NCBI RefSeq assembly: GCF_003254275.1
Contig: NZ_QKZK01000001.1
Span: 168,940 to 232,939, forward strand
DNA from: Breznakibacter xylanolyticus
GTDB taxonomy: Bacteria > Bacteroidota > Bacteroidia > Bacteroidales > Marinilabiliaceae
Direction: 5' to 3'
DNA: 64,000 bases
The position numbers and the translations under genes are program-made. The stretch's first letter is position 1, and each line of letters starts with the position of its first letter. The notes under the pieces are model-generated. The model searched no databases. It was given only the letters and a program-made list of their open reading frames with translations, and was not told the origin of the DNA. This document shows, one piece after another, positions 1 through 64,000 of this stretch.

Positions 1-482
1 TGTTGGCAGGCATCCATAATGGAAGCGTTGGCATCAATTTTAAAACATCTTTTCAATCCGGCTGCCTCACCGGCCTCAATGTCGCGTTTTGAGTCCCCGA
101 TGAGATAGCTTTGGTTGGGATCGATCTCCAACTCGTTGATGGCCTCAAGAATCATTTGTGGTGAAGGTTTGCGGCAGCTGCAGGGGGCTACCGATTCGTG
201 GTGGGGGCATACCTTGATGGCCGATAATTGGATGCCACATTGGCTCAGTTCGTTTTGCAGGTGGGTGTGCACAGCATTTACATCATCGAGCGTGTAAATG
301 CCTTTTGCCACTCCTCCCTGGTTGGTGACCACCACCAGCATGAATCCGGCATCAGACAGCATCTTGAGTCCTTCGCGAATGCCGGGATTGATGACAAAAT
401 CGTTAACCCGGTATATGTAATAATGGCCTTCGTCACTGTTGATGACGCCATCACGATCAATAAATACGGCTTTATGTTTCAT
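1..482 (-). CDS. gmhB: D-glycero-D-manno-heptose 1,7-bisphosphate phosphatase-like HAD hydrolase (3' part outside window)
   Basis: The gene starts at an ATG at 482 and runs off the left edge after 160 codons. The N-terminus carries the HAD nucleophile motif FIDRDGVIN, then VVVTNQGG (motif II) and a CPHH...CSC cluster that matches the zinc loop of GmhB-type phosphatases; near the edge GDSKRDIEAG supplies the acidic motif IV. GmhB removes the 7-phosphate of heptose bisphosphate in the pathway to ADP-heptose for lipopolysaccharide. The related histidinol-phosphate phosphatase (HisB N-domain) shares this fold and cannot be fully excluded without the missing C-terminus and neighbours. It overlaps nothing; the UPF0158 gene ends 46 bases upstream. 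Confidence 0.8.
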   Translation of the reverse strand, partial: MKHKAVFIDRDGVINSDEGHYYIYRVNDFVINPGIREGLKMLSDAGFMLVVVTNQGGVAKGIYTLDDVNAVHTHLQNELSQCGIQLSAIKVCPHHESVAPCSCRKPSPQMILEAINELEIDPNQSYLIGDSKRDIEAGEAAGLKRCFKIDANASIMDACQ

Positions 483-528
483 GGTGTGTTGGTTGCACAA
501 TTGAGAGTATGCGGCTGCATCTATCTTT

Positions 529-981
529 TTAGCAGTTTTTATCATTATTTTCGAAGGCGCTGTGATTTGCCAATTGTTTATAGATGAATTCTATGAGGCG
601 ATTTTTTTTATACTCGAACCATTGTTGTCGATAATCGTCCGTATCATTGATTTCATCTTTGAAATGTTTGAAAGGCTTTTGTTGATTAAGCGCTCGAATC
701 AGTCTGTTTTGTAGTTTTTTGTTGTCAATTATTTCTGAAAAATCTGCCATGATTTTAAAAGCTTCATGGGAGTCAAATGGTTTTATCTCTAGATAATCAG
801 TTCTGTTATTTTCAATTTCATCACAATCCTCTTTCCATATATCGTTATCGATGTCAAACCATTGAGGATTTAAAGAGTCTGGTATGATTTTGATGTCGTT
901 GGTTTTCTGATGAACGAAACACCGCATCCCGGCATCGAGATTTTCGGCTATTTCATAGATTGTGCTATCTGATAGTATCAC
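529..981 (-). CDS. UPF0158 family protein
   Basis: This is a 150-residue acidic protein of unknown function. The C-terminal half has the pattern RPF-like FKHFKDEI followed by QQWFEYKKNRLIEFI, which is the recognisable signature of the UPF0158 family (arginine/lysine followed by a WF pair and a final helix). No signal peptide or membrane segment is visible. It begins 12 bases after the stop of the rhomboid gene and may be co-transcribed with it. The base composition is more AT-rich than the neighbouring genes. No biochemical role is established for the family, so none is proposed. Confidence 0.7.
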   Translation of the reverse strand: MILSDSTIYEIAENLDAGMRCFVHQKTNDIKIIPDSLNPQWFDIDNDIWKEDCDEIENNRTDYLEIKPFDSHEAFKIMADFSEIIDNKKLQNRLIRALNQQKPFKHFKDEINDTDDYRQQWFEYKKNRLIEFIYKQLANHSAFENNDKNC

Positions 982-993
982 TAAAAAACAGGT

Positions 994-1608
994 TTAGAAT
1001 TTGAACGACAATAATTTCGCTAAAAATACCAATCCAAGTTTTGGTTCAATAATGAGAGGGAACACAAACCCATAAAGAGCTCCCCAAAAATGGGCATCAT
1101 GTCCAATGTTGTCCTGATTGCGGTTGGCCATAATTTTGGTGTAAATCAGGTAAATGATGCCGAATAAAATGGCCGGCACCGGAATAAAATAGACGTAAAT
1201 GAGATGGTACGGTTCCAGAAATACGGACGTGAAAACCACTGCCATCACCCCTCCTGAAGCACCGATGGCGTTGTAGTGGTAGTTGTTTTTTTCCTTTTGA
1301 AGTGAATAGAGTGACGAAATGGGGATGGCGCTTATGAATAAGACCACAAACAGGGCTGTGCCAAAGCCTGGGAAGTACATGTTGAAAAGCATAATGATTC
1401 CTTGTCCGAATGAATAAAGGACAAACATATTCAGCAGCAGGTGCATCCATCCACCGTGAACCAAGGCATGGCTTATCAGGCGGTGGTATTCCTTTTTTTT
1501 GATGATTTGCCAGGCATTGAATTGCAGTTTGTAAACAATATCTGCATTCGAGAAGCCATAAACGCTTACGATGCCAATGGCAGCAATGATGAGGATGAGT
1601 ATTTGCAT
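994..1608 (-). CDS. Rhomboid family intramembrane serine protease
   Basis: This 204-residue polytopic membrane protein has the catalytic elements of rhomboid proteases: HALVHGGWMHLLLNM near residues 47-61, the serine motif GASG with Ser118, and AHFWGALYG with His173 near the C-terminus. Ser and His form the intramembrane catalytic dyad in this family. About six membrane helices are seen, which is the usual core. The substrate cannot be inferred. It lies 37 bases downstream of holA on the same strand and is followed closely by the UPF0158 gene, suggesting a housekeeping operon. Confidence 0.9.
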   Translation of the reverse strand: MQILILIIAAIGIVSVYGFSNADIVYKLQFNAWQIIKKKEYHRLISHALVHGGWMHLLLNMFVLYSFGQGIIMLFNMYFPGFGTALFVVLFISAIPISSLYSLQKEKNNYHYNAIGASGGVMAVVFTSVFLEPYHLIYVYFIPVPAILFGIIYLIYTKIMANRNQDNIGHDAHFWGALYGFVFPLIIEPKLGLVFLAKLLSFKF

Positions 1609-1645
1609 TTGTGTTGTGTAATGTCGCTCGGGATGTGCCGACGAC

Positions 1646-2647
1646 TTAATTCATGAGTTTAAAAATCAGTTCCTTTAATAGTTCGGCTGTGTCGGTGGTC
1701 GCAGAGTTGAATCCTTTGCTTTTCATGTCGTATTCGCGCAGGATGCTGATGTTTTCCACTACTTTGCGGCCGTTGTAGTTGCGGGCTGCCGACACATAGT
1801 CCTGTACAAAGTAAGGGTTGATTTTTAGGGAAGATGCCACCGATCCGGGCGATTTATCGGGCAGGTAGTGATACATCAGTAGTTTAGTGAAAAAGCCGAA
1901 CAGCGTCGCGATGGTCACCTGAATGGGGTAATCCTTTGGGTTTTTACCAAAAGCGAAGATGATTTGATTGGCCTTAAACTGATTTTTGGTCAGGATGGCC
2001 TTTTGCAGTTCAAAGTTGTTGAATTCCTTGCTGATGCCAATGTTTTTTTCAACGTGTTCGACCGTAATCATGGGCGTTTCGGGTCCCAGCGCAATGACGA
2101 GCTTGTCGATGGCATTGGCGATTTTCGAGAGGTCGCTGCCCACGCTTTCGCTTAGGAGCAGGCTGGCTTTGGGGTCAATGTTTTTACCCTTCCCTTTGGC
2201 ATAGCCGGTTATCCAGGTTGGTAATTGGTTGTCGTACAGTTTTTTTGTTTCAAACAGAATGCCTTTGCTTTCGATGAGTTTGGCCAGTTTGTAACGTTTG
2301 TTGAGGGGCTTGTACTTATAGGCAATGACCAGGATGGTTGAATTGAGCGGGTTTTGTGCATATACCTCTAATGCCTCGATGTTGTCGATGTTTTGAGCTT
2401 CCTTCACAATGACCACCTGGTAGGGAGACATCATGGGGAAACGGCGCGCCGACAAGACGATGTCGTTGATGGTGATGTCCTTACCGTACAATATGGTGAG
2501 GTTAAAAGCTTTTTCTGACTCCGAAAGCACATTGTCGGCAATGTAGTCGGTTATCTGATCGATGTACCATGGTTCTTCGCCCGCCAGAAAATAAATGGGC
2601 TTGTATTGTTTTTGTTTGAGGGATGTGAGAATCTGTTCAAATGTCAT
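1646..2647 (-). CDS. holA: DNA polymerase III subunit delta
   Basis: The 333-residue protein matches the clamp-loader delta subunit in length and layout. It opens with YFLAGEEPWYIDQ, the degenerate nucleotide-binding region typical of HolA, followed by the AAA+-like domain and a helical C-terminal collar domain. Delta opens the beta sliding clamp during DNA replication. It is encoded on the same strand as AMP nucleosidase, which ends 59 bases upstream, and is followed by the rhomboid gene. Confidence 0.9.
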   Translation of the reverse strand: MTFEQILTSLKQKQYKPIYFLAGEEPWYIDQITDYIADNVLSESEKAFNLTILYGKDITINDIVLSARRFPMMSPYQVVIVKEAQNIDNIEALEVYAQNPLNSTILVIAYKYKPLNKRYKLAKLIESKGILFETKKLYDNQLPTWITGYAKGKGKNIDPKASLLLSESVGSDLSKIANAIDKLVIALGPETPMITVEHVEKNIGISKEFNNFELQKAILTKNQFKANQIIFAFGKNPKDYPIQVTIATLFGFFTKLLMYHYLPDKSPGSVASSLKINPYFVQDYVSAARNYNGRKVVENISILREYDMKSKGFNSATTDTAELLKELIFKLMN

Positions 2648-2706
2648 GTGCCGGAGTCGTTTGTGGCAAATTTACATTTTTCGCCTCGTATGGCCAATTT
2701 CCTGTG

Positions 2707-3483
2707 TTAGTAGTCAAAGTGCAAATGCCGAACTGATTGGCCGTTGGAGATAAGTTCTTTCATGGAGTTGATGCCAATTTTCAGGTGCGATTCCACAAAA
2801 TTTTCCGTCACGGTTTTGTCACTGGCTTCGGTTTTGATACCCGTTGAAATCATGGGTTGATCCGAGACAAGCAGAAGGGCGCCCGCGGGAATGTGGTTGG
2901 CAAAGCCCACGCTAAAGATGGTGGCTGTTTCCATGTCGATGGCCATGGCCCGGGTTTTGATGAGGTACTTTTTAAATCGTTCGTCATATTCCCACACGCG
3001 TTTGTTGGTGGTGAACACGGTTCCGGTCCAGTAATCGCGTCCAAAATCGCGGATGGAGGTTGAAACGGCGCGTTGTAAGCTAAACGCCGGTAGGGCAGGT
3101 ACTTCGGCCGGAAGATAATCGTTGGACGTTCCGTCACTGCGAATGGCGGCAATGGGCAGGATGAGATCGCCCAGTTTGTTTTTTGGCTTGAGGCCACCGC
3201 ATTTTCCTAAAAAGAGCACGGCGTTGGGCGAGACAGCACTGAGAAGATCCATAATGGTTGCCGCATTGGGGCTACCCATGCCAAAGTTGATGATGGTGAT
3301 TCCTTTGGCCGTGGCATTGGGCATATTGCGATCCATTCCCAGAATGGGGACGTTGAACCATTTTGAAAATAGTTCAATGTAGTAGGTGAAGTTCGTCAGA
3401 ATGATGTATTTGCTAAATTCTTTGAGCGGTCTTCCGGTGTAACGGGGAAGCCAGTTTTTGACAATTTCCTCTTTGGTTTTCAT
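2707..3483 (-). CDS. amn: AMP nucleosidase
   Basis: This 258-residue protein belongs to the PNP/UDP phosphorylase family in its Bacteroidota AMP nucleosidase form, which lacks the long N-terminal domain of the Escherichia coli enzyme. Motifs seen are NFGMGSPNAATIMD, FLGKCGGL for phosphate/ribose binding, AIDMETATIFSVG with the ribose-binding Met-Glu, and LLVSDQPM with the catalytic aspartate. The enzyme cleaves AMP into adenine and ribose-5-phosphate. It is transcribed divergently from the HsdR_N-type gene; an imperfectly placed -7 box and a palindrome sit in the shared upstream region. Confidence 0.88.
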   Translation of the reverse strand: MKTKEEIVKNWLPRYTGRPLKEFSKYIILTNFTYYIELFSKWFNVPILGMDRNMPNATAKGITIINFGMGSPNAATIMDLLSAVSPNAVLFLGKCGGLKPKNKLGDLILPIAAIRSDGTSNDYLPAEVPALPAFSLQRAVSTSIRDFGRDYWTGTVFTTNKRVWEYDERFKKYLIKTRAMAIDMETATIFSVGFANHIPAGALLLVSDQPMISTGIKTEASDKTVTENFVESHLKIGINSMKELISNGQSVRHLHFDY

Positions 3484-3515
3484 GTGTTTCTTGATCTGTA
3501 AAATGGTGATTCTTA

Positions 3516-3536
3516 TTCACATCTATGTGATGTGAA
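3516..3536. repeat. Perfect 8-bp inverted repeat in the amn leader
   Basis: TTCACATC and GATGTGAA are perfect complements separated by five bases. The repeat lies about 33 bases upstream of the amn start codon and downstream of a possible -7 box (CAAATCTA on the plus strand, 3564-3571). It could be an operator for a dimeric repressor or a small mRNA hairpin; the sequence does not decide. Confidence 0.45.
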
Positions 3537-3563
3537 CGTTTTTTTAAAATCGACAGTCGCAAA

Positions 3564-3571
3564 CAAATCTA
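3564..3571 (-). promoter_or_regulatory. Candidate -7 box for amn
   Basis: On the minus strand this reads TAGATTTG, matching the Bacteroidota -7 consensus TAnnTTTG. No good -33 TTTG element is visible at the expected distance, so the assignment is tentative. Confidence 0.35.
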
Positions 3572-3648
3572 ATGACTTTTGGCTTGAAATTTTTTTTTAT
3601 CCTTTTAAAGTTCGTTAATTCTGTGATTTTAGTTTTATTTGGCGCACC

Positions 3649-4107
3649 ATGGAAAAGCTCAATTTACCGCCATATTCTTTTCGTCTTCGCAAGGATGGTC
3701 TCAAACGCATGATTTTTGATGTATTTCGGAAGAAATGGGTGACCTTGACGCCCGAGGAGTGGGTGAGACAGAACTTTGTTCGGTTTTTGGTGGAGCATCG
3801 TCAATACCCTTGCGCCTTGATTGGGATTGAGGTGATGGTAATAGTTAATGGCTTAAAGCAACGTGCCGATGTCATTGTTTATGACCGGCAAGGGCAACCT
3901 GTGATGATTGTTGAGTGCAAGGCCACATCGGTGCCGTTGACCAATCAGGTGTTTGATCAGGCAGCCCGGTACAATTTAATTCACAAAGTCCCTTTCTTGA
4001 TGGTTACGAATGGAATACAGCATCTTGGTGCCAGGCTTCATCACGAGGCGTGTTGCTACGATTGGCTTTCGGATGTTCCTGATTATGAGCAGCTGTGTCG
4101 GCGTTAA
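3649..4107 (+). CDS. HsdR N-terminal-like PD-(D/E)XK domain protein
   Basis: This 152-residue stand-alone protein has the nuclease-fold motif seen at the N-terminus of type I restriction HsdR subunits: Asp74 in RADVIVYD and Glu89/Lys91 in IVECKA, the D...ExK arrangement. No helicase domain follows and no hsdM or hsdS gene is near, so it is not part of a restriction system here. Proteins of this size with this domain are common as single genes beside holA in Bacteroidota, which fits the context. A role in DNA repair or replication is possible but unproved. It converges on the GNAT gene. Confidence 0.8.
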   Translation: MEKLNLPPYSFRLRKDGLKRMIFDVFRKKWVTLTPEEWVRQNFVRFLVEHRQYPCALIGIEVMVIVNGLKQRADVIVYDRQGQPVMIVECKATSVPLTNQVFDQAARYNLIHKVPFLMVTNGIQHLGARLHHEACCYDWLSDVPDYEQLCRR

Positions 4108-4119
4108 TCATGTGTTGTG

Positions 4120-4644
4120 TCACTGGTTGATGCGCTGATACACAAGCTCATCGATGTAACCATTTTTGATTTTTCTCCAATCTTTGCGAATTCCGGTTTG
4201 TACAAATCCATGTGACTCAAACAGACGTTGGCTCGGTTCATTGTCAGCATTAATGTGGCAGTAGAGTTGGTGCAAGCCAAGGTGAGAAAAACAATAGTCA
4301 ATAAAAAGCGTCAGCGCTATGCCGGCGTATCCCTTGTTGCGATGTTTCTGGTTAATTAGTATGCCCACGCCTGCGCGGGAGTGATAGGGATCAAAATCGA
4401 AAAGGTCAATCATGCCGATGGTCACCATTGATTCATTTTCGCGGGCATCAATCATGAGGCGCAACTGCTTGGTTTGGTAGATGTCCAGTGTTGCATGTTT
4501 GACATATTTTTCAAGTACAGCTTTTGAAAATGGCGTCAGAGTGTTTCCCACTGTCCATAGTTCCATTTGGTTTTCCCATTGGTACATGGTCTGAACATCA
4601 GAGGGTTCAACCGCACGTAGGGAAATGTCATTTGTTACGATCAT
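4120..4644 (-). CDS. GNAT family N-acetyltransferase (RimJ/RimL-like)
   Basis: The 174-residue protein has the GNAT fold signature: an N-terminal strand with LRAVEPSD, the acetyl-CoA loop in the region NKGYAGIALTLF, and the late motif LYCHINADNEPSQRLFESHGF. This is the RimJ/RimL-type subgroup that acetylates protein N-termini, amino sugars or small amines; the substrate is unknown. Its start overlaps the end of the upstream TPR/PD40 gene by 17 bases, so translation is probably coupled. Confidence 0.85.
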   Translation of the reverse strand: MIVTNDISLRAVEPSDVQTMYQWENQMELWTVGNTLTPFSKAVLEKYVKHATLDIYQTKQLRLMIDARENESMVTIGMIDLFDFDPYHSRAGVGILINQKHRNKGYAGIALTLFIDYCFSHLGLHQLYCHINADNEPSQRLFESHGFVQTGIRKDWRKIKNGYIDELVYQRINQ

Positions 4645-6532
4645 TTTGTTGGTTTTGCATGAGACGCTCCAGCTCGTTTTGGCTTCTCACAAAGGCATCG
4701 AAAAAAGCAGGCATGGCCTGCAGTTGGTCACGCACCTTCATGGCTTCTCGATAACTGGTGTAGCCTCCGTAAATGTAGCGATAGATTCCATCATCGCATT
4801 TGTTTTCTTTTATCAGTTGAATATTAAGGCCTTTAAACGCTTTATCCCATGATTTGCATGGCTTGTAAAGTGCCAGTACCTGTACTGTATATTGGCCTTT
4901 ATTTGTTTCGCTGGTCTTTGTATCACGGTTGATTTCACTCGCGTTGAGCGTTAGTTGAGTGATAGATAATACTTGATTTGCCAATGAATAGGAGTTATCG
5001 GAAGGGATGTCCAATTGCATTTCCATGGGAGTGATGCCTTCTCCTCCAAAAACCATGTCGTAGCTTTTTCCTGCTTCCAAAATTAACACATATTTTCCGG
5101 TTCCGGGATGGGGTTTGTATTGCCCTTCCACGGCTCCGGTTTTTTTGTCAGAGATGATGATTTTTACATTTTCAAGTGGCATGTTTTCGTTGGCATTGAT
5201 GATGCCTGAATATACGGCCAGTCGATTTTCTATCGGGTTGTCGTATTCAATGCGATAAAGATCCATTCCTCCGGAGCCTTGCGTAAATTTTGCCGATGCG
5301 TAATAGGCCTGATTGCGAATCATGGAAGGGTAAAAGAAAAAGTCATCATCGGCGGTATTGATGGGATAACCCATGTTGACCGGTTGGGTCCAGGTGCTGT
5401 CATTGTTGAGTTGCGATACAAAAATGTCAAATCCGCCCATGCTATTGTGCCCTTTGGAGGCAAAGTAAAGCCGTTTGCCATCGGAGTGTAACACAGGTGT
5501 TTCTTCGTCGTAAGGGGTGTTTATTTCCGGACCCAGGTTTTGAGCTTTTGACCACGTTCCGTCCGGCATATTTCTAACCCGGTAAATGTCCAGTCCACCA
5601 ATACCTCCGGATCTATCGCTGGTAAAATAAAGTGTGGATTGGTCGGGCGACAGGGTGAGGTGGGTTTCGTTGGCATCGCTGTTGATGGGTTTAGGAAGAG
5701 GTAAAGGTTCTGACCAGGTTTTCCCTTCTCGTCGGCTCGAATAAATTTTTTTCCCTCGTTGGTCATTACGGAAAAGAAATAGTTCTTGTCCGTCGGATGA
5801 AATGGCAACGCAGGCCTCGTGCCCTTGTGTTTTGAATAGGCGATTGGTGATAATGGGTTTTGACCAGCGTCCGGTAGCTGAGTCGCGTGTTGAAAAATAA
5901 ATTTTCTCGGCAAACTGTCCATCCGGCATCATGGAGCTGTACGAAGAGGGGCGTCGCGACGTGAAAAACAACGATTGTCCATCTGTGGTGATTAGAGGGC
6001 TATGGTCGTCGTGTTTTGAGTTGACGGTGTTACCCAGGTTGATAACCTCCATTTTGACCGGATTTTTACGTGCTTCAATCAAGTTTTGACACATTTCGAT
6101 TTCCCTGTTGGCTTCGGCTATTTGTGGGGTTGCTCTTTCGGGAAGCACGGGGATGAGACGTTGGTATGTGTCGATGGCTTTTTGCGGTTGATTGAGCAAG
6201 TGATATGTGTTGGCCAACGCCATTTGCAGATCAACGCCAAAAATGCTGTTTCGGTCGTTTTCGTGAAGATGGAAGTATGCCTTTTCCAGGTACGTGAGTG
6301 CCGAGTCGCGACCATCAGTGGTGTTGAGATAAAAATCGCCCAAGGCGAAGAGCGCTTCGGGTTGTTTGGGTGTCGATTTTAGCACCCGTTTCATGAGCTG
6401 GATGGCCGTTTTAAAGTCGCCATGTTCAGCTTTACTTACTGCTTGTTGAAAGGTGCGATTGGTTGGTTGTTGTTTCTGAGCCGATGCGCTAATGCCTATC
6501 CAGCACAACACGATGAGGAAGAGCGTTTTCAT
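4628..6532 (-). CDS. TPR, PD40 beta-propeller and SPOR-like domain protein, exported
   Basis: The 634-residue protein starts with a signal peptide (residues 1-18, ending SASAQ). Residues about 25-150 form TPR-like helices, 165-420 carry repeated PD40/WD40-like blades (LFFTSRRPSSYS, LYFTSDRSGGIGG, LYFASKGHNSMGG), about 440-520 resemble a carboxypeptidase-regulatory-like sandwich, and the last 90 residues read like a SPOR domain (YTVQVLALY... YRYIYGGYTSYREA). Homologous Bacteroidota proteins such as PorE have the first three parts but end in an OmpA-like peptidoglycan domain. A periplasmic peptidoglycan-linked scaffold role is inferred. Confidence 0.75.
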   Translation of the reverse strand: MKTLFLIVLCWIGISASAQKQQPTNRTFQQAVSKAEHGDFKTAIQLMKRVLKSTPKQPEALFALGDFYLNTTDGRDSALTYLEKAYFHLHENDRNSIFGVDLQMALANTYHLLNQPQKAIDTYQRLIPVLPERATPQIAEANREIEMCQNLIEARKNPVKMEVINLGNTVNSKHDDHSPLITTDGQSLFFTSRRPSSYSSMMPDGQFAEKIYFSTRDSATGRWSKPIITNRLFKTQGHEACVAISSDGQELFLFRNDQRGKKIYSSRREGKTWSEPLPLPKPINSDANETHLTLSPDQSTLYFTSDRSGGIGGLDIYRVRNMPDGTWSKAQNLGPEINTPYDEETPVLHSDGKRLYFASKGHNSMGGFDIFVSQLNNDSTWTQPVNMGYPINTADDDFFFYPSMIRNQAYYASAKFTQGSGGMDLYRIEYDNPIENRLAVYSGIINANENMPLENVKIIISDKKTGAVEGQYKPHPGTGKYVLILEAGKSYDMVFGGEGITPMEMQLDIPSDNSYSLANQVLSITQLTLNASEINRDTKTSETNKGQYTVQVLALYKPCKSWDKAFKGLNIQLIKENKCDDGIYRYIYGGYTSYREAMKVRDQLQAMPAFFDAFVRSQNELERLMQNQQNDRNK

Positions 6533-6545
6533 CTGTTTATAATTT

Positions 6546-6577
6546 AGCCCCCTGAATCCCCAAAGGGAGACTTTGGA
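6546..6577. repeat. Short intergenic repeat with CCAAAG/CTTTGG inverted arms
   Basis: The sequence contains CCCCCTGAATCCCC followed by CCAAAG-GGAGA-CTTTGG, a 6-bp inverted repeat. It resembles a short C-rich intergenic repeat that I associate with several Bacteroidota genomes. The rest of 6578-6775 shows no gene or convincing motif. Confidence 0.4.
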
Positions 6578-6781
6578 GTATTTTTGGAGTTATATTTAAG
6601 TGCAGCATAATGAAATGAAGGTACTGATGAACTCTTGTACTTTATCAATAATCATTCTCCTGTGTGTCAACAGAAGCCAATACGACTGTTTGTGAACCAA
6701 ATCAGCAAAATGAGAAAAGGGATTGAGAATGTCAATGTTTCTGTTTCGTAATTGGCAATCGTATTCCAAAGTTTTGAAACT

Positions 6782-6813
6782 AAAAAAGCCCCTTTTGCAA
6801 GAGGCTTTTTAGT
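6782..6813. terminator. Rho-independent terminator of the nqr operon
   Basis: AAAAAGCC-C-C and GAGGCTTTTT pair around a short loop with A and T tracts on both sides. The hairpin lies 16 bases beyond the nqrF stop on the minus strand and would end the nqr transcript. Confidence 0.8.
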
Positions 6814-6829
6814 TGAGTATGATGTGGTT

Positions 6830-8095
6830 TTATGAACCAAAGTCGTCGAATGCCACCATTTCGTCGGGCACGCCAAGGTTGTAAAGCATCTTGGTCACGG
6901 CCGAGTTCATCATCGGAGGTCCGCACAAGTAGTACTCGATGTCTTCGGGCTCCTCGTGTTTGCTCAGGTAATTGTCGTGTATCACCTGGTGGATGAATCC
7001 AACCGGCCCGTCCCAATTGTCACCCGGCAGCGGTTCGCTCAGGGCAATGGTGAAGGTGAAGTTGGGGAACGCCTTCTCGATAGCGCGGAATTGATCTTCG
7101 TAGAAAATCTCTTTGCGAGAGCGAGCTCCGTACCAGAATGTTACCTTACGGCCTGTTTTAGCAGTATGAAACAGGTGGAAGATGTGTGAACGCATGGGCG
7201 CCATACCGGCACCACCACCAATGAACATGATTTCGCGTTCGGTATTTTTGATGAAAAATTCTCCATAAGGACCCGAAACGGTCACCTTGTCACCCGGCTT
7301 GCGCGAGAAAATGAACGACGAGCAGATACCGGGGTTGACATTGGCAAATTTTCCAGCCACTCGATCCCATGGTGGCGTGGCAATACGGATGTTGAGCATC
7401 ACGATGTTGCCCTCTGCCGGGTGGTTGGCCATTGAATAGGCACGGTAAGTGGCTTCGGGGTTCTTCATTTTCAAATCAAACATGCCAAATTTTTCCCATT
7501 CTTCGTGGAATTTCTCACCCACTTCGATGTTTTTAAAGTCAACATCAATTTTAGGAACGTCTATTTGGATGTATCCACCTGATTTAAAGTCGAGAGTTTC
7601 ACCCTCGGGCAATTTCACCACAAACTCCTTAATAAAGGTGGCCACGTTGTTGTTCGACACCACTTCGCATTCCCATTTTTTGATACCCAACACTTCGTGG
7701 GGGATCTCCATGCTGATGTCTTCTTTAACTTTCACCTGGCAAGCCAAACGCCAGTTTGCATTTTGCTCTTTGCGGGTGAAGAACCCGGTTTCGGTGGGCA
7801 GGATAGATCCGGCACCATCGGGTACCTGACAACGGCACATCCCGCAGGTTCCACCCCCGCCACAAGCAGAGGGGAGAAAAATTTTGTTGCTTCCCAAGGC
7901 CGACAAGAGGCTTTGACCCGGATCGACAGTCAACTCACGTTCGCCCTCGTTAATTTTGATTTGAACGGTTCCCGAGGGGGTGAGTTTCTTTTTGGCATAA
8001 AGCAGAATCGATACCAGCAGCAGGATGATTAATACGAACACCGCTACGCTGATGGCCACGATTGCGCCTGTACCTAAAGTTGCTAATAAAATCAT
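6830..8095 (-). CDS. nqrF: Na+-translocating NADH:quinone reductase subunit F
   Basis: NqrF is the NADH-oxidising input subunit. The 421-residue protein has one N-terminal membrane helix (about residues 8-33), a 2Fe-2S ferredoxin domain with Cys78, Cys84, Cys87 and Cys119, and a C-terminal ferredoxin reductase domain with the FAD motif RAYSMANHP and the NAD-binding motif FIGGGAGMAPMRS. The C-terminus ends in VAFDDFGS, normal for this subunit. It is the last gene of the nqrABCDEF operon and is followed by a terminator. Confidence 0.97.
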   Translation of the reverse strand: MILLATLGTGAIVAISVAVFVLIILLLVSILLYAKKKLTPSGTVQIKINEGERELTVDPGQSLLSALGSNKIFLPSACGGGGTCGMCRCQVPDGAGSILPTETGFFTRKEQNANWRLACQVKVKEDISMEIPHEVLGIKKWECEVVSNNNVATFIKEFVVKLPEGETLDFKSGGYIQIDVPKIDVDFKNIEVGEKFHEEWEKFGMFDLKMKNPEATYRAYSMANHPAEGNIVMLNIRIATPPWDRVAGKFANVNPGICSSFIFSRKPGDKVTVSGPYGEFFIKNTEREIMFIGGGAGMAPMRSHIFHLFHTAKTGRKVTFWYGARSRKEIFYEDQFRAIEKAFPNFTFTIALSEPLPGDNWDGPVGFIHQVIHDNYLSKHEEPEDIEYYLCGPPMMNSAVTKMLYNLGVPDEMVAFDDFGS

Positions 8096-8120
8096 GATGA
8101 TAGTATTTTAAACGTACAGG

Positions 8121-8735
8121 TTACAATTGAATTCCCATAAAACTCATGAAGGCGATACCCATCAGGCCGGTCACGATAAACGTGATGCCCAAACCGCGAA
8201 GGGGAGCCGGAACGTTGGAGTATTTCATTTTCTCACGGATGGAAGCTAAACCAACGATGGCTAACATCCATCCAATGCCCGAACCTAAACCAAAGACTGA
8301 CGCTTCGGCCAATGTTTCGTATCCGCGTTCCTGCATGAATAATGAACCACCCAGAATGGCGCAGTTTACAGCAATCAGAGGAAGAAAAATACCCAATTGA
8401 GAGTAAAGTGCAGGTGCGTATTTTTCAACAATCATCTCCACCAATTGAACCATTGCCGCAATGGTGGCAATGAAAATGATGAAACTTAAAAAGCTCAGGT
8501 CAACACCTGCATACTCAGGGCTGATCCATGATAATGATCCTTCACTCAATACATATTTGTTTAGAAGGAAGTTGACAGGGACGGTGATGATTTGAACAAA
8601 CACGACCGCAACCCCAAGACCGAACGACGTTTTTACTGTTTTTGATACTGCCAGATAGGAACACATCCCTAAAAAGTAGGCAAATATCATGTTCTCAATA
8701 AAAATCGACTTTATAAACAGGTTAAATAATTCCAT
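8121..8735 (-). CDS. nqrE: Na+-translocating NADH:quinone reductase subunit E
   Basis: The 204-residue membrane protein has about six helices and is homologous to NqrD. It contains the conserved CSYLAVS and [11 protein letters not shown] segments; the two cysteines in these positions help bind an intramembrane iron centre together with NqrD in characterised complexes. It lies 20 bases downstream of nqrD and 25 bases upstream of nqrF, within the operon. Confidence 0.97.
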
Positions 8736-8755
8736 TTTTCAAATCAATTTATTGG

Positions 8756-9415
8756 TTAGGATTCCTGAAGGCTTTTGTTGCGGTAACGTTGTACCCAAAT
8801 CACGATGCCCACTACAATCAATGCCATGGGAGGGAGAATCATCAACCCATTGTTCATGTATCCCATGTCGTAAAACGATTGAGGAATGATTTGGATGCTG
8901 CCTAAACCGGGAAAAGTGAGTGTACCCACGCCAAACAATTCACGGAAAAATGCCACAATGATCAGAATCATGGCATAACCGGCACCGTTACCCACACCAT
9001 CCAGTGCGCTCTGCCAGGGCTTGTTGCCCAGTGCAAAGGCTTCAAGGCGACCCATCAAAATACAGTTGGTGATGATTAGACCCACGAAAACCGACAACTG
9101 TTTGCTCACTTCGTAGGCAAAAGCTTTTAATACCTGGTCGACCAAAATTACCAACGCGGCCACCACCACCAATTGCACGATGATGCGGATGCGAGACGGG
9201 ATGGTGTTGCGCAACAACGAAATAATCAGGTTCGAGAAAACCACCACGGCCAATACCGAAAGCCCCATGACAATGGCAGGTTCCATTTTGGCAGTTACCG
9301 CCAGTGCCGAACAAATGCCCAGTACCTGCACGGTAATGGGGTTTTGTGCTCCCAGTGGGTTGGTGATCAGTTTAAGATTTTTTGCCGAAAACAACGGCTC
9401 TTTCTTTTCACTCAT
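8756..9415 (-). CDS. nqrD: Na+-translocating NADH:quinone reductase subunit D
   Basis: The 219-residue integral membrane subunit has about six helices, with the cysteine-bearing segments GICSALAVT and [14 protein letters not shown] that pair with those of NqrE around the intramembrane iron site. Length and gene order match the family. It starts 13 bases after nqrC ends. Confidence 0.97.
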
Positions 9416-9428
9416 TGTTATCAGTTTT

Positions 9429-10124
9429 TTAGTTTTTCAAGAACTTTTCGTAACCGGCAAAACAGTCTTTCAACATGCTTTCAACCCCTTTGCTGGTGAT
9501 GGTTCCACCTGAGATGGCATCCACTTCGTGGTCGGGATTCACACTTGCTCCGGTTTTAATCACCTGAATAGAAACCAGTGCGTTGTCTTTGTTGAAGATT
9601 GATTTACCGCGGAATGGCGCCTGGAATTTCTCCTTGTCAATTTCAGCTCCCAAACCGGGTGTTTCGCCTTTGTGACCAAATGTGGCTCCAAAGATGGTTG
9701 CTTTGTCGTCGTTCAATGCCACAAAGCCCCAGATTGGCCCCCAAAGACCCTTGCCGCGAACCGGGATGATGAATTTTTTCACACCCCCGTCGAGCGTACA
9801 CTCGTAAATGGGGTAGGCGCGTTGTGACGCTTCTTTTTTAAGTTCCTTGGACAGATCTACCGCAAAGGCGTTGCCTTCTTGTTTCTGTCCTTCGTAGTTC
9901 AATATGTACGCGTTGGCGCCAATGTATTGCTCATATTTGGCTTCGGCGTCTTTGGCTGTGCTTTCGATGTTCACCGAGCGCAGGATTTCGATTTTCTTGG
10001 CCACTTCTTCGTTTTTGTTCTGCGTGGGTTTTAAAACCTGCGACACGAACGCCAGCAAAGCAGCTACCACAACCACCATCACGGTCGCGTAGATGAATGT
10101 ATAGCTATTTCCTTGTTTATCCAT
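9429..10124 (-). CDS. nqrC: Na+-translocating NADH:quinone reductase subunit C
   Basis: The 231-residue protein has an N-terminal membrane anchor (about residues 8-30) and a periplasmic FMN-binding domain. The flavinylation motif SGGTITS places the covalent FMN on Thr208, the residue modified by ApbE in known NqrC proteins. No apbE is in this window. It lies 12 bases downstream of nqrB. Confidence 0.97.
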
Positions 10125-10136
10125 GATCGTCTTCGT

Positions 10137-11294
10137 TTAAGCTTTTACGGTAGCCCTTTTGAGTCGGCGGTTAATGTTGCTCTGAACCACAAAGTGGTCG
10201 ATAAGTGGCGCAAAGGTGTTCATCAGCAGAATGGCCAACATCACCCCTTCGGGGTAAGCAGGGTTAAACACGCGGATGAGAATTGAGAATACGCCAATGA
10301 GGAAGCCGTAAATCCACTTACCGGTTTCGGTGCGGGCACCTGAAACGGGGTCAGTAGCCATAAACACGGCGCCAAAGGCGAAACCGCCAAGGCATAGATG
10401 GTGCAACGCGGGAACCTGCATCGAGGCATTGGCGCCAACCATGTTAAACACCCAAGCCATTAGAAATCCTCCGGCAAAAGTAGAGAACATGATTTTCCAA
10501 CTGCCGATTCCTGTGTAAATCAAAATGAATGCACCGATGAGGATGGCCAGTGTAGATGTTTCGCCTATAGAACCGGGAATAAAACCGAGGAAGCTGTCGA
10601 GCATTGAAAATTGGCTGATGTTACCAGATGCAGCAGCTGCCAGAGGCGTTGCGCCCGAGAAGCCATCAACCGCTTTTTCGGTTAACCCAGAAATCCAGAT
10701 CGTGTCGCCCGACATTTTAGACGGATAAGCAAAGAACAGGAATGCACGAGCCACCAAGGCCGGATTCCAAATGTTCATGCCGGTTCCGCCAAACACCTCT
10801 TTGCCAATGATTACGGCAAATGTTGTGGCCACCACTACCATCCACAACGGGATGTCAACGGGTAATACCAACGGGATGAGGAAACCCGAAACCAGGAAGC
10901 CTTCGTTGACTTCGTGTTTGCGGATTTGAGCAAAAATGAATTCAATACCCAAGCCGGTCATGTACGATACAATGACGATGGGCAATACTTTAATTAACCC
11001 TTCGAGCATCATCTCGCCAAAAGTGGCAGAAGCTGCTTGTCCGAGCGACAAAAAGTGCTGATATCCCACGTTGTACATGCCAAAGAAAAAGGCCGGCATC
11101 AGTGCCAAAACCACTACGGCCATGGTTCGTTTCAAGTCCATGGCATCGCGCACATGGGCACCATTTTTTGTGGTGTGGTTAGGAACGAACAACAGCGTTT
11201 CAAAGGCATCAAACGTCGAATGAAACATCTCATATTTCCCACCTTTTTGCACGTGGGGTTTGATGTTATCCAATAGTTTTCTTAACGCTTTCAA
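10137..11294 (-). CDS. nqrB: Na+-translocating NADH:quinone reductase subunit B
   Basis: The 385-residue polytopic subunit carries the covalent FMN site in the motif GFSGATPLA, with Thr216 as the flavinylated residue, and a hydrophobic core of about ten helices. In characterised complexes NqrB also binds riboflavin and forms much of the sodium path and quinone site. The gene starts 43 bases after nqrA ends. Confidence 0.97.
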   Translation of the reverse strand: MKALRKLLDNIKPHVQKGGKYEMFHSTFDAFETLLFVPNHTTKNGAHVRDAMDLKRTMAVVVLALMPAFFFGMYNVGYQHFLSLGQAASATFGEMMLEGLIKVLPIVIVSYMTGLGIEFIFAQIRKHEVNEGFLVSGFLIPLVLPVDIPLWMVVVATTFAVIIGKEVFGGTGMNIWNPALVARAFLFFAYPSKMSGDTIWISGLTEKAVDGFSGATPLAAAASGNISQFSMLDSFLGFIPGSIGETSTLAILIGAFILIYTGIGSWKIMFSTFAGGFLMAWVFNMVGANASMQVPALHHLCLGGFAFGAVFMATDPVSGARTETGKWIYGFLIGVFSILIRVFNPAYPEGVMLAILLMNTFAPLIDHFVVQSNINRRLKRATVKA

Positions 11295-11337
11295 TGTGTC
11301 AATATTTTAGTAATCAATTACAATTGCCGAACTCTGA

Positions 11338-12684
11338 TTAGTTCATCTCTTTCATCATCAGGTTGATGCCGTTGCGGACAATCTCCTGAATGTTGATTTT
11401 AGAGGTGCAAACAAATTCGCAAAGGGCGAGGTCTTCTTCCACCACTTCGTAAATACCCAATTGTTCCATTTTGTCGATGTCCTCGGCCATGATGGCTTTG
11501 ATGAGGTATTCGGGCAGAATGTCCATGGGCAAAACCTTATCGTATTGACCCGACACCACGATGGCGCGGTGACCACCGTGCAGGTTGGCATCCATGCGAT
11601 AGTTGGTTTTTGAGCACAACCACGAGAAGAAAGAGCGTGAAACGCTGTATTTTCCAAGTCCTGGGGCTGCCCAACCCATGAATTCGAAGTAGTCGCCTTC
11701 GGGAATCACGGTAATTTGGTTGTGGTAGTAACCCAGGTAACCGTCAGCGGTAATTTGTTTGCCGGTGAGGACGTTTCCGCTGATGTAGCGGATGGTACCT
11801 TCCTTCACATTGCTTGCGACCAGAGGAGTGATGCATGCCCCAATGCGTGTTCTGTAATAGGCGGGTTTTACCACCTCAGAGCCGGCCAGCAGGATGTTTT
11901 TGGTTGAATCGTATACCCCGTCGAGAAACAAGCGTCCCATGATGATCAGGTCTTGCGGTTGGGTAACCCAAACAGTTTCGCCTTTGTTGATGGGGCTGAT
12001 TTTACTGATTTGTACGCCCACGTTACCGGCGGGGTGTGGCCCGTCAAACTTGTGCATTTGAACCCCTTTGAGCGCCAGATACGGTTTTGAGGCCGCGTCG
12101 GCATTGATGCCCACGTGAACGTTGTTGCAAAGTTTTTTCATCACTTCGATACCGGCTTGCAGGTATTTTTCCTGACCGTTGACGACAAAGTCGCAATCGG
12201 GAGCCAGCGGAGCGCTCTCGAAGGCAGAGATGAAAATGGCTTTTGGATTGTCATTGGCGTTGGCAATCACATCATAAGGGCGCTGGCGAATCAATGGCCA
12301 TGCACCGGCTTCAAGCAAACGACCGATTACCTCTTGTCGCGACAGCGAACCGGGATCGGCCGTTGGAAATTCAACGAATGCGTTGGCATCGTCGCGTTTC
12401 ACCACTACTTCAAGTACTTTGCGTCTCTCGCCACGAATGATGGCCGACACGGTTCCACTGACAGGCGAAACAAATTTGATTTCTGGGCGGTACTTGTCGA
12501 AAAACAACACCGAACCCGCTTTTACCTGATCTCCTTCCCTCACCATCAACTTGGGTGTTACCCCATGAAAATCGGTAGGCTTTATGGCAAAGAGTTCCGG
12601 TAATTCGGCATGGCCAATAATATTCTCGGCTTTACCCTGCAAGCGAATATCTAGGCCCTTTTTAATGTTAATTACCTCTGACAT
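11338..12684 (-). CDS. nqrA: Na+-translocating NADH:quinone reductase subunit A
   Basis: NqrA is the quinone-binding peripheral subunit and first gene of the operon. The chosen start gives MSEVINIKKGLDIRL and 448 residues, the usual length; an in-frame ATG 63 bases upstream (12747) would add an atypical hydrophobic extension and lies upstream of a good -7 box at 12714-12721, so it is rejected. The barrel-sandwich N-terminus (PKLMVREGDQVKAGS) resembles lipoyl-type domains, as in known NqrA. Confidence 0.96.
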   Translation of the reverse strand: MSEVINIKKGLDIRLQGKAENIIGHAELPELFAIKPTDFHGVTPKLMVREGDQVKAGSVLFFDKYRPEIKFVSPVSGTVSAIIRGERRKVLEVVVKRDDANAFVEFPTADPGSLSRQEVIGRLLEAGAWPLIRQRPYDVIANANDNPKAIFISAFESAPLAPDCDFVVNGQEKYLQAGIEVMKKLCNNVHVGINADAASKPYLALKGVQMHKFDGPHPAGNVGVQISKISPINKGETVWVTQPQDLIIMGRLFLDGVYDSTKNILLAGSEVVKPAYYRTRIGACITPLVASNVKEGTIRYISGNVLTGKQITADGYLGYYHNQITVIPEGDYFEFMGWAAPGLGKYSVSRSFFSWLCSKTNYRMDANLHGGHRAIVVSGQYDKVLPMDILPEYLIKAIMAEDIDKMEQLGIYEVVEEDLALCEFVCTSKINIQEIVRNGINLMMKEMN

Positions 12685-12713
12685 CTTTAAAACCCGGTTT
12701 AAATATTTTGCGG

Positions 12714-12721
12714 CAAAAATA
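12714..12721 (-). promoter_or_regulatory. Candidate -7 box for the nqr operon
   Basis: The minus strand reads TATTTTTG, matching TAnnTTTG, about 30 bases upstream of the nqrA start at 12684. It supports the shorter nqrA start. A matching -33 element is not clear. Confidence 0.5.
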
Positions 12722-12877
12722 CATAAATTTAGATTTGCTGACCTCATAAATCCCCGCTATTTAAAGACATTTTTCGTTAATTCGTGTGAATTTCATCCCT
12801 TGTTTACAGAGGGGGTGTTTTTTTGCTTATTTTGTTGTCTCTATTCTTTGTTTTTCATCTTTATCCCTTTCTTGTTG

Positions 12878-14140
12878 ATGATACGACGTTGGTTATCTGT
12901 GTGGATGTTGTTTTTTGGGTGTGTTTGTACCGGCACCTCACAGTTTGTTGAGGAATCGGTTGCTGTGTCTTCAATTAAAACGGTACAACTATTTAAAAAA
13001 GGGTGGGAGCTCTCCTTTCCGGTTATTCTTTTGGGCAGTGATGATCAATTGATGCTGGCTTTTGATGAATTGGGTGACAATGCTAAAACTTATCATTACA
13101 CGCTGGTGCATTGCAATTCGTCGTGGGAGGTTTCGAATTTACATCCTAATGAGTATCTGCAAGGCTTTGTGCATCAGCCATTGGAGGATTATCGATTTTC
13201 GCTCAATACCACCGTTCCGTATGTGCATTATCAGGCTGTTTTTCCCAATGACGATGTTCGGCTCATGTTGTCGGGCAATTATATTGTGAAGGTTTATGAA
13301 GAATTTGATGACCTTCATCCTGTGGTTGTGAAGCGTTTTAGTGTGGTTGAGTCGTTGGTGAATATCGATGCTGCTGTGAAATATCCAGTGGATCCACAGT
13401 TACGGAAGACGCATCAACAGGTGGATGTTCGAGTGCTCCATCCACGCCTGAGCATCAATAATCCATTGCATGAAGTTCGGTTGGTGGTGGTTCAAAATGG
13501 GCGCACGGATAATTTGGTGGTGCTTCAAAAGCCTGATTTCATCAGAGCGGGCGAGTTGGTTTATGATCATCCGAGGCCGTTGTTGTTCGAAGCCGGGCAG
13601 CAGTATCGTTGGTTAGATATCCGCAGCACCCGTTTTTTGTCGGAGCATGTGGCAAGGGTGGTATATTCTGCGCCGTATTATCATGTGGAATTGCAGCCCG
13701 ATGTGTTACGTTCAGGGACACCTTTCTTTTTTCGTGAGGATGCAAATGGACAATATGTGGTTTCGGTACGTGAATATGACGATGCAGCCATTGAGGCCGA
13801 TTATTTGTTTGTCCATTTTTCATTACCCATGGCGCAGCCTTACTTAGATGGTCATGTTTATCTGCTGGGTGCTTTGGGGCAAAATGCGTTTTCGCAGGCT
13901 ACGAGGATGGAGTATCAAGCCGAAAAGATGGCTTATGAGCAAACCCTGTTACTCAAACAGGGATTTTATAATTATCAATATGCTTTAGTCCCTTACCGGA
14001 AAACCACGGGATTGCTTGCGCCTATTGAGGGGGCGTTTGTGGAAGCAGAAAATGATTACCAAATCTTTGTTTACTACAAGGCTGCTAACGATTATTACGA
14101 GCGTTTGGTTGGATATACGGTTGTTAATTCTCGTAAGTGA
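12878..14140 (+). CDS. Type IX secretion system Plug protein (DUF5103 family)
   Basis: The start at 12878 gives a 420-residue protein with a clear signal peptide (MIRRWLSVWMLFFGCVCTG). An open frame continues upstream across the nqrA 5' end but has no coding character. The exported part is beta-rich and matches the DUF5103/Plug family throughout (TYHYTLVHCNSSW, NTTVPYVHYQAVFPNDD, GSYxVxV-like GNYIVKVYEE, DYQIFVYYKA). In Flavobacterium the Plug protein closes the SprA translocon of the T9SS when no substrate is engaged. Its stop abuts that of the convergent next gene. Confidence 0.85.
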   Translation: MIRRWLSVWMLFFGCVCTGTSQFVEESVAVSSIKTVQLFKKGWELSFPVILLGSDDQLMLAFDELGDNAKTYHYTLVHCNSSWEVSNLHPNEYLQGFVHQPLEDYRFSLNTTVPYVHYQAVFPNDDVRLMLSGNYIVKVYEEFDDLHPVVVKRFSVVESLVNIDAAVKYPVDPQLRKTHQQVDVRVLHPRLSINNPLHEVRLVVVQNGRTDNLVVLQKPDFIRAGELVYDHPRPLLFEAGQQYRWLDIRSTRFLSEHVARVVYSAPYYHVELQPDVLRSGTPFFFREDANGQYVVSVREYDDAAIEADYLFVHFSLPMAQPYLDGHVYLLGALGQNAFSQATRMEYQAEKMAYEQTLLLKQGFYNYQYALVPYRKTTGLLAPIEGAFVEAENDYQIFVYYKAANDYYERLVGYTVVNSRK

Positions 14141-14950
14141 TTATCTCAGTTTTACTTGAGCCTGTGCGGTGAGCAAGGTGTCGCGATAGATCCATATGCC
14201 GTAAATCCCCTTCTCAAATCGGTCATCTTGGTAGCTCATTTCAATAGATGTTCGATCGTGAAGGGTTGATGTTTTATTGACTTTGAAGTTCGGGTTTTCT
14301 TGACTTGTGATGTGTTGACCAGTCGGGGTCACGATGATAAATTTCAGTGTTTCATCGGGGCTGTTTGAAATGTCAAACTGCATGATCAGGCTTTGTGTGG
14401 CAGATGCACGGGTAACTGGTTGCATGTCGCTGCCCCTGACGGCTTCAACGCGGATGTTGTAGATGTTACGAAGTTTGTAATCGCTAAGTTGGTTTTGCAA
14501 TTGATGGGATTGTTCAATTAGTTGATGGTTTTGAGCCAGGAGTTCCGCGTTTTCGAATCGAAGCCGATTTTCTGTTTCTTGTGATGTTTCACCGTTTTCG
14601 ATGAGTTTTTGGGTGAGTTCATCAAGTTGTTTTTCATGTTCTTCACGTGATATTTTCCATTGGTTGGCTTCTGTTAGTTTAGCTTTGAAGTGTCTGAGTT
14701 GTTGATTCAGTTCTTCATTAACCATGGTCAGCTGTTCTTTTTCTGATTGTATCACCAAGATGTCGGTGCGCAGAAAGCCAATTTTTTTATGAAGTTGCAG
14801 GGCTTCAGCTTCGGCGTTTTGCGTTTCAATAATGTTGTCAGCAATCTCAAGTTGCATCTTTTTACTAGAGAGATAAAAGTGGATGCATGTTCCTGTGAGT
14901 GCAATAATTGTAATGATGAGGAGGGTAGAGATGAATCGGTTCATCGGCAC
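14141..14950 (-). CDS. Membrane-anchored coiled-coil protein of unknown function
   Basis: The 269-residue protein has one N-terminal membrane helix (about residues 6-27), a long coiled coil rich in E, Q, L and N (about 30-150), and a C-terminal beta-rich domain (about 160-269, with the segments LIMQFDISN and GIYGIWIYRD). This looks like an envelope protein with its globular end outside the cytoplasm. It lies 87 bases downstream of the sensor kinase on the same strand and could be part of that transcript. I do not recognise a named family. Confidence 0.65.
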   Translation of the reverse strand: MPMNRFISTLLIITIIALTGTCIHFYLSSKKMQLEIADNIIETQNAEAEALQLHKKIGFLRTDILVIQSEKEQLTMVNEELNQQLRHFKAKLTEANQWKISREEHEKQLDELTQKLIENGETSQETENRLRFENAELLAQNHQLIEQSHQLQNQLSDYKLRNIYNIRVEAVRGSDMQPVTRASATQSLIMQFDISNSPDETLKFIIVTPTGQHITSQENPNFKVNKTSTLHDRTSIEMSYQDDRFEKGIYGIWIYRDTLLTAQAQVKLR

Positions 14951-15037
14951 GGGTTTAATCAGGTTGTGATGCTATAGCAAGGTAATTAAGATGCATTAAA
15001 TGTTAGATTAAAGTAATATTAAAAAATGAAATAACCA

Positions 15038-16411
15038 TCAAGCTTCACATTCGCAAGGTAAAAAAATGGTGAAGCAGGTTGATGTTCCAGGTTCGGAAGT
15101 CACCTCTATGTTTCCCTTGTGTAATTCGATGATGTTTTTAACTAAAGATAATCCGATGCCCTGTCCCCTTTGTCCTTGGGCATTTTTACCCCTGTAGAAT
15201 GGTTCAAAAACATAAGTAAGTTCTTGGGGCTGAATCCCTTTACCGTTGTTTTTAAATTCAATCACCGCCTTTTTATTTTCATGGCGGATGTGGGCGTCAA
15301 CCCGATGGTTGTCTGCGTATTTGCAGCCGTTTTCGAGTAAGTTAGTAACGGCGGCTTTCAATAGTTGCAGATTTCCACGTATCAATAATTGGGTGTCGTC
15401 ATCAATGGTCTCGGCCAATGTGAGGTTGATTTGGTAATTGGCGTGGAATCGTTTGATTTCGCGAGCTCCTTCCCAAATCACGTCATCGATGCGGATTTTC
15501 GACATTTCAATGCTGGCAAAGTTGGAGGTGGCCTGTGCAATCAGTAGCAGTCGATTGGCCATTTGGTTAACGGCAATAATGTCATCGGCGACCGACTGTA
15601 TCACTGCTTTGTAAGCCTCGGGTGCGCGCTCTTTCATGAGTGCAACCTCCAGCTGTCCGGTGATGACTGTGAGTGGGGTTCTCAATTCATGTGAAGCATT
15701 GGCTATGAAAATTCGTTGCATTTGGATGGAGGTGTCCAGACGCTTCATTACCTTATTAAAGGTGCGTGCCAGATGTGCCAGTTCATCTTTTCCATTGCCC
15801 TCACTAAGTCGTTCGTTGAGGTTGTTGATGGTGATTTTGTCAATCTGTTCGATGAGGGACGAAATGGGGTCGAGCGCTTTGCCAATGAAGTATTGACCCG
15901 AGAAAAATACAAGTATCACCGTGATAAGTGATACCGCGATAAGAATAACGCGCAATCGGTAGAGTTTGCTGAACCCATAAACATCTTTAGCGGCAATGGC
16001 CACGACCACCCGGTCGTATTTTCCGGTGTAATAAAACCCCAAAACTTCGTAGTCAGCCTCGATGTATTCGACACGACGCTCGAGTCGAATTTTTTTAAAT
16101 ACATCGTGTGAAATTACTAAATCATCAACTGGGTTGCTATATATTTTTTCGTTCCGATGGTTGTAAATTACAATCTTTTCTTCGGGTAGTGATGCCGGGC
16201 GGGTATCGTCAATTTTTTTGAGCAGATCGTTATCCACCTCTTCTACGTCGATAAGCAGTTCGGTGATGGACATGGCTTTTTTATACATTCGGTCATAGAA
16301 TTCTGTCTTGCGATATTCGGCAAACCAAAAGTAAATGGCTGTAGAAGAGATGAGCAAAATGGACACGAAAAGTGTCAGATACAAAAGGGTGAGTTTGCGG
16401 CGTAGTTGCAT
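15038..16411 (-). CDS. Two-component sensor histidine kinase
   Basis: The 457-residue protein has two membrane helices (about 10-30 and 152-174) flanking a periplasmic sensor region, a HAMP linker (180-230), a HisKA domain with phospho-acceptor His241 in ASHELRTPL, and a HATPase domain with the N box (LLENGCKYAD), G1 (NGKGI), F (FEPFYRG) and G2 (GQGIGLSLV) motifs. It begins 4 bases after the response regulator stop. The signal is unknown. The layout resembles metal or envelope stress sensors of the CusS/ArlS type, but that is only a family resemblance. Confidence 0.93.
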   Translation of the reverse strand: MQLRRKLTLLYLTLFVSILLISSTAIYFWFAEYRKTEFYDRMYKKAMSITELLIDVEEVDNDLLKKIDDTRPASLPEEKIVIYNHRNEKIYSNPVDDLVISHDVFKKIRLERRVEYIEADYEVLGFYYTGKYDRVVVAIAAKDVYGFSKLYRLRVILIAVSLITVILVFFSGQYFIGKALDPISSLIEQIDKITINNLNERLSEGNGKDELAHLARTFNKVMKRLDTSIQMQRIFIANASHELRTPLTVITGQLEVALMKERAPEAYKAVIQSVADDIIAVNQMANRLLLIAQATSNFASIEMSKIRIDDVIWEGAREIKRFHANYQINLTLAETIDDDTQLLIRGNLQLLKAAVTNLLENGCKYADNHRVDAHIRHENKKAVIEFKNNGKGIQPQELTYVFEPFYRGKNAQGQRGQGIGLSLVKNIIELHKGNIEVTSEPGTSTCFTIFLPCECEA

Positions 16412-16415
16412 GGCA

Positions 16416-17090
16416 TCAATTATCGAGGTAGTAACCCAGTCCTATTTTTGTGTGGATGAGTTTTGGCTCAAAGTCGCGGTCAATTTTCTTGCGAAGGATG
16501 GTGATGTATACATCAATGACATTGGTGTTGGTATCGAAGTCAACCTCCCATACTTTTTCAGCAATGTCAACGCGCGAAAGAACCTTGCCTTTGTTACGCA
16601 TCAGGTATTCGAGCAATTGGTATTCTTTAGAGGTGAGTTCAATGGTTTTGCCGGCTCGGATGGCCACTTTTTTATCTAAATCGAGTTCCAGGTCGGCCAC
16701 TTTAAGATTATTGGTGCGGCGCACCATCCCTGATGTCCGTTTGATGAGTACATTGACTCTGGCGAGTAATTCCCTGAATTCGAATGGTTTGGATAGATAG
16801 TCGTCGGCGCCGGCATCAAAGCCGGCCAGTTTATCATCGGTTGATGACATGGCGGTGAGCATGATGACGGGCACGTTGGCGTCCTTTTCGCGAATGCGTG
16901 CGCACAGTTCCAGCCCATTGAGGTACGGGACAATGATGTCGAGAATGATAATGTCATACTGGTTGCGATTGATTTTCATCTCCCCAATTTGGCCATCGTA
17001 GGCAAAATCGACCTCAAATCCTTCCACTTCAAATCCTTCTTTTAAAAAGGCTAAGAGTTTGGGTTCGTCTTCAACCAGTAGTATTTTCAT
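16416..17090 (-). CDS. OmpR/PhoB-type response regulator
   Basis: The 224-residue protein has a receiver domain with acidic pocket Glu7-Asp8-Glu9, phosphorylation site Asp51 (ILDIIVP) and the conserved Lys in YLSKPFEFRELLARV, followed by a winged-helix DNA-binding domain (ELTSKEYQLLEYLM, NVIDVYITILRKKID). It is the first gene of the pair with the histidine kinase. A 75-base leader element that is also found upstream of the lacI-type gene at 43.9 kb precedes it. Confidence 0.94.
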   Translation of the reverse strand: MKILLVEDEPKLLAFLKEGFEVEGFEVDFAYDGQIGEMKINRNQYDIIILDIIVPYLNGLELCARIREKDANVPVIMLTAMSSTDDKLAGFDAGADDYLSKPFEFRELLARVNVLIKRTSGMVRRTNNLKVADLELDLDKKVAIRAGKTIELTSKEYQLLEYLMRNKGKVLSRVDIAEKVWEVDFDTNTNVIDVYITILRKKIDRDFEPKLIHTKIGLGYYLDN

Positions 17091-17105
17091 GTGTTTATAA
17101 TTTGT

Positions 17106-17180
17106 TTTTCAATGGTCACATTGAACTCTCCAATGAGCAAGATTCTGTGTGTGTATACGTTAGATATAGCTCGTTTTATG
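17106..17180 (-). repeat. Leader element, copy A (upstream of response regulator)
   Basis: Read on the minus strand this stretch matches the one at 43871-43960. Both contain an AAACGAGC...CACACA...AGAATC block and a GAGTTC...ACCATTGAAAAA-like block just before the start codon of a regulator gene. Translated in one frame, copy A gives KRAISNVYTHRI and GEFNVTIEK, close to KRAMSNLYSHTRI and GEFHMAIEK of copy B. Copy A has no ATG at its 5' end, so it is a remnant or a nucleotide-level element rather than a plain gene. Confidence 0.6.
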
Positions 17181-17404
17181 ATTCAATTATTTGACATCTC
17201 TTCTTAATGAGCGTTTGTGTGTAAATTGTGCATTGCATTAGCGATGACGTTTGGGTCGTGTAAAATGCCTCTAAAAATACATCTTTCACCCGAATGCGAG
17301 AAAGTTTGATTATTTTTTCCTGTGTTTGTGGTTGTTGCGAGTGAGTTAAATTAGTTTTAATTGCTTTATAACACCAATTTAATCTCATTTTAATAGTCTG
17401 AAAA

Positions 17405-17568
17405 TACTTTTACACTACCTGAAATTATTAAATGAACATACGAGCCGTTTGGAATAGCAGCCCAATTGGTTTGGTTAGTACAGCAAAAACAGCATTTTAA
17501 CAGTATTGGCAGCAAGGTCTGCTTATTTATGGTTTAAAAAAGGGCACTTAGCAGCGTGCCCTTTTTTT
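17405..17568 (+). ncRNA. Candidate small RNA ending in an orphan terminator
   Basis: No coding frame of note is present, yet a strong terminator closes this stretch (17533-17567) in a gap between the divergent response regulator and ftsB-like genes, where no annotated transcript needs ending. A weak -7-like sequence (TACTTTTA) lies at 17405-17412. The likely product is a short plus-strand RNA of about 140-150 bases. No known RNA family (tRNA, 6S, SRP, tmRNA) was recognised. The rest of the gap from 17181 to 17404 holds nothing I can name. Confidence 0.4.
17533..17568. terminator. Rho-independent terminator in a divergent gap
   Basis: AAAAAAGGGCAC and GTGCCCTTTTTTT pair perfectly around the loop TTAGCAGC, with a long T tract on the plus strand. 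Confidence 0.85.
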
Positions 17569-17627
17569 ATGGCCTTAAGTGTGTCAACTATTCATCGGGG
17601 GATGCGGGTTTTTGACTTTTAAAAAAT

Positions 17628-17635
17628 TACTTTTG
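17628..17635 (+). promoter_or_regulatory. Candidate -7 box for the ftsB-like gene
   Basis: TACTTTTG matches TAnnTTTG and ends 11 bases before the first ATG, or 17 bases before the second (17653). A -33 element is not evident. Confidence 0.4.
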
Positions 17636-17646
17636 CATTCAAATCA

Positions 17647-17955
17647 ATGCTTATGTGGAAAAGAATTTGGCCTGTCGTTAAACCCTTGTTTCGCAATAAA
17701 TATTTTGTCACGGCTTTGGTTTTTCTGATTTGGATCGGAGTGTTTGACCAAAGTAACCTTTGGGAGCGTTTCAGGATGAGCCGTCAGATACGCTTTCTGG
17801 AACAGCAAAAAAAACACTATCAGGACGAAATCGACCAAAATAATCGCAAGTACGAGGAGCTTCGCAGTAATTCTGAGAATCTCGAAAAGTTTGCCCGTGA
17901 GGAGTATTTGATGAAACGTAAAAATGAAGTCATATTTGTCGTCAATGAAGAGTAA
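17647..17955 (+). CDS. FtsB/DivIC family septum formation protein
   Basis: This 102-residue bitopic protein has a short cytoplasmic tail, one membrane helix (about residues 20-36) and a periplasmic coiled coil (about 45-90) ending with the family motif EKFAREEYLMKRKNEVIFVV. FtsB/DivIC proteins join FtsL and FtsQ/DivIB in the divisome and help activate septal wall synthesis. ATG codons at 17647 and 17653 both give sensible starts. The next gene overlaps its 3' end. Confidence 0.88.
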   Translation: MLMWKRIWPVVKPLFRNKYFVTALVFLIWIGVFDQSNLWERFRMSRQIRFLEQQKKHYQDEIDQNNRKYEELRSNSENLEKFAREEYLMKRKNEVIFVVNEE

Positions 17956-18289
17956 AGATGAAGGCCGTGAGCGTGTGGTTTCGCTCGTATCGTATATGGC
18001 CATGGGGTTGGTGCTTGCAGGCGTGTTGATGCAAATTGGTGCCATCGGCGGTGGGTTGTATGTGATGGCCGCCGGAGCAATTCCTTTTTTTGTTCTCCGG
18101 TTGTTTATCAGGTGGCGTGCTCCCAAGGATCACGCTCGTATTCGTACCGTTATGGTTTATAGTGCCATGCTTTTGTTGGTGGCTGTGGTGGCCGGATATT
18201 TGAATAAACCTTATTGGATGTTGCCCGTGATGGTGGCTTCTATGTTAGAGTTTTATATCAGTTTTCGATTGTCAAAATTAGTCGCGTGA
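17945..18289 (+). CDS. Small four-helix membrane protein, function unknown
   Basis: Starting at 17945 (MKSKDEGRERV) the protein has 114 residues, with about four hydrophobic helices and charged loops (RWRAPKDHARIR). An earlier in-frame ATG at 17924 is possible. It overlaps the ftsB-like gene by 11 bases, indicating translational coupling, and a terminator follows directly. It is not a family I can name; its position suggests an envelope function. Confidence 0.7.
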   Translation: MKSKDEGRERVVSLVSYMAMGLVLAGVLMQIGAIGGGLYVMAAGAIPFFVLRLFIRWRAPKDHARIRTVMVYSAMLLLVAVVAGYLNKPYWMLPVMVASMLEFYISFRLSKLVA

Positions 18290-18297
18290 CATACTAT

Positions 18298-18350
18298 GAT
18301 AAAAGAGCCGAGCCTTGGATTAATTGATCCAAAGCTCGGCTCTTTTTATG
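18298..18350. terminator. Bidirectional terminator
   Basis: AAAAGAGCCGAGC(TTTGGATC-type arm) pairs with its complement ending GCTCGGCTCTTTTT; the stem exceeds 18 bp. It lies between the convergent membrane protein and DUF4861 genes. Confidence 0.9.
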
Positions 18351-18367
18351 ATGGGCATCAGCGGCTT

Positions 18368-19240
18368 CTATTTAGTGGCACCCCACTGGTTGACGTACTG
18401 GATGAATGCATCGGCAGTGGTCATTTTTTTCTCATTTTCACATGCCGACGTGATCCACAATGAGATGTATTTGCCAGGTTTTGAAATGAGTTGGTATTCC
18501 TTGTCGCCTTTTTCTATTTTGGTGTAATCATTCGGATTGAACCGGATGGCTGAGCCAATGTTCATTGGAAAGGCGGCCACGTCTTCGGGGTGAATACCCC
18601 AGGTTGCGATGGTGTTTTCGGCCTGCCAGGTTTGCATGCCCTTATGGTGGTTGATGCCTGTCATGAACATGACCGGCTCATCGGTGAGGGCAAAGGCCTC
18701 CACTTTGGCTTCGCGAATGCCCGAATAAACGGTCACGCGCACCAGGATGTCCACTTTGCGATTCTGGTAGGGAATTCCTTCCGAAAGCATCTCCATGTAA
18801 GATATAGTGCCTTCTTTAACCACGCGAGCCGAACGCCTGGATACCGGGTTGAGGAATACCACTTTTTCGCCGTCCCATAAGCGGATACCTCCCAATCCAA
18901 CGGTTTGACCTACTTTGTACTGATCTGAGCCCCACCCTTTTTTCTGTTGTTCGGGGGTAGGATACCATAAGGCTTTGCCCAATTCGAGCTGGGGTTTCTG
19001 TTTGTTGTAAACATCGATGGCAGTTTTGAAATCGAAATATAGGCGATAGCCCACCCATTCGTTCTCAATGGCCGGGCCGTGATGCATAAGCATTTTGTAT
19101 AAATTGCCATCGACCGATCCCACGGATGGTACTTGCTTGAGCGAGTCTTTCCAAAGCAGGCTGATGTCCGTCTTGTTTTGCGATATCGCGATGCCTGATA
19201 GCATGAGCATTACAGCGGTGATGAATGTGAACTTGTTCAT
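18368..19240 (-). CDS. DUF4861 family exported protein, pectin-locus associated
   Basis: With the start at 19240 (MNKFTFITAVMLMLSGIAIS, a signal peptide) the protein has 290 residues; an ATG 33 bases upstream is rejected because it precedes the signal sequence with a charged extension. Recognisable family segments are ENEWVGYRLYFDFKTAIDVYNK, here split over residues about 60-80, GGIRLWDG and YTKIEKGDKEYQL. DUF4861 proteins occur beside pectin and uronate-degrading genes in Bacteroidota but their reaction is not settled. It follows the GH28 gene by 122 bases on the same strand, so a shared role in pectic sugar breakdown is likely. Confidence 0.75.
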   Translation of the reverse strand: MNKFTFITAVMLMLSGIAISQNKTDISLLWKDSLKQVPSVGSVDGNLYKMLMHHGPAIENEWVGYRLYFDFKTAIDVYNKQKPQLELGKALWYPTPEQQKKGWGSDQYKVGQTVGLGGIRLWDGEKVVFLNPVSRRSARVVKEGTISYMEMLSEGIPYQNRKVDILVRVTVYSGIREAKVEAFALTDEPVMFMTGINHHKGMQTWQAENTIATWGIHPEDVAAFPMNIGSAIRFNPNDYTKIEKGDKEYQLISKPGKYISLWITSACENEKKMTTADAFIQYVNQWGATK

Positions 19241-19362
19241 GAGCGGTTGTTTTAAATCGTTCTTGTGTTTCAAAGATACAATCTATTTATGTGTCATAAA
19301 AGTAAAGTAGGCCAAAGGACATTTCACGCTTCCGTTGGATGCCCTTTGTTGATGCCTGTTCG

Positions 19363-21075
19363 TTACCATGTCACCATGTCGGTGTTGACTTGTGGTGAAA
19401 TGGTCACTTGTTCTTTTTTGATTTCTGAAGAAAGTTTGACATTGCTGGTGCGTTGGCCTTCAATTTGAATGGCTTTGGCTTCATTTGTGGTGTAGGTGAA
19501 GTTGTTGACGTCGAAATTTTTAACGTTTTTGAGGACTAATGGCGCTCCTGATTTCGGATGAATGCTCACGTTTTTCAAGTGAATGTCGGTCGATTCGGAA
19601 AATTCAGCACCGTATTGAGCCGTAACGGTCACGTCTTCGATGTTGATGTTCGATATATTCATCTCTGGCAGGCCGTTGAAGAACATGGCGCGGCGGGCAT
19701 TGCGCGATGTTACGTTTTTGAAGTAGATGTTACGAAAAGCCGGTGTTTCTTCATTGACTTCGGGGATAGAGGTTTCTATTGGTGTTTCATCACCATCGGC
19801 CAATACTTCAGATGCCGATTTTCCGCCGTAATAAAGATCAAACAGGAACGAGTCGGTCACAATATCCACCATTGTCACGTTGGAGACGTAGATGTTTTCG
19901 ACCACACCACCGCGTCCGCGTCGGCTTTTGAATCGTAGACCCACGTCTGTTCCCAGAAACTGACAATTGCGGACAACAATGTTGCGTGCGCCCCCCGACA
20001 TTTCACTTCCAACGACAAATCCACCATGGCCTTTGAATACCGTACAGTTATCAACAATCACGTTTTCGGTTGGACGTGCTCTGCGGCGTCCATCGGCGTC
20101 TTTTCCCGATTTGATGCAAATGCCGTCGTCGCCCACGTCGAAGGTGCTGTTGATGATTAATGCGTTTTTGCAAGATTCTAAATCCAGTCCGTCACCGTTT
20201 TGGGCGTACGATGGATTGCGAACCTGAACGTTGTTGATGATGACATTTTCGCACATCAGGGGATGAAGATTCCAGCTGGGAGAGTTTTGGAACAGAACTC
20301 CTTCCAGTAGTAGGTTCTTACATTCAATGAAGCTCACCATTACCGGTCTCAGAAAATCTTTCACACTTAACCAATCTTCGTCGGTGTTCATGTTTCGGGG
20401 CACGTTCATATCGGCTTGTTTGTCTCCTAAAAGTGATTTTTCGGAGGGAAACCAGTAGTCGTCTCTTTTTAATACTCCGCCCGAAGCCAATACTTTATTC
20501 CAGTGCGATTCCGTAACCTTGCCGCGTTTTAGAGGACGCCAGGCATGTCCCGATCCGTCGATGGTTCCCTGCCCGGTGATGGCAATGTTTTCGAGGTTGG
20601 TGCCCGAAATGGGCGACTGGCATCGTTTGGTGTCCAATCCTTCAAATACAGTGGTTACTAGCGGGTAGTCGTCAAAGTTGCTACTGAACAGGATGATGGC
20701 GCTTTTGTCGAGATACAGATTGATGTTGCTCTTAAATACGATTGGGCCGGTGTACCATACGCCTGCAGGAACGATCAGTTTTCCGCCTCCTTTTTGGGAC
20801 AAGGCTTCAAATGCTTCGGCAAAAGCTTTGGTGTTGTTGGTGGTGCCATCCCCCTTACCGCCAAAATCAGAAATCATTACTTCATTTTTCGGAAAAACAG
20901 GATAAGCCACTTTGTTCATCTCAAAGGGGAGATTTTCATACAGGTAATCAAATTGGGCATCCGTAGTTGCCGAACTCTCTCTTGGTTGCTGGCATGATAG
21001 TGACAGCAAGCCTGTCATGAAGGCCAATGCAAGACTAAAATGCTTCATGGTCGAATTGGTCTTTTTTAAATTCAT
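19363..21075 (-). CDS. Glycoside hydrolase family 28 (polygalacturonase-like) lipoprotein
   Basis: The start at 21075 gives about 570 residues with a lipoprotein signal ending LLSLSCQ; an ATG at 21048 is also possible, while the frame upstream to 21198 lacks coding character. The right-handed beta-helix carries the GH28 active-site motifs in order: NGDGLDLES, VGDDGICIKSG with the paired aspartates, GHGGFVVGSE and RFKSRRGRGG. The enzyme hydrolyses galacturonide or rhamnogalacturonan bonds, probably exo-acting from the periplasmic side or cell surface. It heads a two-gene unit with the DUF4861 gene. Confidence 0.9.
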   Translation of the reverse strand: MNLKKTNSTMKHFSLALAFMTGLLSLSCQQPRESSATTDAQFDYLYENLPFEMNKVAYPVFPKNEVMISDFGGKGDGTTNNTKAFAEAFEALSQKGGGKLIVPAGVWYTGPIVFKSNINLYLDKSAIILFSSNFDDYPLVTTVFEGLDTKRCQSPISGTNLENIAITGQGTIDGSGHAWRPLKRGKVTESHWNKVLASGGVLKRDDYWFPSEKSLLGDKQADMNVPRNMNTDEDWLSVKDFLRPVMVSFIECKNLLLEGVLFQNSPSWNLHPLMCENVIINNVQVRNPSYAQNGDGLDLESCKNALIINSTFDVGDDGICIKSGKDADGRRRARPTENVIVDNCTVFKGHGGFVVGSEMSGGARNIVVRNCQFLGTDVGLRFKSRRGRGGVVENIYVSNVTMVDIVTDSFLFDLYYGGKSASEVLADGDETPIETSIPEVNEETPAFRNIYFKNVTSRNARRAMFFNGLPEMNISNINIEDVTVTAQYGAEFSESTDIHLKNVSIHPKSGAPLVLKNVKNFDVNNFTYTTNEAKAIQIEGQRTSNVKLSSEIKKEQVTISPQVNTDMVTW

Positions 21076-21501
21076 TGTTATAGTAGTTGTTTCAGTTTTG
21101 TGACTCAACAGGTTTATTAACCTTTTGTGCAATTTACAATGTTGTGTTTTGATGGACAAGGTTGACAGGGATTCAAACCAATTTCTCACACCAAACAAAT
21201 CAATTAAAACACCTGTGGTTTTTTTTGCCTAAATTTTCCCATGTTGAAAGGGCTTTCTTTTACGAATGTTTTACCTCAATCGCCCTTTGTGGAAGGTCTG
21301 TGTTCACAAATTGTGTTTGGGCTATTGCATTTTCTTTGTGTTCGGTTGTAACTTGTATGTTTTTAGGGGAGTACAGTGGGAAATATGTGAAATGCCTCCG
21401 TCAATTGCTGAATAGGAAAAGCTCATTTTTCTTACGGTATAAAAATTTGAAAACACCTCATATTTTCCGCTGGGATAATGAGGGAGCTAAGCCAAATTAT
21501 T
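21076..21501. other. Intergenic gap between GH28 and AbrB-like genes
   Basis: This 426-base AT-rich region separates divergent genes. It should hold both promoters, but I see no convincing TAnnTTTG pair, operator or RNA structure. Open frames here have no coding character. Confidence 0.5.
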
Positions 21502-21729
21502 ATGAAAGCACAAATTGTAAAAGTTGGGAAAAACAAGGCCATTGTGTTGCCTCGTTCTGTTCATCATTTGTTTAATGAAGGGGAGTCCGTGAGTGTGACT
21601 CTTGTAGGAACATCATTGGTGATAGAACATGCTCCGGTGTTGAAAAATCGATGCCGGTTACTGACTGATGATGTCTCAGAAGATATTTTGACTGATTTGA
21701 GCAATGAATTACAGTCCCTCGAAGGATAG
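21502..21729 (+). CDS. AbrB/MazE-like swapped-hairpin DNA-binding protein
   Basis: Starting at 21502 (MKAQIVKVGKNKAIVLP) the product has 75 residues. The first 45 match the AbrB/MazE/SpoVT fold: a beta strand, the K-A-I-V-L-P turn, GESVSVTL and LVIEHAP. Such proteins act as antitoxins or transition regulators that bind DNA as dimers. The acidic tail (TDDVSEDILTDLSNEL) resembles the toxin-binding tail of MazE-type antitoxins, yet no toxin gene follows before 21.87 kb or precedes it. The frame extends 8 codons upstream to 21478. Confidence 0.75.
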   Translation: MKAQIVKVGKNKAIVLPRSVHHLFNEGESVSVTLVGTSLVIEHAPVLKNRCRLLTDDVSEDILTDLSNELQSLEG

Positions 21730-21866
21730 CCATATTTTGAGCGTGTGAGTCATCTTTTGATTTGTACGATCAGCAGAAAAGTTGCTTTTATTATAAGGGT
21801 TTTAGTCTCAACGAATGTCCTAGTAATGTTTTGAGCGTTTTTTGTCAATCGTAAAAGCAATCCCCG

Positions 21867-24479
21867 ATGTTGAAGTTGTGTCCTGTTTTGGTTGTCTTTG
21901 TGGGTGTGTGGATGATTTTTTGTGGGTTTCAAAATGGAAAATACAAGTCCGTTGACCGTGATAAACGGATTTATGTGACGCAGCGTATCGAAGGTGTTCC
22001 ACCTGTTATTGATGGTCATTTGTTGGATGAAGTGTGGTTGCAGGGCGACTGGAGCGGTGATTTTACCCAGCAATTTCCTTTTGAGGGGGCATTGCCGTCA
22101 AAACCGACTGATGTGAAGGTGCTTTATGATGACAAATATATTTATGTGGGTATCAGAGCTTACGATGCAAAGGATAGCATTGATGCACGTCGGGGGCGGC
22201 GCGATGAACTATTTGGCGATGTGGTGGGGATTTGTTTTGATAGTTATTTGGATTATCGAACCGGTTTTGAATTCGATATCACGGCTGCAGGTGCAAAGGT
22301 CGATTTGATACTGCTTAATAATGGCATTGATTTTAGCTGGAATGCGGTGTGGGACGGAAAGACAGCTCTTCTTGACAGTATGTGGACGGCTGAGATGCGC
22401 ATTCCTCTGGGGCAACTTCGGTTTGGAAATCAAGCAGAACAGGTTTGGGGGCTGCATGTGTGGCGTTGGATCAATCGATTGGGGGAGGAGTCACAATGGA
22501 ACCTGATACCGCGTAACAATGCCGGTGCTTTGTATCATATTGGAGAATTGCACGGCATTAATCAACTGAAGCGTGGAAATATCTTTGAGGTCAATCCTTA
22601 TGCTGCGGTTATTTCCAACCATCGAAAAGTGGCCGATGACAATCCCTTTGTGCGTCCTAATATGATGGATTACCATTTAGGGCTTGATGGGAAAATGGCC
22701 TTGTCGAGTAATTTTACAGGTACATTCACGGTTAATCCCGACTTTGGTCAGGTGGAGGCGGATCCGGCTGAATTGAATCTCACTGTTTTTGAATCGTACT
22801 TTGACGAGAAACGTCCTTTTTTCTTGGAAGGGCGTAATATTTTCGATTTTACGGGTTTCAATGTTTTCTATAGCCGTCGAGTCGGACATTCTCCGCAGAT
22901 TGTTCCCGATGTGAATAATGACAATGGCGAGTATGCTGATGTTCCTCAATACACCACTATTTTAGGCGCATTGAAGTTGTCGGGTAAAACGCCCAATGGC
23001 TGGTCGGTGGGTGTTGTCGAAAGCCTCACCCGTAAGGAAGAAGCGAAGGTTTTTAAAAACGGACAAACGCAAACGTTAATGGCCGAACCCCTGACGAATT
23101 ATCTGGTTGCTCGTGTACAAAAGGATATGAACAAAGGGAATTCAATGGTTGGCGGGATTATTTCGTCAACTCAACGTTCCATTCAGGTTGAGCACGACCT
23201 CGCGCGCAGTGCCACCACCGGAGGAATTGATTTTTTTCATCATTGGGCCGACAAAAACTATTTCGCTAAGGGGAGCCTGATCGGGAGTCGGGTGAATGGT
23301 AATGCCGCTTCTGTTTTGGCTTTACAGGAGAGCTCATCGCGTTATTATCAGCGAACGGGTGCAGCGCATTTGGAGATTGATTCTGCCTTAACCCGCTTGT
23401 CGGGGATGGGATCTACTTTTTCAATCGGGAAAACAGCACGAGGGCGTTGGCGCTACAGTACCGGTTATGATTGGCGTACGCCAGGCCTTGAACTCAATGA
23501 TCTTGGGTATCTCACCCAGGCCGATCGTATTACTTGGGAAAGCAATCTTGAATATGTGGTCACTGAGCCTCATGCTTTTTTTCGCGATTGGGGAGCCTGG
23601 CTTTATGAGGGCGAGAGCTGGACTACAGGTGGCGAACACTTGTGGTCGGGTTTTTACGGTGGTGGATGGATGGGTTTTAAAAATAAGTGGTCCGTAAATC
23701 TTCAGTTGGGGAGGGTTTTGTCGCATGTCGATCCGCATTTGCTGCGCGGTGGCCCTGCCGTGAATGTTCCCAATTATTGGACGCCCATTGTCAATTTTTC
23801 GACCGATGGCTCAAAAACAATAACGATGAACATGGGGTACAACGGAACGTTGAGTGACGATGGTGTGTCGTTTAGTCACAGTTTTTCGCCAACGCTTTCG
23901 TTTAAGATTGGTCAAACGCTGAATCTCTCTTCGGGCATCGCGTTTTCAAAATCACGGGATCAACTGTTTTATGTCGATGTTTTAGATGATAATGTGTCTG
24001 GTGAGCATTATCTTATGGGGCAGCAAAATCGACAAACCATGGGGGTGACCATTCGTGCATCGTGGGCGCTTACGCCCGATGTGTCGCTTCAGTATTACGG
24101 TAATCCGTATGTGTCGTCGGGTACTTTTTCGAATTACAAAATCATGACAAACCCTTTGTCAGATCGTTATGACGGGTTGTTCGACCGAATTCCGTCGGAG
24201 GATGTCGCGATGGGAGATGATGGGAAAATGCACATGAGTTATAGAGGGCATGAATTTGTTTTTGATTTACCCGACTTTGAGTATCAGGAGTTTCGTTCCA
24301 ATTTTGCGTTTCGATGGGAGTTTAAGCCCGGATCGACCTTTTATGCGGTTTGGACGCACAATCGTTCGGCTTATCACAATTTGCCAAATCCATTGATGTC
24401 TAATGCCTGGAGTCGATTGTTTGATGTGTCGGCTCACAATGTGTTTATGCTCAAGTTGAGTTATTGGTTTCCCATTTGA
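21867..24479 (+). CDS. DUF5916 outer-membrane protein with CBM9-like N-terminal domain
   Basis: The 870-residue protein has an N-terminal hydrophobic export signal, then a CBM9-like sandwich (about residues 40-230: PPVIDGHLLDEVW, YDDKYIYVGIRAYD, WTAEMRIPLGQLRFG), a linker with FTVNPDFGQVEADPA and FDEKRPFFLEGRNIF, and a C-terminal stretch of alternating strands ending in LKLSYWFPI, typical of an outer-membrane barrel. These motifs define DUF5916. The function is not established; carbohydrate-binding or surface hydrolysis roles have been suggested for relatives. No operon partner is adjacent. Confidence 0.8.
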   Translation: MLKLCPVLVVFVGVWMIFCGFQNGKYKSVDRDKRIYVTQRIEGVPPVIDGHLLDEVWLQGDWSGDFTQQFPFEGALPSKPTDVKVLYDDKYIYVGIRAYDAKDSIDARRGRRDELFGDVVGICFDSYLDYRTGFEFDITAAGAKVDLILLNNGIDFSWNAVWDGKTALLDSMWTAEMRIPLGQLRFGNQAEQVWGLHVWRWINRLGEESQWNLIPRNNAGALYHIGELHGINQLKRGNIFEVNPYAAVISNHRKVADDNPFVRPNMMDYHLGLDGKMALSSNFTGTFTVNPDFGQVEADPAELNLTVFESYFDEKRPFFLEGRNIFDFTGFNVFYSRRVGHSPQIVPDVNNDNGEYADVPQYTTILGALKLSGKTPNGWSVGVVESLTRKEEAKVFKNGQTQTLMAEPLTNYLVARVQKDMNKGNSMVGGIISSTQRSIQVEHDLARSATTGGIDFFHHWADKNYFAKGSLIGSRVNGNAASVLALQESSSRYYQRTGAAHLEIDSALTRLSGMGSTFSIGKTARGRWRYSTGYDWRTPGLELNDLGYLTQADRITWESNLEYVVTEPHAFFRDWGAWLYEGESWTTGGEHLWSGFYGGGWMGFKNKWSVNLQLGRVLSHVDPHLLRGGPAVNVPNYWTPIVNFSTDGSKTITMNMGYNGTLSDDGVSFSHSFSPTLSFKIGQTLNLSSGIAFSKSRDQLFYVDVLDDNVSGEHYLMGQQNRQTMGVTIRASWALTPDVSLQYYGNPYVSSGTFSNYKIMTNPLSDRYDGLFDRIPSEDVAMGDDGKMHMSYRGHEFVFDLPDFEYQEFRSNFAFRWEFKPGSTFYAVWTHNRSAYHNLPNPLMSNAWSRLFDVSAHNVFMLKLSYWFPI

Positions 24480-24554
24480 GAGCCTATTTATAACACGCTA
24501 TACCCGAATGTTATGATGAAGCACATTAAATGAAATCCCTGACAATGAATGAAC

Positions 24555-24616
24555 CCACGAATTACACTAATTGAAAAGCAAGTCATGGAAATTCGTGGAA
24601 TTAGTGTAATTCGTGG
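24555..24616. repeat. Perfect 18-bp inverted repeat with internal third copy
   Basis: The 18-base arm CCACGAATTACACTAATT at 24555-24572 is the exact reverse complement of 24599-24616, and a partial third ATTCGTGG lies at 24591-24598. The motif resembles an ATTCGTG-type intergenic repeat found in varied bacterial genomes. It lies between convergent genes and could end both transcripts. Confidence 0.75.
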
Positions 24617-24658
24617 AAAATCCTTTTAACTCATCACAAAATAGGGGAATAGCAAGAT

Positions 24659-25252
24659 TTATAATAAGCCGTTGTCTATTTGTGTGATGATGAATTCGAT
24701 GGTTTTGTCGTCGCCTTCGGCATCGTATTCCGATTTGAGGTTGGAGCCAAAAACTCGTGCGATGGATTGCCAAAAAAATGCCGAAAACCCGCCTTTGTAT
24801 TCTTTAATCAAGTCGAAGCTGGTATCACCCGTTTCGCGGTCGATGAGTTTTATTAGGATGCGACCCTGTGTATAGGTGAGTTTTTTTAGGGGCGTTTCAA
24901 ATTCTTTAAATAGTTGTTTTTCTGCAATCTTTAAGTAGGCTTCTCTTTCTCGGTCGGTTTTGAGTGAGGCCATGTGATTGTTGATTGCCAATAGTTTTTG
25001 GCTGGCAATGCGCGCATAGGGAAGAGCTTTTTTGACGTTGTGAACCAAACGAGTGTATCGCGCATGTTGTCGTTTATTTTTGAAATGAAACTTGGCCAAG
25101 ACATTTACATCGGGCAGGTAAACGTGTGGAATGGTGTCGCCATCAACCACTTTGCCCATTACCAAATGTGGGCGATTGTCCTGTTCCGGTTGTTGGGCAA
25201 TGGTTGTTTGGCTAAAAAATATGACTGTCAGTGTGATAAGGGTGCGTCGCAT
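24659..25252 (-). CDS. DUF4294 family exported protein
   Basis: The 197-residue protein has a signal peptide (residues 1-19, ending TTIAQ) and then the DUF4294 pattern: DGDTIPHVYLPDVNV, a basic stretch NKRQHARYTRLVHNVKKALPYA here about residues 56-77, a helical middle, and LTYTQGRILIKLIDRETGD. The role is unknown; the family is restricted largely to Bacteroidota. It converges on the DUF5916 gene and is transcribed away from the merR-type gene. Confidence 0.8.
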   Translation of the reverse strand: MRRTLITLTVIFFSQTTIAQQPEQDNRPHLVMGKVVDGDTIPHVYLPDVNVLAKFHFKNKRQHARYTRLVHNVKKALPYARIASQKLLAINNHMASLKTDREREAYLKIAEKQLFKEFETPLKKLTYTQGRILIKLIDRETGDTSFDLIKEYKGGFSAFFWQSIARVFGSNLKSEYDAEGDDKTIEFIITQIDNGLL

Positions 25253-25443
25253 GGTTCATGGATGTTTGATGACAGTTGGTCTGATGCAAATTTAGTGCAG
25301 TTTTTATTCCGTAGAGATAATTATTAAAGATAAAAACGAATGGTTGTTTCGGTTTTCAGCGTGAATAAGCCTTGGTGTATGAATAATTGTGCCTGGAAGC
25401 TTGGGTTTTTTGTTCATATTGATTTCCTTATACCGAAAATCAT

Positions 25444-25451
25444 TAATTTTG
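25444..25451 (+). promoter_or_regulatory. Candidate -7 box for the merR/nif3 operon
   Basis: TAATTTTG matches TAnnTTTG and lies 31 bases upstream of the ATG at 25483; TTGA at 25419-25422 is a possible -33 partner at near-normal spacing. Confidence 0.5.
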
Positions 25452-25482
25452 GTTTTCAATCGTTCATGTAAATTCACGGTTT

Positions 25483-25818
25483 ATGCCATACAAAGAGACC
25501 AAAGTCGAAAAACTCTATTATACCATTGGCGAAGTGGCCAAGATGTTTGATGTCAATACATCATTGATTCGTTTTTGGGAAAAGGAATTCGATGTGATAA
25601 AGCCTCATAAAAACAAGAAAGGCAACCGATTGTTTACACAACAGGATGTGGATAATTTTCATGTCATATATCATCTGGTGAAGGAGAAGGGCATGACCCT
25701 AAAAGGGGCTGCAAAGAAGATGAAGGATAATAAAACCGAAACCGTTGATAACTTCGAGATTGTCAAGAATCTTGAGTCCATTCGAGCCATGTTGCTCGAT
25801 TTGAAGGAGAATTTATAA
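25483..25818 (+). CDS. MerR family transcriptional regulator
   Basis: The 111-residue protein has the MerR winged helix at its N-terminus (YTIGEVAKMFDVNTSLIRFW, then LFTQQDVDNFHVIYHLVKE) and a short C-terminal helix with no cysteine metal site, so it is not a metal sensor of the classic type. It is the first gene of a three-gene unit; its stop shares bases with the next start (TAATG), which implies coupled translation with the Nif3-like gene. Target and ligand are unknown. Confidence 0.85.
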   Translation: MPYKETKVEKLYYTIGEVAKMFDVNTSLIRFWEKEFDVIKPHKNKKGNRLFTQQDVDNFHVIYHLVKEKGMTLKGAAKKMKDNKTETVDNFEIVKNLESIRAMLLDLKENL

Positions 25819-26954
25819 TGATTGAATCTCCCAAACAGGATATGGTCAATCCCTCTATTGTAACGGCAGGCGATGTGGCCGGAATTATGGAGACCTTTGC
25901 TCCTCTGGCTCTTCAGGAGGGTTATGACAATTGTGGTCTGCAGGTTGGTTCGCAGTTAGATGTCGTCACCGGAATTTTGGTCTGTTTAGACGTGACTGAT
26001 GAGGTGATTGATGAGGCCATCGCCCTTGATTGTAATATGATTGTGTCGCATCATCCATTGATATTTGGTGGATTAAAGCGTCTCAATGGCCACACTGCAG
26101 TGGAGCGAATGGTGATAAAGGCTATTCGACACGGGATTGCGTTGTATGCCGCTCATACCAATGCCGATGCTGTGGGCAATGGCGTGAGTGGTCGAATGGC
26201 TATGAAGCTCGGTCTTGAAAAGTGTCGGGTTTTATCCCCTCTGTCGGGACGATTGATGAAATTGATCACATTTGTCCCGGTTGACCATTTGTCGCAGGTG
26301 CGAGATGCAATTTTCGAAGCAGGTGCCGGGCATATTGGTCATTACGATTCGTGTAGTTTTCAGGTGCATGGTCATGGAACTTTTCGCGGTGACGCTCAAA
26401 GTCAACCTTATGTGGGTTGTCCGGGAACTTTGCATACCGAACCCGAAGTCCGCATCGAAACCGTGATGCCCGATTACCTGAGTTCCCGGGTGGTGGATGC
26501 GCTTTTTTCGGCTCATCCATACGAAGAAGTGGCTTACGATTTGTATCCCCTGGCCAATCAGTGGTCGGAACGTGGTTTTGGAATTATCGGGCAGTTATCA
26601 AGACCTGAAGCACCACTCGAGTTTTTAAATCGCGTAAAGGCAGTGTTTGGGTGTCAGAGTGTTCGTTACTCCCCTTTAACAACAGGGGATTTTTCTCGTG
26701 TTGCCTTGTGTGGTGGATCCGGGAGTGATTTGATAAAGGCCGCAATGGCTGCCAAAGCTGATGTATTTATTACCGGGGATATCAAGTATCATCAATTTTT
26801 TGAGGCCGATGGACGGATGGTCATTGCTGATATTGGGCATTTTGAGAGTGAGCAATTCACTAAAGAACTTTTTTTTGAATTACTTACAGAAAAATTGCCT
26901 AATTTTGCAATCCATTTATCAAATATCAATAGCAATCCCATAAATTATTTATAG
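25818..26954 (+). CDS. Nif3-like dinuclear metal centre protein
   Basis: The 378-residue protein is a member of the Nif3/YqfO family in its long form, with a central insert (about residues 135-240) between the two halves of the metal site. Metal ligands are seen in VSHHPLIFGG and AAHTNAD in the first half and DIGHFESEQF near the end. The family forms hexameric toroids with two metal ions per subunit; a role as GTP cyclohydrolase-like or NIF-related enzyme is not proved. It starts at the merR stop and ends 3 bases before the zinc-ribbon gene. Confidence 0.9.
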   Translation: MIESPKQDMVNPSIVTAGDVAGIMETFAPLALQEGYDNCGLQVGSQLDVVTGILVCLDVTDEVIDEAIALDCNMIVSHHPLIFGGLKRLNGHTAVERMVIKAIRHGIALYAAHTNADAVGNGVSGRMAMKLGLEKCRVLSPLSGRLMKLITFVPVDHLSQVRDAIFEAGAGHIGHYDSCSFQVHGHGTFRGDAQSQPYVGCPGTLHTEPEVRIETVMPDYLSSRVVDALFSAHPYEEVAYDLYPLANQWSERGFGIIGQLSRPEAPLEFLNRVKAVFGCQSVRYSPLTTGDFSRVALCGGSGSDLIKAAMAAKADVFITGDIKYHQFFEADGRMVIADIGHFESEQFTKELFFELLTEKLPNFAIHLSNINSNPINYL

Positions 26955-26957
26955 CCA

Positions 26958-27719
26958 ATGTCAACAATCGACGGTAAAGCAACCGCCAACGAAATGTCGG
27001 TAGAAGAGCGTTTGCGCGCAATTTATGATTTACAAATTGTGGTTTCGGAAATTGACAAAATCCAGACCTTACGCGGAGAACTGCCCCTTGAAGTGCAGGA
27101 CCTGGAAGATGAGATTGCAGGCCTTGAAACCCGATTTGGCAATCTGGAAGCTGATATGAAGCGGTTGAATGACCAAATCACAGCCAAGAAAAACGAGATC
27201 AAAGAGGCTGGAGTGCTGATTAAAAAATATGAGGCTCAGCAAGGCAATGTTCGCAACAATCGTGAATTTGATTCTTTGAATAAAGAAATCGAATTTCAGC
27301 GTCTTGAAATCGAGCTTTGCGAAAAACGCATTCGCGAGTTTACAGTTGAACTGAAGGCCAAAAAGGATCAAGTTGATAGTTCTACAGCGCAGCTTGAAGA
27401 ACGTAAAGCTGACTTGGAAGCTAAAAAACATGAGCTTGATGAGATCATCAACGAGACACAGGCTGAAGAGCAACGTCTCGAAGCCAAGGCAAACGAAATC
27501 GAAGGCCAAATAGAAGAGCGCCTGTTGACGGCTTTCAAACGTATTCGCAAAAATGCTCGCAATGGCTTGGCAGTGGTGTCGGTACAGCGTGATGCGTGTG
27601 GTGGTTGTTTTAATAAAATTCCGCCTCAGCGTCAAATGGATATCCGCTCACGCAAAAAAGTGATTGTGTGTGAGTATTGTGGCCGTATTTTGGTAGACGA
27701 TGATATTGCTACAAAGTAA
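26958..27719 (+). CDS. Coiled-coil protein with C-terminal C4 zinc ribbon (CdsZ/DUF164-like)
   Basis: The 253-residue protein has a long coiled coil (about 30-190) and a C4 zinc ribbon (CGGCFNKIPP ... CEYCGRIL) close to the C-terminus. This matches the zf-RING_7/C4-zinc-ribbon family that is repeatedly found next to nif3. Members in other bacteria have been linked to flagella, secretion or RNA metabolism, but no function is fixed here. A terminator follows directly, ending the three-gene operon. Confidence 0.85.
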   Translation: MSTIDGKATANEMSVEERLRAIYDLQIVVSEIDKIQTLRGELPLEVQDLEDEIAGLETRFGNLEADMKRLNDQITAKKNEIKEAGVLIKKYEAQQGNVRNNREFDSLNKEIEFQRLEIELCEKRIREFTVELKAKKDQVDSSTAQLEERKADLEAKKHELDEIINETQAEEQRLEAKANEIEGQIEERLLTAFKRIRKNARNGLAVVSVQRDACGGCFNKIPPQRQMDIRSRKKVIVCEYCGRILVDDDIATK

Positions 27720-27738
27720 GGTGGTGTACAAAATGATA

Positions 27739-27775
27739 AAAAAGGCTGATGGATGGTTCCATCAGCCTTTTTTAT
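27739..27775. terminator. Rho-independent terminator
   Basis: AAAAAAGGCTGATGGA and TCCATCAGCCTTTTTT pair with a short loop, 19 bases after the zinc-ribbon gene. Confidence 0.9.
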
Positions 27776-27827
27776 TGCATCTGGGTTCAGGATAAGCATA
27801 TCTTAGCACTTCAAATAATAGGCAAAT

Positions 27828-28892
27828 ATGAAAATCGCTCAACTCAAGCAGATGCTTTTAGGTATATCAATGTTCGTCATCATGGCATTGGTCAACGTTA
27901 CTTTATCTTCAGCTCAAAATGGTCATCAACGTGAATGGCGCATCGGTCAAGAATTTCTAATCGATTCGACGATGGTGCACGATCCGGTAATGATTCGGCA
28001 CGATAGCACCTGGTATTTATTTGCTACCGGTTGGGGAATTGACGTTTATTCTTCGCGTGATTTGAAGGTGTGGACGCGTGAAAAGGCTGTTTTTGCGCAA
28101 GCTCCTCAGTGGGCCGTTGATACCATTCCCGGCTTTAAAGGGCATATTTGGGCACCCGATATTTCCTTTTATGAAGGACAATATTATCTCTATTACTCGG
28201 TATCGGCCTTTGGGAAAAATACTTCGGCCATTGGGGTGGCCACCAATCGAACCTTAAATCCTCAAGATCCCGATTTCAAATGGATCGATCATGGACGGGT
28301 GATTCAGTCCTATCCGGGTGTTACCAATTGGAATGCCATTGATCCTAATTTGATTTTTGATGTTGATGGGAAGCCTTATATGGCTTTTGGTTCTTTTTGG
28401 GATGGATTGCAGTTGGTACGTATGAAGCCTGATTTATTACAGGTTGATGGTGAGTGTGTCACGATTGCTTCGCGTAAACAAGACCCCTCAATTAAAGAAA
28501 ATCTTCCGTCCATCGAGGGTAATCCGGTGGATGCCGGTGGAAATGCTATTGAAGCACCATTTATTATTCGTCGTGGCGGATATTATTATTTGTTTGCATC
28601 GATTGATTATTGCTGTAAAGGCGTTGAAAGTACATACAAAATGATTGTGGGGCGCAGTAAAAAATTGCAAGGGCCTTATGTCGATAAGCACGGTAAATCG
28701 TTGCGATGGGGTGGTGGTACGTTATTGATGCAAGGCGACACGAAGTGGCAGGGGGTTGGTCATAATGCCGTGGTAATGGACAATCGACGAACTTATTTGG
28801 TTTTTCATGGCTATGATGCTGAATTGCGAGGGCGCAGTATTTTGCGCATCAAGGAGATGGTGTGGAAAAAGGGATGGCCGGTGGTTCAGTAA
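27828..28892 (+). CDS. Glycoside hydrolase family 43 endo-1,5-alpha-L-arabinanase
   Basis: The 354-residue protein has a signal peptide (residues 1-30, ending LSSAQ) and a five-bladed GH43 propeller. Predicted catalytic triad: Asp52 in MVHDPVM, Asp172 in NAIDPN and Glu242 in AIEAPF. The motifs GHIWAPDISFYEGQYYLYY, here about residues 105-122, and GGGTLLMQG and GHNAVVMD near the end are typical of arabinan endo-hydrolases. It cuts the alpha-1,5 backbone of arabinan side chains of pectin. It is monocistronic, between two terminators. Confidence 0.92.
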   Translation: MKIAQLKQMLLGISMFVIMALVNVTLSSAQNGHQREWRIGQEFLIDSTMVHDPVMIRHDSTWYLFATGWGIDVYSSRDLKVWTREKAVFAQAPQWAVDTIPGFKGHIWAPDISFYEGQYYLYYSVSAFGKNTSAIGVATNRTLNPQDPDFKWIDHGRVIQSYPGVTNWNAIDPNLIFDVDGKPYMAFGSFWDGLQLVRMKPDLLQVDGECVTIASRKQDPSIKENLPSIEGNPVDAGGNAIEAPFIIRRGGYYYLFASIDYCCKGVESTYKMIVGRSKKLQGPYVDKHGKSLRWGGGTLLMQGDTKWQGVGHNAVVMDNRRTYLVFHGYDAELRGRSILRIKEMVWKKGWPVVQ

Positions 28893-28948
28893 CATTTTTG
28901 TTTGTCATTGTTGATGGCAATGACCACTGCGTTTGCATTTAGTTATAA

Positions 28949-28990
28949 AAAAGAATCTGGTGTAACTTTCATTGCACCAGATTCTTTTTT
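28949..28990. terminator. Bidirectional terminator between GH43 and elbB genes
   Basis: AAAAGAATCTGGTG pairs with CACCAGATTCTTTT around an 11-12 base loop, with A and T tracts on either side. Confidence 0.88.
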
Positions 28991-29016
28991 AATTGTGTGA
29001 TGTCATCGGAGTGGTG

Positions 29017-29676
29017 TTATTCAATAAGTTTCATCACCGCGTTGACTGTGTTTTCAGCTCCGGCGGCGACTTGCGTGATGGAGGCGTCGAGCATGTAGCA
29101 GGGCGAAGACACGATTTTGTTTTCTTTGTCCACCACAGTTTCAGCATGTGACGTGTTGGTGTGCGTGGCGCCGAAGGCTTTGATGGCATTGGCCGTTTCG
29201 GCATCGTTACCGATGGTCAGTTGCCCTTTGCCCAATATTGCGGCAATGAGCACCGGGCTAATGCACAAGGCGCCAATGGGTTTATGGTGTTTGTGAAAAC
29301 CCAGGATGGCTTTTTTTACATCTTCATCAATGGAGCATTGATCTCCATCAAAAGCAAATGAGCAAAGGTTTTTTGCTACACCGTACCCACCCGGCAGAAT
29401 GACCGCATCAAAAAGTGTGGGGTTCAATAAGTGGAGAGGGGTGATGTGCCCTCGGGCTATGCGAGCCGATTCGGTAAGAACATTACGCGATTCATCGGAG
29501 GTCTCACCCGATAGGTGGTTGACCACCTGAGCCTGCGCTTTGTCGGGTGCAAATAATTGGTAGGCAGCACCGGCTTTTTCAATGGCCCACATGGTGAAGA
29601 CGGCTTCGTGGATTTCGGCTCCATCGTAAACGCCGCAGCCCGAAAGAATGACGGCAATTTGTTTGCGTGTTGGCAT
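29017..29676 (-). CDS. elbB: ElbB family glyoxalase-like protein (DJ-1/PfpI superfamily)
   Basis: The 219-residue protein has the class I glutamine amidotransferase-like fold of ElbB: AVILSGCGVYDGAEIHEAV, then VILPGGYGVAKNL and the nucleophile elbow GALCISPVLIA with the reactive cysteine. Escherichia coli ElbB has glyoxalase III-type activity and an earlier link to isoprenoid biosynthesis that is uncertain. It is a single gene ending at a terminator shared with GH43. Confidence 0.9.
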   Translation of the reverse strand: MPTRKQIAVILSGCGVYDGAEIHEAVFTMWAIEKAGAAYQLFAPDKAQAQVVNHLSGETSDESRNVLTESARIARGHITPLHLLNPTLFDAVILPGGYGVAKNLCSFAFDGDQCSIDEDVKKAILGFHKHHKPIGALCISPVLIAAILGKGQLTIGNDAETANAIKAFGATHTNTSHAETVVDKENKIVSSPCYMLDASITQVAAGAENTVNAVMKLIE

Positions 29677-29812
29677 AGTACAATAATTTTTATGGTGTGT
29701 GAGGCTTTAAAATGCCCGTTGATAAAGTTGATTGATCATTGTTGTCTGAGATGTCCATCTGATTTTTTTATCGTTTAAGTTATAAAAAATAGCGATTGGG
29801 TTTTCGCATCTT

Positions 29813-31657
29813 TCAAATTTGGGTTGCATTCAATTCTAGAATCATGACCGATTTTGGGGCGATAATGATGTTGTCGAGTGGAACGTATTTTTGACCTGTC
29901 ATCAGATCTGTTGCGGCTTCTATTGTTGATAGTTGTGATGAATAGAGGGTTGGGGCGAGTCGTTTTTTTTCGGTCGGGTGGTTGTTGACCACCACCATAA
30001 TGGTTTGTTTGGGGTGCGTTCTGAAATAGACATAAAGGTCATTTTGAGGAATGAAATGGATGAATTTTCCTGTTTGGAGAGCCGGACATTGACGGCGAAT
30101 GTCGATGGTTTTTTTGATGTGACGCCAAGCATGCCATTGTTCAGGAGTCAGTCCATGACCAATTGAATGACTAAGAGAGTCGAGAGCTGTAAACGCCGGA
30201 AAATCTTTACGTCCGTCGGCTTTACCTTTCATCAGGTTGCCATCTGTGAGGTATTCGCTGCCGTATAGTAACATGGGGATTCCCCGGGTTGTGAACACCA
30301 GGTCGGTCATCATCAAAAATTCATTTAAGTGTAGATCGGCATTGGTGTAAGCGCGATTCGTTTTATGATTGTCGGCAAAAACGATGTTGTGAACGGGGCG
30401 ATGATACCCCAAATCCCATGACATGGTTTCGTACAGACGCATGAGGCCTTCGAGCGGGGGTGTATGGTTTGAAAAGCAATGGGCGAGGGTGTGTTGCAAA
30501 GGGTAATCGCTCAGGCGTGCTGATCGGGCCAGGGTGAGTCGGTTTATTTCATGTGTTTGTATGAGTGGAGAGGGGGATGGGGTGTCTAAAATCAGGGTGA
30601 AACCCGGTATTTCGCTTGATAGCGTTGCATGCAGACTTTGAGTGAGATCGGCTGCGATGGTAAATGAATTGTCAATTTTTAGGGCATCGGCATCTGTTGT
30701 GATCATCCACCATAAGCAGCATTGCGTCAGATAACTCTTTAAATCGGGGTGGTTGGTGTTGAGGGCAATGATGTCCAGTTCGGGCCATGTGGCAAAGGCC
30801 GAGAGTGAGTCTTCGGCCGTGGCATAGGGGTCGAAATGCACGGGTTGTGGCTTTGGCTCGATATAAGCATATTGATCGGGCATGAGCCATTGCTTGACCG
30901 GAGGCGACAGTGCCAGAGGGTTTTGTTTGCCCATTTGGTTAAGCGGAAAGGTCAGGATGGTTTTAATCTGGCGTTCATGTAGTTTTTGAATCCATTTTTT
31001 GAGTTCATCCATGGAGCCCAATCGGTTGTCGGGGGCATAAAAATTGGTAACCCCCATTCGCTCGTAGGAATTGACAAACTGGTTGGTTGCCAAAATAGAG
31101 GTGAGTTCGATGGTGGTGATGCCCAGGGTATCAAAGTAATCGGTAAGGCGAATGAGGCCGGCGAAGTCACCACCATGTATGCCCGAAGGGTTGAGTGGAT
31201 CAGCTCTCTCTAAGATTTCCGACGGGTTATCATTTTTGGGATTGGCGTTGTAAATACGATCCGGGAAAATCTGATATATGATGTCGCTGTTGTCGATGGG
31301 TGCTGCGTGGTGAGTGGGTTTGGCCAGCAGTTGAAGAGAGGCGGATGTGGTTTCTTTTTTGTTGTTGGTAAAGATGAGTTTTACTGACCCGGGTTTGGCC
31401 GAAGGGAGTATTTCGAGGTCGACAAACAGGTAGTTGTCATGGTCGGCTGCGCGGGTTGTCAGCACGCGTACGTCGCCGGATGAGGTGTGTACCTGATTGT
31501 TCGATAGATTTTTACCGCTTATGAGCAGCGTGAGTTTGGGGTTGTTTAATCCAACCCACCAAGTGGAGGGTTGGATGCTTTTCACGGTCGGCACAGCAGC
31601 CCATAAGGTGCTACTTAGGACTCCCAGTATGCCGATGATGACCATTGCGCGTGCCAT
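29813..31657 (-). CDS. GH13-like protein with lost catalytic residues, exported
   Basis: The 614-residue protein has a signal peptide and the same domain order as the SusA-like GH13 at 35.7-37.5 kb: an N-terminal sandwich starting WWVGLNNPKL, then the (beta/alpha)8 barrel (YQIFPDR, GIHGGDFAGL) and a C-terminal beta domain (YVYFRTHPKQ). By my alignment Asp and His of region I are Thr236 and Gln241, the region II Arg is Lys327 with Asp329 kept, the acid/base Glu is Asp358, and the region IV His-Asp is His431-Lys432. It is unlikely to be a normal hydrolase. The frame is intact throughout, so a binding or regulatory role is more likely than decay. Confidence 0.82.
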   Translation of the reverse strand: MARAMVIIGILGVLSSTLWAAVPTVKSIQPSTWWVGLNNPKLTLLISGKNLSNNQVHTSSGDVRVLTTRAADHDNYLFVDLEILPSAKPGSVKLIFTNNKKETTSASLQLLAKPTHHAAPIDNSDIIYQIFPDRIYNANPKNDNPSEILERADPLNPSGIHGGDFAGLIRLTDYFDTLGITTIELTSILATNQFVNSYERMGVTNFYAPDNRLGSMDELKKWIQKLHERQIKTILTFPLNQMGKQNPLALSPPVKQWLMPDQYAYIEPKPQPVHFDPYATAEDSLSAFATWPELDIIALNTNHPDLKSYLTQCCLWWMITTDADALKIDNSFTIAADLTQSLHATLSSEIPGFTLILDTPSPSPLIQTHEINRLTLARSARLSDYPLQHTLAHCFSNHTPPLEGLMRLYETMSWDLGYHRPVHNIVFADNHKTNRAYTNADLHLNEFLMMTDLVFTTRGIPMLLYGSEYLTDGNLMKGKADGRKDFPAFTALDSLSHSIGHGLTPEQWHAWRHIKKTIDIRRQCPALQTGKFIHFIPQNDLYVYFRTHPKQTIMVVVNNHPTEKKRLAPTLYSSQLSTIEAATDLMTGQKYVPLDNIIIAPKSVMILELNATQI

Positions 31658-31749
31658 TTTTACTTGCTTTAAAATTCAGGGAAGAATAAAGCTATGACAA
31701 AAAAACGACAAATGCGATGCTAAAACAATGAGCGGAAGTTGGTTCGTTG

Positions 31750-32772
31750 TTAAAAAACAAAGTTGAGCGAAGCATTGATGTTCCAGCCGCGCATTTGTTT
31801 GTTGTAGTTGAACGGGATAAAATAACCGGCTTTGGTGTCGATGAGCAGGTATCGGTTTTTGAACAGTTCCAAACCGACTGATGGGGTGACAAAAAAGATA
31901 TCTTCGGTAGTTACTTCTCCGGTCCCCAGCATGTAGCCGATGGTATATCCCGAGTAAAGGTTGAAGAAGCGGCGATGACCGCGTCCCAAATACCGGGAGT
32001 AGAAATCCTGTCCAAAACCGAAGACGAACAATTCCGTCAGTGTTGAATCGTTTTGCTGGGGGGCTGTGCTGTTGTAAGCGCCCAGGGTGATGAAGCTTTT
32101 TCCACGGGTGAACATGTATTTCAGGAAATATCCATCATAGTGAGCGGCCGATAACCCTTGGGTGGGGGTGTTGATGGTCAGGTAGGAGTATTCAGCCCCG
32201 GGCATGTTGATGAATGAGACCCGGGTTTTATCGGGCGTGGTGGTCTCGTCGGTGACAAATATTTTGACGTTGTAAAGATTATCTGTGTTTTGGTAAGTGA
32301 TGAGGTTTCTTTTGAGGTTGAAGATTTTTTCTTCAATGTTTTTCATCTCTCGCCACAGTTCCATGTATTGATCCGACTTGTTGTCAATTTCCTTAAGCAA
32401 AGCGGCGTATGAATCCTTTTTTTCGTTGAGATAATTGAGTTCGAGGTGAATGCGGTCAACGGCATCTTGCTGGTTCTCTTTGGTGAGTTCCAGCGAGGCG
32501 ACGTGTCCCAGTTGTGGCAGCATCTGTTCGAGCTGTTTCCATTGGTTCTCCGATAGCGGAAAGTGGTAATTGGTCTGCCCGGTATATTCTTTTTGAAATT
32601 CGAGGTTGATGTTATTGGATGTCAGGAATTGGTTTAGTTGGATGCGAGCCTCTGCCATCGAGGGGGAAATGATGTTGATGGATGCATTGGTCGAGATGTA
32701 TGTTTCTTGTGGTTGCGCTGTGATGAATTGTATGGCTGTGGTAAGAATCAGGATGGTGAGTAGTTGCTTCAT
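31750..32772 (-). CDS. Exported protein with DUF4349-like N-terminal region and beta-rich C-terminus
   Basis: The 340-residue protein has a signal peptide (ending QFITAQ), a region about 40-170 that resembles DUF4349 (a strand pair, then a coiled coil with DRIHLELNYLNEKKDSY), and a C-terminal half of alternating hydrophobic strands ending SLNFVF, like a small outer-membrane barrel. It lies in the glucan region between GH13-like genes on the same strand, 92 bases upstream of the degenerate GH13. The DUF4349 likeness is judged by eye and could be wrong; function unknown. Confidence 0.55.
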   Translation of the reverse strand: MKQLLTILILTTAIQFITAQPQETYISTNASINIISPSMAEARIQLNQFLTSNNINLEFQKEYTGQTNYHFPLSENQWKQLEQMLPQLGHVASLELTKENQQDAVDRIHLELNYLNEKKDSYAALLKEIDNKSDQYMELWREMKNIEEKIFNLKRNLITYQNTDNLYNVKIFVTDETTTPDKTRVSFINMPGAEYSYLTINTPTQGLSAAHYDGYFLKYMFTRGKSFITLGAYNSTAPQQNDSTLTELFVFGFGQDFYSRYLGRGHRRFFNLYSGYTIGYMLGTGEVTTEDIFFVTPSVGLELFKNRYLLIDTKAGYFIPFNYNKQMRGWNINASLNFVF

Positions 32773-32892
32773 GTTTTTATGATCGTTGAGAGATGATTAT
32801 TTTATCGCCAAAATTAGTAAAAGAAGCGAGGGGGAAGTTTTGGTATTAAGAGAAGTTGGGGCGAAGAATTGACAGACGCTTCTTTAGTGATA

Positions 32893-33819
32893 TTACTTGT
32901 CAAGTATTTTATTGACTTCTTCGGTCGTGAGTCCGGTGTCATTGGCAATTTCATCGGGTGTGATTCCTTTAGCCGCCAGGCGTTTTGCCAGGTGTGCGAT
33001 GGCCGAGAGGGCTTTTTCTTTCTCTTCCCTTTCTTTTTCTTTCTCCTTCAAGGCCTCCTCTTTTTCCTTGAGTGCCTGTTCCAGCTTCTTTTCTTTCTCG
33101 GCAAAGCGTTGTTCAATTTCTTCTTCGGCCAGGGCTTGTTCCAAAAAGTTTTCGTCCCGGAGCGGAATGGAGAGGTAATCGGCAATGTCGCGGAATTCCT
33201 GGGGCACCTCTTTGATGTCGAGCACGTAACCGTCGGCCGTTTTCCATTGTTGGCTAAAGAGGCTCAGAAACTGCTCCAAGCGGCTGCGGCGTTCCTGCCC
33301 CAGACGAGCCACCTGAAGAATGTGCGAGCGATGGGTGAGCAGCCTCATGAAGAGGCTTTGCATGGCCACCGGCTCACCGGTCACCGCGTCGACGGCTGTG
33401 TTGTTGATGGTCACCGCCACATGGGGCACGTCCTCGAGCGGGTAACCCAACAGGTAGATGGTGATGATGGGGTACGCGACCTTCACATCGATGCCCTGAC
33501 TGTTCTTTTCGGTGTCGGACTTCATGTAGTTGGCTCCCAGGTAACGGCGGAAACGTCGTACTTCGGCTTCGGACTTGGACTTTTGCAGTTCGATGAGCAC
33601 TTTTTGCCGGGTGCCGTCGGCCAGGCGAATCACCGCTTTGAAATCGACCCGAAACAAGCGCAGCATCCGACTCTCATCAACAAACACATGCTTCTGGTTT
33701 TCCATGTGCAGCTCTTCAATCTCTTCTTCAATGATGAGGCTGATGATTTTGATGGCCAACTTGTTGTTTTCCATCAGGTATTTGAAGGCGGTGTCGTAAA
33801 GGGGATTGGCAATCTTCAT
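32893..33819 (-). CDS. Rpn family PD-(D/E)XK nuclease-like protein
   Basis: The 308-residue protein starts DTAFKYLMENNKLAIKIIS, the standard opening of the Rpn/PDDEXK_2 family, and carries a nuclease core with Asp in RVDFKAVIRL and the variant ELQK for the ExK motif. A lysine/glutamate-rich coiled coil of repeated EKE units (about residues 230-275) leads to a short helical C-terminus that resembles a helix-turn-helix (GITPDEIANDTGLTTEEV). Rpn proteins promote recombination and are often spread by horizontal transfer, yet this one is embedded in the glucan region with no transposase or flanking repeats. Confidence 0.85.
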   Translation of the reverse strand: MKIANPLYDTAFKYLMENNKLAIKIISLIIEEEIEELHMENQKHVFVDESRMLRLFRVDFKAVIRLADGTRQKVLIELQKSKSEAEVRRFRRYLGANYMKSDTEKNSQGIDVKVAYPIITIYLLGYPLEDVPHVAVTINNTAVDAVTGEPVAMQSLFMRLLTHRSHILQVARLGQERRSRLEQFLSLFSQQWKTADGYVLDIKEVPQEFRDIADYLSIPLRDENFLEQALAEEEIEQRFAEKEKKLEQALKEKEEALKEKEKEREEKEKALSAIAHLAKRLAAKGITPDEIANDTGLTTEEVNKILDK

Positions 33820-33940
33820 GGCGGGCTTTTTTTACCGCCTAAAGATACGAAAAACAACCACTTGCTTCAAAAAACAAAACACCACCCCGATGGGTTGGAC
33901 ATCGGTGGGTGGTGTATGGGGTTGTTTAAATGGGGTGCAT

Positions 33941-35320
33941 TTATCGGCGATAAACATGGTACCCCCATGCCGGCAACGTGATGGCATCATTGCCAAGGCG
34001 ACAGGTTTGACCGCTAAAGTATTCTTCAAATTCACCTTTGAGCGGGTGTTGAAGTTTAAACTGTACCGCTTTATCGCTGAGATTGATGATGCTGACCACG
34101 GTGTTGGTTCCCTTTTGACGGGTGAATGCCAATATGGCTTCGGGATGAGACGTGGCAACAAGGGTGGTTTTGCCGCCAAAGGCAGCATTGGCCAGTGCCG
34201 GATTTTCTTTCTTCAAACGGGTGAGTTGCTTAAAAAAGTCGGCCATGGCCAGATTGTCCCAGTGGATGGTGTCTTTTTCAAAAAAACGAAGTCGTTTACT
34301 CAGCCCGGCTTCCTGGCCGCTATAAATGAGTGGCAATCCCGGGGCGGTGAAGGTCAACAGGGTGGCTGCTTTCACGGCATCCCCCAGTCGTTCGTATTCC
34401 GAGCCGTGCCACGAATTTTCATCGTGGTTGGTGGTAAATAACATGGGCATGCTTCCGGTCGCGTGCAGTGAGTCAGTTTTCAACAACCATCGTTCAAAAG
34501 CCGTCGCGGTGCTTTTGCCGTTGGTCAATCCGTTGAAAAGGTCTTTGAGCGACCATGCGTAATTGGCATTGAAGGCACTGTCGAGCAAAAAGCGCTGGTC
34601 TTCGTTCTCGGCCAGCATAAAGATGGGCTTCACGGCTTGCAGTTCTCGTCGGGCATGGTTCCAAAAGGAGGCGGGCACCAGTCCGGCCACGTCGCAACGA
34701 AATCCGTCCACGTTGGCTTCTTTCACCCAAAACAGCATGGCATCGGTCATGGCACGGTGCACGGCCGGTTGTGTGTAATCGAGTCCCACCACATCTGTCC
34801 AATGATCAATGGTGGTGCCGTTGTCAAACACATAGGCTTCGATGTTGCCTTGGCTGTTTTTCAGATACCATTGGGGATGTTCCACCACCCAGGGGTTGTC
34901 CCAGGCCGTGTGGTTGGCCACCCAGTCGAGAATTACTTTCATGCCCAGGTCGTGTGCCCGGTTCACCACCCGTTTAAGGTCGTCGAGGGTGCCCAGTTCG
35001 GGGTTCACGCCTTTGTAGTCTTTCACCGAGTAGTAACTGCCCAGTCCTTCTTTACGGTTTTCGATGCCAATGGGATGCACCGGCATCAGCCACAAAATGT
35101 CCACGCCCATGTTGCGCAGGCGGGGCAGATGGGGTTCAAAGGCGGCCAGTGTTCCTTGGGGCGTGTATTGGCGAAGGTTCACTTCGTAAATGACGCTGTT
35201 GCGAGCCCAGTCGGGGGTTGCCACCTTCGGGATGAGCGGGGTGTCGGGTGTTTTGTGCCGGCAAGCACCCAGGAAGGTTGCCACCAAAAGGCTTATCGTG
35301 ATGAGTTGGCGTGTGTTCAT
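33941..35320 (-). CDS. GH13 alpha-amylase family lipoprotein
   Basis: The 459-residue protein has a lipoprotein signal with Cys20 (ATFLGAC) and an intact catalytic set: Asp132 and His137 (LDWVANH), Arg208 and Asp210 nucleophile (GFRCD), Glu238 acid/base (MLAENED), and His299-Asp300 (TTNHDENS). There is no extra N-terminal sandwich, so it is a compact amylase of the kind that trims maltodextrins, probably periplasmic. It lies downstream of the SusA-like gene but beyond the repeat/terminator array at 35.35-35.5 kb, so it may have its own transcript. Confidence 0.9.
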   Translation of the reverse strand: MNTRQLITISLLVATFLGACRHKTPDTPLIPKVATPDWARNSVIYEVNLRQYTPQGTLAAFEPHLPRLRNMGVDILWLMPVHPIGIENRKEGLGSYYSVKDYKGVNPELGTLDDLKRVVNRAHDLGMKVILDWVANHTAWDNPWVVEHPQWYLKNSQGNIEAYVFDNGTTIDHWTDVVGLDYTQPAVHRAMTDAMLFWVKEANVDGFRCDVAGLVPASFWNHARRELQAVKPIFMLAENEDQRFLLDSAFNANYAWSLKDLFNGLTNGKSTATAFERWLLKTDSLHATGSMPMLFTTNHDENSWHGSEYERLGDAVKAATLLTFTAPGLPLIYSGQEAGLSKRLRFFEKDTIHWDNLAMADFFKQLTRLKKENPALANAAFGGKTTLVATSHPEAILAFTRQKGTNTVVSIINLSDKAVQFKLQHPLKGEFEEYFSGQTCRLGNDAITLPAWGYHVYRR

Positions 35321-35353
35321 AGGTTCATGTGTTTGAGTGAGATGGGCGTTACC

Positions 35354-35506
35354 CTAAAAGCCGGGTAGCTTTGTATGAAAAGGCGGGCAGCTTTTACCCA
35401 AAAGGTGAGCAGCTTTTACTAAAAAGGTGAGCAGCTTTTAAAATTTGCTGATACAGCTTTTTTAAAAAGCTGCTCACCTTTTTTTATTTACCGATACAGC
35501 TTTTGC
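35354..35506. repeat. Tandem repeat of terminator-like arms
   Basis: On the plus strand four units of about 21 bases follow each other (cores GCCGGGTAGCTTT, GGCGGGCAGCTTTT, and twice GGTGAGCAGCTTTT), and an inverted copy AAAAAGCTGCTCACCTTTTTTT closes the array (35464-35484). On the minus strand the first arm can pair with any of four successive arms. A second short repeat, YGATACAGCTTTT, occurs at about 35450 and 35492. The remainder of the gap 35507-35669 shows no feature. Confidence 0.75.
35421..35484 (-). terminator. Terminator-like hairpin after the SusA-like gene
   Basis: The arms AAAAAGGTGAGCAGCTTTT and AAAAAGCTGCTCACCTTTTT pair over about 18 bases around a 25-base loop. On the minus strand it ends in TTTTTAG, about 185 bases beyond the stop at 35670, and would end the maltose operon transcript. 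Confidence 0.65.
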
Positions 35507-35669
35507 CTTTGGCATTCTTCGTCATGATTAAAGGTGATGGATGAGGTCGAACCCAACCCTGGCCGATGGTGCTGAATGTGCTGTAACGGATGATGTCATG
35601 GGCATTGTAAAAGTCACAGTGGCACGATGGGGTGTCGTGCCACTGTGTTTGATGATGGGGGAATGATGT

Positions 35670-37532
35670 TTATGGCATCAACTCAATGATGGTGGCACTT
35701 TTGGCAGGTACCCGAATGGTTTTCAGGTCGCTGACGGCCTTGCCCGAAATGACATCCTTGCCGGTTTTAAAGTCCTTGAGGATTTCGACAAAACGACTGG
35801 TGTCAATGGTTTTGGCATCTTCCTCGGCATTGTTGAGAATCACCATCACGGCCTGATGACCCAGCGTTCTGAAGTACACGTACACTTCGTCGGCCGGGAT
35901 GAAATGGGTGAGCTTTCCCTTGTGCAGCACGGGGTTGCCTTTTCGGTAGTTGAACACTTTGGCCATGTAATCCCAGGCTTCGTTCTGTTTGTGGTTGCGT
36001 CCTTTGGGGGTGAAGGCATTGAGGGTGTCGCCGGGCCATCCGCCGGGAAAGTCTTCGCGCAAAAAGCTGTGACCATCAAAGCCGTTGCCGGTCATCAAAA
36101 TCTCCGATCCGTAATAGAGCTGCGGCGTGCCCCGCGTGGTAGCTAAAAAGGCCATGGCCATTTTAAACTTCCGCACATCGTTCTTCAGGAAATACATCAT
36201 GCGGCCAATGTCGTGGTTTTCGGCAAAGGTGACCAGATTGTCGGGGTTGGGGTAAAGATGGTCGTCGGCCAGAATGTCGTACAGGCGCACCAATCCATCG
36301 TCCCAGGTTTCCTTCTCGTTGAAGGCTCGGCGCATGGCTTCCATCAGCGGGAAGTCGAAGATGCTGGGCAATTCCGAGTTGTAGCCGTCGCGGTTGGGGA
36401 AATCTTTTTGCCAATAAGCCAGTTTTGAGGGCGATGAGATCCACGATTCGCCCACAATGTTAAAGTTGGGATACTCACGGCGCACACGCAGGTTCCACTC
36501 GCGCATGGCTTCTTTGTCGGGGTAGGGATACGTGTCCTGACGAATGCCCTGCAGTCCGGCATATTCGACCCACCAAATGCTGTTCTGAATCATGTAATTG
36601 GCCAACAGCGGGTTTTGCAAGTTGAGGTCGGGCATCGAGTTATCGAACCATCCCCGGGTGGCCACGGCCAGATCGTGCTGCGACACGTGCGGATCGGAGA
36701 CCGTGGAGAGGCGATAGTTCGAACGGGTAAAGCCGTTCCATTGGTTGATCCAGTCGGCTGCCGGTAGGTCATTCATCCACCAGTGGCCGGTGCCGCAATG
36801 GTTAAACACCATGTCCATGATGACTTTGATGCCTTTTTGGCGGGCGGCATCTACCAATTGTTTGAAATCGTCGTTGGTTCCCAGTCGGGCATCGATGCGG
36901 TAAAAGTCGGTGATGGCATAGCCGTGGTACGACGACTGTGGCATGTTGTTCTCCTGCACGGGGTTGATCCAAATGGCTGTCATGCCCAAATCGCGTATGT
37001 AGTCCAGATGGTCGCTGATGCCTTTGAGGTCACCGCCATGGCGTCCGTAAGGTTCCTTGCGGTTCATTTGTTCAATCATGCCGGGCATGTTGTCGTTGGC
37101 CGGATTGCCGTTGGCAAAACGGTCGGGCATTATCAGGTAAATGGCGTCGCTGCTGCTAAAGCCCTGGCGCATGGCCGAGCCTTCCTGGCGGGGCAACAGG
37201 TCGTAAAGACGCGTGGCCACGGTTTTCTTGCCCGAGGTGAACCGGATGGGCATTTGCCCGGGTTGTGCCGACGGGGCAATCACCACATCTAAAAACAAGT
37301 AGTTGGGGTTGCCGGTTTTGAGCGTGTGCTTGAGTTCTACACCCGGATAATTGATGCTGACATTGCAGGCCGCAATGTTAGGACCATACACCATGATTTG
37401 CAGGTTGGGATTGGCCATGCCCACCCACCAATTGAGGGGTTCAACGCGGGTGATGGCATTTTTTTGTGCCGATGACCAAAATCCTGTAAAAAGCATCATG
37501 ATGGTGCTGATAATGATGAGTGATCTTTTCAT
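35670..37532 (-). CDS. GH13 neopullulanase/cyclomaltodextrinase-like enzyme (SusA-like)
   Basis: The 620-residue protein has a signal peptide (ending WSSAQ), an N-terminal cyclomaltodextrinase-type sandwich (WWVGMANPNL) and a complete GH13 barrel: Asp240 and His245 (VIMDMVFNH), Arg331 and Asp333 nucleophile (GIRQDTYPYP), Glu362 acid/base (IVGESW) and His440-Asp441 (FAENHD). Bacteroides SusA is a periplasmic neopullulanase of this architecture. It is the last gene of the MFS-pgmB-GH65 unit. The degenerate homologue at 29.8 kb shares its full domain plan. Confidence 0.92.
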   Translation of the reverse strand: MKRSLIIISTIMMLFTGFWSSAQKNAITRVEPLNWWVGMANPNLQIMVYGPNIAACNVSINYPGVELKHTLKTGNPNYLFLDVVIAPSAQPGQMPIRFTSGKKTVATRLYDLLPRQEGSAMRQGFSSSDAIYLIMPDRFANGNPANDNMPGMIEQMNRKEPYGRHGGDLKGISDHLDYIRDLGMTAIWINPVQENNMPQSSYHGYAITDFYRIDARLGTNDDFKQLVDAARQKGIKVIMDMVFNHCGTGHWWMNDLPAADWINQWNGFTRSNYRLSTVSDPHVSQHDLAVATRGWFDNSMPDLNLQNPLLANYMIQNSIWWVEYAGLQGIRQDTYPYPDKEAMREWNLRVRREYPNFNIVGESWISSPSKLAYWQKDFPNRDGYNSELPSIFDFPLMEAMRRAFNEKETWDDGLVRLYDILADDHLYPNPDNLVTFAENHDIGRMMYFLKNDVRKFKMAMAFLATTRGTPQLYYGSEILMTGNGFDGHSFLREDFPGGWPGDTLNAFTPKGRNHKQNEAWDYMAKVFNYRKGNPVLHKGKLTHFIPADEVYVYFRTLGHQAVMVILNNAEEDAKTIDTSRFVEILKDFKTGKDVISGKAVSDLKTIRVPAKSATIIELMP

Positions 37533-37675
37533 GAGGTGTGGTAAATATCGGGAGGAACCCTGCAGAAGTCAATCGAAAACCGCACCATCAGCCATGACGG
37601 GCAGCCTGATTTTTGTGTTACCGTGCTGCCCGTGAGTCTGAATGGGGGTATCCTCCCTGTTGATGAATGAATGTT

Positions 37676-39982
37676 TTAACGTGTGATGGTGGTCGACTCG
37701 CCTGCTTTGGCCGTTACCGGTTTTCCATACAGGTAAAGGGACACATCGCCCGAGCCGTGCGCGATGATTTCCACCTGGGTGTGCGACACGCGTATCTCAA
37801 TGTCGTTGCCCATAAAGGTGATGCGGAAGGCATATTCCTGCCATTGCTGGGGGATGATGGGGTTGAGGTGCAGCTGTTGGTTGTACACGCGTTTGCCGCC
37901 AAACCCTTCCACCACCGACATCCAGGTTCCGGCCATGCTGGTGATGTGCAATCCCTCGTGGGCTTCGTGGTTGTAGTCGTCCAGGTCGAGGCGCGAGGTG
38001 CGCAGGTACATTTCGTAAGCCTTGTCGATGTTGCCGATTTTGGCCGCTAAAATGGCATGCACGCATGGCGACAGCGACGACTCATGCACGGTACGTGGTT
38101 CGTAAAAGTTGAAGTTGCGGCGAATGGTCTCCGTGTCGAACTCTTCTTCGAAGACGTAGATGCCTTGCAGTGTGTCGGCCTGCTTGATGAAGCACGAGCG
38201 CAGAATGCGATCCCACGACCAGTGCTGGTTGATGGGGCGTTGTGCCGGGTCGAGGTCGGCGGCCAAAATCTGTTCTTTGTCCATGTAGCCATCCTGTTGC
38301 ATAAACACGTTCAGTTGTTCGTTGAACGGGAAGTGCATGTTGGCGATGATGTGGTTCCATCGTTCGGTTTCTTTTTCATCGAACGAAGTTTTGGCCACGA
38401 TGTCAGCATAGCGGGCAGGGGCATCTTTTTTGACGATGGAGAGTGCCTCTTGTGCGTATTTGAGGCACCACACCGCCATTTTGTTGGTGTACCAGTTGTT
38501 ATTAATGTTGTTTTCGTATTCGTTAGGGCCGGTCACGCCCAACATCACGTATTTATTGCGTTCGTGACTCCAGGTGATGCGCTGGCTCCAAAAGCGGGCA
38601 ATGCCCATGAGCACTTCGGCGCCGTATTCGGCCAAATAGCCATTGTCGCCGGTGTGGCGCAGGTAGTTGTGAATGGCAAAGGCGATGGCACCGTTTCGGT
38701 GAATCTCTTCGAAGGTAATCTCCCACTCGTTGTGGCACTCTTCGCCATTGATGGTCACCATGGGGTAGAGAGCCGCTCCGTTGGTGAATCCCAGTTTTTG
38801 GGCATTCTCAATGGCTTTTTGAAGATGTTTGTATCGATACACCAATAAATTACGGGTTACCTCGGCCGGTGCGGTGGAGATGAAAAAGGGAATGCAATAG
38901 GCTTCGGTGTCCCAGTAGGTGGTGCCACCATATTTTTCGCCGGTAAACCCTTTGGGCCCCACATTTAGGCGGGCATCTTCGCCGGTGTATGTTTGGTTGA
39001 GTTGAAAGATGTTAAAGCGGATGCCTTGCTGGGCTTCCACGTCTCCTTTAATTCGGATGTCGCTGTGGGTCCATTTATCGGCCCATTTGGCTTTGTGTTC
39101 GGCCAGCATCGTGTCGAAGCCTTTGTGCATGGCCGCCTGAGCGCTTTGTGTGGCAGCGTCCACCAAGTGGTCGGGCGCATGGTTCAGACTGCTGCTTACG
39201 GCCACGTACTTAACGATGGTGGCTACTTGTGCCTTGTTTACGGGAATGGTAACGCTGTTGCCGGCCTTGGTAGCTGTTTGTATCATGTCGGCTTTGGCAG
39301 TGACGTTCGCTGAGTCAATTTGCAGGGCGTAACGCATGGCATATCCCACTCTGAAATCGAGCTTTTTTGTTTGCGACAGCAGGGTGGCTTCGCCGGCTTT
39401 GGCGTTGCTCCATAGGATGTTCCAGAATTTTTCGTCGTAATTGGAGTCTTCGTTTTCCACATCGCCATCCAAATAGGGCACAAAGGTGATTTTCCCTGAG
39501 AAGTTGAGAGGGGTCACCGAGTAGCGGATGACGCCGTTTTCGGTGTCGGCCATGCTCAGAAAGCGGATGGCATTTACGCGCAGTTGTTTGCCCGAAGGCA
39601 GCGTGGCATCAAAGGATCGGGAGAGGGTTCCCTCCTTCATGTTGAGCACCCGTTTGAAGTGTGTGGTGGTGGCTGTGGCCAGATCGAGCATCTCACCGTC
39701 GGCCAGCACATCCAAACCAATCCAGTTGGGCGAATTGAGCACTTTGGCGAAGTACTCGGGATACCCGTTTTTCCACCATCCCACGCGTGTTTTGTCGGGG
39801 TAATAGATGCCGGCCACGTAGTTGCCTTGCAGGGTTTTGCCGCTGTATTGCTCTTCAAAGTTGGCGCGCTGCCCCATTTTACCGTTGCCCAGGCTGAAGA
39901 TGCTTTCAGATGAACGGTGCATGTCTGGGTTGAATCCTTCTTCGATGATGCACCATTCGTCGGGGATTAAATATTTTTTCAT
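37676..39982 (-). CDS. GH65 disaccharide phosphorylase, probably maltose phosphorylase
   Basis: The 768-residue cytoplasmic protein has the GH65 layout: N-terminal super-sandwich, helical linker and (alpha/alpha)6 barrel. WDTEAYCIPFF (about 357-367) and VTGPNEYENN with the likely acid Glu488 match maltose phosphorylases, as does the length. The enzyme would split maltose with phosphate into glucose and beta-glucose-1-phosphate, which the adjacent pgmB enzyme needs. Kojibiose or trehalose phosphorylase is possible but less likely beside maltodextrin genes. No signal peptide is present. Confidence 0.9.
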   Translation of the reverse strand: MKKYLIPDEWCIIEEGFNPDMHRSSESIFSLGNGKMGQRANFEEQYSGKTLQGNYVAGIYYPDKTRVGWWKNGYPEYFAKVLNSPNWIGLDVLADGEMLDLATATTTHFKRVLNMKEGTLSRSFDATLPSGKQLRVNAIRFLSMADTENGVIRYSVTPLNFSGKITFVPYLDGDVENEDSNYDEKFWNILWSNAKAGEATLLSQTKKLDFRVGYAMRYALQIDSANVTAKADMIQTATKAGNSVTIPVNKAQVATIVKYVAVSSSLNHAPDHLVDAATQSAQAAMHKGFDTMLAEHKAKWADKWTHSDIRIKGDVEAQQGIRFNIFQLNQTYTGEDARLNVGPKGFTGEKYGGTTYWDTEAYCIPFFISTAPAEVTRNLLVYRYKHLQKAIENAQKLGFTNGAALYPMVTINGEECHNEWEITFEEIHRNGAIAFAIHNYLRHTGDNGYLAEYGAEVLMGIARFWSQRITWSHERNKYVMLGVTGPNEYENNINNNWYTNKMAVWCLKYAQEALSIVKKDAPARYADIVAKTSFDEKETERWNHIIANMHFPFNEQLNVFMQQDGYMDKEQILAADLDPAQRPINQHWSWDRILRSCFIKQADTLQGIYVFEEEFDTETIRRNFNFYEPRTVHESSLSPCVHAILAAKIGNIDKAYEMYLRTSRLDLDDYNHEAHEGLHITSMAGTWMSVVEGFGGKRVYNQQLHLNPIIPQQWQEYAFRITFMGNDIEIRVSHTQVEIIAHGSGDVSLYLYGKPVTAKAGESTTITR

Positions 39983-40021
39983 GGGTTGTTGCTTTTTGAT
40001 ATGTCAGTAAACGATTTCGGT

Positions 40022-40684
40022 TCAGGTTGTTTGGCTGAATGATTTGCGCAGAAGCGCAACGTTCATTTGGTGAAGGCCATCCACCACCAGGTTGGCTTTT
40101 GCCAACACCAGGGGTGAGCCAATGCCCACGCATTTCATGCCGCCGGCCAAAGCAGCTTCCACGCCGGCTTCGGCATCTTCAAACACCACGCAGTTGGCCG
40201 GTTTCACGCCCAATGCCTCGGCTCCTTTGAGGAACACTTCGGGATCGGGTTTGGCTTTGGAGGTACTGTTGCCGTCGATGATGGCATCGAAATATGGCGT
40301 CAGACCCACCCGTTCCAATATGGTAGGGGCGTTTTTACTGGCCGAGCCCAGTGCGGTTTGAATGCCTGCAGCCCGCAATTCGGTCAGAAAGTCTTTGGCT
40401 CCCGGCAGCACTTCGTCGGCCTGCATGCGGGTGATGTATTCCACATATCGGTCGTTTTTGCGGGTGGCCAGTTGTTGTTTTTTCTCGTCATCAAAGGTCA
40501 GTCCGCCAATTTCGAGCAGGATGTCGAGCGAGGCCATGCGGCTCACCCCTTTGAGGCGTTCGTTATCGGTTTCGGTAAAGTCGAATCCCAGCTCGTTGGC
40601 CAGTTCTTTCCAGGCAATATAGTGATATTTAGCTGTGTCGACAATGACTCCGTCGAGGTCGAATAAGCAAGCTTGAATGGTCAT
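40022..40684 (-). CDS. pgmB: Beta-phosphoglucomutase
   Basis: The start at 40684 gives MTIQACLFDLDGVIVDT and 220 residues; an ATG at 40717 abuts the MFS stop but adds a basic stretch foreign to the family. Asp9 and Asp11 are the HAD nucleophile and acid/base, LKGVSRMASLDILLE is the cap-domain specificity region, and GSASKNAP and VVFEDAEAGVEAA supply motifs II-IV. The enzyme converts beta-glucose-1-phosphate to glucose-6-phosphate, completing the GH65 pathway. Confidence 0.94.
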   Translation of the reverse strand: MTIQACLFDLDGVIVDTAKYHYIAWKELANELGFDFTETDNERLKGVSRMASLDILLEIGGLTFDDEKKQQLATRKNDRYVEYITRMQADEVLPGAKDFLTELRAAGIQTALGSASKNAPTILERVGLTPYFDAIIDGNSTSKAKPDPEVFLKGAEALGVKPANCVVFEDAEAGVEAALAGGMKCVGIGSPLVLAKANLVVDGLHQMNVALLRKSFSQTT

Positions 40685-40717
40685 TGGTTTCCTTTTAAGC
40701 AGTCTGTGAATAATCAA

Positions 40718-42049
40718 TTAGTGTGACTTTGCATGAATGTCATCGACAAAGTAAACTGCGATGGCGCCCAGCAACATCGACACGCCGGCCACTATCAGGA
40801 TGTAGATGGCTTGGCCGTCAAAAAAAGTTTTCAGAATGGTGCCGCCCAGCAATCCACTGATGATTTGCGGGCCGGCGATGGTGAAGTTGAAGATCCCCAT
40901 GTAGATGCCCATTTTTTTTGCAGGCAGAGCGCTCGACAGGATGGCAAACGGCATGGAGAGGATGGCCGCCCAAGCAATGCCGATGCCAATCATTGACACG
41001 ATGAGATGATTGGGGTTCGTCAAAAAATACATCGACACAAATCCTAAGCATCCGGCCAATAACGCCAACGCATAAACCGTTTTGCGTCCCCATTGTTTGG
41101 CCAGCCAGGGCATGGCGATGGAAAAGAGCGCTGCGAACAGGCTATATGCGCCAAAGATGATGCCCACCCAGTTGCCCGCTTCGTTGTATTGGGCCGAGCC
41201 GGCATCGCCCACGGGGGTGTGCCAAAAATGCTGAGCCACGGCCGGCGTGGTGTACACCCACATCAGGTACAGGGCAAACCATGCAAAGAATTGCACCACG
41301 GCCAGTTGTACCATGGTTTTGGGCATGGATCGAAGGGTGACCCAAAAGCTTTGCTTTTCTTGTTGTTCGGCTTCACTGATGTTTTTGTACTCGTTGAACT
41401 CGGCAGGGGGGTATTCTTTGGTTTTGAATACGGTTACCAATACGCTGATAATTAGGATTGCACCGCCAATGTAAAACGACCAGATGACCGACTGCGGCAC
41501 TTGTCCGTCAGGGGCTTCGTTACTCACGCCCATCATGTTGGTGAGCACATACGGCAATATCGACCCGATGACGGCACCGGCATTGATCAGAAAGCTTTGG
41601 ATGGAATATCCCACGTTGCGTTGCTCATCGGGCAGCATGTCGGCCACCAATGCCCTAAAGGGTTGAAAGGTGACGTTGAACGAGCCGTCCATGAGGGCGA
41701 AGATGATGGCGCCAAAAAGCACCGGAGCCATCCATGCCACCACCATTGAGGCGTTGGGCATCATGAACATGGCCAGCATCGATACCAATGCCCCACCCAG
41801 AATGTAAGGCAAACGTCTGCCCAAGCGGTTCCAGGTACGGTCGCTCACGTGACCCACGATGGGTTGCACGATGAGCCCCATGATGGGGGCGGCCAGCCAA
41901 AACAGTGGCAGGTGGTGCAAGTCGGCTCCCAGATTGGAAAGGATGCGGCTGGCGTTGGCGTTTTGAAGGGCAAAGCCAAATTGAACCCCCAGGAATCCGA
42001 AGCTGATGTTCCAGATTTGCCAAAACGAAAGTTTGGGTAACTGTCTCAT
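40718..42049 (-). CDS. MFS sugar transporter (SLC45/GPH-like), probably maltose importer
   Basis: The 443-residue protein has about 12 membrane helices and the family motif VGHVSDRTWNRLGRRLPYI (about residues 64-82), typical of glycoside-cation symporters and SLC45-like sugar/proton symporters. It heads the unit with pgmB, GH65 and GH13, so maltose or a short maltodextrin is the expected substrate across the inner membrane. Upstream lie a possible -7 box and two LacI-type operator sites. Confidence 0.9.
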   Translation of the reverse strand: MRQLPKLSFWQIWNISFGFLGVQFGFALQNANASRILSNLGADLHHLPLFWLAAPIMGLIVQPIVGHVSDRTWNRLGRRLPYILGGALVSMLAMFMMPNASMVVAWMAPVLFGAIIFALMDGSFNVTFQPFRALVADMLPDEQRNVGYSIQSFLINAGAVIGSILPYVLTNMMGVSNEAPDGQVPQSVIWSFYIGGAILIISVLVTVFKTKEYPPAEFNEYKNISEAEQQEKQSFWVTLRSMPKTMVQLAVVQFFAWFALYLMWVYTTPAVAQHFWHTPVGDAGSAQYNEAGNWVGIIFGAYSLFAALFSIAMPWLAKQWGRKTVYALALLAGCLGFVSMYFLTNPNHLIVSMIGIGIAWAAILSMPFAILSSALPAKKMGIYMGIFNFTIAGPQIISGLLGGTILKTFFDGQAIYILIVAGVSMLLGAIAVYFVDDIHAKSH

Positions 42050-42253
42050 GTGTTTAATAATGTATTAACGATGTATTCGAGTGGCCATTTCGATGCGATC
42101 GACCATTGGCCGGAGCCGGTGGCGTGGATGCAAAAATGTGCCGGTGGTTGCCAATGAACACAACAACCAACCATCCATGTGTGAACAGAAGAGAGGTGAG
42201 CTGGAAAGGTGCCCGAAAGTCTAATAAAAATCCGAAAAGGTCTAAATCCGATT

Positions 42254-42261
42254 CAAAATTA
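42254..42261 (-). promoter_or_regulatory. Candidate -7 box for the maltose operon
   Basis: The minus strand reads TAATTTTG, matching TAnnTTTG, about 205 bases upstream of the MFS start; no clear -33 box is visible. If used, it leaves a long leader (about 42050-42247). Confidence 0.35.
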
Positions 42262-42342
42262 TGCCATTTGCATTAGAAATGCCAGTGTTGTGATTTGCGA
42301 ATGGTTGAAAAACAGGGGCATTAATGCTTGGAAGTGCCATTT

Positions 42343-42352
42343 CAAACGTTTG
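42343..42352. promoter_or_regulatory. LacI-type operator, maltose operon site 1
   Basis: CAAACGTTTG is a perfect 10-bp palindrome with a central CG, the core of the LacI-family operator pattern. It lies about 86 bases upstream of the candidate -7 box. Confidence 0.65.
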
Positions 42353-42408
42353 CAGAGGGTGTGAAAAAATGTGAATGGGAGGTGATGTTTTTTTACATCA
42401 TCCTGGTG

Positions 42409-42418
42409 CAAACGTTTT
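42409..42418. promoter_or_regulatory. LacI-type operator, maltose operon site 2
   Basis: CAAACGTTTT matches site 1 with one mismatch and is preceded by TG, like the susC site flank. The centres of sites 1 and 2 are 66 bases apart, about six helical turns. Confidence 0.5.
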
Positions 42419-42430
42419 CGGAAAGGTTTT

Positions 42431-42799
42431 TTATTCAGCGATGCTGATGATTTCGGTCACCACATAATTGCTCATACCGCGCCAGGGAAGCGGGTGTAGG
42501 TATTCGTTGTAACGCACTTCAATCTCTTTACCGCTGTTGAGCTCCAGGATGCGGGCAATGCTGTCGTTGGCCACGCTAAAGTCAAATTCGTTGCTTTGAA
42601 TGGCTCCCGGGTTTTTGGTTTTGAAGCCCGATTGAATGAGGCGGCCTTCCCATGTTTTAAATACATAGCCTTTGTAAACCAAAAAGTTGAGATTGCCGGC
42701 CTTCACGCCCTGTCCAAATACAAAATAGTAGCGCCAATAAATGGTTCCGGCAATGGTCAAAACGATCATGAGGCTGAGGAGGAATAAGAATTTTTTCAT
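42431..42799 (-). CDS. Small membrane-anchored protein of Bacteroidota-conserved type
   Basis: The start at 42799 (MKKFLFLLSLMIVLTIAGTI) gives 122 residues; the frame upstream to 42862 has no coding support. One N-terminal membrane helix is followed by a compact beta domain (FGQGVKAGNLNFLVYKGYVF, KTWEGRLIQ, DSIARIL). Relatives in Bacteroidota are sometimes labelled 6-phosphogluconate dehydrogenase in databases; nothing in the sequence resembles that enzyme, and I regard the label as an error. It lies 38 bases downstream of the lacI-type gene on the same strand. Confidence 0.65.
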   Translation of the reverse strand: MKKFLFLLSLMIVLTIAGTIYWRYYFVFGQGVKAGNLNFLVYKGYVFKTWEGRLIQSGFKTKNPGAIQSNEFDFSVANDSIARILELNSGKEIEVRYNEYLHPLPWRGMSNYVVTEIISIAE

Positions 42800-42836
42800 G
42801 TTGTTGGGTAATAAGATTAAGGAATGATAGACGAGA

Positions 42837-43853
42837 TTATATGGTGGTTGATTCGCGCACAATGAGTTCGGGTGTCAGCACCCGGGTGTGAAAGGCTTCG
42901 GCCAGGTCGGGGTTGCTGATGCGCGTGAGGAGCATGCGCGTGGATTCCTGTCCGATTTCATACCCTTTTTGACCCACGGTTGAGAGGGAGGGGGAGGAAA
43001 TGGTGGCATTGGGGCCGTCACCAAAGCCAATGACTTTAATTTGTGTGGGAATCTTGTACCCGTTTTTCATGAGTAGCTGCATGGCTGCGATGGCTGTTGA
43101 ATCGTTCACGGCAAAAATGCCATCGATGTGCGGAGCCAACGACAGTATGGCGTCGGCTTGTTTTGTCACATCATCCCGTGTGTCGCAGCGCATGAAAAGT
43201 GATGGGTTGATGGCGAGTTCGTTTTGCTCGTGGGCCAATTTGTACCCATCAAGACGCTGTTTGCCAATGAGCATGTGCAGTGGAGCTCCCAGCATGAGAA
43301 TTTGTTTGCATCCCAGGCTAATGAGGTGTTGGGTGGCGATTCGCGCTCCTTCCCGGTCATCTACAATCACTCGATCCGATTCAATTTCTTCGCACACCCG
43401 GTCGAAAAAAACGATGGGTGTGTTGTTTTCAACAATGCGCTGAAATGGTTCGGAGTTGCGGGTGGTTTTGCTTACCGATATCAGGATGCCATCGACCTGG
43501 CTGTCGAGTAACGCCTGTATGTTAATGGCTTCGCGGGCGTCGTTTTCGTTGCTTTGGCACATCATTACTTTGTACCCTGCAGCATAGGCTACATCTTCAA
43601 TGCCACTGATGACCGATGAAAAAAAGTGGTGCACGATTTCGGGAATAATCACCCCAATGGTAAAGGTTTTGGAGCTTCGCAGGCTCAATGCCAGGGCATT
43701 GGGGCGGTATTTTACCTTTTCGGCAAAGGTCTGAACCAGTTTTTTGGTCTCGGGGCTGATGTCGGGATGGTTCTTGAGCGCCCGACTGACGGTCGATGGC
43801 GATATTTCGAGAATGCGAGCAATGTCTTTTATGGTGATTTGGTGGGTTTTCAT
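42837..43853 (-). CDS. LacI family transcriptional regulator of the alpha-glucan locus
   Basis: The 338-residue protein has the LacI helix-turn-helix (TIKDIARILEISPSTVSRAL), the hinge helix with YRPNALALSLRS, and a periplasmic-binding-protein-like sensor domain (GVIIPEI, DGILISVS, DRVIVDDREGA, GIFAVNDSTAIAAM). It sits between the maltose operon and the susC operon, both of which have CAAACGTTTG sites in their upstream regions. The ligand is probably maltose, a phosphosugar or a maltodextrin. The leader carries element copy B. Confidence 0.93.
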   Translation of the reverse strand: MKTHQITIKDIARILEISPSTVSRALKNHPDISPETKKLVQTFAEKVKYRPNALALSLRSSKTFTIGVIIPEIVHHFFSSVISGIEDVAYAAGYKVMMCQSNENDAREAINIQALLDSQVDGILISVSKTTRNSEPFQRIVENNTPIVFFDRVCEEIESDRVIVDDREGARIATQHLISLGCKQILMLGAPLHMLIGKQRLDGYKLAHEQNELAINPSLFMRCDTRDDVTKQADAILSLAPHIDGIFAVNDSTAIAAMQLLMKNGYKIPTQIKVIGFGDGPNATISSPSLSTVGQKGYEIGQESTRMLLTRISNPDLAEAFHTRVLTPELIVRESTTI

Positions 43854-43870
43854 ATGTCTATATTTTATTT

Positions 43871-43960
43871 TTCAATGGCCATGTGGAACTCGCCTAATCA
43901 TTGGCTTCGCCGATCTGCGATTCTCGTGTGTGAGTAAAGGTTACTCATGGCTCGTTTCAT
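43871..43960 (-). repeat. Leader element, copy B (upstream of lacI-type gene)
   Basis: Read on the minus strand the stretch opens with ATGAAACGAGCCATGAG and encodes MKRAMSNLYSHTRIADRRSQ, a stop, and in the same frame LGEFHMAIEK then TAA, 15-20 bases before the regulator start. It aligns with copy A at 17106-17180, including the peptide pieces KRA-SN-Y-H-RI and GEF---IEK. It might be a translated leader (20 codons) or the remnant of a mobile or duplicated sequence. Confidence 0.6.
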
Positions 43961-44478
43961 GTGTTTTGTAAAAATTAAGATGTGAGTATCAGGACGCAAG
44001 ACAATGAACTTTGATAATCATGTTACAATGTTATTTAGCTTAGTCTTAATCGAATAAAAGACAAGAAGATAGTTAGACTTGAGACAGATAAATTAGACTG
44101 AAAAGCCAAAAAGAATAGATCTAAATATCTTTCTTCATCTCATCCTCAGTCTCATCGTTTCACGTCTTTTTATCTTAACTAACAGATATAAATTGTGATT
44201 TGACCCTTTCAGTCCATAATGGTGGATCATTTAATGGAATTTTTGGTTTTTTATTCTTGCATCTCATGCAGTGGTTTGAGTTGTTAAAAATAGTCTTTTT
44301 CATGGTTTGGATGGTATGTGTTCATTCTTTGATGGGGCTATTTTTTCAATGTTGTGGCTTGTTTCGTGTCTCTGAATCATTTGTTCAGACACTTTTGTTG
44401 CGTTAAGCAGTAAAAAATAAATTCTCAAAACATGTTTTACAGCATGTTTTTAATCTGCAAACGAAACCGCAATCGTCA
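43961..44478. other. Gap between regulator and susC promoter
   Basis: This AT-rich stretch has no supported gene; a 68-codon hydrophobic frame at 44200-44406 lacks family features. ACATGTTTTACAGCATGTTTT at about 44430 is a short direct repeat, and GCAAACG at 44457-44463 is an operator half-site. Confidence 0.4.
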
Positions 44479-44494
44479 CCGCAAACGTTTGCGG
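44479..44494. promoter_or_regulatory. LacI-type operator upstream of susC
   Basis: CCGCAAACGTTTGCGG is a perfect 16-bp palindrome that extends the CAAACGTTTG core of the maltose operon sites. It lies upstream of the -33 region of the susC promoter, centred about 72 bases before the -7 box, a position that favours activation over simple blocking. Confidence 0.8.
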
Positions 44495-44535
44495 AAAGAT
44501 AGATGTAAATTATTGATTCCCACTGTTAAAAACTG

Positions 44536-44566
44536 TTTACTTTCTCAATTTTATGCCATAGCTTTG
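44536..44566 (+). promoter_or_regulatory. susC promoter (-33 and -7 boxes)
   Basis: TTTA at 44536-44539 and TAGCTTTG at 44559-44566 fit TTTG-N19-TAnnTTTG with one mismatch. Transcription would start near 44573, giving a leader of about 125 bases. Confidence 0.65.
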
Positions 44567-44698
44567 TCATGTCCATCTGAATAAAAGAGGGTGAAAGGAA
44601 AGGTGCCCTTTTTACAGAAAGTCTTCTAAATTTCACGACAAGGTTCCAATCCGAATTAGGAATCATAATGCATTGTTAAATTATTAATTCATTTTTTT

Positions 44699-47600
44699 AT
44701 GAGAAAATCGTCAGATTTGCTGAAAGCGCTGTTTCTCATGCTGGGTTTAGTCGTTGTGTTGACCGCACAAGCTCAGGTGAAAACGGTGACCGGCAGGGTG
44801 TCAGATGCCGCCAATGGTGACCCCATGCCCGGTGTAACGGTGGTGGTGAAAGGCACCACCAATGGAACTATTACCACTCCTGATGGAACTTATTCCATGC
44901 AGGTGGCTGATTCAGATGTTTTATTGTTTTCGTTTATAGGTTTTAAAAATCAGGAAGTGAATGTTGCCGGCCAATCGGTCATCAATATCCAGCTTAAATC
45001 CGATAATATCGGCATGGAAGAAGTGGTGGTCATCGGCTACGGGGTTTCGAAGAAAAAGGATCTCACCGGTTCGGTGCAAACCATTTCGGCCAAGGACTTT
45101 AATCAGGGAGCCATTACTTCGCCACAGCAGTTGATGAACGGTAAGGTTGCCGGTGTGCAAATTACCGATGGTGGCGGCGCACCGGGCAGTAAGTCTACCA
45201 TTCGTGTGCGCGGTGGTTCTTCGCTTAAGGCCAGCAACGACCCGCTCATCATTGTTGACGGCGTGCCAATGGATAACAGTGATGTGTCAGGGATGTCGAA
45301 CCCACTGAGTGTGGTGAATCCCAACGATATTGAAACCTTTACCGTGTTGAAAGACGCCTCGGCCACCGCCATTTATGGTAGCCGAGCCTCTAACGGAGTT
45401 ATCCTCATTACCACTAAAAAAGGAAAAGGAACCGATATTCATGTCGATTACACGGGAAATGTGTCGGTGAATACGCCCACCAAAATGGTGGATGTGCTCG
45501 ATGCCGGTGAATATAGTGAGCTTCTGAAGCAAAAGTTTCCTGCCAATGCTGGTTTAATGGGGAGTGCCTCTACCGATTGGCAAAAGGAGATTTACAAAAC
45601 CACCACCAGCACCGACCATTCTATTGCCATTGCCGGTAACGTGAAAAAGGTGATGCCGTTCCGCGCCTCAGTGGGCTACAATAATTCAAACGGGATTCTT
45701 GACCAGTCGCAAATGCAGCGCACCACCGGCTCTTTGAACCTGAATCCTTCGTTTTTTAAAGATCATTTACGCATCAATGCATCTATGAAGGGAATGTTGT
45801 TGAAAAATAACTTCTCAAACACCGATGCCATTGGCGATGCCATCAGCATGGATCCCACGCAGGCTGTGACAGGCGATGCTTATGAGCCTTTTGGCGGTTA
45901 TTTTGCCTGGGCCGACTCGCAAGGCAATCCCAACGCCAATGCGCCCATGAACCCTCGCGCCCGCATTGACCAAAAACGTAACCGTTCGACGGTGAACCGC
46001 TTTATCGGGAATTTTCAGGCCGACTATAAATTCCACTTCCTGCCCGAGTTGCGTGCCAACCTGAATGTGGGTACTGATGTGTCGACCGGCGAAGATGACG
46101 GCGGCGTGCAAAACGCACTTGGCGCAGCCTGGGATGTGCCTGCTTATGCTCGTGGCGGCGCTTACAACACTTATTTGCAAAAGAAAAAGAACGAGTTGCT
46201 CGACTTCTATTTGCAATACACCAAAGATTTGCCCGATTACAAATCGCGTTTCGATGTGATGGGCGGTTACTCATGGCAACATTTTTGGAAACAGGAAGAG
46301 ACACAGTCGTTCTACAACGATCCGCTTGATCCAGATGCCGATCACGTGCGTGATCCTTACAAAATGACCAAATCGGAGAACTATTTGGTGTCGTTCTTCG
46401 GGCGTGCCAACTATGTGTATGACGATCGCTACTACGTGACATTTACTTTGCGTAACGATGGATCTTCGCGATTTTCCGATGAAAACCGTTGGGGCTTGTT
46501 CCCATCTTTGGCTCTGGCCTGGAACGTGAAAGGTGAAAATTTCCTGACAGATAACTCCACCGTGTCAAACATGAAGCTTCGTTTGGGGTACGGTGTGACC
46601 GGTCAGCAAGATATTGGCAACGATTACGGCTACTTTGGTGTGTACACCGCCGGTGAAACCACGGCTGCATACGTTTATTACAAAGAAGTCAACGGGTCTT
46701 ATCAGCGCGTGTTGGTGAATACTCTTCGTCCTGAAGGTTACGATGCCAACTTAAAATGGGAAGAAACGGTGACTTACAATGCCGGGATTGATTATGGGTT
46801 CTTTAATGACCGTTTGTATGGTGCTTTGGATGTGTATTTGCGCAAAACCAACGATTTGCTTAACGAAATTCCTGTGCCTGCCGGAGCTAACCTTGAAAAC
46901 GTGTTGACCACCAACGTGGGTAACCTCGAAAACAAAGGTGTGGAATTTTCGGTGAATGGCGTGCTGATAAAATCAACCGACCTGACCTGGGAGCTGGGCG
47001 CCAACGTGACGTTTAATGAGAATGAAATCACCAAGTTGACCCGTGTGGATGACCTCAATTACGTGGGGGTTGCCAATGGAGATATTTCGGGTGGTACCGG
47101 CAATATGATCAAGATTCACCAGGTGGGACAGCCAGTGGGCTCGTTCTTTGTGTACGAGCAGGTGTATGGACAGGATGGTCGCCCCATCGAGGGTGTGTAT
47201 GTCGACCGAGATGTAGATGGTGAAATCACCACTGCTGATATGTATGTGGCCGGCAATCCTTCTCCCAAGGTGATGTTGGGCATCAACACCTCGCTCAATT
47301 ACAAAAACTGGGACTTTAGCCTCTCGGGACGTGCCAACCTGGGCATGAAGGTTTACAATAACATTGCTTCCAATGCCGGGTATTTTAACCGCATGCAAAC
47401 CAGTGGACAGTATTTGGGCAACCTTAATAGTGATGTGTTCAATACCGGATTCTTCACACCTCAGTATTTCTCTGATTATTATGTGAAGAATGCCTCGTTT
47501 TTCCGCCTCGACAACGTGACTTTGGGTTATCGATTTAAGGATTTGATGAGCAGCAAGATGAACATGCGGGTGTATGCCACCGTCAACAACGTGTTTGTGC

Positions 47601-47704
47601 TGACTGATTATGATGGCATCGATCCCGAAGTTTCCGATGGCATCGACCGGAATATCTATCCCCGTCCACGCACCTTCTTGTTGGGTGTAAGTGTTTCATT
47701 CTAA
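44699..47704 (+). CDS. susC: SusC-like TonB-dependent outer-membrane transporter
   Basis: The 1001-residue protein has a signal peptide (ending LTAQAQ), a carboxypeptidase-regulatory-like domain (about 28-105: GRVSDAANGDPMPGVTVVV), the TonB-contact motif EEVVVIGYG, a plug domain (LIIVDGVPMDNS, VLKDASATAIYGSRASNGVI, about 180-235) and a 22-strand barrel that ends LLGVSVSF. SusC proteins import oligosaccharides bound by the SusD lid. The gene order C-D-E-amylase and the regulator identify maltodextrin as the probable substrate. Confidence 0.96.
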   Translation: MRKSSDLLKALFLMLGLVVVLTAQAQVKTVTGRVSDAANGDPMPGVTVVVKGTTNGTITTPDGTYSMQVADSDVLLFSFIGFKNQEVNVAGQSVINIQLKSDNIGMEEVVVIGYGVSKKKDLTGSVQTISAKDFNQGAITSPQQLMNGKVAGVQITDGGGAPGSKSTIRVRGGSSLKASNDPLIIVDGVPMDNSDVSGMSNPLSVVNPNDIETFTVLKDASATAIYGSRASNGVILITTKKGKGTDIHVDYTGNVSVNTPTKMVDVLDAGEYSELLKQKFPANAGLMGSASTDWQKEIYKTTTSTDHSIAIAGNVKKVMPFRASVGYNNSNGILDQSQMQRTTGSLNLNPSFFKDHLRINASMKGMLLKNNFSNTDAIGDAISMDPTQAVTGDAYEPFGGYFAWADSQGNPNANAPMNPRARIDQKRNRSTVNRFIGNFQADYKFHFLPELRANLNVGTDVSTGEDDGGVQNALGAAWDVPAYARGGAYNTYLQKKKNELLDFYLQYTKDLPDYKSRFDVMGGYSWQHFWKQEETQSFYNDPLDPDADHVRDPYKMTKSENYLVSFFGRANYVYDDRYYVTFTLRNDGSSRFSDENRWGLFPSLALAWNVKGENFLTDNSTVSNMKLRLGYGVTGQQDIGNDYGYFGVYTAGETTAAYVYYKEVNGSYQRVLVNTLRPEGYDANLKWEETVTYNAGIDYGFFNDRLYGALDVYLRKTNDLLNEIPVPAGANLENVLTTNVGNLENKGVEFSVNGVLIKSTDLTWELGANVTFNENEITKLTRVDDLNYVGVANGDISGGTGNMIKIHQVGQPVGSFFVYEQVYGQDGRPIEGVYVDRDVDGEITTADMYVAGNPSPKVMLGINTSLNYKNWDFSLSGRANLGMKVYNNIASNAGYFNRMQTSGQYLGNLNSDVFNTGFFTPQYFSDYYVKNASFFRLDNVTLGYRFKDLMSSKMNMRVYATVNNVFVLTDYDGIDPEVSDGIDRNIYPRPRTFLLGVSVSF

Positions 47705-47716
47705 AATTTTAATCAG

Positions 47717-49345
47717 ATGAAAAAATCAATCATACAATATTTTGGAGCCGCACTGCTTTCGGTGTCGTTGTTCAGCTCATGTGTCAATGACCTGGATGTG
47801 CTCCCCATCGATCCCAGCATGGATACTTCCGATAAAGTTTACGATTCGCAGGAAGCTTTATACCAGGGATTGACTAAGATTTATGCAGGATTTGCCGTGT
47901 CGGGACAAAAAGGTCCCAGTGGTAACGGTGACCTGGGTGGCTTTGACGAAGGGCACAGCCAGTACTGGCGTGGTTACTTTGTGTGCCAGGAATTGCCTAC
48001 CGACGAGTGTGTCAATGGTTGGGGTGACGGGACCTTGCCTACAGTGAGTCAAATGACCTGGACGTCCAGTCAGGAGCACATTCGCCAGTTTTACTATCGT
48101 GCATTGTATCAGGTGTCGTTGGTGAATGAGTTTATCCGTCAGGCCAAGAGCAATGCCAGTGCTGAGTGGACTGCCGTGCCCCAATATGTGGCCGAAGCGC
48201 GTTTCTTGCGTGCCCTGGCTTACTGGCACGCCCTCGACCTTTTTGGAAACGGAATTCCCTTTGTGACCGAAAATGATGCCATTGGCTCAACTTTACCCAA
48301 TCCTGCCGGTAAGGACGAACGCGGTCCTGAGTTGTTCAATTACATCGAGTCGGAATTGTTGGCCATTGTGGGCGATACCGATGATGATACTTATGTGTTG
48401 CTCGATCCCCGAAAAGGAATGGTTGGCCAGGCCGATAAAGCCGCTGCCTGGATGTTGCTGGCCAAGCTGTATCTAAACCATGGCGTTTATTTGGCGAAAG
48501 TAGATAATGCCTATTATACCAAGGCTCGCAATTACCTCAATAAGGTGATTAACGAAGGCGGTTATCGCCTTATTGACGCTACGGATGCCGTTGATGGGGA
48601 TGTGTACAATGTGTATGAGTATCTCTTTTTGGCCGACAATTATCGTTGCAACAGCGAGATCATCTACTCCATTAATTGTGATGGGTTGAATTCACAAACT
48701 TATGGTGCCACCACGTACATCATTAACGCTGCAGTGGGCGGCGAGATGAATAAGGCCGATTATGGGTGTGGTTCATGGGGTGGAAACAGAACGACTAAGG
48801 CTTTGGTGAACAAATTTGATAATGGAGACATTCGTGCTCTCTGGTTTACCAATGGCCAAAGTCTCGAAATCACCAAGCAGGATCAGTTTACACATGGTTA
48901 TGCGGTCGTGAAATTTAAGAACATGACCCGAGATGGAAAGCCTGGTGGCAATGCCACTTCTGAATTTGCCGATGTGGATGTACCGGTGTTTCGTTTAGCC
49001 GATGCCTATTTGATGGCTGCCGAGGTCGATTTGCGTTTGGAGGGTACCGTTTCATCGGCCAACCTCAACAATTTGAAAAAAATTACCGATCGTGCCGGCG
49101 TGACATTCCCGACCACTGTTGATCTCAATTACATCCTCGATGAGCGTGCCCGTGAGCTTTACTGGGAGTGCCACCGTCGCACCGATTTGATTCGTTTTGG
49201 GAAATTTACTTCTAGAGATTATGTGTGGCCGTTGAAAGGCGGTGATCTTAATGGAAAGGCTGTGGATAAAAAGTACAACCTGATGCCCATTCCGTCAACC
49301 GATGTGATGGCCAATACCAACCTGAAACAGAATACCGACTATTAA
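47717..49345 (+). CDS. susD: SusD/RagB-like nutrient-binding lipoprotein
   Basis: The 542-residue protein has a lipoprotein signal (SVSLFSSCVND) and the SusD helical scaffold: VAEARFLRALAYWHALDLFG, KAAAWMLLAKLYLNHGVYL, here about residues 245-265, RLADAYLMAAEVDLR and LDERARELYWECHRRTDLIRFG, each cited only in part. It forms the lid on the SusC barrel at the cell surface. It follows susC by 12 bases and precedes the SusE-like gene by 18 bases. Confidence 0.95.
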   Translation: MKKSIIQYFGAALLSVSLFSSCVNDLDVLPIDPSMDTSDKVYDSQEALYQGLTKIYAGFAVSGQKGPSGNGDLGGFDEGHSQYWRGYFVCQELPTDECVNGWGDGTLPTVSQMTWTSSQEHIRQFYYRALYQVSLVNEFIRQAKSNASAEWTAVPQYVAEARFLRALAYWHALDLFGNGIPFVTENDAIGSTLPNPAGKDERGPELFNYIESELLAIVGDTDDDTYVLLDPRKGMVGQADKAAAWMLLAKLYLNHGVYLAKVDNAYYTKARNYLNKVINEGGYRLIDATDAVDGDVYNVYEYLFLADNYRCNSEIIYSINCDGLNSQTYGATTYIINAAVGGEMNKADYGCGSWGGNRTTKALVNKFDNGDIRALWFTNGQSLEITKQDQFTHGYAVVKFKNMTRDGKPGGNATSEFADVDVPVFRLADAYLMAAEVDLRLEGTVSSANLNNLKKITDRAGVTFPTTVDLNYILDERARELYWECHRRTDLIRFGKFTSRDYVWPLKGGDLNGKAVDKKYNLMPIPSTDVMANTNLKQNTDY

Positions 49346-49363
49346 TCTTTTAATGTGATGATT

Positions 49364-51139
49364 ATGAAATTTCTTAAGATATTTCCCGCATTGCTGCTCT
49401 TGTCGGCCATGTGGACTGCCTGTGAAGACGACACCGATCCCCGAATCCCGGCCGATGCTGTTGCACCGATGCTCACGGCACCCACAGAAGGGGGTGAGTT
49501 CGTTCTGCTCAAGGTCAACGAAAGCGACGTGTTCCAAACTTTTAAATGGAATGATGCCGACCTGAAACTCAACGTGGTGACCACTTACGATTTGGAGGTG
49601 GATGGTGTGGATGGCGATTTTTCTAATAATAAGTACATTGCCAAAAACATCACCTCGCCATACGAAATTAAGGTCACCGACTTTAACAAAGGTCTCTTGG
49701 GTGCCGGTTTTGAAGATGGAATATCCCATCGTATTAAAGTGCGTATCAAAGCAGCTAATTACTTGGCTTCGGAGGTGATTGAAATGACCGTGACCCCTTA
49801 TTTCGATGCTGAACCATGGAGTATCATTGGTAGCGCTGTGGGTGGTTGGGATGTGGTCAACGATAAGTATATGAACTATGACAAAGTGAAGCAGGCTTAT
49901 GTTTTAACGCTTGAGCTACAACCTGGTGAGTTTAAATTTCGTGCACCCAAAGTCGATAAAGATAATCCATGGAAAACCAATTATGGTCTGAAGGGGTCAT
50001 CTGCCGTCTATGAAAATGACAATGATGTAGAATTAAAAGCCGATGGCGGCAATGTCAAGACCTTGGGTGGTAACTACACCATTACCTTGGATGTGGCTAA
50101 TATGAAATTCTCCATCAAGCAAAATTCAGCTTCGTCCATGACCAATTGGACAGATGTGGTGTTAGATGTTTATGGCCAGGGGGTAAGTGTCGATAATAGC
50201 AGTGTCGTTGCCGATGGTGATCAATATAAATTGATTGCTGACAGCGATGGGAAACCATCGGTTGCATCTGCTGTTTATACATGGACTTGGAAAAATGTAG
50301 CACTCGAAGCCGATGCCGGATTTAAAATTCGTACGAAAGACGGTGTTGCGCCTCCTGTGAATGGTGCTTTCTTTGAGGCCGGTTACAGCGCCTTGGATGC
50401 AGCTGCCAGTTCTTCAAAAGTGGTTGAATTAAATGGTGATCTTTCGGTTACCGCAAAAGGTAATTATGACATTACCATTACCATTGATGCCACGAATGAT
50501 GATGTGAAAAAAATCATCATCAAAGATCCTTATCCATCGGCTCTTTACATGATTGGTGATGGTGTAGGCACCTGGAAGTGGGATGAAACTGATTTGGCCA
50601 TGGTTCCTGTCAATGGTACTCCATCGCAGTTTTGGAAAATAGTGTGGCTCAAGGGTTCCGGTGGTTTCAAATTCTCTCCCGTGAAGGATTGGAAAGGTGA
50701 CTTTGGCGCTGCCGTAGGTAGCGCCGGTGAAGGTGAATTTGCTTTTGGTGGCGAAAATATTACTGTGCCTGCAACTGCCGGTTATTATATGGTGGTGGTT
50801 GACTACAACAAACAGAAAATCGCCGTTTCACCTGTGAAGGTCTATCTGATGGGTGAGACTGTTGGTAGTTGGGATGCCGGAGTTGAAGCGAATCTTTTCG
50901 CTGTCGATAATGCCAACGATGTGGTGACACTCACCAAAACCCTTTCGCCCGGCAATCTGCGCATGTATGCCTGGCACGATTGGTTCAGTGCCTGGTGGCG
51001 GTCTGAATTCAACGTCATTGGCGGTGATATCGTGATGCGTGGCAATGGTGGCGATCAGGATCCCGTCGCGATTGAAGCCAATAATTATAAAATTGACCTG
51101 AATTTTAAAACCCTGAAGGGTGTTTTGACCCCTCAGTAA
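49364..51139 (+). CDS. SusE/SusF-like starch-binding lipoprotein
   Basis: Candidate starts lie at 49355 (GTG), 49358 and 49364; the last gives the cleanest signal, MKFLKIFPALLLLSAMWTAC, with Cys20 and an acidic CEDDTD that fits a surface-export signal. An N-terminal SusE domain (about 30-140) is followed by three starch-binding modules with aromatic residues: SIIGSAVGGWDV, YMIGDGVGTWKW and VYLMGETVGSWD. The 591-residue product has three binding modules like SusF, but its N-terminus is closer to SusE. Confidence 0.88.
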   Translation: MKFLKIFPALLLLSAMWTACEDDTDPRIPADAVAPMLTAPTEGGEFVLLKVNESDVFQTFKWNDADLKLNVVTTYDLEVDGVDGDFSNNKYIAKNITSPYEIKVTDFNKGLLGAGFEDGISHRIKVRIKAANYLASEVIEMTVTPYFDAEPWSIIGSAVGGWDVVNDKYMNYDKVKQAYVLTLELQPGEFKFRAPKVDKDNPWKTNYGLKGSSAVYENDNDVELKADGGNVKTLGGNYTITLDVANMKFSIKQNSASSMTNWTDVVLDVYGQGVSVDNSSVVADGDQYKLIADSDGKPSVASAVYTWTWKNVALEADAGFKIRTKDGVAPPVNGAFFEAGYSALDAAASSSKVVELNGDLSVTAKGNYDITITIDATNDDVKKIIIKDPYPSALYMIGDGVGTWKWDETDLAMVPVNGTPSQFWKIVWLKGSGGFKFSPVKDWKGDFGAAVGSAGEGEFAFGGENITVPATAGYYMVVVDYNKQKIAVSPVKVYLMGETVGSWDAGVEANLFAVDNANDVVTLTKTLSPGNLRMYAWHDWFSAWWRSEFNVIGGDIVMRGNGGDQDPVAIEANNYKIDLNFKTLKGVLTPQ

Positions 51140-51225
51140 GCGTTGCGATTTAAAAGAAGTGCACGGGTTACTCCATGCACTTCTTTCCTTTTTTTGAAAG
51201 TGTAACCGATTGGATGTGTGGATGT

Positions 51226-53988
51226 ATGAAGCGATTGATTTCCTTTTTGTTGTTGTGTGTGGTCACTGTATCGGCCTTTTCGCAAGTGGTCATCACCTCT
51301 CCTGCGATGGTGACCGAAGGGCAAGTTGTGTCTGTCACGTTTAATGCGGCGTTGGGAAGTGGCGGATTGATGAATTTTACTGGCGATGTGTATGCCCATA
51401 CCGGGGTCATTACCAATAAGAGTACTTCGGATAACGACTGGAAATATTTAGTGGCCAATTGGTCGGTCAATTTGCCAAAGGCCAAGCTCACTCGTTCCGG
51501 TGCCAATACTTACCAATTGATGCTATCTCCCGATATTCGTAAATTTTATGGTGTGCCCGATGGGGAAACCATTATCAAGATGGCTTTCGTGTTTCGCAGC
51601 GCCGATGGTTCCAAAGAAGGAAAGGATACCGGGGGAAAGGACATTGTGGTGCCGGTGTATGCGTCGGGGGTGAACGTCTCATTTTCCAAACCATCGCTCG
51701 ATTACTCAATGATGGCACCCGGGAATCTCTTGGATGTGGAAGTAAATGCGGCCGGTCATCAACAAATATCATTGTTCATGGGTAATGACCTGCTTCAAAC
51801 GGCAACGCAATCGCCTCTTAAATACACATTAACGGTTCCTTCGGAGGGAAAACATTTGTTACGTGCTGTGGCCACGGATGGTCGGGCTGAAGCAGCTGAT
51901 ACCTGCTTTTTTGTGGTGTTGGAGCCTGCCAGTCAAGCTCCTCGTCCTTCGGGGCTCCGACGGGGTGTCAATCGCATCGATGATCATTCGGTCACCTTAT
52001 TGATTTACGCGCCTTACAAAGATTATATTTATCTGGCCGGTGATTTTAATGAATGGATGCCCGGCCCTGAACACCAAATGATGAAGGATGGGGATTACTT
52101 TTGGCTCACCCTCAATCATCTTCCGCCCGACACCGAATATGCTTATCAATATTGGATGGATGGTGATTTGAAAATTGCTGATCCTTATGCTACTAAGGTG
52201 CTCGATCCCATTAACGATAAATTTATCCCTTCGCGTGTTTATCCCGACCTAAAGGCTTATCCTTTAGGTAAGACAGATGGTTTGGTATCGGTGTTCCAAA
52301 CGAACCCTACTTCCTTTGAATGGACTGTTTCTGACTTTGTCCCTCCATCACCGGATACGTTGGTGGTGTACGAGTTGTTGATTCGCGATTTTACGGCCAA
52401 TGGCGATATCAAAACTGTGACCGATACCCTGGCTTATCTCAAACGACTGGGTGTCAATGCTATTGAGTTGATGCCTTTCAACGAGTTCGAAGGCAACGAC
52501 AGTTGGGGGTACAATCCGTCGCTTTATTTTGCCCCCGACAAAGCTTACGGAACCGTCACCGATTACAAGCAATTTATCGATGCCTGTCACCGTCAGGGCA
52601 TTGCCGTCATACAGGACATGGTTCTCAACCACTCTTTTGGGCAATCGCCGTTTGTGAAAATGTATTTTGATGCCGGAAAGCCGGCCGCCAACAATCCCTG
52701 GTATAATCGCGATTATAATATGAAGAATCCGGATGCACAGTGGGGTTTCGACTTTAATCACGAGAGCCCTGAAACCCAGGCATTGGTCGATAGCATTTGT
52801 GCGTATTGGATGACCGAATACAAGATTGATGGTTTTCGTTTCGACTTCACCAAAGGCTTTACCAATACTCCATACGGGGTCAATGACTGGGCCAGCGCTT
52901 ATGATGCGTCGCGTATTGCCATTCTCAAACGCATGGCCAATGAAATATGGAAGCGCAAGCCCGATGCCCTTGTCATCTTTGAGCATTTGAGCGACAATGC
53001 CGAAGAAAAGGAATTGGCCGATCATGGCATCTTATTGTGGGGGAATCAAAATCATGCTTTTAACGAGGCCACCATGGGTTTTCACGAAAACAACAAATCG
53101 GACATCACCTGGGCCAATTATCAATATCGGGGCTTTACCAAACCTCATGTGGTTAACTATATGGAGAGTCATGACGAAGAGCGCTTAATGGTGAGGAACC
53201 TGCTTTATGGGAACTCCACCGCTTCCTATCAGGTGAAACAACTTTCGGTATCTCTTGAACGCATCAAAGCGGCTGGTGCCATTCTCTTTGCCATTCCCGG
53301 CCCGGTAATGGTGTGGCAGTTTGGCGAGCTGGGGTACGACGTGAGCATTGATGAAAACGGGCGTACCGGTAAAAAACCTGTGTTGTGGACTTATCAGCAG
53401 GAACCCGAGCGAACTGCAGTGTTTGAGACTTGGTCGGATATGATTGCCCTGAAGAAGCAAGAGCCTTTGTTTCGGAGTTCCGATTTTTCACTCGAATTAA
53501 AGGGGGCTGTTAAGACTGTGCGTTTTATGGAAGGGGGCGATGAAGTTGTCGTTTTGGCCAATTTTGATGTCAAATCGCAAACCGTACAGCTTCCTGTATC
53601 TGTTAAAGGAACTTGGTATAATTACTTCAAAGGGGATAGTCTGGTGGTGAATCAAACCAGCTTACCGGTAACGTTAAAAGCCGGCGAATATCGTGTGTTG
53701 TCATCCAGGCCATTGGCTGGGTTCAATCGGTTTGTTGAGCCTGCTGTGGTGGAACCCGATCGTTCTTCGTTTGTTTATCCGGAGGAATTGACGCGAAACT
53801 ACACCGTTAACAATCCGTTCGAATCGAACGGAGAAGTGTGGGTTTATAATAGTTACGGGCGACTGATTCATCAAATGGACATTGAACGTTCCGTCAATTT
53901 GAATCTTAATGCTGCATCCGGAGGCGTGTGCGTGGTGACGGTACATGCCGGTGGCAATGTGGCCAGGCAAAAAATTGTTTTGTACTGA
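51226..53988 (+). CDS. Secreted GH13 alpha-amylase with N-terminal sandwich domains and T9SS-type C-terminus
   Basis: The start at 51226 gives 920 residues and a signal peptide (MKRLISFLLLCVVTVSAFSQ). In order: a DUF4961-like sandwich (about 20-150), a second sandwich, a CBM48-type domain (LIYAPYKDYIYLAGDFNEW, about 259-278), and a GH13 barrel with Asp540 (DGFRFD), Glu586 (VIFEHL) and His649-Asp650 (MESHDEE). The last 80 residues end NPFESNGEVWVYNSYGRLI ... GGVCVVTVHAGGN ... KIVLY, resembling a type A T9SS sorting domain. It would start starch breakdown outside the cell. It follows the SusE-like gene by 86 bases. Confidence 0.9.
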   Translation: MKRLISFLLLCVVTVSAFSQVVITSPAMVTEGQVVSVTFNAALGSGGLMNFTGDVYAHTGVITNKSTSDNDWKYLVANWSVNLPKAKLTRSGANTYQLMLSPDIRKFYGVPDGETIIKMAFVFRSADGSKEGKDTGGKDIVVPVYASGVNVSFSKPSLDYSMMAPGNLLDVEVNAAGHQQISLFMGNDLLQTATQSPLKYTLTVPSEGKHLLRAVATDGRAEAADTCFFVVLEPASQAPRPSGLRRGVNRIDDHSVTLLIYAPYKDYIYLAGDFNEWMPGPEHQMMKDGDYFWLTLNHLPPDTEYAYQYWMDGDLKIADPYATKVLDPINDKFIPSRVYPDLKAYPLGKTDGLVSVFQTNPTSFEWTVSDFVPPSPDTLVVYELLIRDFTANGDIKTVTDTLAYLKRLGVNAIELMPFNEFEGNDSWGYNPSLYFAPDKAYGTVTDYKQFIDACHRQGIAVIQDMVLNHSFGQSPFVKMYFDAGKPAANNPWYNRDYNMKNPDAQWGFDFNHESPETQALVDSICAYWMTEYKIDGFRFDFTKGFTNTPYGVNDWASAYDASRIAILKRMANEIWKRKPDALVIFEHLSDNAEEKELADHGILLWGNQNHAFNEATMGFHENNKSDITWANYQYRGFTKPHVVNYMESHDEERLMVRNLLYGNSTASYQVKQLSVSLERIKAAGAILFAIPGPVMVWQFGELGYDVSIDENGRTGKKPVLWTYQQEPERTAVFETWSDMIALKKQEPLFRSSDFSLELKGAVKTVRFMEGGDEVVVLANFDVKSQTVQLPVSVKGTWYNYFKGDSLVVNQTSLPVTLKAGEYRVLSSRPLAGFNRFVEPAVVEPDRSSFVYPEELTRNYTVNNPFESNGEVWVYNSYGRLIHQMDIERSVNLNLNAASGGVCVVTVHAGGNVARQKIVLY

Positions 53989-54273
53989 ATGTTGCGAGTC
54001 ATTTACTTTTTGTTCTGTTGAGGGGGGTGTGTAGATGAATTACAATGTCAATTATACTTTTATAACATTTGTGTAATGTTCATTTTTTCTGTTGAAGCCT
54101 TGCTAAGCGTGGTTTTTTAAAAGCATAAACCGGACGTGTTGATTTGCGTTGCGGAAAAAAATTTAGATGAATGTTTTTGGTCACAAAAATTCTTAGTAAT
54201 TATGTACCCGGTTTTGGCAGGTTTTATACATGTAATGCGCAGCCTGTCAATTATTTAAATTAAAAACAGAAGT
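53989..54273. other. Gap between the amylase and carboxylase genes
   Basis: This 285-base AT-rich gap shows no strong terminator and no clear promoter; I see nothing else that can be supported. Confidence 0.4.
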
Positions 54274-55818
54274 ATGTCATTAAAGAAACACATCCTCGAC
54301 CTTCGTAAAAGGAAAGAGAAAGTGCAGATGGGTGGTGGCGAAGCTGCGATTGAAAAGCAGGTGGCCATGGGGAAACTTACCGCCCGCGACCGTATTTTAG
54401 CACTTTTGGACAGAGATTCTTTTACCGAGTACGACCTCTTTGCAGCACATGAAGGGCGTGACTTTGGCATGGAAAAAAAAGAGCTTCATGGTGACGGTGT
54501 TATCATTGGAACCGGTACCATTTATGGAGCACCCATTTGTATTTTTGCACAAGACTTTACAGTTGCCGGTGGTTCATTGGGCTTAATGCACGCCCGTAAA
54601 ATCACCAAAATTATGGATCACGCCATCAAGATGCGTGTGCCTCTGATCGGGATTAACGACTCCGGGGGTGCACGTATTCAGGAAGGGGTGAACTCGTTGG
54701 CCGGTTATGGTGAAATTTTCTACCGTAATACGTTGGCATCGGGTGTGATTCCTCAAATTTCGGTGATTCTGGGCCCTTGTGCCGGAGGCGCCGTGTATTC
54801 TCCTGCACTAACTGACTTTGTGTTTGTGGTCGAGAATATCTCAAAAATGTTCATTACCGGCCCCAACGTGATCAAAACCGTTTTGGGCGAAGAGATTTCG
54901 ATGGAAGACTTGGGCGGTGCCCGCGTTCATGCCGAAATTACAGGTAACGCACACTTCTTTGCTCAGAGCGAACAGGAATGTTTCGACCAAATCAAGAAAT
55001 TGATGTCGTTCATCCCTGCCAATAACTCGGTAAAAGCTAAGTCATTTCCTCCCAAAGAACCTAAGTTTAAGGGGCATGTTGAGGACATTATCCCGGCCGA
55101 TCCCAAAAAACCATACGATGTTCGTGATGTGATTCGCGCCATTGTTGATGATTCTGATTTCTTTGAAATTCAGGAACTGTTTGCTGCTAACATCGTGATC
55201 GGTTTCGGTCGTATGAATGGGCAGACAGTTGGTTTTGTAGCCAACCAGCCTTTGGTGCTGGCAGGTGTGTTGGATTGCGACAGCTCTGATAAAGCGGCTC
55301 GTTTCATTCGTTTCTGTAACGCCTTCAGCATTCCCATTGTCACCCTCGAAGACATGCCAGGTTACCTTCCCGGCGTGGATCAGGAGCATGCAGGGGTGAT
55401 TCGTCACGGGGCAAAAGTGTTGTATGCTTATTCTGAAGCTACAGTGCCTAAAATTACCGTGATTCTTCGCAAAGCTTACGGTGGTGGTTACATCGCTATG
55501 AATTCGCGTCACCTGGGAGCCGACTTTATGTTTGCATGGCCAACCGCCGAAATCGCTGTCATGGGACCCGAAGGAGCTGCCAATATCATCTTCAAAAAAG
55601 AGATTGACGAAGCTGAAGATCCCGATGCAATGCGTCAAGTTAAGGTGCAGGAATACATCGATAAATTTGCCAATCCATACGTGGCTGCTGCTAAAGGGTA
55701 CATCGATTCAGTGATTGAACCTGCTGAAACTCGTTCCATGTTGTTGCATGCCATTGAAGTATCGGCCAATAAAAACGATCAACGTCCATTTAAAAAACAC
55801 GGGATTCCTCCGTTCTAA
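54274..55818 (+). CDS. Acyl-CoA carboxylase carboxyltransferase beta subunit (propionyl/methylmalonyl-CoA type)
   Basis: The 514-residue protein is a biotin-dependent carboxyltransferase with both crotonase halves: IGINDSGGARIQEGVNSL and GPCAGGAVYSPALTDF in the first, EDMPGYLPGVDQEHAGVIRHG and RKAYGGGYIAMNSR in the second (each about 16-20 residues). It acts on propionyl-CoA or methylmalonyl-CoA. The partner biotin carrier overlaps its stop by one base. Neither a biotin carboxylase nor the membrane decarboxylase subunits are nearby, so carboxylase versus Na+-pumping decarboxylase cannot be decided here. Confidence 0.92.
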   Translation: MSLKKHILDLRKRKEKVQMGGGEAAIEKQVAMGKLTARDRILALLDRDSFTEYDLFAAHEGRDFGMEKKELHGDGVIIGTGTIYGAPICIFAQDFTVAGGSLGLMHARKITKIMDHAIKMRVPLIGINDSGGARIQEGVNSLAGYGEIFYRNTLASGVIPQISVILGPCAGGAVYSPALTDFVFVVENISKMFITGPNVIKTVLGEEISMEDLGGARVHAEITGNAHFFAQSEQECFDQIKKLMSFIPANNSVKAKSFPPKEPKFKGHVEDIIPADPKKPYDVRDVIRAIVDDSDFFEIQELFAANIVIGFGRMNGQTVGFVANQPLVLAGVLDCDSSDKAARFIRFCNAFSIPIVTLEDMPGYLPGVDQEHAGVIRHGAKVLYAYSEATVPKITVILRKAYGGGYIAMNSRHLGADFMFAWPTAEIAVMGPEGAANIIFKKEIDEAEDPDAMRQVKVQEYIDKFANPYVAAAKGYIDSVIEPAETRSMLLHAIEVSANKNDQRPFKKHGIPPF

Positions 55819-56150
55819 TGCAAACCATCATGGAAGAGAAAAAATTGGAATTGGTTGATTTTGTCGTGACTGCGCGCAAATATAAAACCACTCTGACCAA
55901 GAAATTCATCAACCGGACGGTGTATGTTGCGCCCAATCCCGATGAAATAAAGTCCTATATTCCCGGAACTGTGATCAGTATCAAGGTGAAAGTGGGGCAG
56001 AAAGTGAAGGCCGGCGAAACCATCATGATTCAGGAAGCTATGAAAATGATGAACCAGATCAAGATGCCTCGCGATGGAGCCATCAAAGAGATTTTGGTTG
56101 CTGAAGGTCAGCGAATCCGCAAAAGCGATTTAATGATTGTGATTGAGTAA
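55818..56150 (+). CDS. Biotin carboxyl carrier protein of the acyl-CoA carboxylase
   Basis: The 110-residue protein ends in a biotinyl domain (GTVISIKVKVGQKVKAGE, then QEAMKMMNQIK) with Lys76 as the biotinylated residue. The first 40 residues are a family-variable linker. An ATG at 55830 (M5) is an alternative start. The start at 55818 overlaps the stop of the carboxyltransferase (TAATG), so both are translated together; a terminator follows. Confidence 0.9.
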   Translation: MQTIMEEKKLELVDFVVTARKYKTTLTKKFINRTVYVAPNPDEIKSYIPGTVISIKVKVGQKVKAGETIMIQEAMKMMNQIKMPRDGAIKEILVAEGQRIRKSDLMIVIE

Positions 56151-56153
56151 TAT

Positions 56154-56183
56154 AAAAAGGCTGCCCTCGGGCAGCCTTTTTTA
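56154..56183. terminator. Bidirectional terminator
   Basis: AAAAAGGCTGCCC and GGGCAGCCTTTTTT pair around a TCG loop between the convergent biotin carrier and ispE genes. Confidence 0.93.
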
Positions 56184-56220
56184 TTGTGGTTCTGTATGTG
56201 TGATTCTGAGAAGTCGCATT

Positions 56221-57039
56221 TTATGTCATTTCCCCCACATGCACAAACCAACCTTCTTTGTTGATTTCCGGTTTTTGTGTAAATATTCCGAATACGGCGG
56301 CACCGCTTCCCGACATGCTGGCGTACACCGCTCCTTGTTCGTATAGGAACGCTTTCACGTTAGCGATTTCAGGAAATTTTTGAAATACTGACATCTCAAA
56401 GTCATTCACCACTGTATCTTTCCATGTCTCGATTGGGCAAAGGATGGCTTCTTTTAGAGGTATCTTTGGGATGGCCGGCTTCACATATCGGTATGCATCG
56501 GGTGTTGACACATGGATGGGGGGGATGACCAGGGCCAAGTAATAGCCTTTTAGACTCACCATTGTTGGTTCAAGGATGTTGCCGATCCCTGTTCCAAATG
56601 CCGGTTTATTTTCAATGAAAAATGCACAATCGGCACCCAGATGTGCAGCCATCTCCTCGAGCGACGCACTGCTTTCATCCAAATTAAAATAATCGTTAAG
56701 CATTTTTAGCATAAAGGCGCCATCGGCACTGCCGCCACCCAGTCCAGCCCCAAAGGGGATTGCCTTGTGTAAATGAACCTTTATAGGAGGCAATTTGGGG
56801 TGGCGTTCTCGCATGAGCATCAATGCCTTTATCACAATGTTTCCCACTGCAGGTGCATCCACCGCGATGCCTGTTTGGTGCCATTCGTAGGGGGATGTTT
56901 GTTGGTGGGCTGGGATAATTTCAAGTGCGTCGTGTAACCCCACAGGCAAAAATATCGTTTCCAAGTTGTGGTAGCCGTCCGGTCGCTTTTCCACAATATT
57001 TAGTCCCAGGTTGATTTTGGCATTCGGAAAGCTAATCAT
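56221..57039 (-). CDS. ispE: 4-diphosphocytidyl-2-C-methyl-D-erythritol kinase
   Basis: The 272-residue protein is a GHMP kinase with N-terminal FPNAKINLGLNIVEKRPDGYH and the ATP loop PFGAGLGGGSADGAFML (about residues 90-106). IspE phosphorylates CDP-methylerythritol in the non-mevalonate isoprenoid pathway. An unusual feature for this phylum is a clear Shine-Dalgarno-like GAGAGGAG 6 bases upstream of the start (57046-57053 on the minus strand). It is divergent from dnaB. Confidence 0.95.
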   Translation of the reverse strand: MISFPNAKINLGLNIVEKRPDGYHNLETIFLPVGLHDALEIIPAHQQTSPYEWHQTGIAVDAPAVGNIVIKALMLMRERHPKLPPIKVHLHKAIPFGAGLGGGSADGAFMLKMLNDYFNLDESSASLEEMAAHLGADCAFFIENKPAFGTGIGNILEPTMVSLKGYYLALVIPPIHVSTPDAYRYVKPAIPKIPLKEAILCPIETWKDTVVNDFEMSVFQKFPEIANVKAFLYEQGAVYASMSGSGAAVFGIFTQKPEINKEGWFVHVGEMT

Positions 57040-57155
57040 ATATCGCTCCTCTCAATTTATTTGTCCATGCAAAGAAAAAAGTTTTTAACACAGGTTGTTG
57101 ATTTCATTTTGGTAAATATGATCGTTGGCCTCCATTTAAACCCGGTTCGAATCAT

Positions 57156-57163
57156 TACCTTTG
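57156..57163 (+). promoter_or_regulatory. Candidate -7 box for dnaB
   Basis: TACCTTTG matches TAnnTTTG and lies 28 bases upstream of the chosen dnaB start; the -33 region is only loosely matched. Confidence 0.5.
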
Positions 57164-57191
57164 CAATCCCCAATTGAAAAGCAAACCCATT

Positions 57192-58727
57192 ATGGCAGAA
57201 AAACAGCAGCGTCCACGCGCAAAAAAGAGTCCCGAAGTCGATTTGGCAGTCGGCAAAATGCCCCCTCAGGCTCTTGACCTCGAAGAGGCTGTGCTGGGTG
57301 CATTGCTCCTCGAAAAGGATGCCTTTGTGGCCGTGTCGGAAATCATTAAGCCCGACAGTTTTTACAAAGAGGCGCACCAACATATCTACCAGGCCATTTT
57401 GTCGCTTTTTAGTAAAGAGCAGCCCGTGGACATGCTCACCGTAACCGAAGAGTTGCGCCGCATGGGCAAACTCGACGAGGTGGGTGGCCCTTTTTATATC
57501 ACTCAGCTCACCAGCCGGGTGGCTTCTGCGGCTCACATCGAGTATCATGCCCGCATCATCTATCAAAAGTTTCTCCAGCGTGAGATGATTCGTCTGTCCA
57601 GTGGCTTGCAAACCAAGGCATATGACGATACCATTGATGTGGATGACCTTTTAGATGAGGCCGAAAACTCCTTCTTCCTGCTTGCCCAGGGCAACATGAA
57701 AAAGGACACCGTGCAAATCAATCCCGTGATTCACGAGGCCATCGAAAAAATCAAGGAATCGGGCAATCGACCCGATGGATTGAGTGGTGTTCCCTCGGGA
57801 TTTACCGAGCTCGACCGCATGACCAACGGTTGGCAGGCCTCCGACTTGGTCATCATCGCGGCCCGTCCTGCGATGGGAAAAACGGCCTTTATCCTCTCCA
57901 TGACGCGTCAAATGGCGCTCGATCATAGCAAGCCTGTTGCTGTGTTTTCATTGGAGATGTCGAATCTGCAGCTTGTAAACCGTCTTATCGTTTCAGAGAC
58001 TGAACTGCCCGGTGAGAAAATCAAAAACGGGAAACTCTCTAAGCAAGAGTGGGAGCAGCTCGATCATAAAATACAGCGCCTTATTGACGCCCCTATTTTT
58101 GTGGATGACACCCCCGGTCTTTCTGTTTTTGAGCTGCGTGCCAAATGTCGTCGTCTCAAAAAGCAGCACGACATTCAAATCATCATCATTGACTACCTTC
58201 AGCTCATGAGTGCCAGCGGGATGAACCCCGGCAGTCGAGAACAGGAGGTGAGTATGATTTCGCGTTCGCTCAAGGGGTTGGCCAAGGAATTGAACGTGCC
58301 CATTATTGCCCTGTCGCAGCTCAACCGGGGTGTCGAGAACCGTGCCGGTGCCGAAGGAAAACGCCCTCAGTTGAGTGACCTTCGTGAGTCGGGTGCCATT
58401 GAGCAGGATGCCGACATGGTGTGCTTTATTCACCGTCCCGAATATTATAAAATTACCGAAGACGAGGATGGGAATTCGCTTTTGGGCGTTGGTGAGGTCA
58501 TTATCGCCAAGCACCGTAACGGTGCCACCGGCGATGTGCGACTACGATTCCGTTCTGAGTTGGCTCGATTTGAAGATTACACCCCTGGCTTTGAGAATAT
58601 CACGCTTGGGTCTCGTATGAATAGTGATGTTGTCTTGCCTAAATTAACTCCTTTAGACGAATCACCTGTCAGCGGGAGTCAGGATTTTCCGTTCCGTCCC
58701 GGGTTTGAGAGGGATGCGGCATTTTAG
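57192..58727 (+). CDS. dnaB: Replicative DNA helicase DnaB
   Basis: The start at 57192 (MAEKQQRPRAKKS) gives 511 residues; a start 18 bases upstream is possible. The N-terminal domain (PPQALDLEEAVLGALLLEKD) is followed by the RecA-like domain with Walker A (ARPAMGKTAF), Walker B (IIIIDYLQLM) and the C-terminal motifs LSQLNRGVENR, DLRESGAIEQDADMV and KHRNGATG. No intein is present. It unwinds DNA ahead of the replisome. Confidence 0.97.
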   Translation: MAEKQQRPRAKKSPEVDLAVGKMPPQALDLEEAVLGALLLEKDAFVAVSEIIKPDSFYKEAHQHIYQAILSLFSKEQPVDMLTVTEELRRMGKLDEVGGPFYITQLTSRVASAAHIEYHARIIYQKFLQREMIRLSSGLQTKAYDDTIDVDDLLDEAENSFFLLAQGNMKKDTVQINPVIHEAIEKIKESGNRPDGLSGVPSGFTELDRMTNGWQASDLVIIAARPAMGKTAFILSMTRQMALDHSKPVAVFSLEMSNLQLVNRLIVSETELPGEKIKNGKLSKQEWEQLDHKIQRLIDAPIFVDDTPGLSVFELRAKCRRLKKQHDIQIIIIDYLQLMSASGMNPGSREQEVSMISRSLKGLAKELNVPIIALSQLNRGVENRAGAEGKRPQLSDLRESGAIEQDADMVCFIHRPEYYKITEDEDGNSLLGVGEVIIAKHRNGATGDVRLRFRSELARFEDYTPGFENITLGSRMNSDVVLPKLTPLDESPVSGSQDFPFRPGFERDAAF

Positions 58728-58862
58728 GTTTTTTGTTTGAATGATTGATAGAAGGTAGAGACGTTAGAATTATTGCATATTGAATCAATTTCATGTTGTC
58801 AGGTCTGTAAAAAAAACTTTGATTCCGTTGAATCCATAACTAATTTTGCTAAAAAGGACGTA

Positions 58863-59120
58863 ATGCCGGAATTAAGCAGATTTTTGGGAATCGTGATATT
58901 TATGAACTTTAATGAGCATAATCCACCCCATTTTCATGCTAAATATGGAGATTTTGAAATTATTGTTGAGATAAGTTCAGGGATTGTTGAAGGGAAATTT
59001 CCTAAAAGAGCATTAAGTTTGGTTCTTGAATGGTATGAAATTCATCGGGATGAATTGATGCAGGATTGGGAACTCATTCGGACAACTGGAGAATTCAATA
59101 AAATTTCACCTTTAGAGTGA
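58863..59120 (+). CDS. DUF4160 family protein
   Basis: The start at 58863 gives 85 residues (MPELSRFLGIVIFMNFNEHN); the frame upstream to 58773 lacks the conserved N-terminus and is rejected. HNPPHFHAKYGDFE is the DUF4160 hallmark, with histidines that could be metal or catalytic residues. DUF4160 genes are usually followed by DUF2442, as here, and the pair has been considered toxin-antitoxin-like without proof. The gene is more AT-rich than its neighbours. Confidence 0.85.
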   Translation: MPELSRFLGIVIFMNFNEHNPPHFHAKYGDFEIIVEISSGIVEGKFPKRALSLVLEWYEIHRDELMQDWELIRTTGEFNKISPLE

Positions 59121-59410
59121 TTGATATGATTTTGAATGTAATAAATGCTGAATACAAAGAAGGATACAAGGTATTCTTAACTTTCGATAATGGGGAGTCG
59201 GTGTTGGTGGATTTGGAAAGGATAATTTTTGAAGACAAGCGAATGATTTTTAGACCATTGAGAGATGTTAGGTATTTTAAATCATTCAAGGTGAGGTTGA
59301 ATACTATTACGTGGGATAATGAAGCTGATTTTGCACCTGAATTTTTGCTTGAATTGGGTAAGCAACAACAATCAATGATGATGGATGAACCAATCTCTCA
59401 TGGTGGTTAA
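59117..59410 (+). CDS. DUF2442 family protein
   Basis: The frame starts with GTG at 59117, giving a GTGA overlap with the DUF4160 stop and strongly suggesting coupling; an ATG at 59126 is the alternative. About 97 residues hold the DUF2442 pattern: YKVFLTFDNGESVLVDL, PLRDVRYFKSFKV and ITWDNEADFAPEFLLE. It would be the likely partner or antitoxin of the DUF4160 protein, but this is inferred from gene pairing only. Confidence 0.82.
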   Translation: MIDMILNVINAEYKEGYKVFLTFDNGESVLVDLERIIFEDKRMIFRPLRDVRYFKSFKVRLNTITWDNEADFAPEFLLELGKQQQSMMMDEPISHGG

Positions 59411-59499
59411 TCTGTTTGTTAATTTTTTTTGCAAATAGTTTTTGTTGTTATATGTCAGGTTATCTTCAGTTTTAAGCGTGATTCAATTTTGAATAAAAA

Positions 59500-59540
59500 C
59501 ATCAATCCCCGAAGATTTATCATATCTCCGGGGATTGATG
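59500..59540. terminator. Terminator between DUF2442 and ddl
   Basis: CATCAATCCCCG and CGGGGATTGATG form a perfect 12-bp stem around a 17-base loop with T/A-rich flanks on both sides, serving the convergent genes. Confidence 0.88.
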
Positions 59541-59542
59541 TT

Positions 59543-60514
59543 TTACAGCATGCACTCTTCAATCACCTCGGTAAACACCTGCTTGATGTCAAGCCCGGCC
59601 GCTCGAATTTGTTGAGGAATGAAGCTGGTGGCTGTCATGCCCGGTGTGGTGTTGACTTCCAGCAAAAAGATGCGCCCTTCGCTCAATATAAAGTCAATGC
59701 GCACGATGCCCTTGCATCCCAATATGTCGTAAATAATGGCCACAATGGTGCGGATGCGATCGGCCACTTCCTCGGGGATGCGTGCCGGTGTGATTTCATC
59801 GGCCATGTTGGCGGTGTATTTGGCCTCGTAGTCAAAAAAGTCGTTTTTGCTCACCACCTCCGTGATGGGCAACACGTGGTGTTTGCCGCCTGTTTTGTAT
59901 AGACCACAGGTGAGTTCGGTGCCTTTAATGTATTGCTCAATGATCACTTCGTCACCTTCGGTAAAGGCTTTTTGAATGGCGGCATCCAAATCAGATGCCG
60001 TGGTCACTTTCGACACGCCAAAGCTGGAGCCACCGGCATTGGGTTTCACAAAGCAGGGAAGACCCGTTTTTTCGGCAATCTCGAATTTATCGTACGAGTT
60101 GCCCTTGCGCAGCATTACCGAGTCGGCCACCGTTACGCCAAACCCTTTGAGGTAGGTGTTGCAGGTGAACTTGTTGAAGGTGATGGCAGCCGTCAATACA
60201 TCGCAGGTGCTGTGAGGAAGTCCGATGAGGTTGAAATAACCTTGCAGCAACCCATTTTCGCCAGGAGTGCCGTGAATGGTGATGTACGCCAGGTCGAAGG
60301 TTACTTTTTGCCCATCGCGAACAAACGAAAAATCGTTTTTGTCGATGGGGTAGTGCGTGCCTTCAAGTACGGCCGACCATTCGGTTTTGGTAATCAGCAC
60401 CGGATATAAGTTGTAGCGGGCAGTGTCGATGAACGTGAGCAGCCCTTCCACGCTCTTGCGCGAAACCACTTCTTCGGATGAGTAGCCGCCATATACGATT
60501 GCGATATTCTTCAT
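59543..60514 (-). CDS. ddl: D-alanine--D-alanine ligase
   Basis: The start at 60514 (MKNIAIVYGGYSSEEVVS) gives 323 residues, normal for the family. The frame extends 54 codons upstream but crosses the terminator of the glnN gene, so the longer start is rejected. ATP-grasp motifs include CFVKPNAGGSSFGVSKV, EQYIKGTELTCGLY, RIDFILSEGRIFLLEVNTTPGMT (about 23, cited only in part) and SFIPQQIRAAG. It makes D-Ala-D-Ala for peptidoglycan. Confidence 0.94.
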   Translation of the reverse strand: MKNIAIVYGGYSSEEVVSRKSVEGLLTFIDTARYNLYPVLITKTEWSAVLEGTHYPIDKNDFSFVRDGQKVTFDLAYITIHGTPGENGLLQGYFNLIGLPHSTCDVLTAAITFNKFTCNTYLKGFGVTVADSVMLRKGNSYDKFEIAEKTGLPCFVKPNAGGSSFGVSKVTTASDLDAAIQKAFTEGDEVIIEQYIKGTELTCGLYKTGGKHHVLPITEVVSKNDFFDYEAKYTANMADEITPARIPEEVADRIRTIVAIIYDILGCKGIVRIDFILSEGRIFLLEVNTTPGMTATSFIPQQIRAAGLDIKQVFTEVIEECML

Positions 60515-60631
60515 GTGTTTGTTGTGTTGTGAGATGTGGATATGAAAAATGTCTTTCTTTTTGTTGATGTTAGGCTGCAATAATAGTGAATTTTCGGGGT
60601 TCGATGGATGTTCGTCTCTTATCCTTTCAAT

Positions 60632-60662
60632 AAAAAAGCCACCCCGTGATGGGATGGCTTTG
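60632..60662 (-). terminator. Terminator of glnN
   Basis: On the minus strand AAGCCATCCC and GGGGTGGCTT pair around a short loop, followed by TTTTTTA, about 21 bases after the glnN stop. Confidence 0.85.
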
Positions 60663-60682
60663 TATGGCTTGTTCATTTAAGA

Positions 60683-62872
60683 TTATCTCATGAACAACAA
60701 TTCGCGATATTTTGGCAAAGGCCACATCTCATTGTCAACAATCAATTCAAGTTTGTCGATGTGGTAACGGATTTCGTCGAACATTGGGAATACCTTTTGC
60801 TCGTAAGCAAAGGCTTTTTCCGACATGTCTTCGAGTTTGTTGGCCACTTTGCGGGCATTTACCATCTCTTCTACCTTGTTTTTGATGAAAGTCACGTGAC
60901 CTGAAATTTCACGAATCAGGTTCAAACGGTCACCAGCCAGTTCCTGGTAGTCTTTGTCGCCAAAGATGTCTTTGAGGCCTTTTACGTTGTCGATCAAGAT
61001 ATTTTGGTAAGCGACAGCGGTCGGCACAATGTGGTTGATGGCCAAATCGCCCAATACACGAGCTTCGATTTGTACTTTCTTCACATATTTTTCCAACTCC
61101 ACTTCTACGCGGGCTTCCAGTTCTTTTTCGGTCAGGATGCCACCTTCAACCAACACTTTCTTAGAGTGTGGTGCAGTGTATTTGTGGATCGATTCGGGCA
61201 CGCTGGTGATGTTCGACAGACCACGTTTGGCAGCTTCTGCTTTCCATGCATCTGAGTAACCGTCGCCGTCGAAGTGAATGGCTTTTGACTCGAGAATTAG
61301 TTTGCGAAGAATTTGGAAGATGGCTTCGTCTTTCTTCACACCTTTTTCGATCAATGCGTCAACTTCAACTTTGAACTCGCGTAATTGAGTGGCTACCGAA
61401 GCGTTCAGGACGGTCATGGCTGCGGCACAGTTGGCCGATGAACCTACCGCACGGAATTCGAAACGGTTACCGGTAAATGCGAAGGGTGAAGTACGGTTGC
61501 GATCGGTGTTGTCCAACAAAATTTCAGGAATACGGCCGATACCCAATTTGAGGTTGGTTTTTTCCTCGGGTGTCATTTTTTGGTCGCTCACTTTCTCAAC
61601 AATGTTGTCGAGCATCGCGCTCAATTGAGTTCCCAAAAAGGTCGATACGATTGCCGGAGGTGCTTCGTTGGCACCCAAGCGGTGGGTGTTCGAGGCGTTC
61701 AGGATGGCAGCGCGAAGCAAGTTCTGGTTTTTATAAACAGCAGTAATGGTGTTCACCAAAAAGGTGAGGAACTGCATGTTGCTTTTGGGGTTTTTGCCGG
61801 GCGAGAACAGGTTGACGCCTGTGTCGGTGGTAAGTGACCAGTTGTTGTGTTTACCCGAACCGTTGACGCCTTTAAATGGTTTTTCGTGCAGCAGCACTGC
61901 AAAACCATGTTGTGTTGCCAAGCGTTTCATCACGTCCATCACCAGTTGGTTATGGTCGTTGGCCAGGTTGGCTTCTTCGTAAATGGGCGCCAGCTCAAAT
62001 TGGTTTGGAGCCACCTCGTTGTGACGGGTTTTTACAGGAATGCCCAATTTGTGCGATTCCACTTCCAATTCCATCATAAAGCGATACACACGCTCAGGGA
62101 TAGATGCAAAGTAGTGGTCTTCGAGTTGTTGGTTTTTTGCTGATGTGTGTCCCATCAAGGTACGTCCGGTGAGCATCAGGTCGGGACGGGCATGATAGAG
62201 GCTCAGGTCAACCAGGAAATATTCTTGTTCCCAGCCAAGATTGGCTGTTACTTTTGATACGTTTTTATCGAAATATTGGCATACATCAACAGCAGCTTTG
62301 TCAACCGCAGCAATGGCGCGCAGCAGAGGGGTTTTGTAGTCGAGTGCTTCGCCGGTGTATGAAATAAACACGGTGGGTACGCAAAGGGTTGTGCCTACAA
62401 TAAATGCAGGAGACGACACGTCCCAAGCTGTATAACCACGAGCTTCAAAAGTTTGGCGGATTCCTCCTGATGGGAACGATGAGGCATCGGGTTCTTGTTG
62501 AGCCAATAATTTTCCTGAAAAGTCCTCAATGATTTCACCATCCTGACCATAGTCGATAAAACCGTCATGTTTTTCGGCGGTTCCGTCGGTGAGGGGTTGA
62601 AACCAGTGGGTGTAGTGGGTTGCGCCATTTTCCATGGCCCATGCTTTCATGCCGGCAGCGACGCTGTTGGCGATTTTGCGATCAATGGGTTCGCCACTTT
62701 TCATGGCTTCCAGCACGGCTGAATAGATGTCTTTCGACAAGAAACGTTTCATCACGTCTTCGTTGAAGACCAATTTGCCGTAGTAATCAGAAACCTTTGT
62801 AGAAGGTAATTTCACCTCTACCGGTTTTTTTTCTAAAAATTCTTTGAGTGCTTGAAATCTTAAAGTCGCCAT
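60683..62872 (-). CDS. glnN: Glutamine synthetase type III
   Basis: The 729-residue protein matches the large dodecameric type III glutamine synthetases common in Bacteroidota: WEQEYFLVD carries the first metal-binding Glu, EVAPNQFELAPIYEEAN and KGVNGSGKHNNWS the glutamate and ammonia site, and NRTSPFAFTGNRFEFRAVGS the ATP/arginine site. It makes glutamine from glutamate, ammonia and ATP. It is monocistronic, with a candidate -7 box 38 bases upstream and a terminator downstream. Confidence 0.96.
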   Translation of the reverse strand: MATLRFQALKEFLEKKPVEVKLPSTKVSDYYGKLVFNEDVMKRFLSKDIYSAVLEAMKSGEPIDRKIANSVAAGMKAWAMENGATHYTHWFQPLTDGTAEKHDGFIDYGQDGEIIEDFSGKLLAQQEPDASSFPSGGIRQTFEARGYTAWDVSSPAFIVGTTLCVPTVFISYTGEALDYKTPLLRAIAAVDKAAVDVCQYFDKNVSKVTANLGWEQEYFLVDLSLYHARPDLMLTGRTLMGHTSAKNQQLEDHYFASIPERVYRFMMELEVESHKLGIPVKTRHNEVAPNQFELAPIYEEANLANDHNQLVMDVMKRLATQHGFAVLLHEKPFKGVNGSGKHNNWSLTTDTGVNLFSPGKNPKSNMQFLTFLVNTITAVYKNQNLLRAAILNASNTHRLGANEAPPAIVSTFLGTQLSAMLDNIVEKVSDQKMTPEEKTNLKLGIGRIPEILLDNTDRNRTSPFAFTGNRFEFRAVGSSANCAAAMTVLNASVATQLREFKVEVDALIEKGVKKDEAIFQILRKLILESKAIHFDGDGYSDAWKAEAAKRGLSNITSVPESIHKYTAPHSKKVLVEGGILTEKELEARVEVELEKYVKKVQIEARVLGDLAINHIVPTAVAYQNILIDNVKGLKDIFGDKDYQELAGDRLNLIREISGHVTFIKNKVEEMVNARKVANKLEDMSEKAFAYEQKVFPMFDEIRYHIDKLELIVDNEMWPLPKYRELLFMR

Positions 62873-62909
62873 ACAAGAGGATATTTAGATTTTTAATGAA
62901 TTGACATTG

Positions 62910-62917
62910 CAAAAATA
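62910..62917 (-). promoter_or_regulatory. Candidate -7 box for glnN
   Basis: The minus strand reads TATTTTTG, identical to the candidate nqrA box, 38 bases before the start. No clear -33 partner was found. The rest of 62918-63200 is AT-rich with no other feature seen. Confidence 0.45.
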
Positions 62918-63204
62918 GGGTTTTTTGAAATAGATTGTCATTTTAAGCTCTGTTTTTTTGAAAAAATATCATTAAAATGTGTTTTAGCCCTATGTTTTGA
63001 AACTGAATTGCGGTTTTTTGCTGTTTTTTTGTCGTTTTTTATTCTTTTCTATTTCAGATTTCATGCGCCTTGTGGGCAATTTGGGGGTCTGTTTGGTTTT
63101 TTAACCCTTTTGGGGTGTTGTGTGTTTAAAAAGCGGGGGTGATTTTGTGTAAGTGTTGTTATTTATTGCAATTGCCTTGCAAAAATCGGTATTGTTTGTG
63201 AAAA

Positions 63205-63245
63205 AAGAAAGAGGCTGTCATGTTTTTTATGACAGCCTCTTTGTG
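63205..63245 (-). terminator. Terminator of the DUF3109 gene
   Basis: AGAGGCTGTCAT and ATGACAGCCTCT pair around an AAAAAAC loop; on the minus strand TTTCTTTTTTC follows. Confidence 0.88.
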
Positions 63246-63279
63246 ATGTGGTGATTAAAAAAATGGGGGGGAGGATGAT

Positions 63280-63864
63280 TTATTTGATGTGTCCCTCGTC
63301 GCGCAGTTCTTTTTCGATGATTTCCATCTGGTCGTAAAATTCGATGCCGTATTTGCGCACGATGGGGTCTTTGAGGAACTTATACACGGGCATGTTCAGT
63401 TTGTGTCCTAACAAGAAGGCGACTTTGCACACTTCCCATTTGTGAAAGTTGAGCGCCTCCATGTTGTTGACCTTGCTGATGCGAATGGGGTAGAGGTGAC
63501 ACGAGATGGGTTTTTTAAAGCTCACCACCCCGTCGTTGTAGGCCTGCTCGATGGCACATTTGCAGGTTCCGTCGGCGTCGAAGATGGCGTACACGCATTC
63601 GCGGCCGTTGATGATGGGCGTTACCTTGTCGTCGTCCCAGTCGATGACCCATTTGCCTTGGGCTTCGATCTCGGCAATGGCATTGGGTAACAGGTAAGGT
63701 TTGATGAGGGGGTAAATCTCTTCGAGCAGCGCCGCTTCGGCATCGTCGAGCGGGGCACCCGATTCGCCTTCTACGCAACACTCGCCCTTGCAGGCACCCA
63801 GGTCGCACACAAACTTCTTCTCGAATACATCGAGGCTGATGAGGGTATCGTCTATTTGTACCAT
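63280..63864 (-). CDS. DUF3109 family cysteine-rich protein
   Basis: The start at 63864 (MVQIDDTLISLDVFEKKFVC) gives 194 residues; an ATG at 63906 lies within the hairpin at 63880-63904 and is rejected. The cysteines in CDLGACKGECCVEGESGAP, CVYAIFDADGTCKCAIEQA and CHLYPIRIS match DUF3109, a probable metal (Zn or Fe-S) binder of unknown function that is nearly universal in Bacteroidota. Soluble and cytoplasmic by sequence. Confidence 0.85.
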   Translation of the reverse strand: MVQIDDTLISLDVFEKKFVCDLGACKGECCVEGESGAPLDDAEAALLEEIYPLIKPYLLPNAIAEIEAQGKWVIDWDDDKVTPIINGRECVYAIFDADGTCKCAIEQAYNDGVVSFKKPISCHLYPIRISKVNNMEALNFHKWEVCKVAFLLGHKLNMPVYKFLKDPIVRKYGIEFYDQMEIIEKELRDEGHIK

Positions 63865-63879
63865 ATATATATATGTATG

Positions 63880-63904
63880 AAAAAAGCCACCCGAAGGTGG
63901 CTTC
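63880..63904 (-). terminator. Terminator of the right-edge gene
   Basis: On the minus strand GAAGCCACC and GGTGGCTT pair around TTCG, followed by TTTTTTC. It lies about 58 bases beyond the partial gene at 63962. Confidence 0.85.
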
Positions 63905-63961
63905 AAAATTAGTTCAAATGGGGTAGAGTATCGACATCTTGCCCCATTGTCTTTTAAAAAA

Positions 63962-64000
63962 TTATGCCATTGTGATGAGTGATTTGCCGGTCATCTCCTC
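63962..64000 (-). CDS. C-terminal end of an unidentified gene (partial)
   Basis: The minus strand reads 12 codons (EEMTGKSLITMA) and TAA, and the terminator at 63880-63904 follows. This is too short to identify a family; the terminator is the main support. Confidence 0.45.
   Translation of the reverse strand, partial: EEMTGKSLITMA

Follow-up and report, generated by a model that had tools for sequence, protein, structure and literature searches.

GH13 is among the largest enzyme families. Amylases of this family with one altered residue in the catalytic triad exist and are active (PMC5347038). SusA of Bacteroides thetaiotaomicron is dimeric, and replacing its nucleophile (D331N) makes it inert yet leaves acarbose binding at one site (PMC11633381), so that this fold allows binding in the absence of catalysis. 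The paper that founded the GH13_46 subfamily chose intact-triad sequences only (PMC9781549); a clade of catalytically dead relatives would therefore have been left out of it. In the literature searched, we found no report on SusA in Marinilabiliaceae, no bacterial clade of GH13 pseudoenzymes and no dead clade within GH13_46.

The window, a stretch of 64,000 nucleotides from Breznakibacter xylanolyticus, carries a starch cluster with two SusA-like genes, one of them predicted to be catalytically dead (hereafter the dead gene). The order on the minus strand is LacI-family regulator, transporter, beta-phosphoglucomutase, GH65, active SusA, small GH13, two inserted ORFs, dead gene and ElbB, and a divergent pair lies beyond the regulator:

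44699..49345, plus strand, divergent SusC/SusD-type pair (1001 and 542 aa), named from sequence features
42837..43853, minus strand, LacI-family regulator of the operon
40718..42049, minus strand, MFS/GPH-type sugar transporter of the same operon
40022..40717, minus strand, beta-phosphoglucomutase in the same operon as GH65 (NCBIfam TIGR01990, above cut-off)
37676..39982, minus strand, GH65 phosphorylase (768 aa)
35670..37532, minus strand, active SusA-like paralogue P0002 (620 aa), with DHRDEHD all present, 144 bp after the GH65 gene
33941..35320, minus strand, a further GH13 protein of shorter length, its N-terminus lipoprotein-like, located between the two SusA-like genes
32893-33819, minus strand, 308-aa ORF inserted in the starch cluster, by eye similar to Rpn/PD-(D/E)XK transposase-like nucleases, with an MKIANPLYDTAFKYLM start and a coiled C-terminus
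31750..32772, minus strand, orphan secreted protein P0003 (340 aa), adjoining the dead gene, with a coiled coil and a possible outer-membrane-barrel C-terminus
29813..31657, minus strand, SusA-like (GH13_46-type) protein P0001, predicted to be catalytically dead (614 aa), with a predicted signal peptide, N-domain, (beta/alpha)8 barrel and C-domain
29017..29676, minus strand, ElbB-like gene, directly downstream of the dead gene

The 308-aa ORF gave no Pfam match above the cut-off. P0003 matched no family and, among the 71 genomes of Marinilabiliaceae, had a full-length match in this genome only; it was considered as a conserved partner of P0001 and rejected, as elsewhere there was just a weak match of 41 residues in a single genome (G062).

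The reading frame of P0001 runs from ATG to stop over 614 codons and starts with a signal-like hydrophobic stretch, and the protein is predicted from this signal peptide to be exported to the periplasm. Pfam matches above the cut-off cover all three domains: Cyc-maltodext_N (PF09087), Alpha-amylase (PF00128) and Cyc-maltodext_C (PF10438). An AlphaFold2 model built with 90 homologues reached a mean pLDDT of 92.5 and a pTM of 0.92. The nearest solved structures were SusA of B. thetaiotaomicron (9fyz) and the cyclomaltodextrinase of Flavobacterium sp. 92, both members of GH13_46, and the model superimposed on the former with a Z of 47.2 and an rmsd of 2.2 over 578 of 594 residues. The three Pfam domains and this Z score place P0001 in the GH13 fold family. 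Among the features of the subfamily, the N-domain is present (PF09087, E 8.6e-21; 587 residues of 1h3g aligned), as is the WW pair between regions V and II, formed by W316 and W317 and invariant in the dead clade. BLASTP aligned P0001 with its paralogue P0002 at 30% identity over 622 columns (E 4e-95). The first-pass annotation had described a full-length GH13 homologue with an intact 614-codon frame, an intact signal peptide and both beta domains kept, and this was borne out, the signal peptide as a signal-like N-terminus.

The losses in the active site are extensive. Where active relatives read D/H/R/D/E/H/D, P0001 has T236, Q241, K327, D329, D358, H431 and K432, reproducing the five replacements and the two kept residues (D329 and H431) that had been called by eye. 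These assignments agree across BLASTP, MAFFT (with 62 non-dead homologues) and phmmer to SusA 9fyz, and the frame is anchored by the invariant W316–W317 pair, the HGGD motif and E468; an alignment artefact was accordingly rejected. Region I reads TFPLNQ in place of DMVFNH and region IV NHK in place of NHD. The tryptophan corresponding to W188 of P0002 is replaced by E184, the H-G-Y of the –1 platform by E199-R200-M201 and the region V Asp by A298, and the GH13_46 region V motif MPDLN is thus IIALN in P0001; across the clade, the Asp of this motif is lost and the Asn is kept in 28 of 29 members. The published inclusion criterion for GH13_46 is an intact catalytic triad. In P0001, D329 is kept, the Glu has become D358 and the Asp K432, and none of the 29 clade members has the full set of nucleophile Asp, acid/base Glu and transition-state Asp. 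Across the clade, no other residues were seen to step into the Glu and Asp roles. As judged from the aligned residues, the loss spans most of the –1 sugar subsite. With the acid/base residue, both residues of region I and the sugar platform all missing, the normal GH13 mechanism of hydrolysis is very unlikely to operate, and P0001 is in all likelihood dead as a hydrolase.

To place P0001 among its relatives, we searched 71 Marinilabiliaceae genomes and found homologues in 62, with sequences read in 58. A scan of the genome contigs with the single sequence returned no relatives of P0001, and an alignment-based scan did find them. A dead copy was present in 29 of the 58 genomes with a readable homologue, and all 29 copies are without the Asp of region I and the Glu of region III; an active copy was also present in 25 of these genomes. 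The remaining 62 homologues from the 58 genomes read DHRDEHD, apart from one with DQRDEHD, and intermediates between the dead and the active residue sets were absent from this sample. Second copies in two genomes (G036 and G056) and partial matches in four others (G028, G042, G055 and G068) were left unclassified and are outside these counts. In the phylogeny, the dead copies group together as a single clade (SH-aLRT 100), with one state change and a long stem. The same loss fixed in 29 genomes as one clade exceeds what is expected by chance. The idea that the clade is an artefact of common active-site losses was rejected, as removing all active-site stretches from the alignment gave the same result.

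The DQRDEHD homologue (L140, in genome G031) is full length, has only the region I His changed and sits on a long branch; it is possibly an early step or an alignment effect. Outside Marinilabiliaceae, none of the best 27 homologues from other families of the order was dead, and neither was any of 51 other named records; of the weak matches, a part was read. Every homologue checked outside the family retains the Asp of region I and the Glu of region III. One of these, from a Prevotellaceae MAG (L103), reads DHRGEID, with the nucleophile Asp changed to Gly, the region IV His to Ile and the rest kept.

A decaying, useless duplicate is one reading of the dead gene, and some observations go in that direction. 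P0001 sits on the longest tip (1.37) as the fastest evolving and most divergent full-length member of the clade, with 8 of the 63 clade-conserved positions changed; many genomes lack the gene, and the frame is broken in one (L231 in G021), where the gene is split in two. The genes adjoining L231 on the same contig are split as well, which suggests a sequencing error. Against decay, the dN/dS of two close pairs of dead orthologues was 0.063 and 0.100, compared with 0.022 and 0.053 for the active copies in these two genome pairs, and purifying selection on the dead proteins is clear and somewhat weaker than on the active copies. The frame is intact in 28 of the 29 dead genes, though most share only 30–60% identity, and an alignment of 22 sequences has 45 invariant columns. 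When the P0001 frame was evolved neutrally by simulation, only 2 of 1,000 runs were stop-free at 20% amino-acid change, whereas P0001 differs by about 62% from its nearest relative. For the clade, decay is already contradicted, and we give it next to no chance; a lone pseudogene was likewise rejected on the 29-genome clade, the low dN/dS and the neutral simulation. P0001's own constraint may be weaker, given its long tip, its eight changed positions and its lower third-position G+C (0.53 vs. 0.71 for the active paralogue and 0.69 for GH65). The first-pass suggestion that hydrolysis was lost and that selection acts for something other than it (glucan binding, sensing or a scaffold as candidates) is strongly supported by the clade of 29 orthologues, the low dN/dS in close pairs, the intact three-domain fold and the lack of substitutes for the Glu and Asp.

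The positions of the former active site have evolved in two ways. In the dead clade, four positions changed and have since been fixed, with Q129 (29/29), an acidic residue at 184 (E/D, 28/29), a basic one at 200 (R/H/K, 29/29) and Thr or Ser at 236 (27/29), and charge is retained at 327 (K/R, 28/29) and 329 (D/E, 27/29). The His and Tyr of HGY, the region V Asp and the transition-state Asp are drifting. This suggests a pocket that has been rebuilt besides having decayed, and the switched-then-fixed positions would point to new salt bridges or a new ligand. A further alternative takes the rebuilding to be for another reaction, the newly fixed polar residues making P0001 a different enzyme; that new charged or polar residues have become fixed at several places in the pocket, without drift, is consistent with this, and GH13 can tolerate the loss of the transition-state Asp (BmaN1, PMC5347038). 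However, no single set of residues with catalytic geometry is kept (7 of the 29 have Ala, Ser or Thr at position 358 and two have Tyr or Cys at position 329), and BmaN1 retains the nucleophile and the acid/base residue, which the dead clade does not. We regard a new catalytic activity as very improbable.

The genomic position of the dead gene varies between genera. In 11 genomes of one genus group, it directly follows GH65 at a distance of 103–237 bp, and the active enzyme, if any, is elsewhere and, where placed in the tree, is of another lineage. Several other genera have an active SusA adjoining GH65, and in one genome (G029) GH65, the active and the dead gene are in tandem. The dead gene lies outside the starch operon except in genera g1, g6 and g9, and a link to maltodextrin is therefore not general. 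The gene is missing from about half of the genomes. In 14 of 28 neighborhoods (the window and 13 other genomes) it lies beside ElbB, and 16 of 28 have nearby a gene that we take to be DUF4294-like; this adjacency shows positional orthology, with no obvious functional partner.

The dead protein could be a noncatalytic partner subunit, forming mixed dimers or tetramers with active SusA and tuning its activity or localization, as plant ISA2 does as the noncatalytic partner of ISA1 (PMC12510319). Enzymes of GH13_46 are dimeric or form dimers of dimers, and the N-domain takes part in the contact (PMC9781549; PMC11633381); most dead-copy genomes also have an active copy, and the two genes occur in tandem in G029 and share a cluster in the window. 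Yet two genomes, G015 (100% complete) and G030 (95% complete), contain the dead gene and no active enzyme of GH13_46, and this speaks against an obligatory complex with SusA. The active enzyme of genus g6 comes from another lineage and lies far off in the genome, so there is no constant partner, and the lineage of the active enzyme varies between genera. We thus consider a partner subunit unlikely, and the proposal in the first-pass annotation of a scaffold for other Sus proteins is disfavored, as far as an obligate scaffold of active SusA is meant. A scaffold or receptor without a sugar ligand, acting on another periplasmic protein, would have its precedent in the rBAT and 4F2hc ectodomains (PMC8537225). 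The –1 subsite has largely disappeared, the stacking Tyr with it, which would fit such repurposing, as would the solitary location of the gene, next to ElbB or DUF4294-like genes, in most genera; its placement in an operon with GH65, PGM and the transporter in 11 genomes and in the window speaks against it, and we rate this reading as rather doubtful.

We favor P0001 as a selected, non-hydrolytic pseudoenzyme, a reading that we hold, as a whole, to be likely; the gene is probably put to another use and not decaying. That it is a pseudoenzyme is highly probable, and that its job is maltodextrin-related binding in the periplasm is a tentative proposal, somewhat short of an even chance. In this explanation, an exported GH13_46 protein of the SusA/cyclomaltodextrinase type would have a single origin, in the ancestor of Marinilabiliaceae or earlier; with the acid/base Glu, the Asp and His of region I and the greater part of the –1 sugar subsite lost, P0001 would have been retained since for a non-hydrolytic job. 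It may bind or act as a scaffold through the kept beta-domains and the rebuilt barrel pocket (Q129, E/D184, basic 200, Thr/Ser236, K/R327 and D/E329), would work beside the GH65 maltose system where the operon is common to both, and may dimerize like SusA. It may be that the former glucan cleft does not bind sugar at all, since the –1 aromatic platform (the Tyr of HGY) and the region V Asp drift freely. In a related variant, which we judge to be improbable, the rebuilt pocket would recognize a new ligand, and the protein, as a receptor or sensor in the periplasm, would have replaced SusA at its place in the maltose operon.

Annotation pipelines would label the proteins of the dead clade as alpha-amylase or cyclomaltodextrinase, and with such a conserved and selected clade the counts of starch enzymes in Marinilabiliaceae are too high. 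In the maltose operon of 11 genomes, the dead gene occupies the place of SusA, and the clade offers a bacterial system for deletion tests of the role of an amylase fold without catalysis.

Among the known systems, the rBAT and 4F2hc ectodomains (PMC8537225) resemble the dead clade in reusing the GH13 fold, there as a transporter subunit, but they are vertebrate proteins, membrane-anchored and covalently linked to transporters, and no anchor was seen in P0001. Plant ISA2 (PMC12510319) is similarly a conserved GH13 paralogue that lost catalysis; it works in a complex with ISA1, whereas some dead-copy genomes here lack an active GH13_46 partner. BmaN1 (PMC5347038) represents a group of GH13 proteins with a common altered triad, in which only the transition-state Asp is changed and activity is retained; the dead clade is without the acid/base residue, region I and the greater part of the –1 subsite. 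The closest are SusA and the cyclomaltodextrinases of GH13_46 (9fyz, 1h3g and 9dcq): the dead clade lacks their region I Asp and His, acid/base Glu, MPDLN and HGY and, in general, the transition-state Asp, but shares with them the three domains, the signal peptide, a near-full-length fold (Z 44–47), the WW pair, the HGGD motif and the NxNPxND stretch where the barrel begins.
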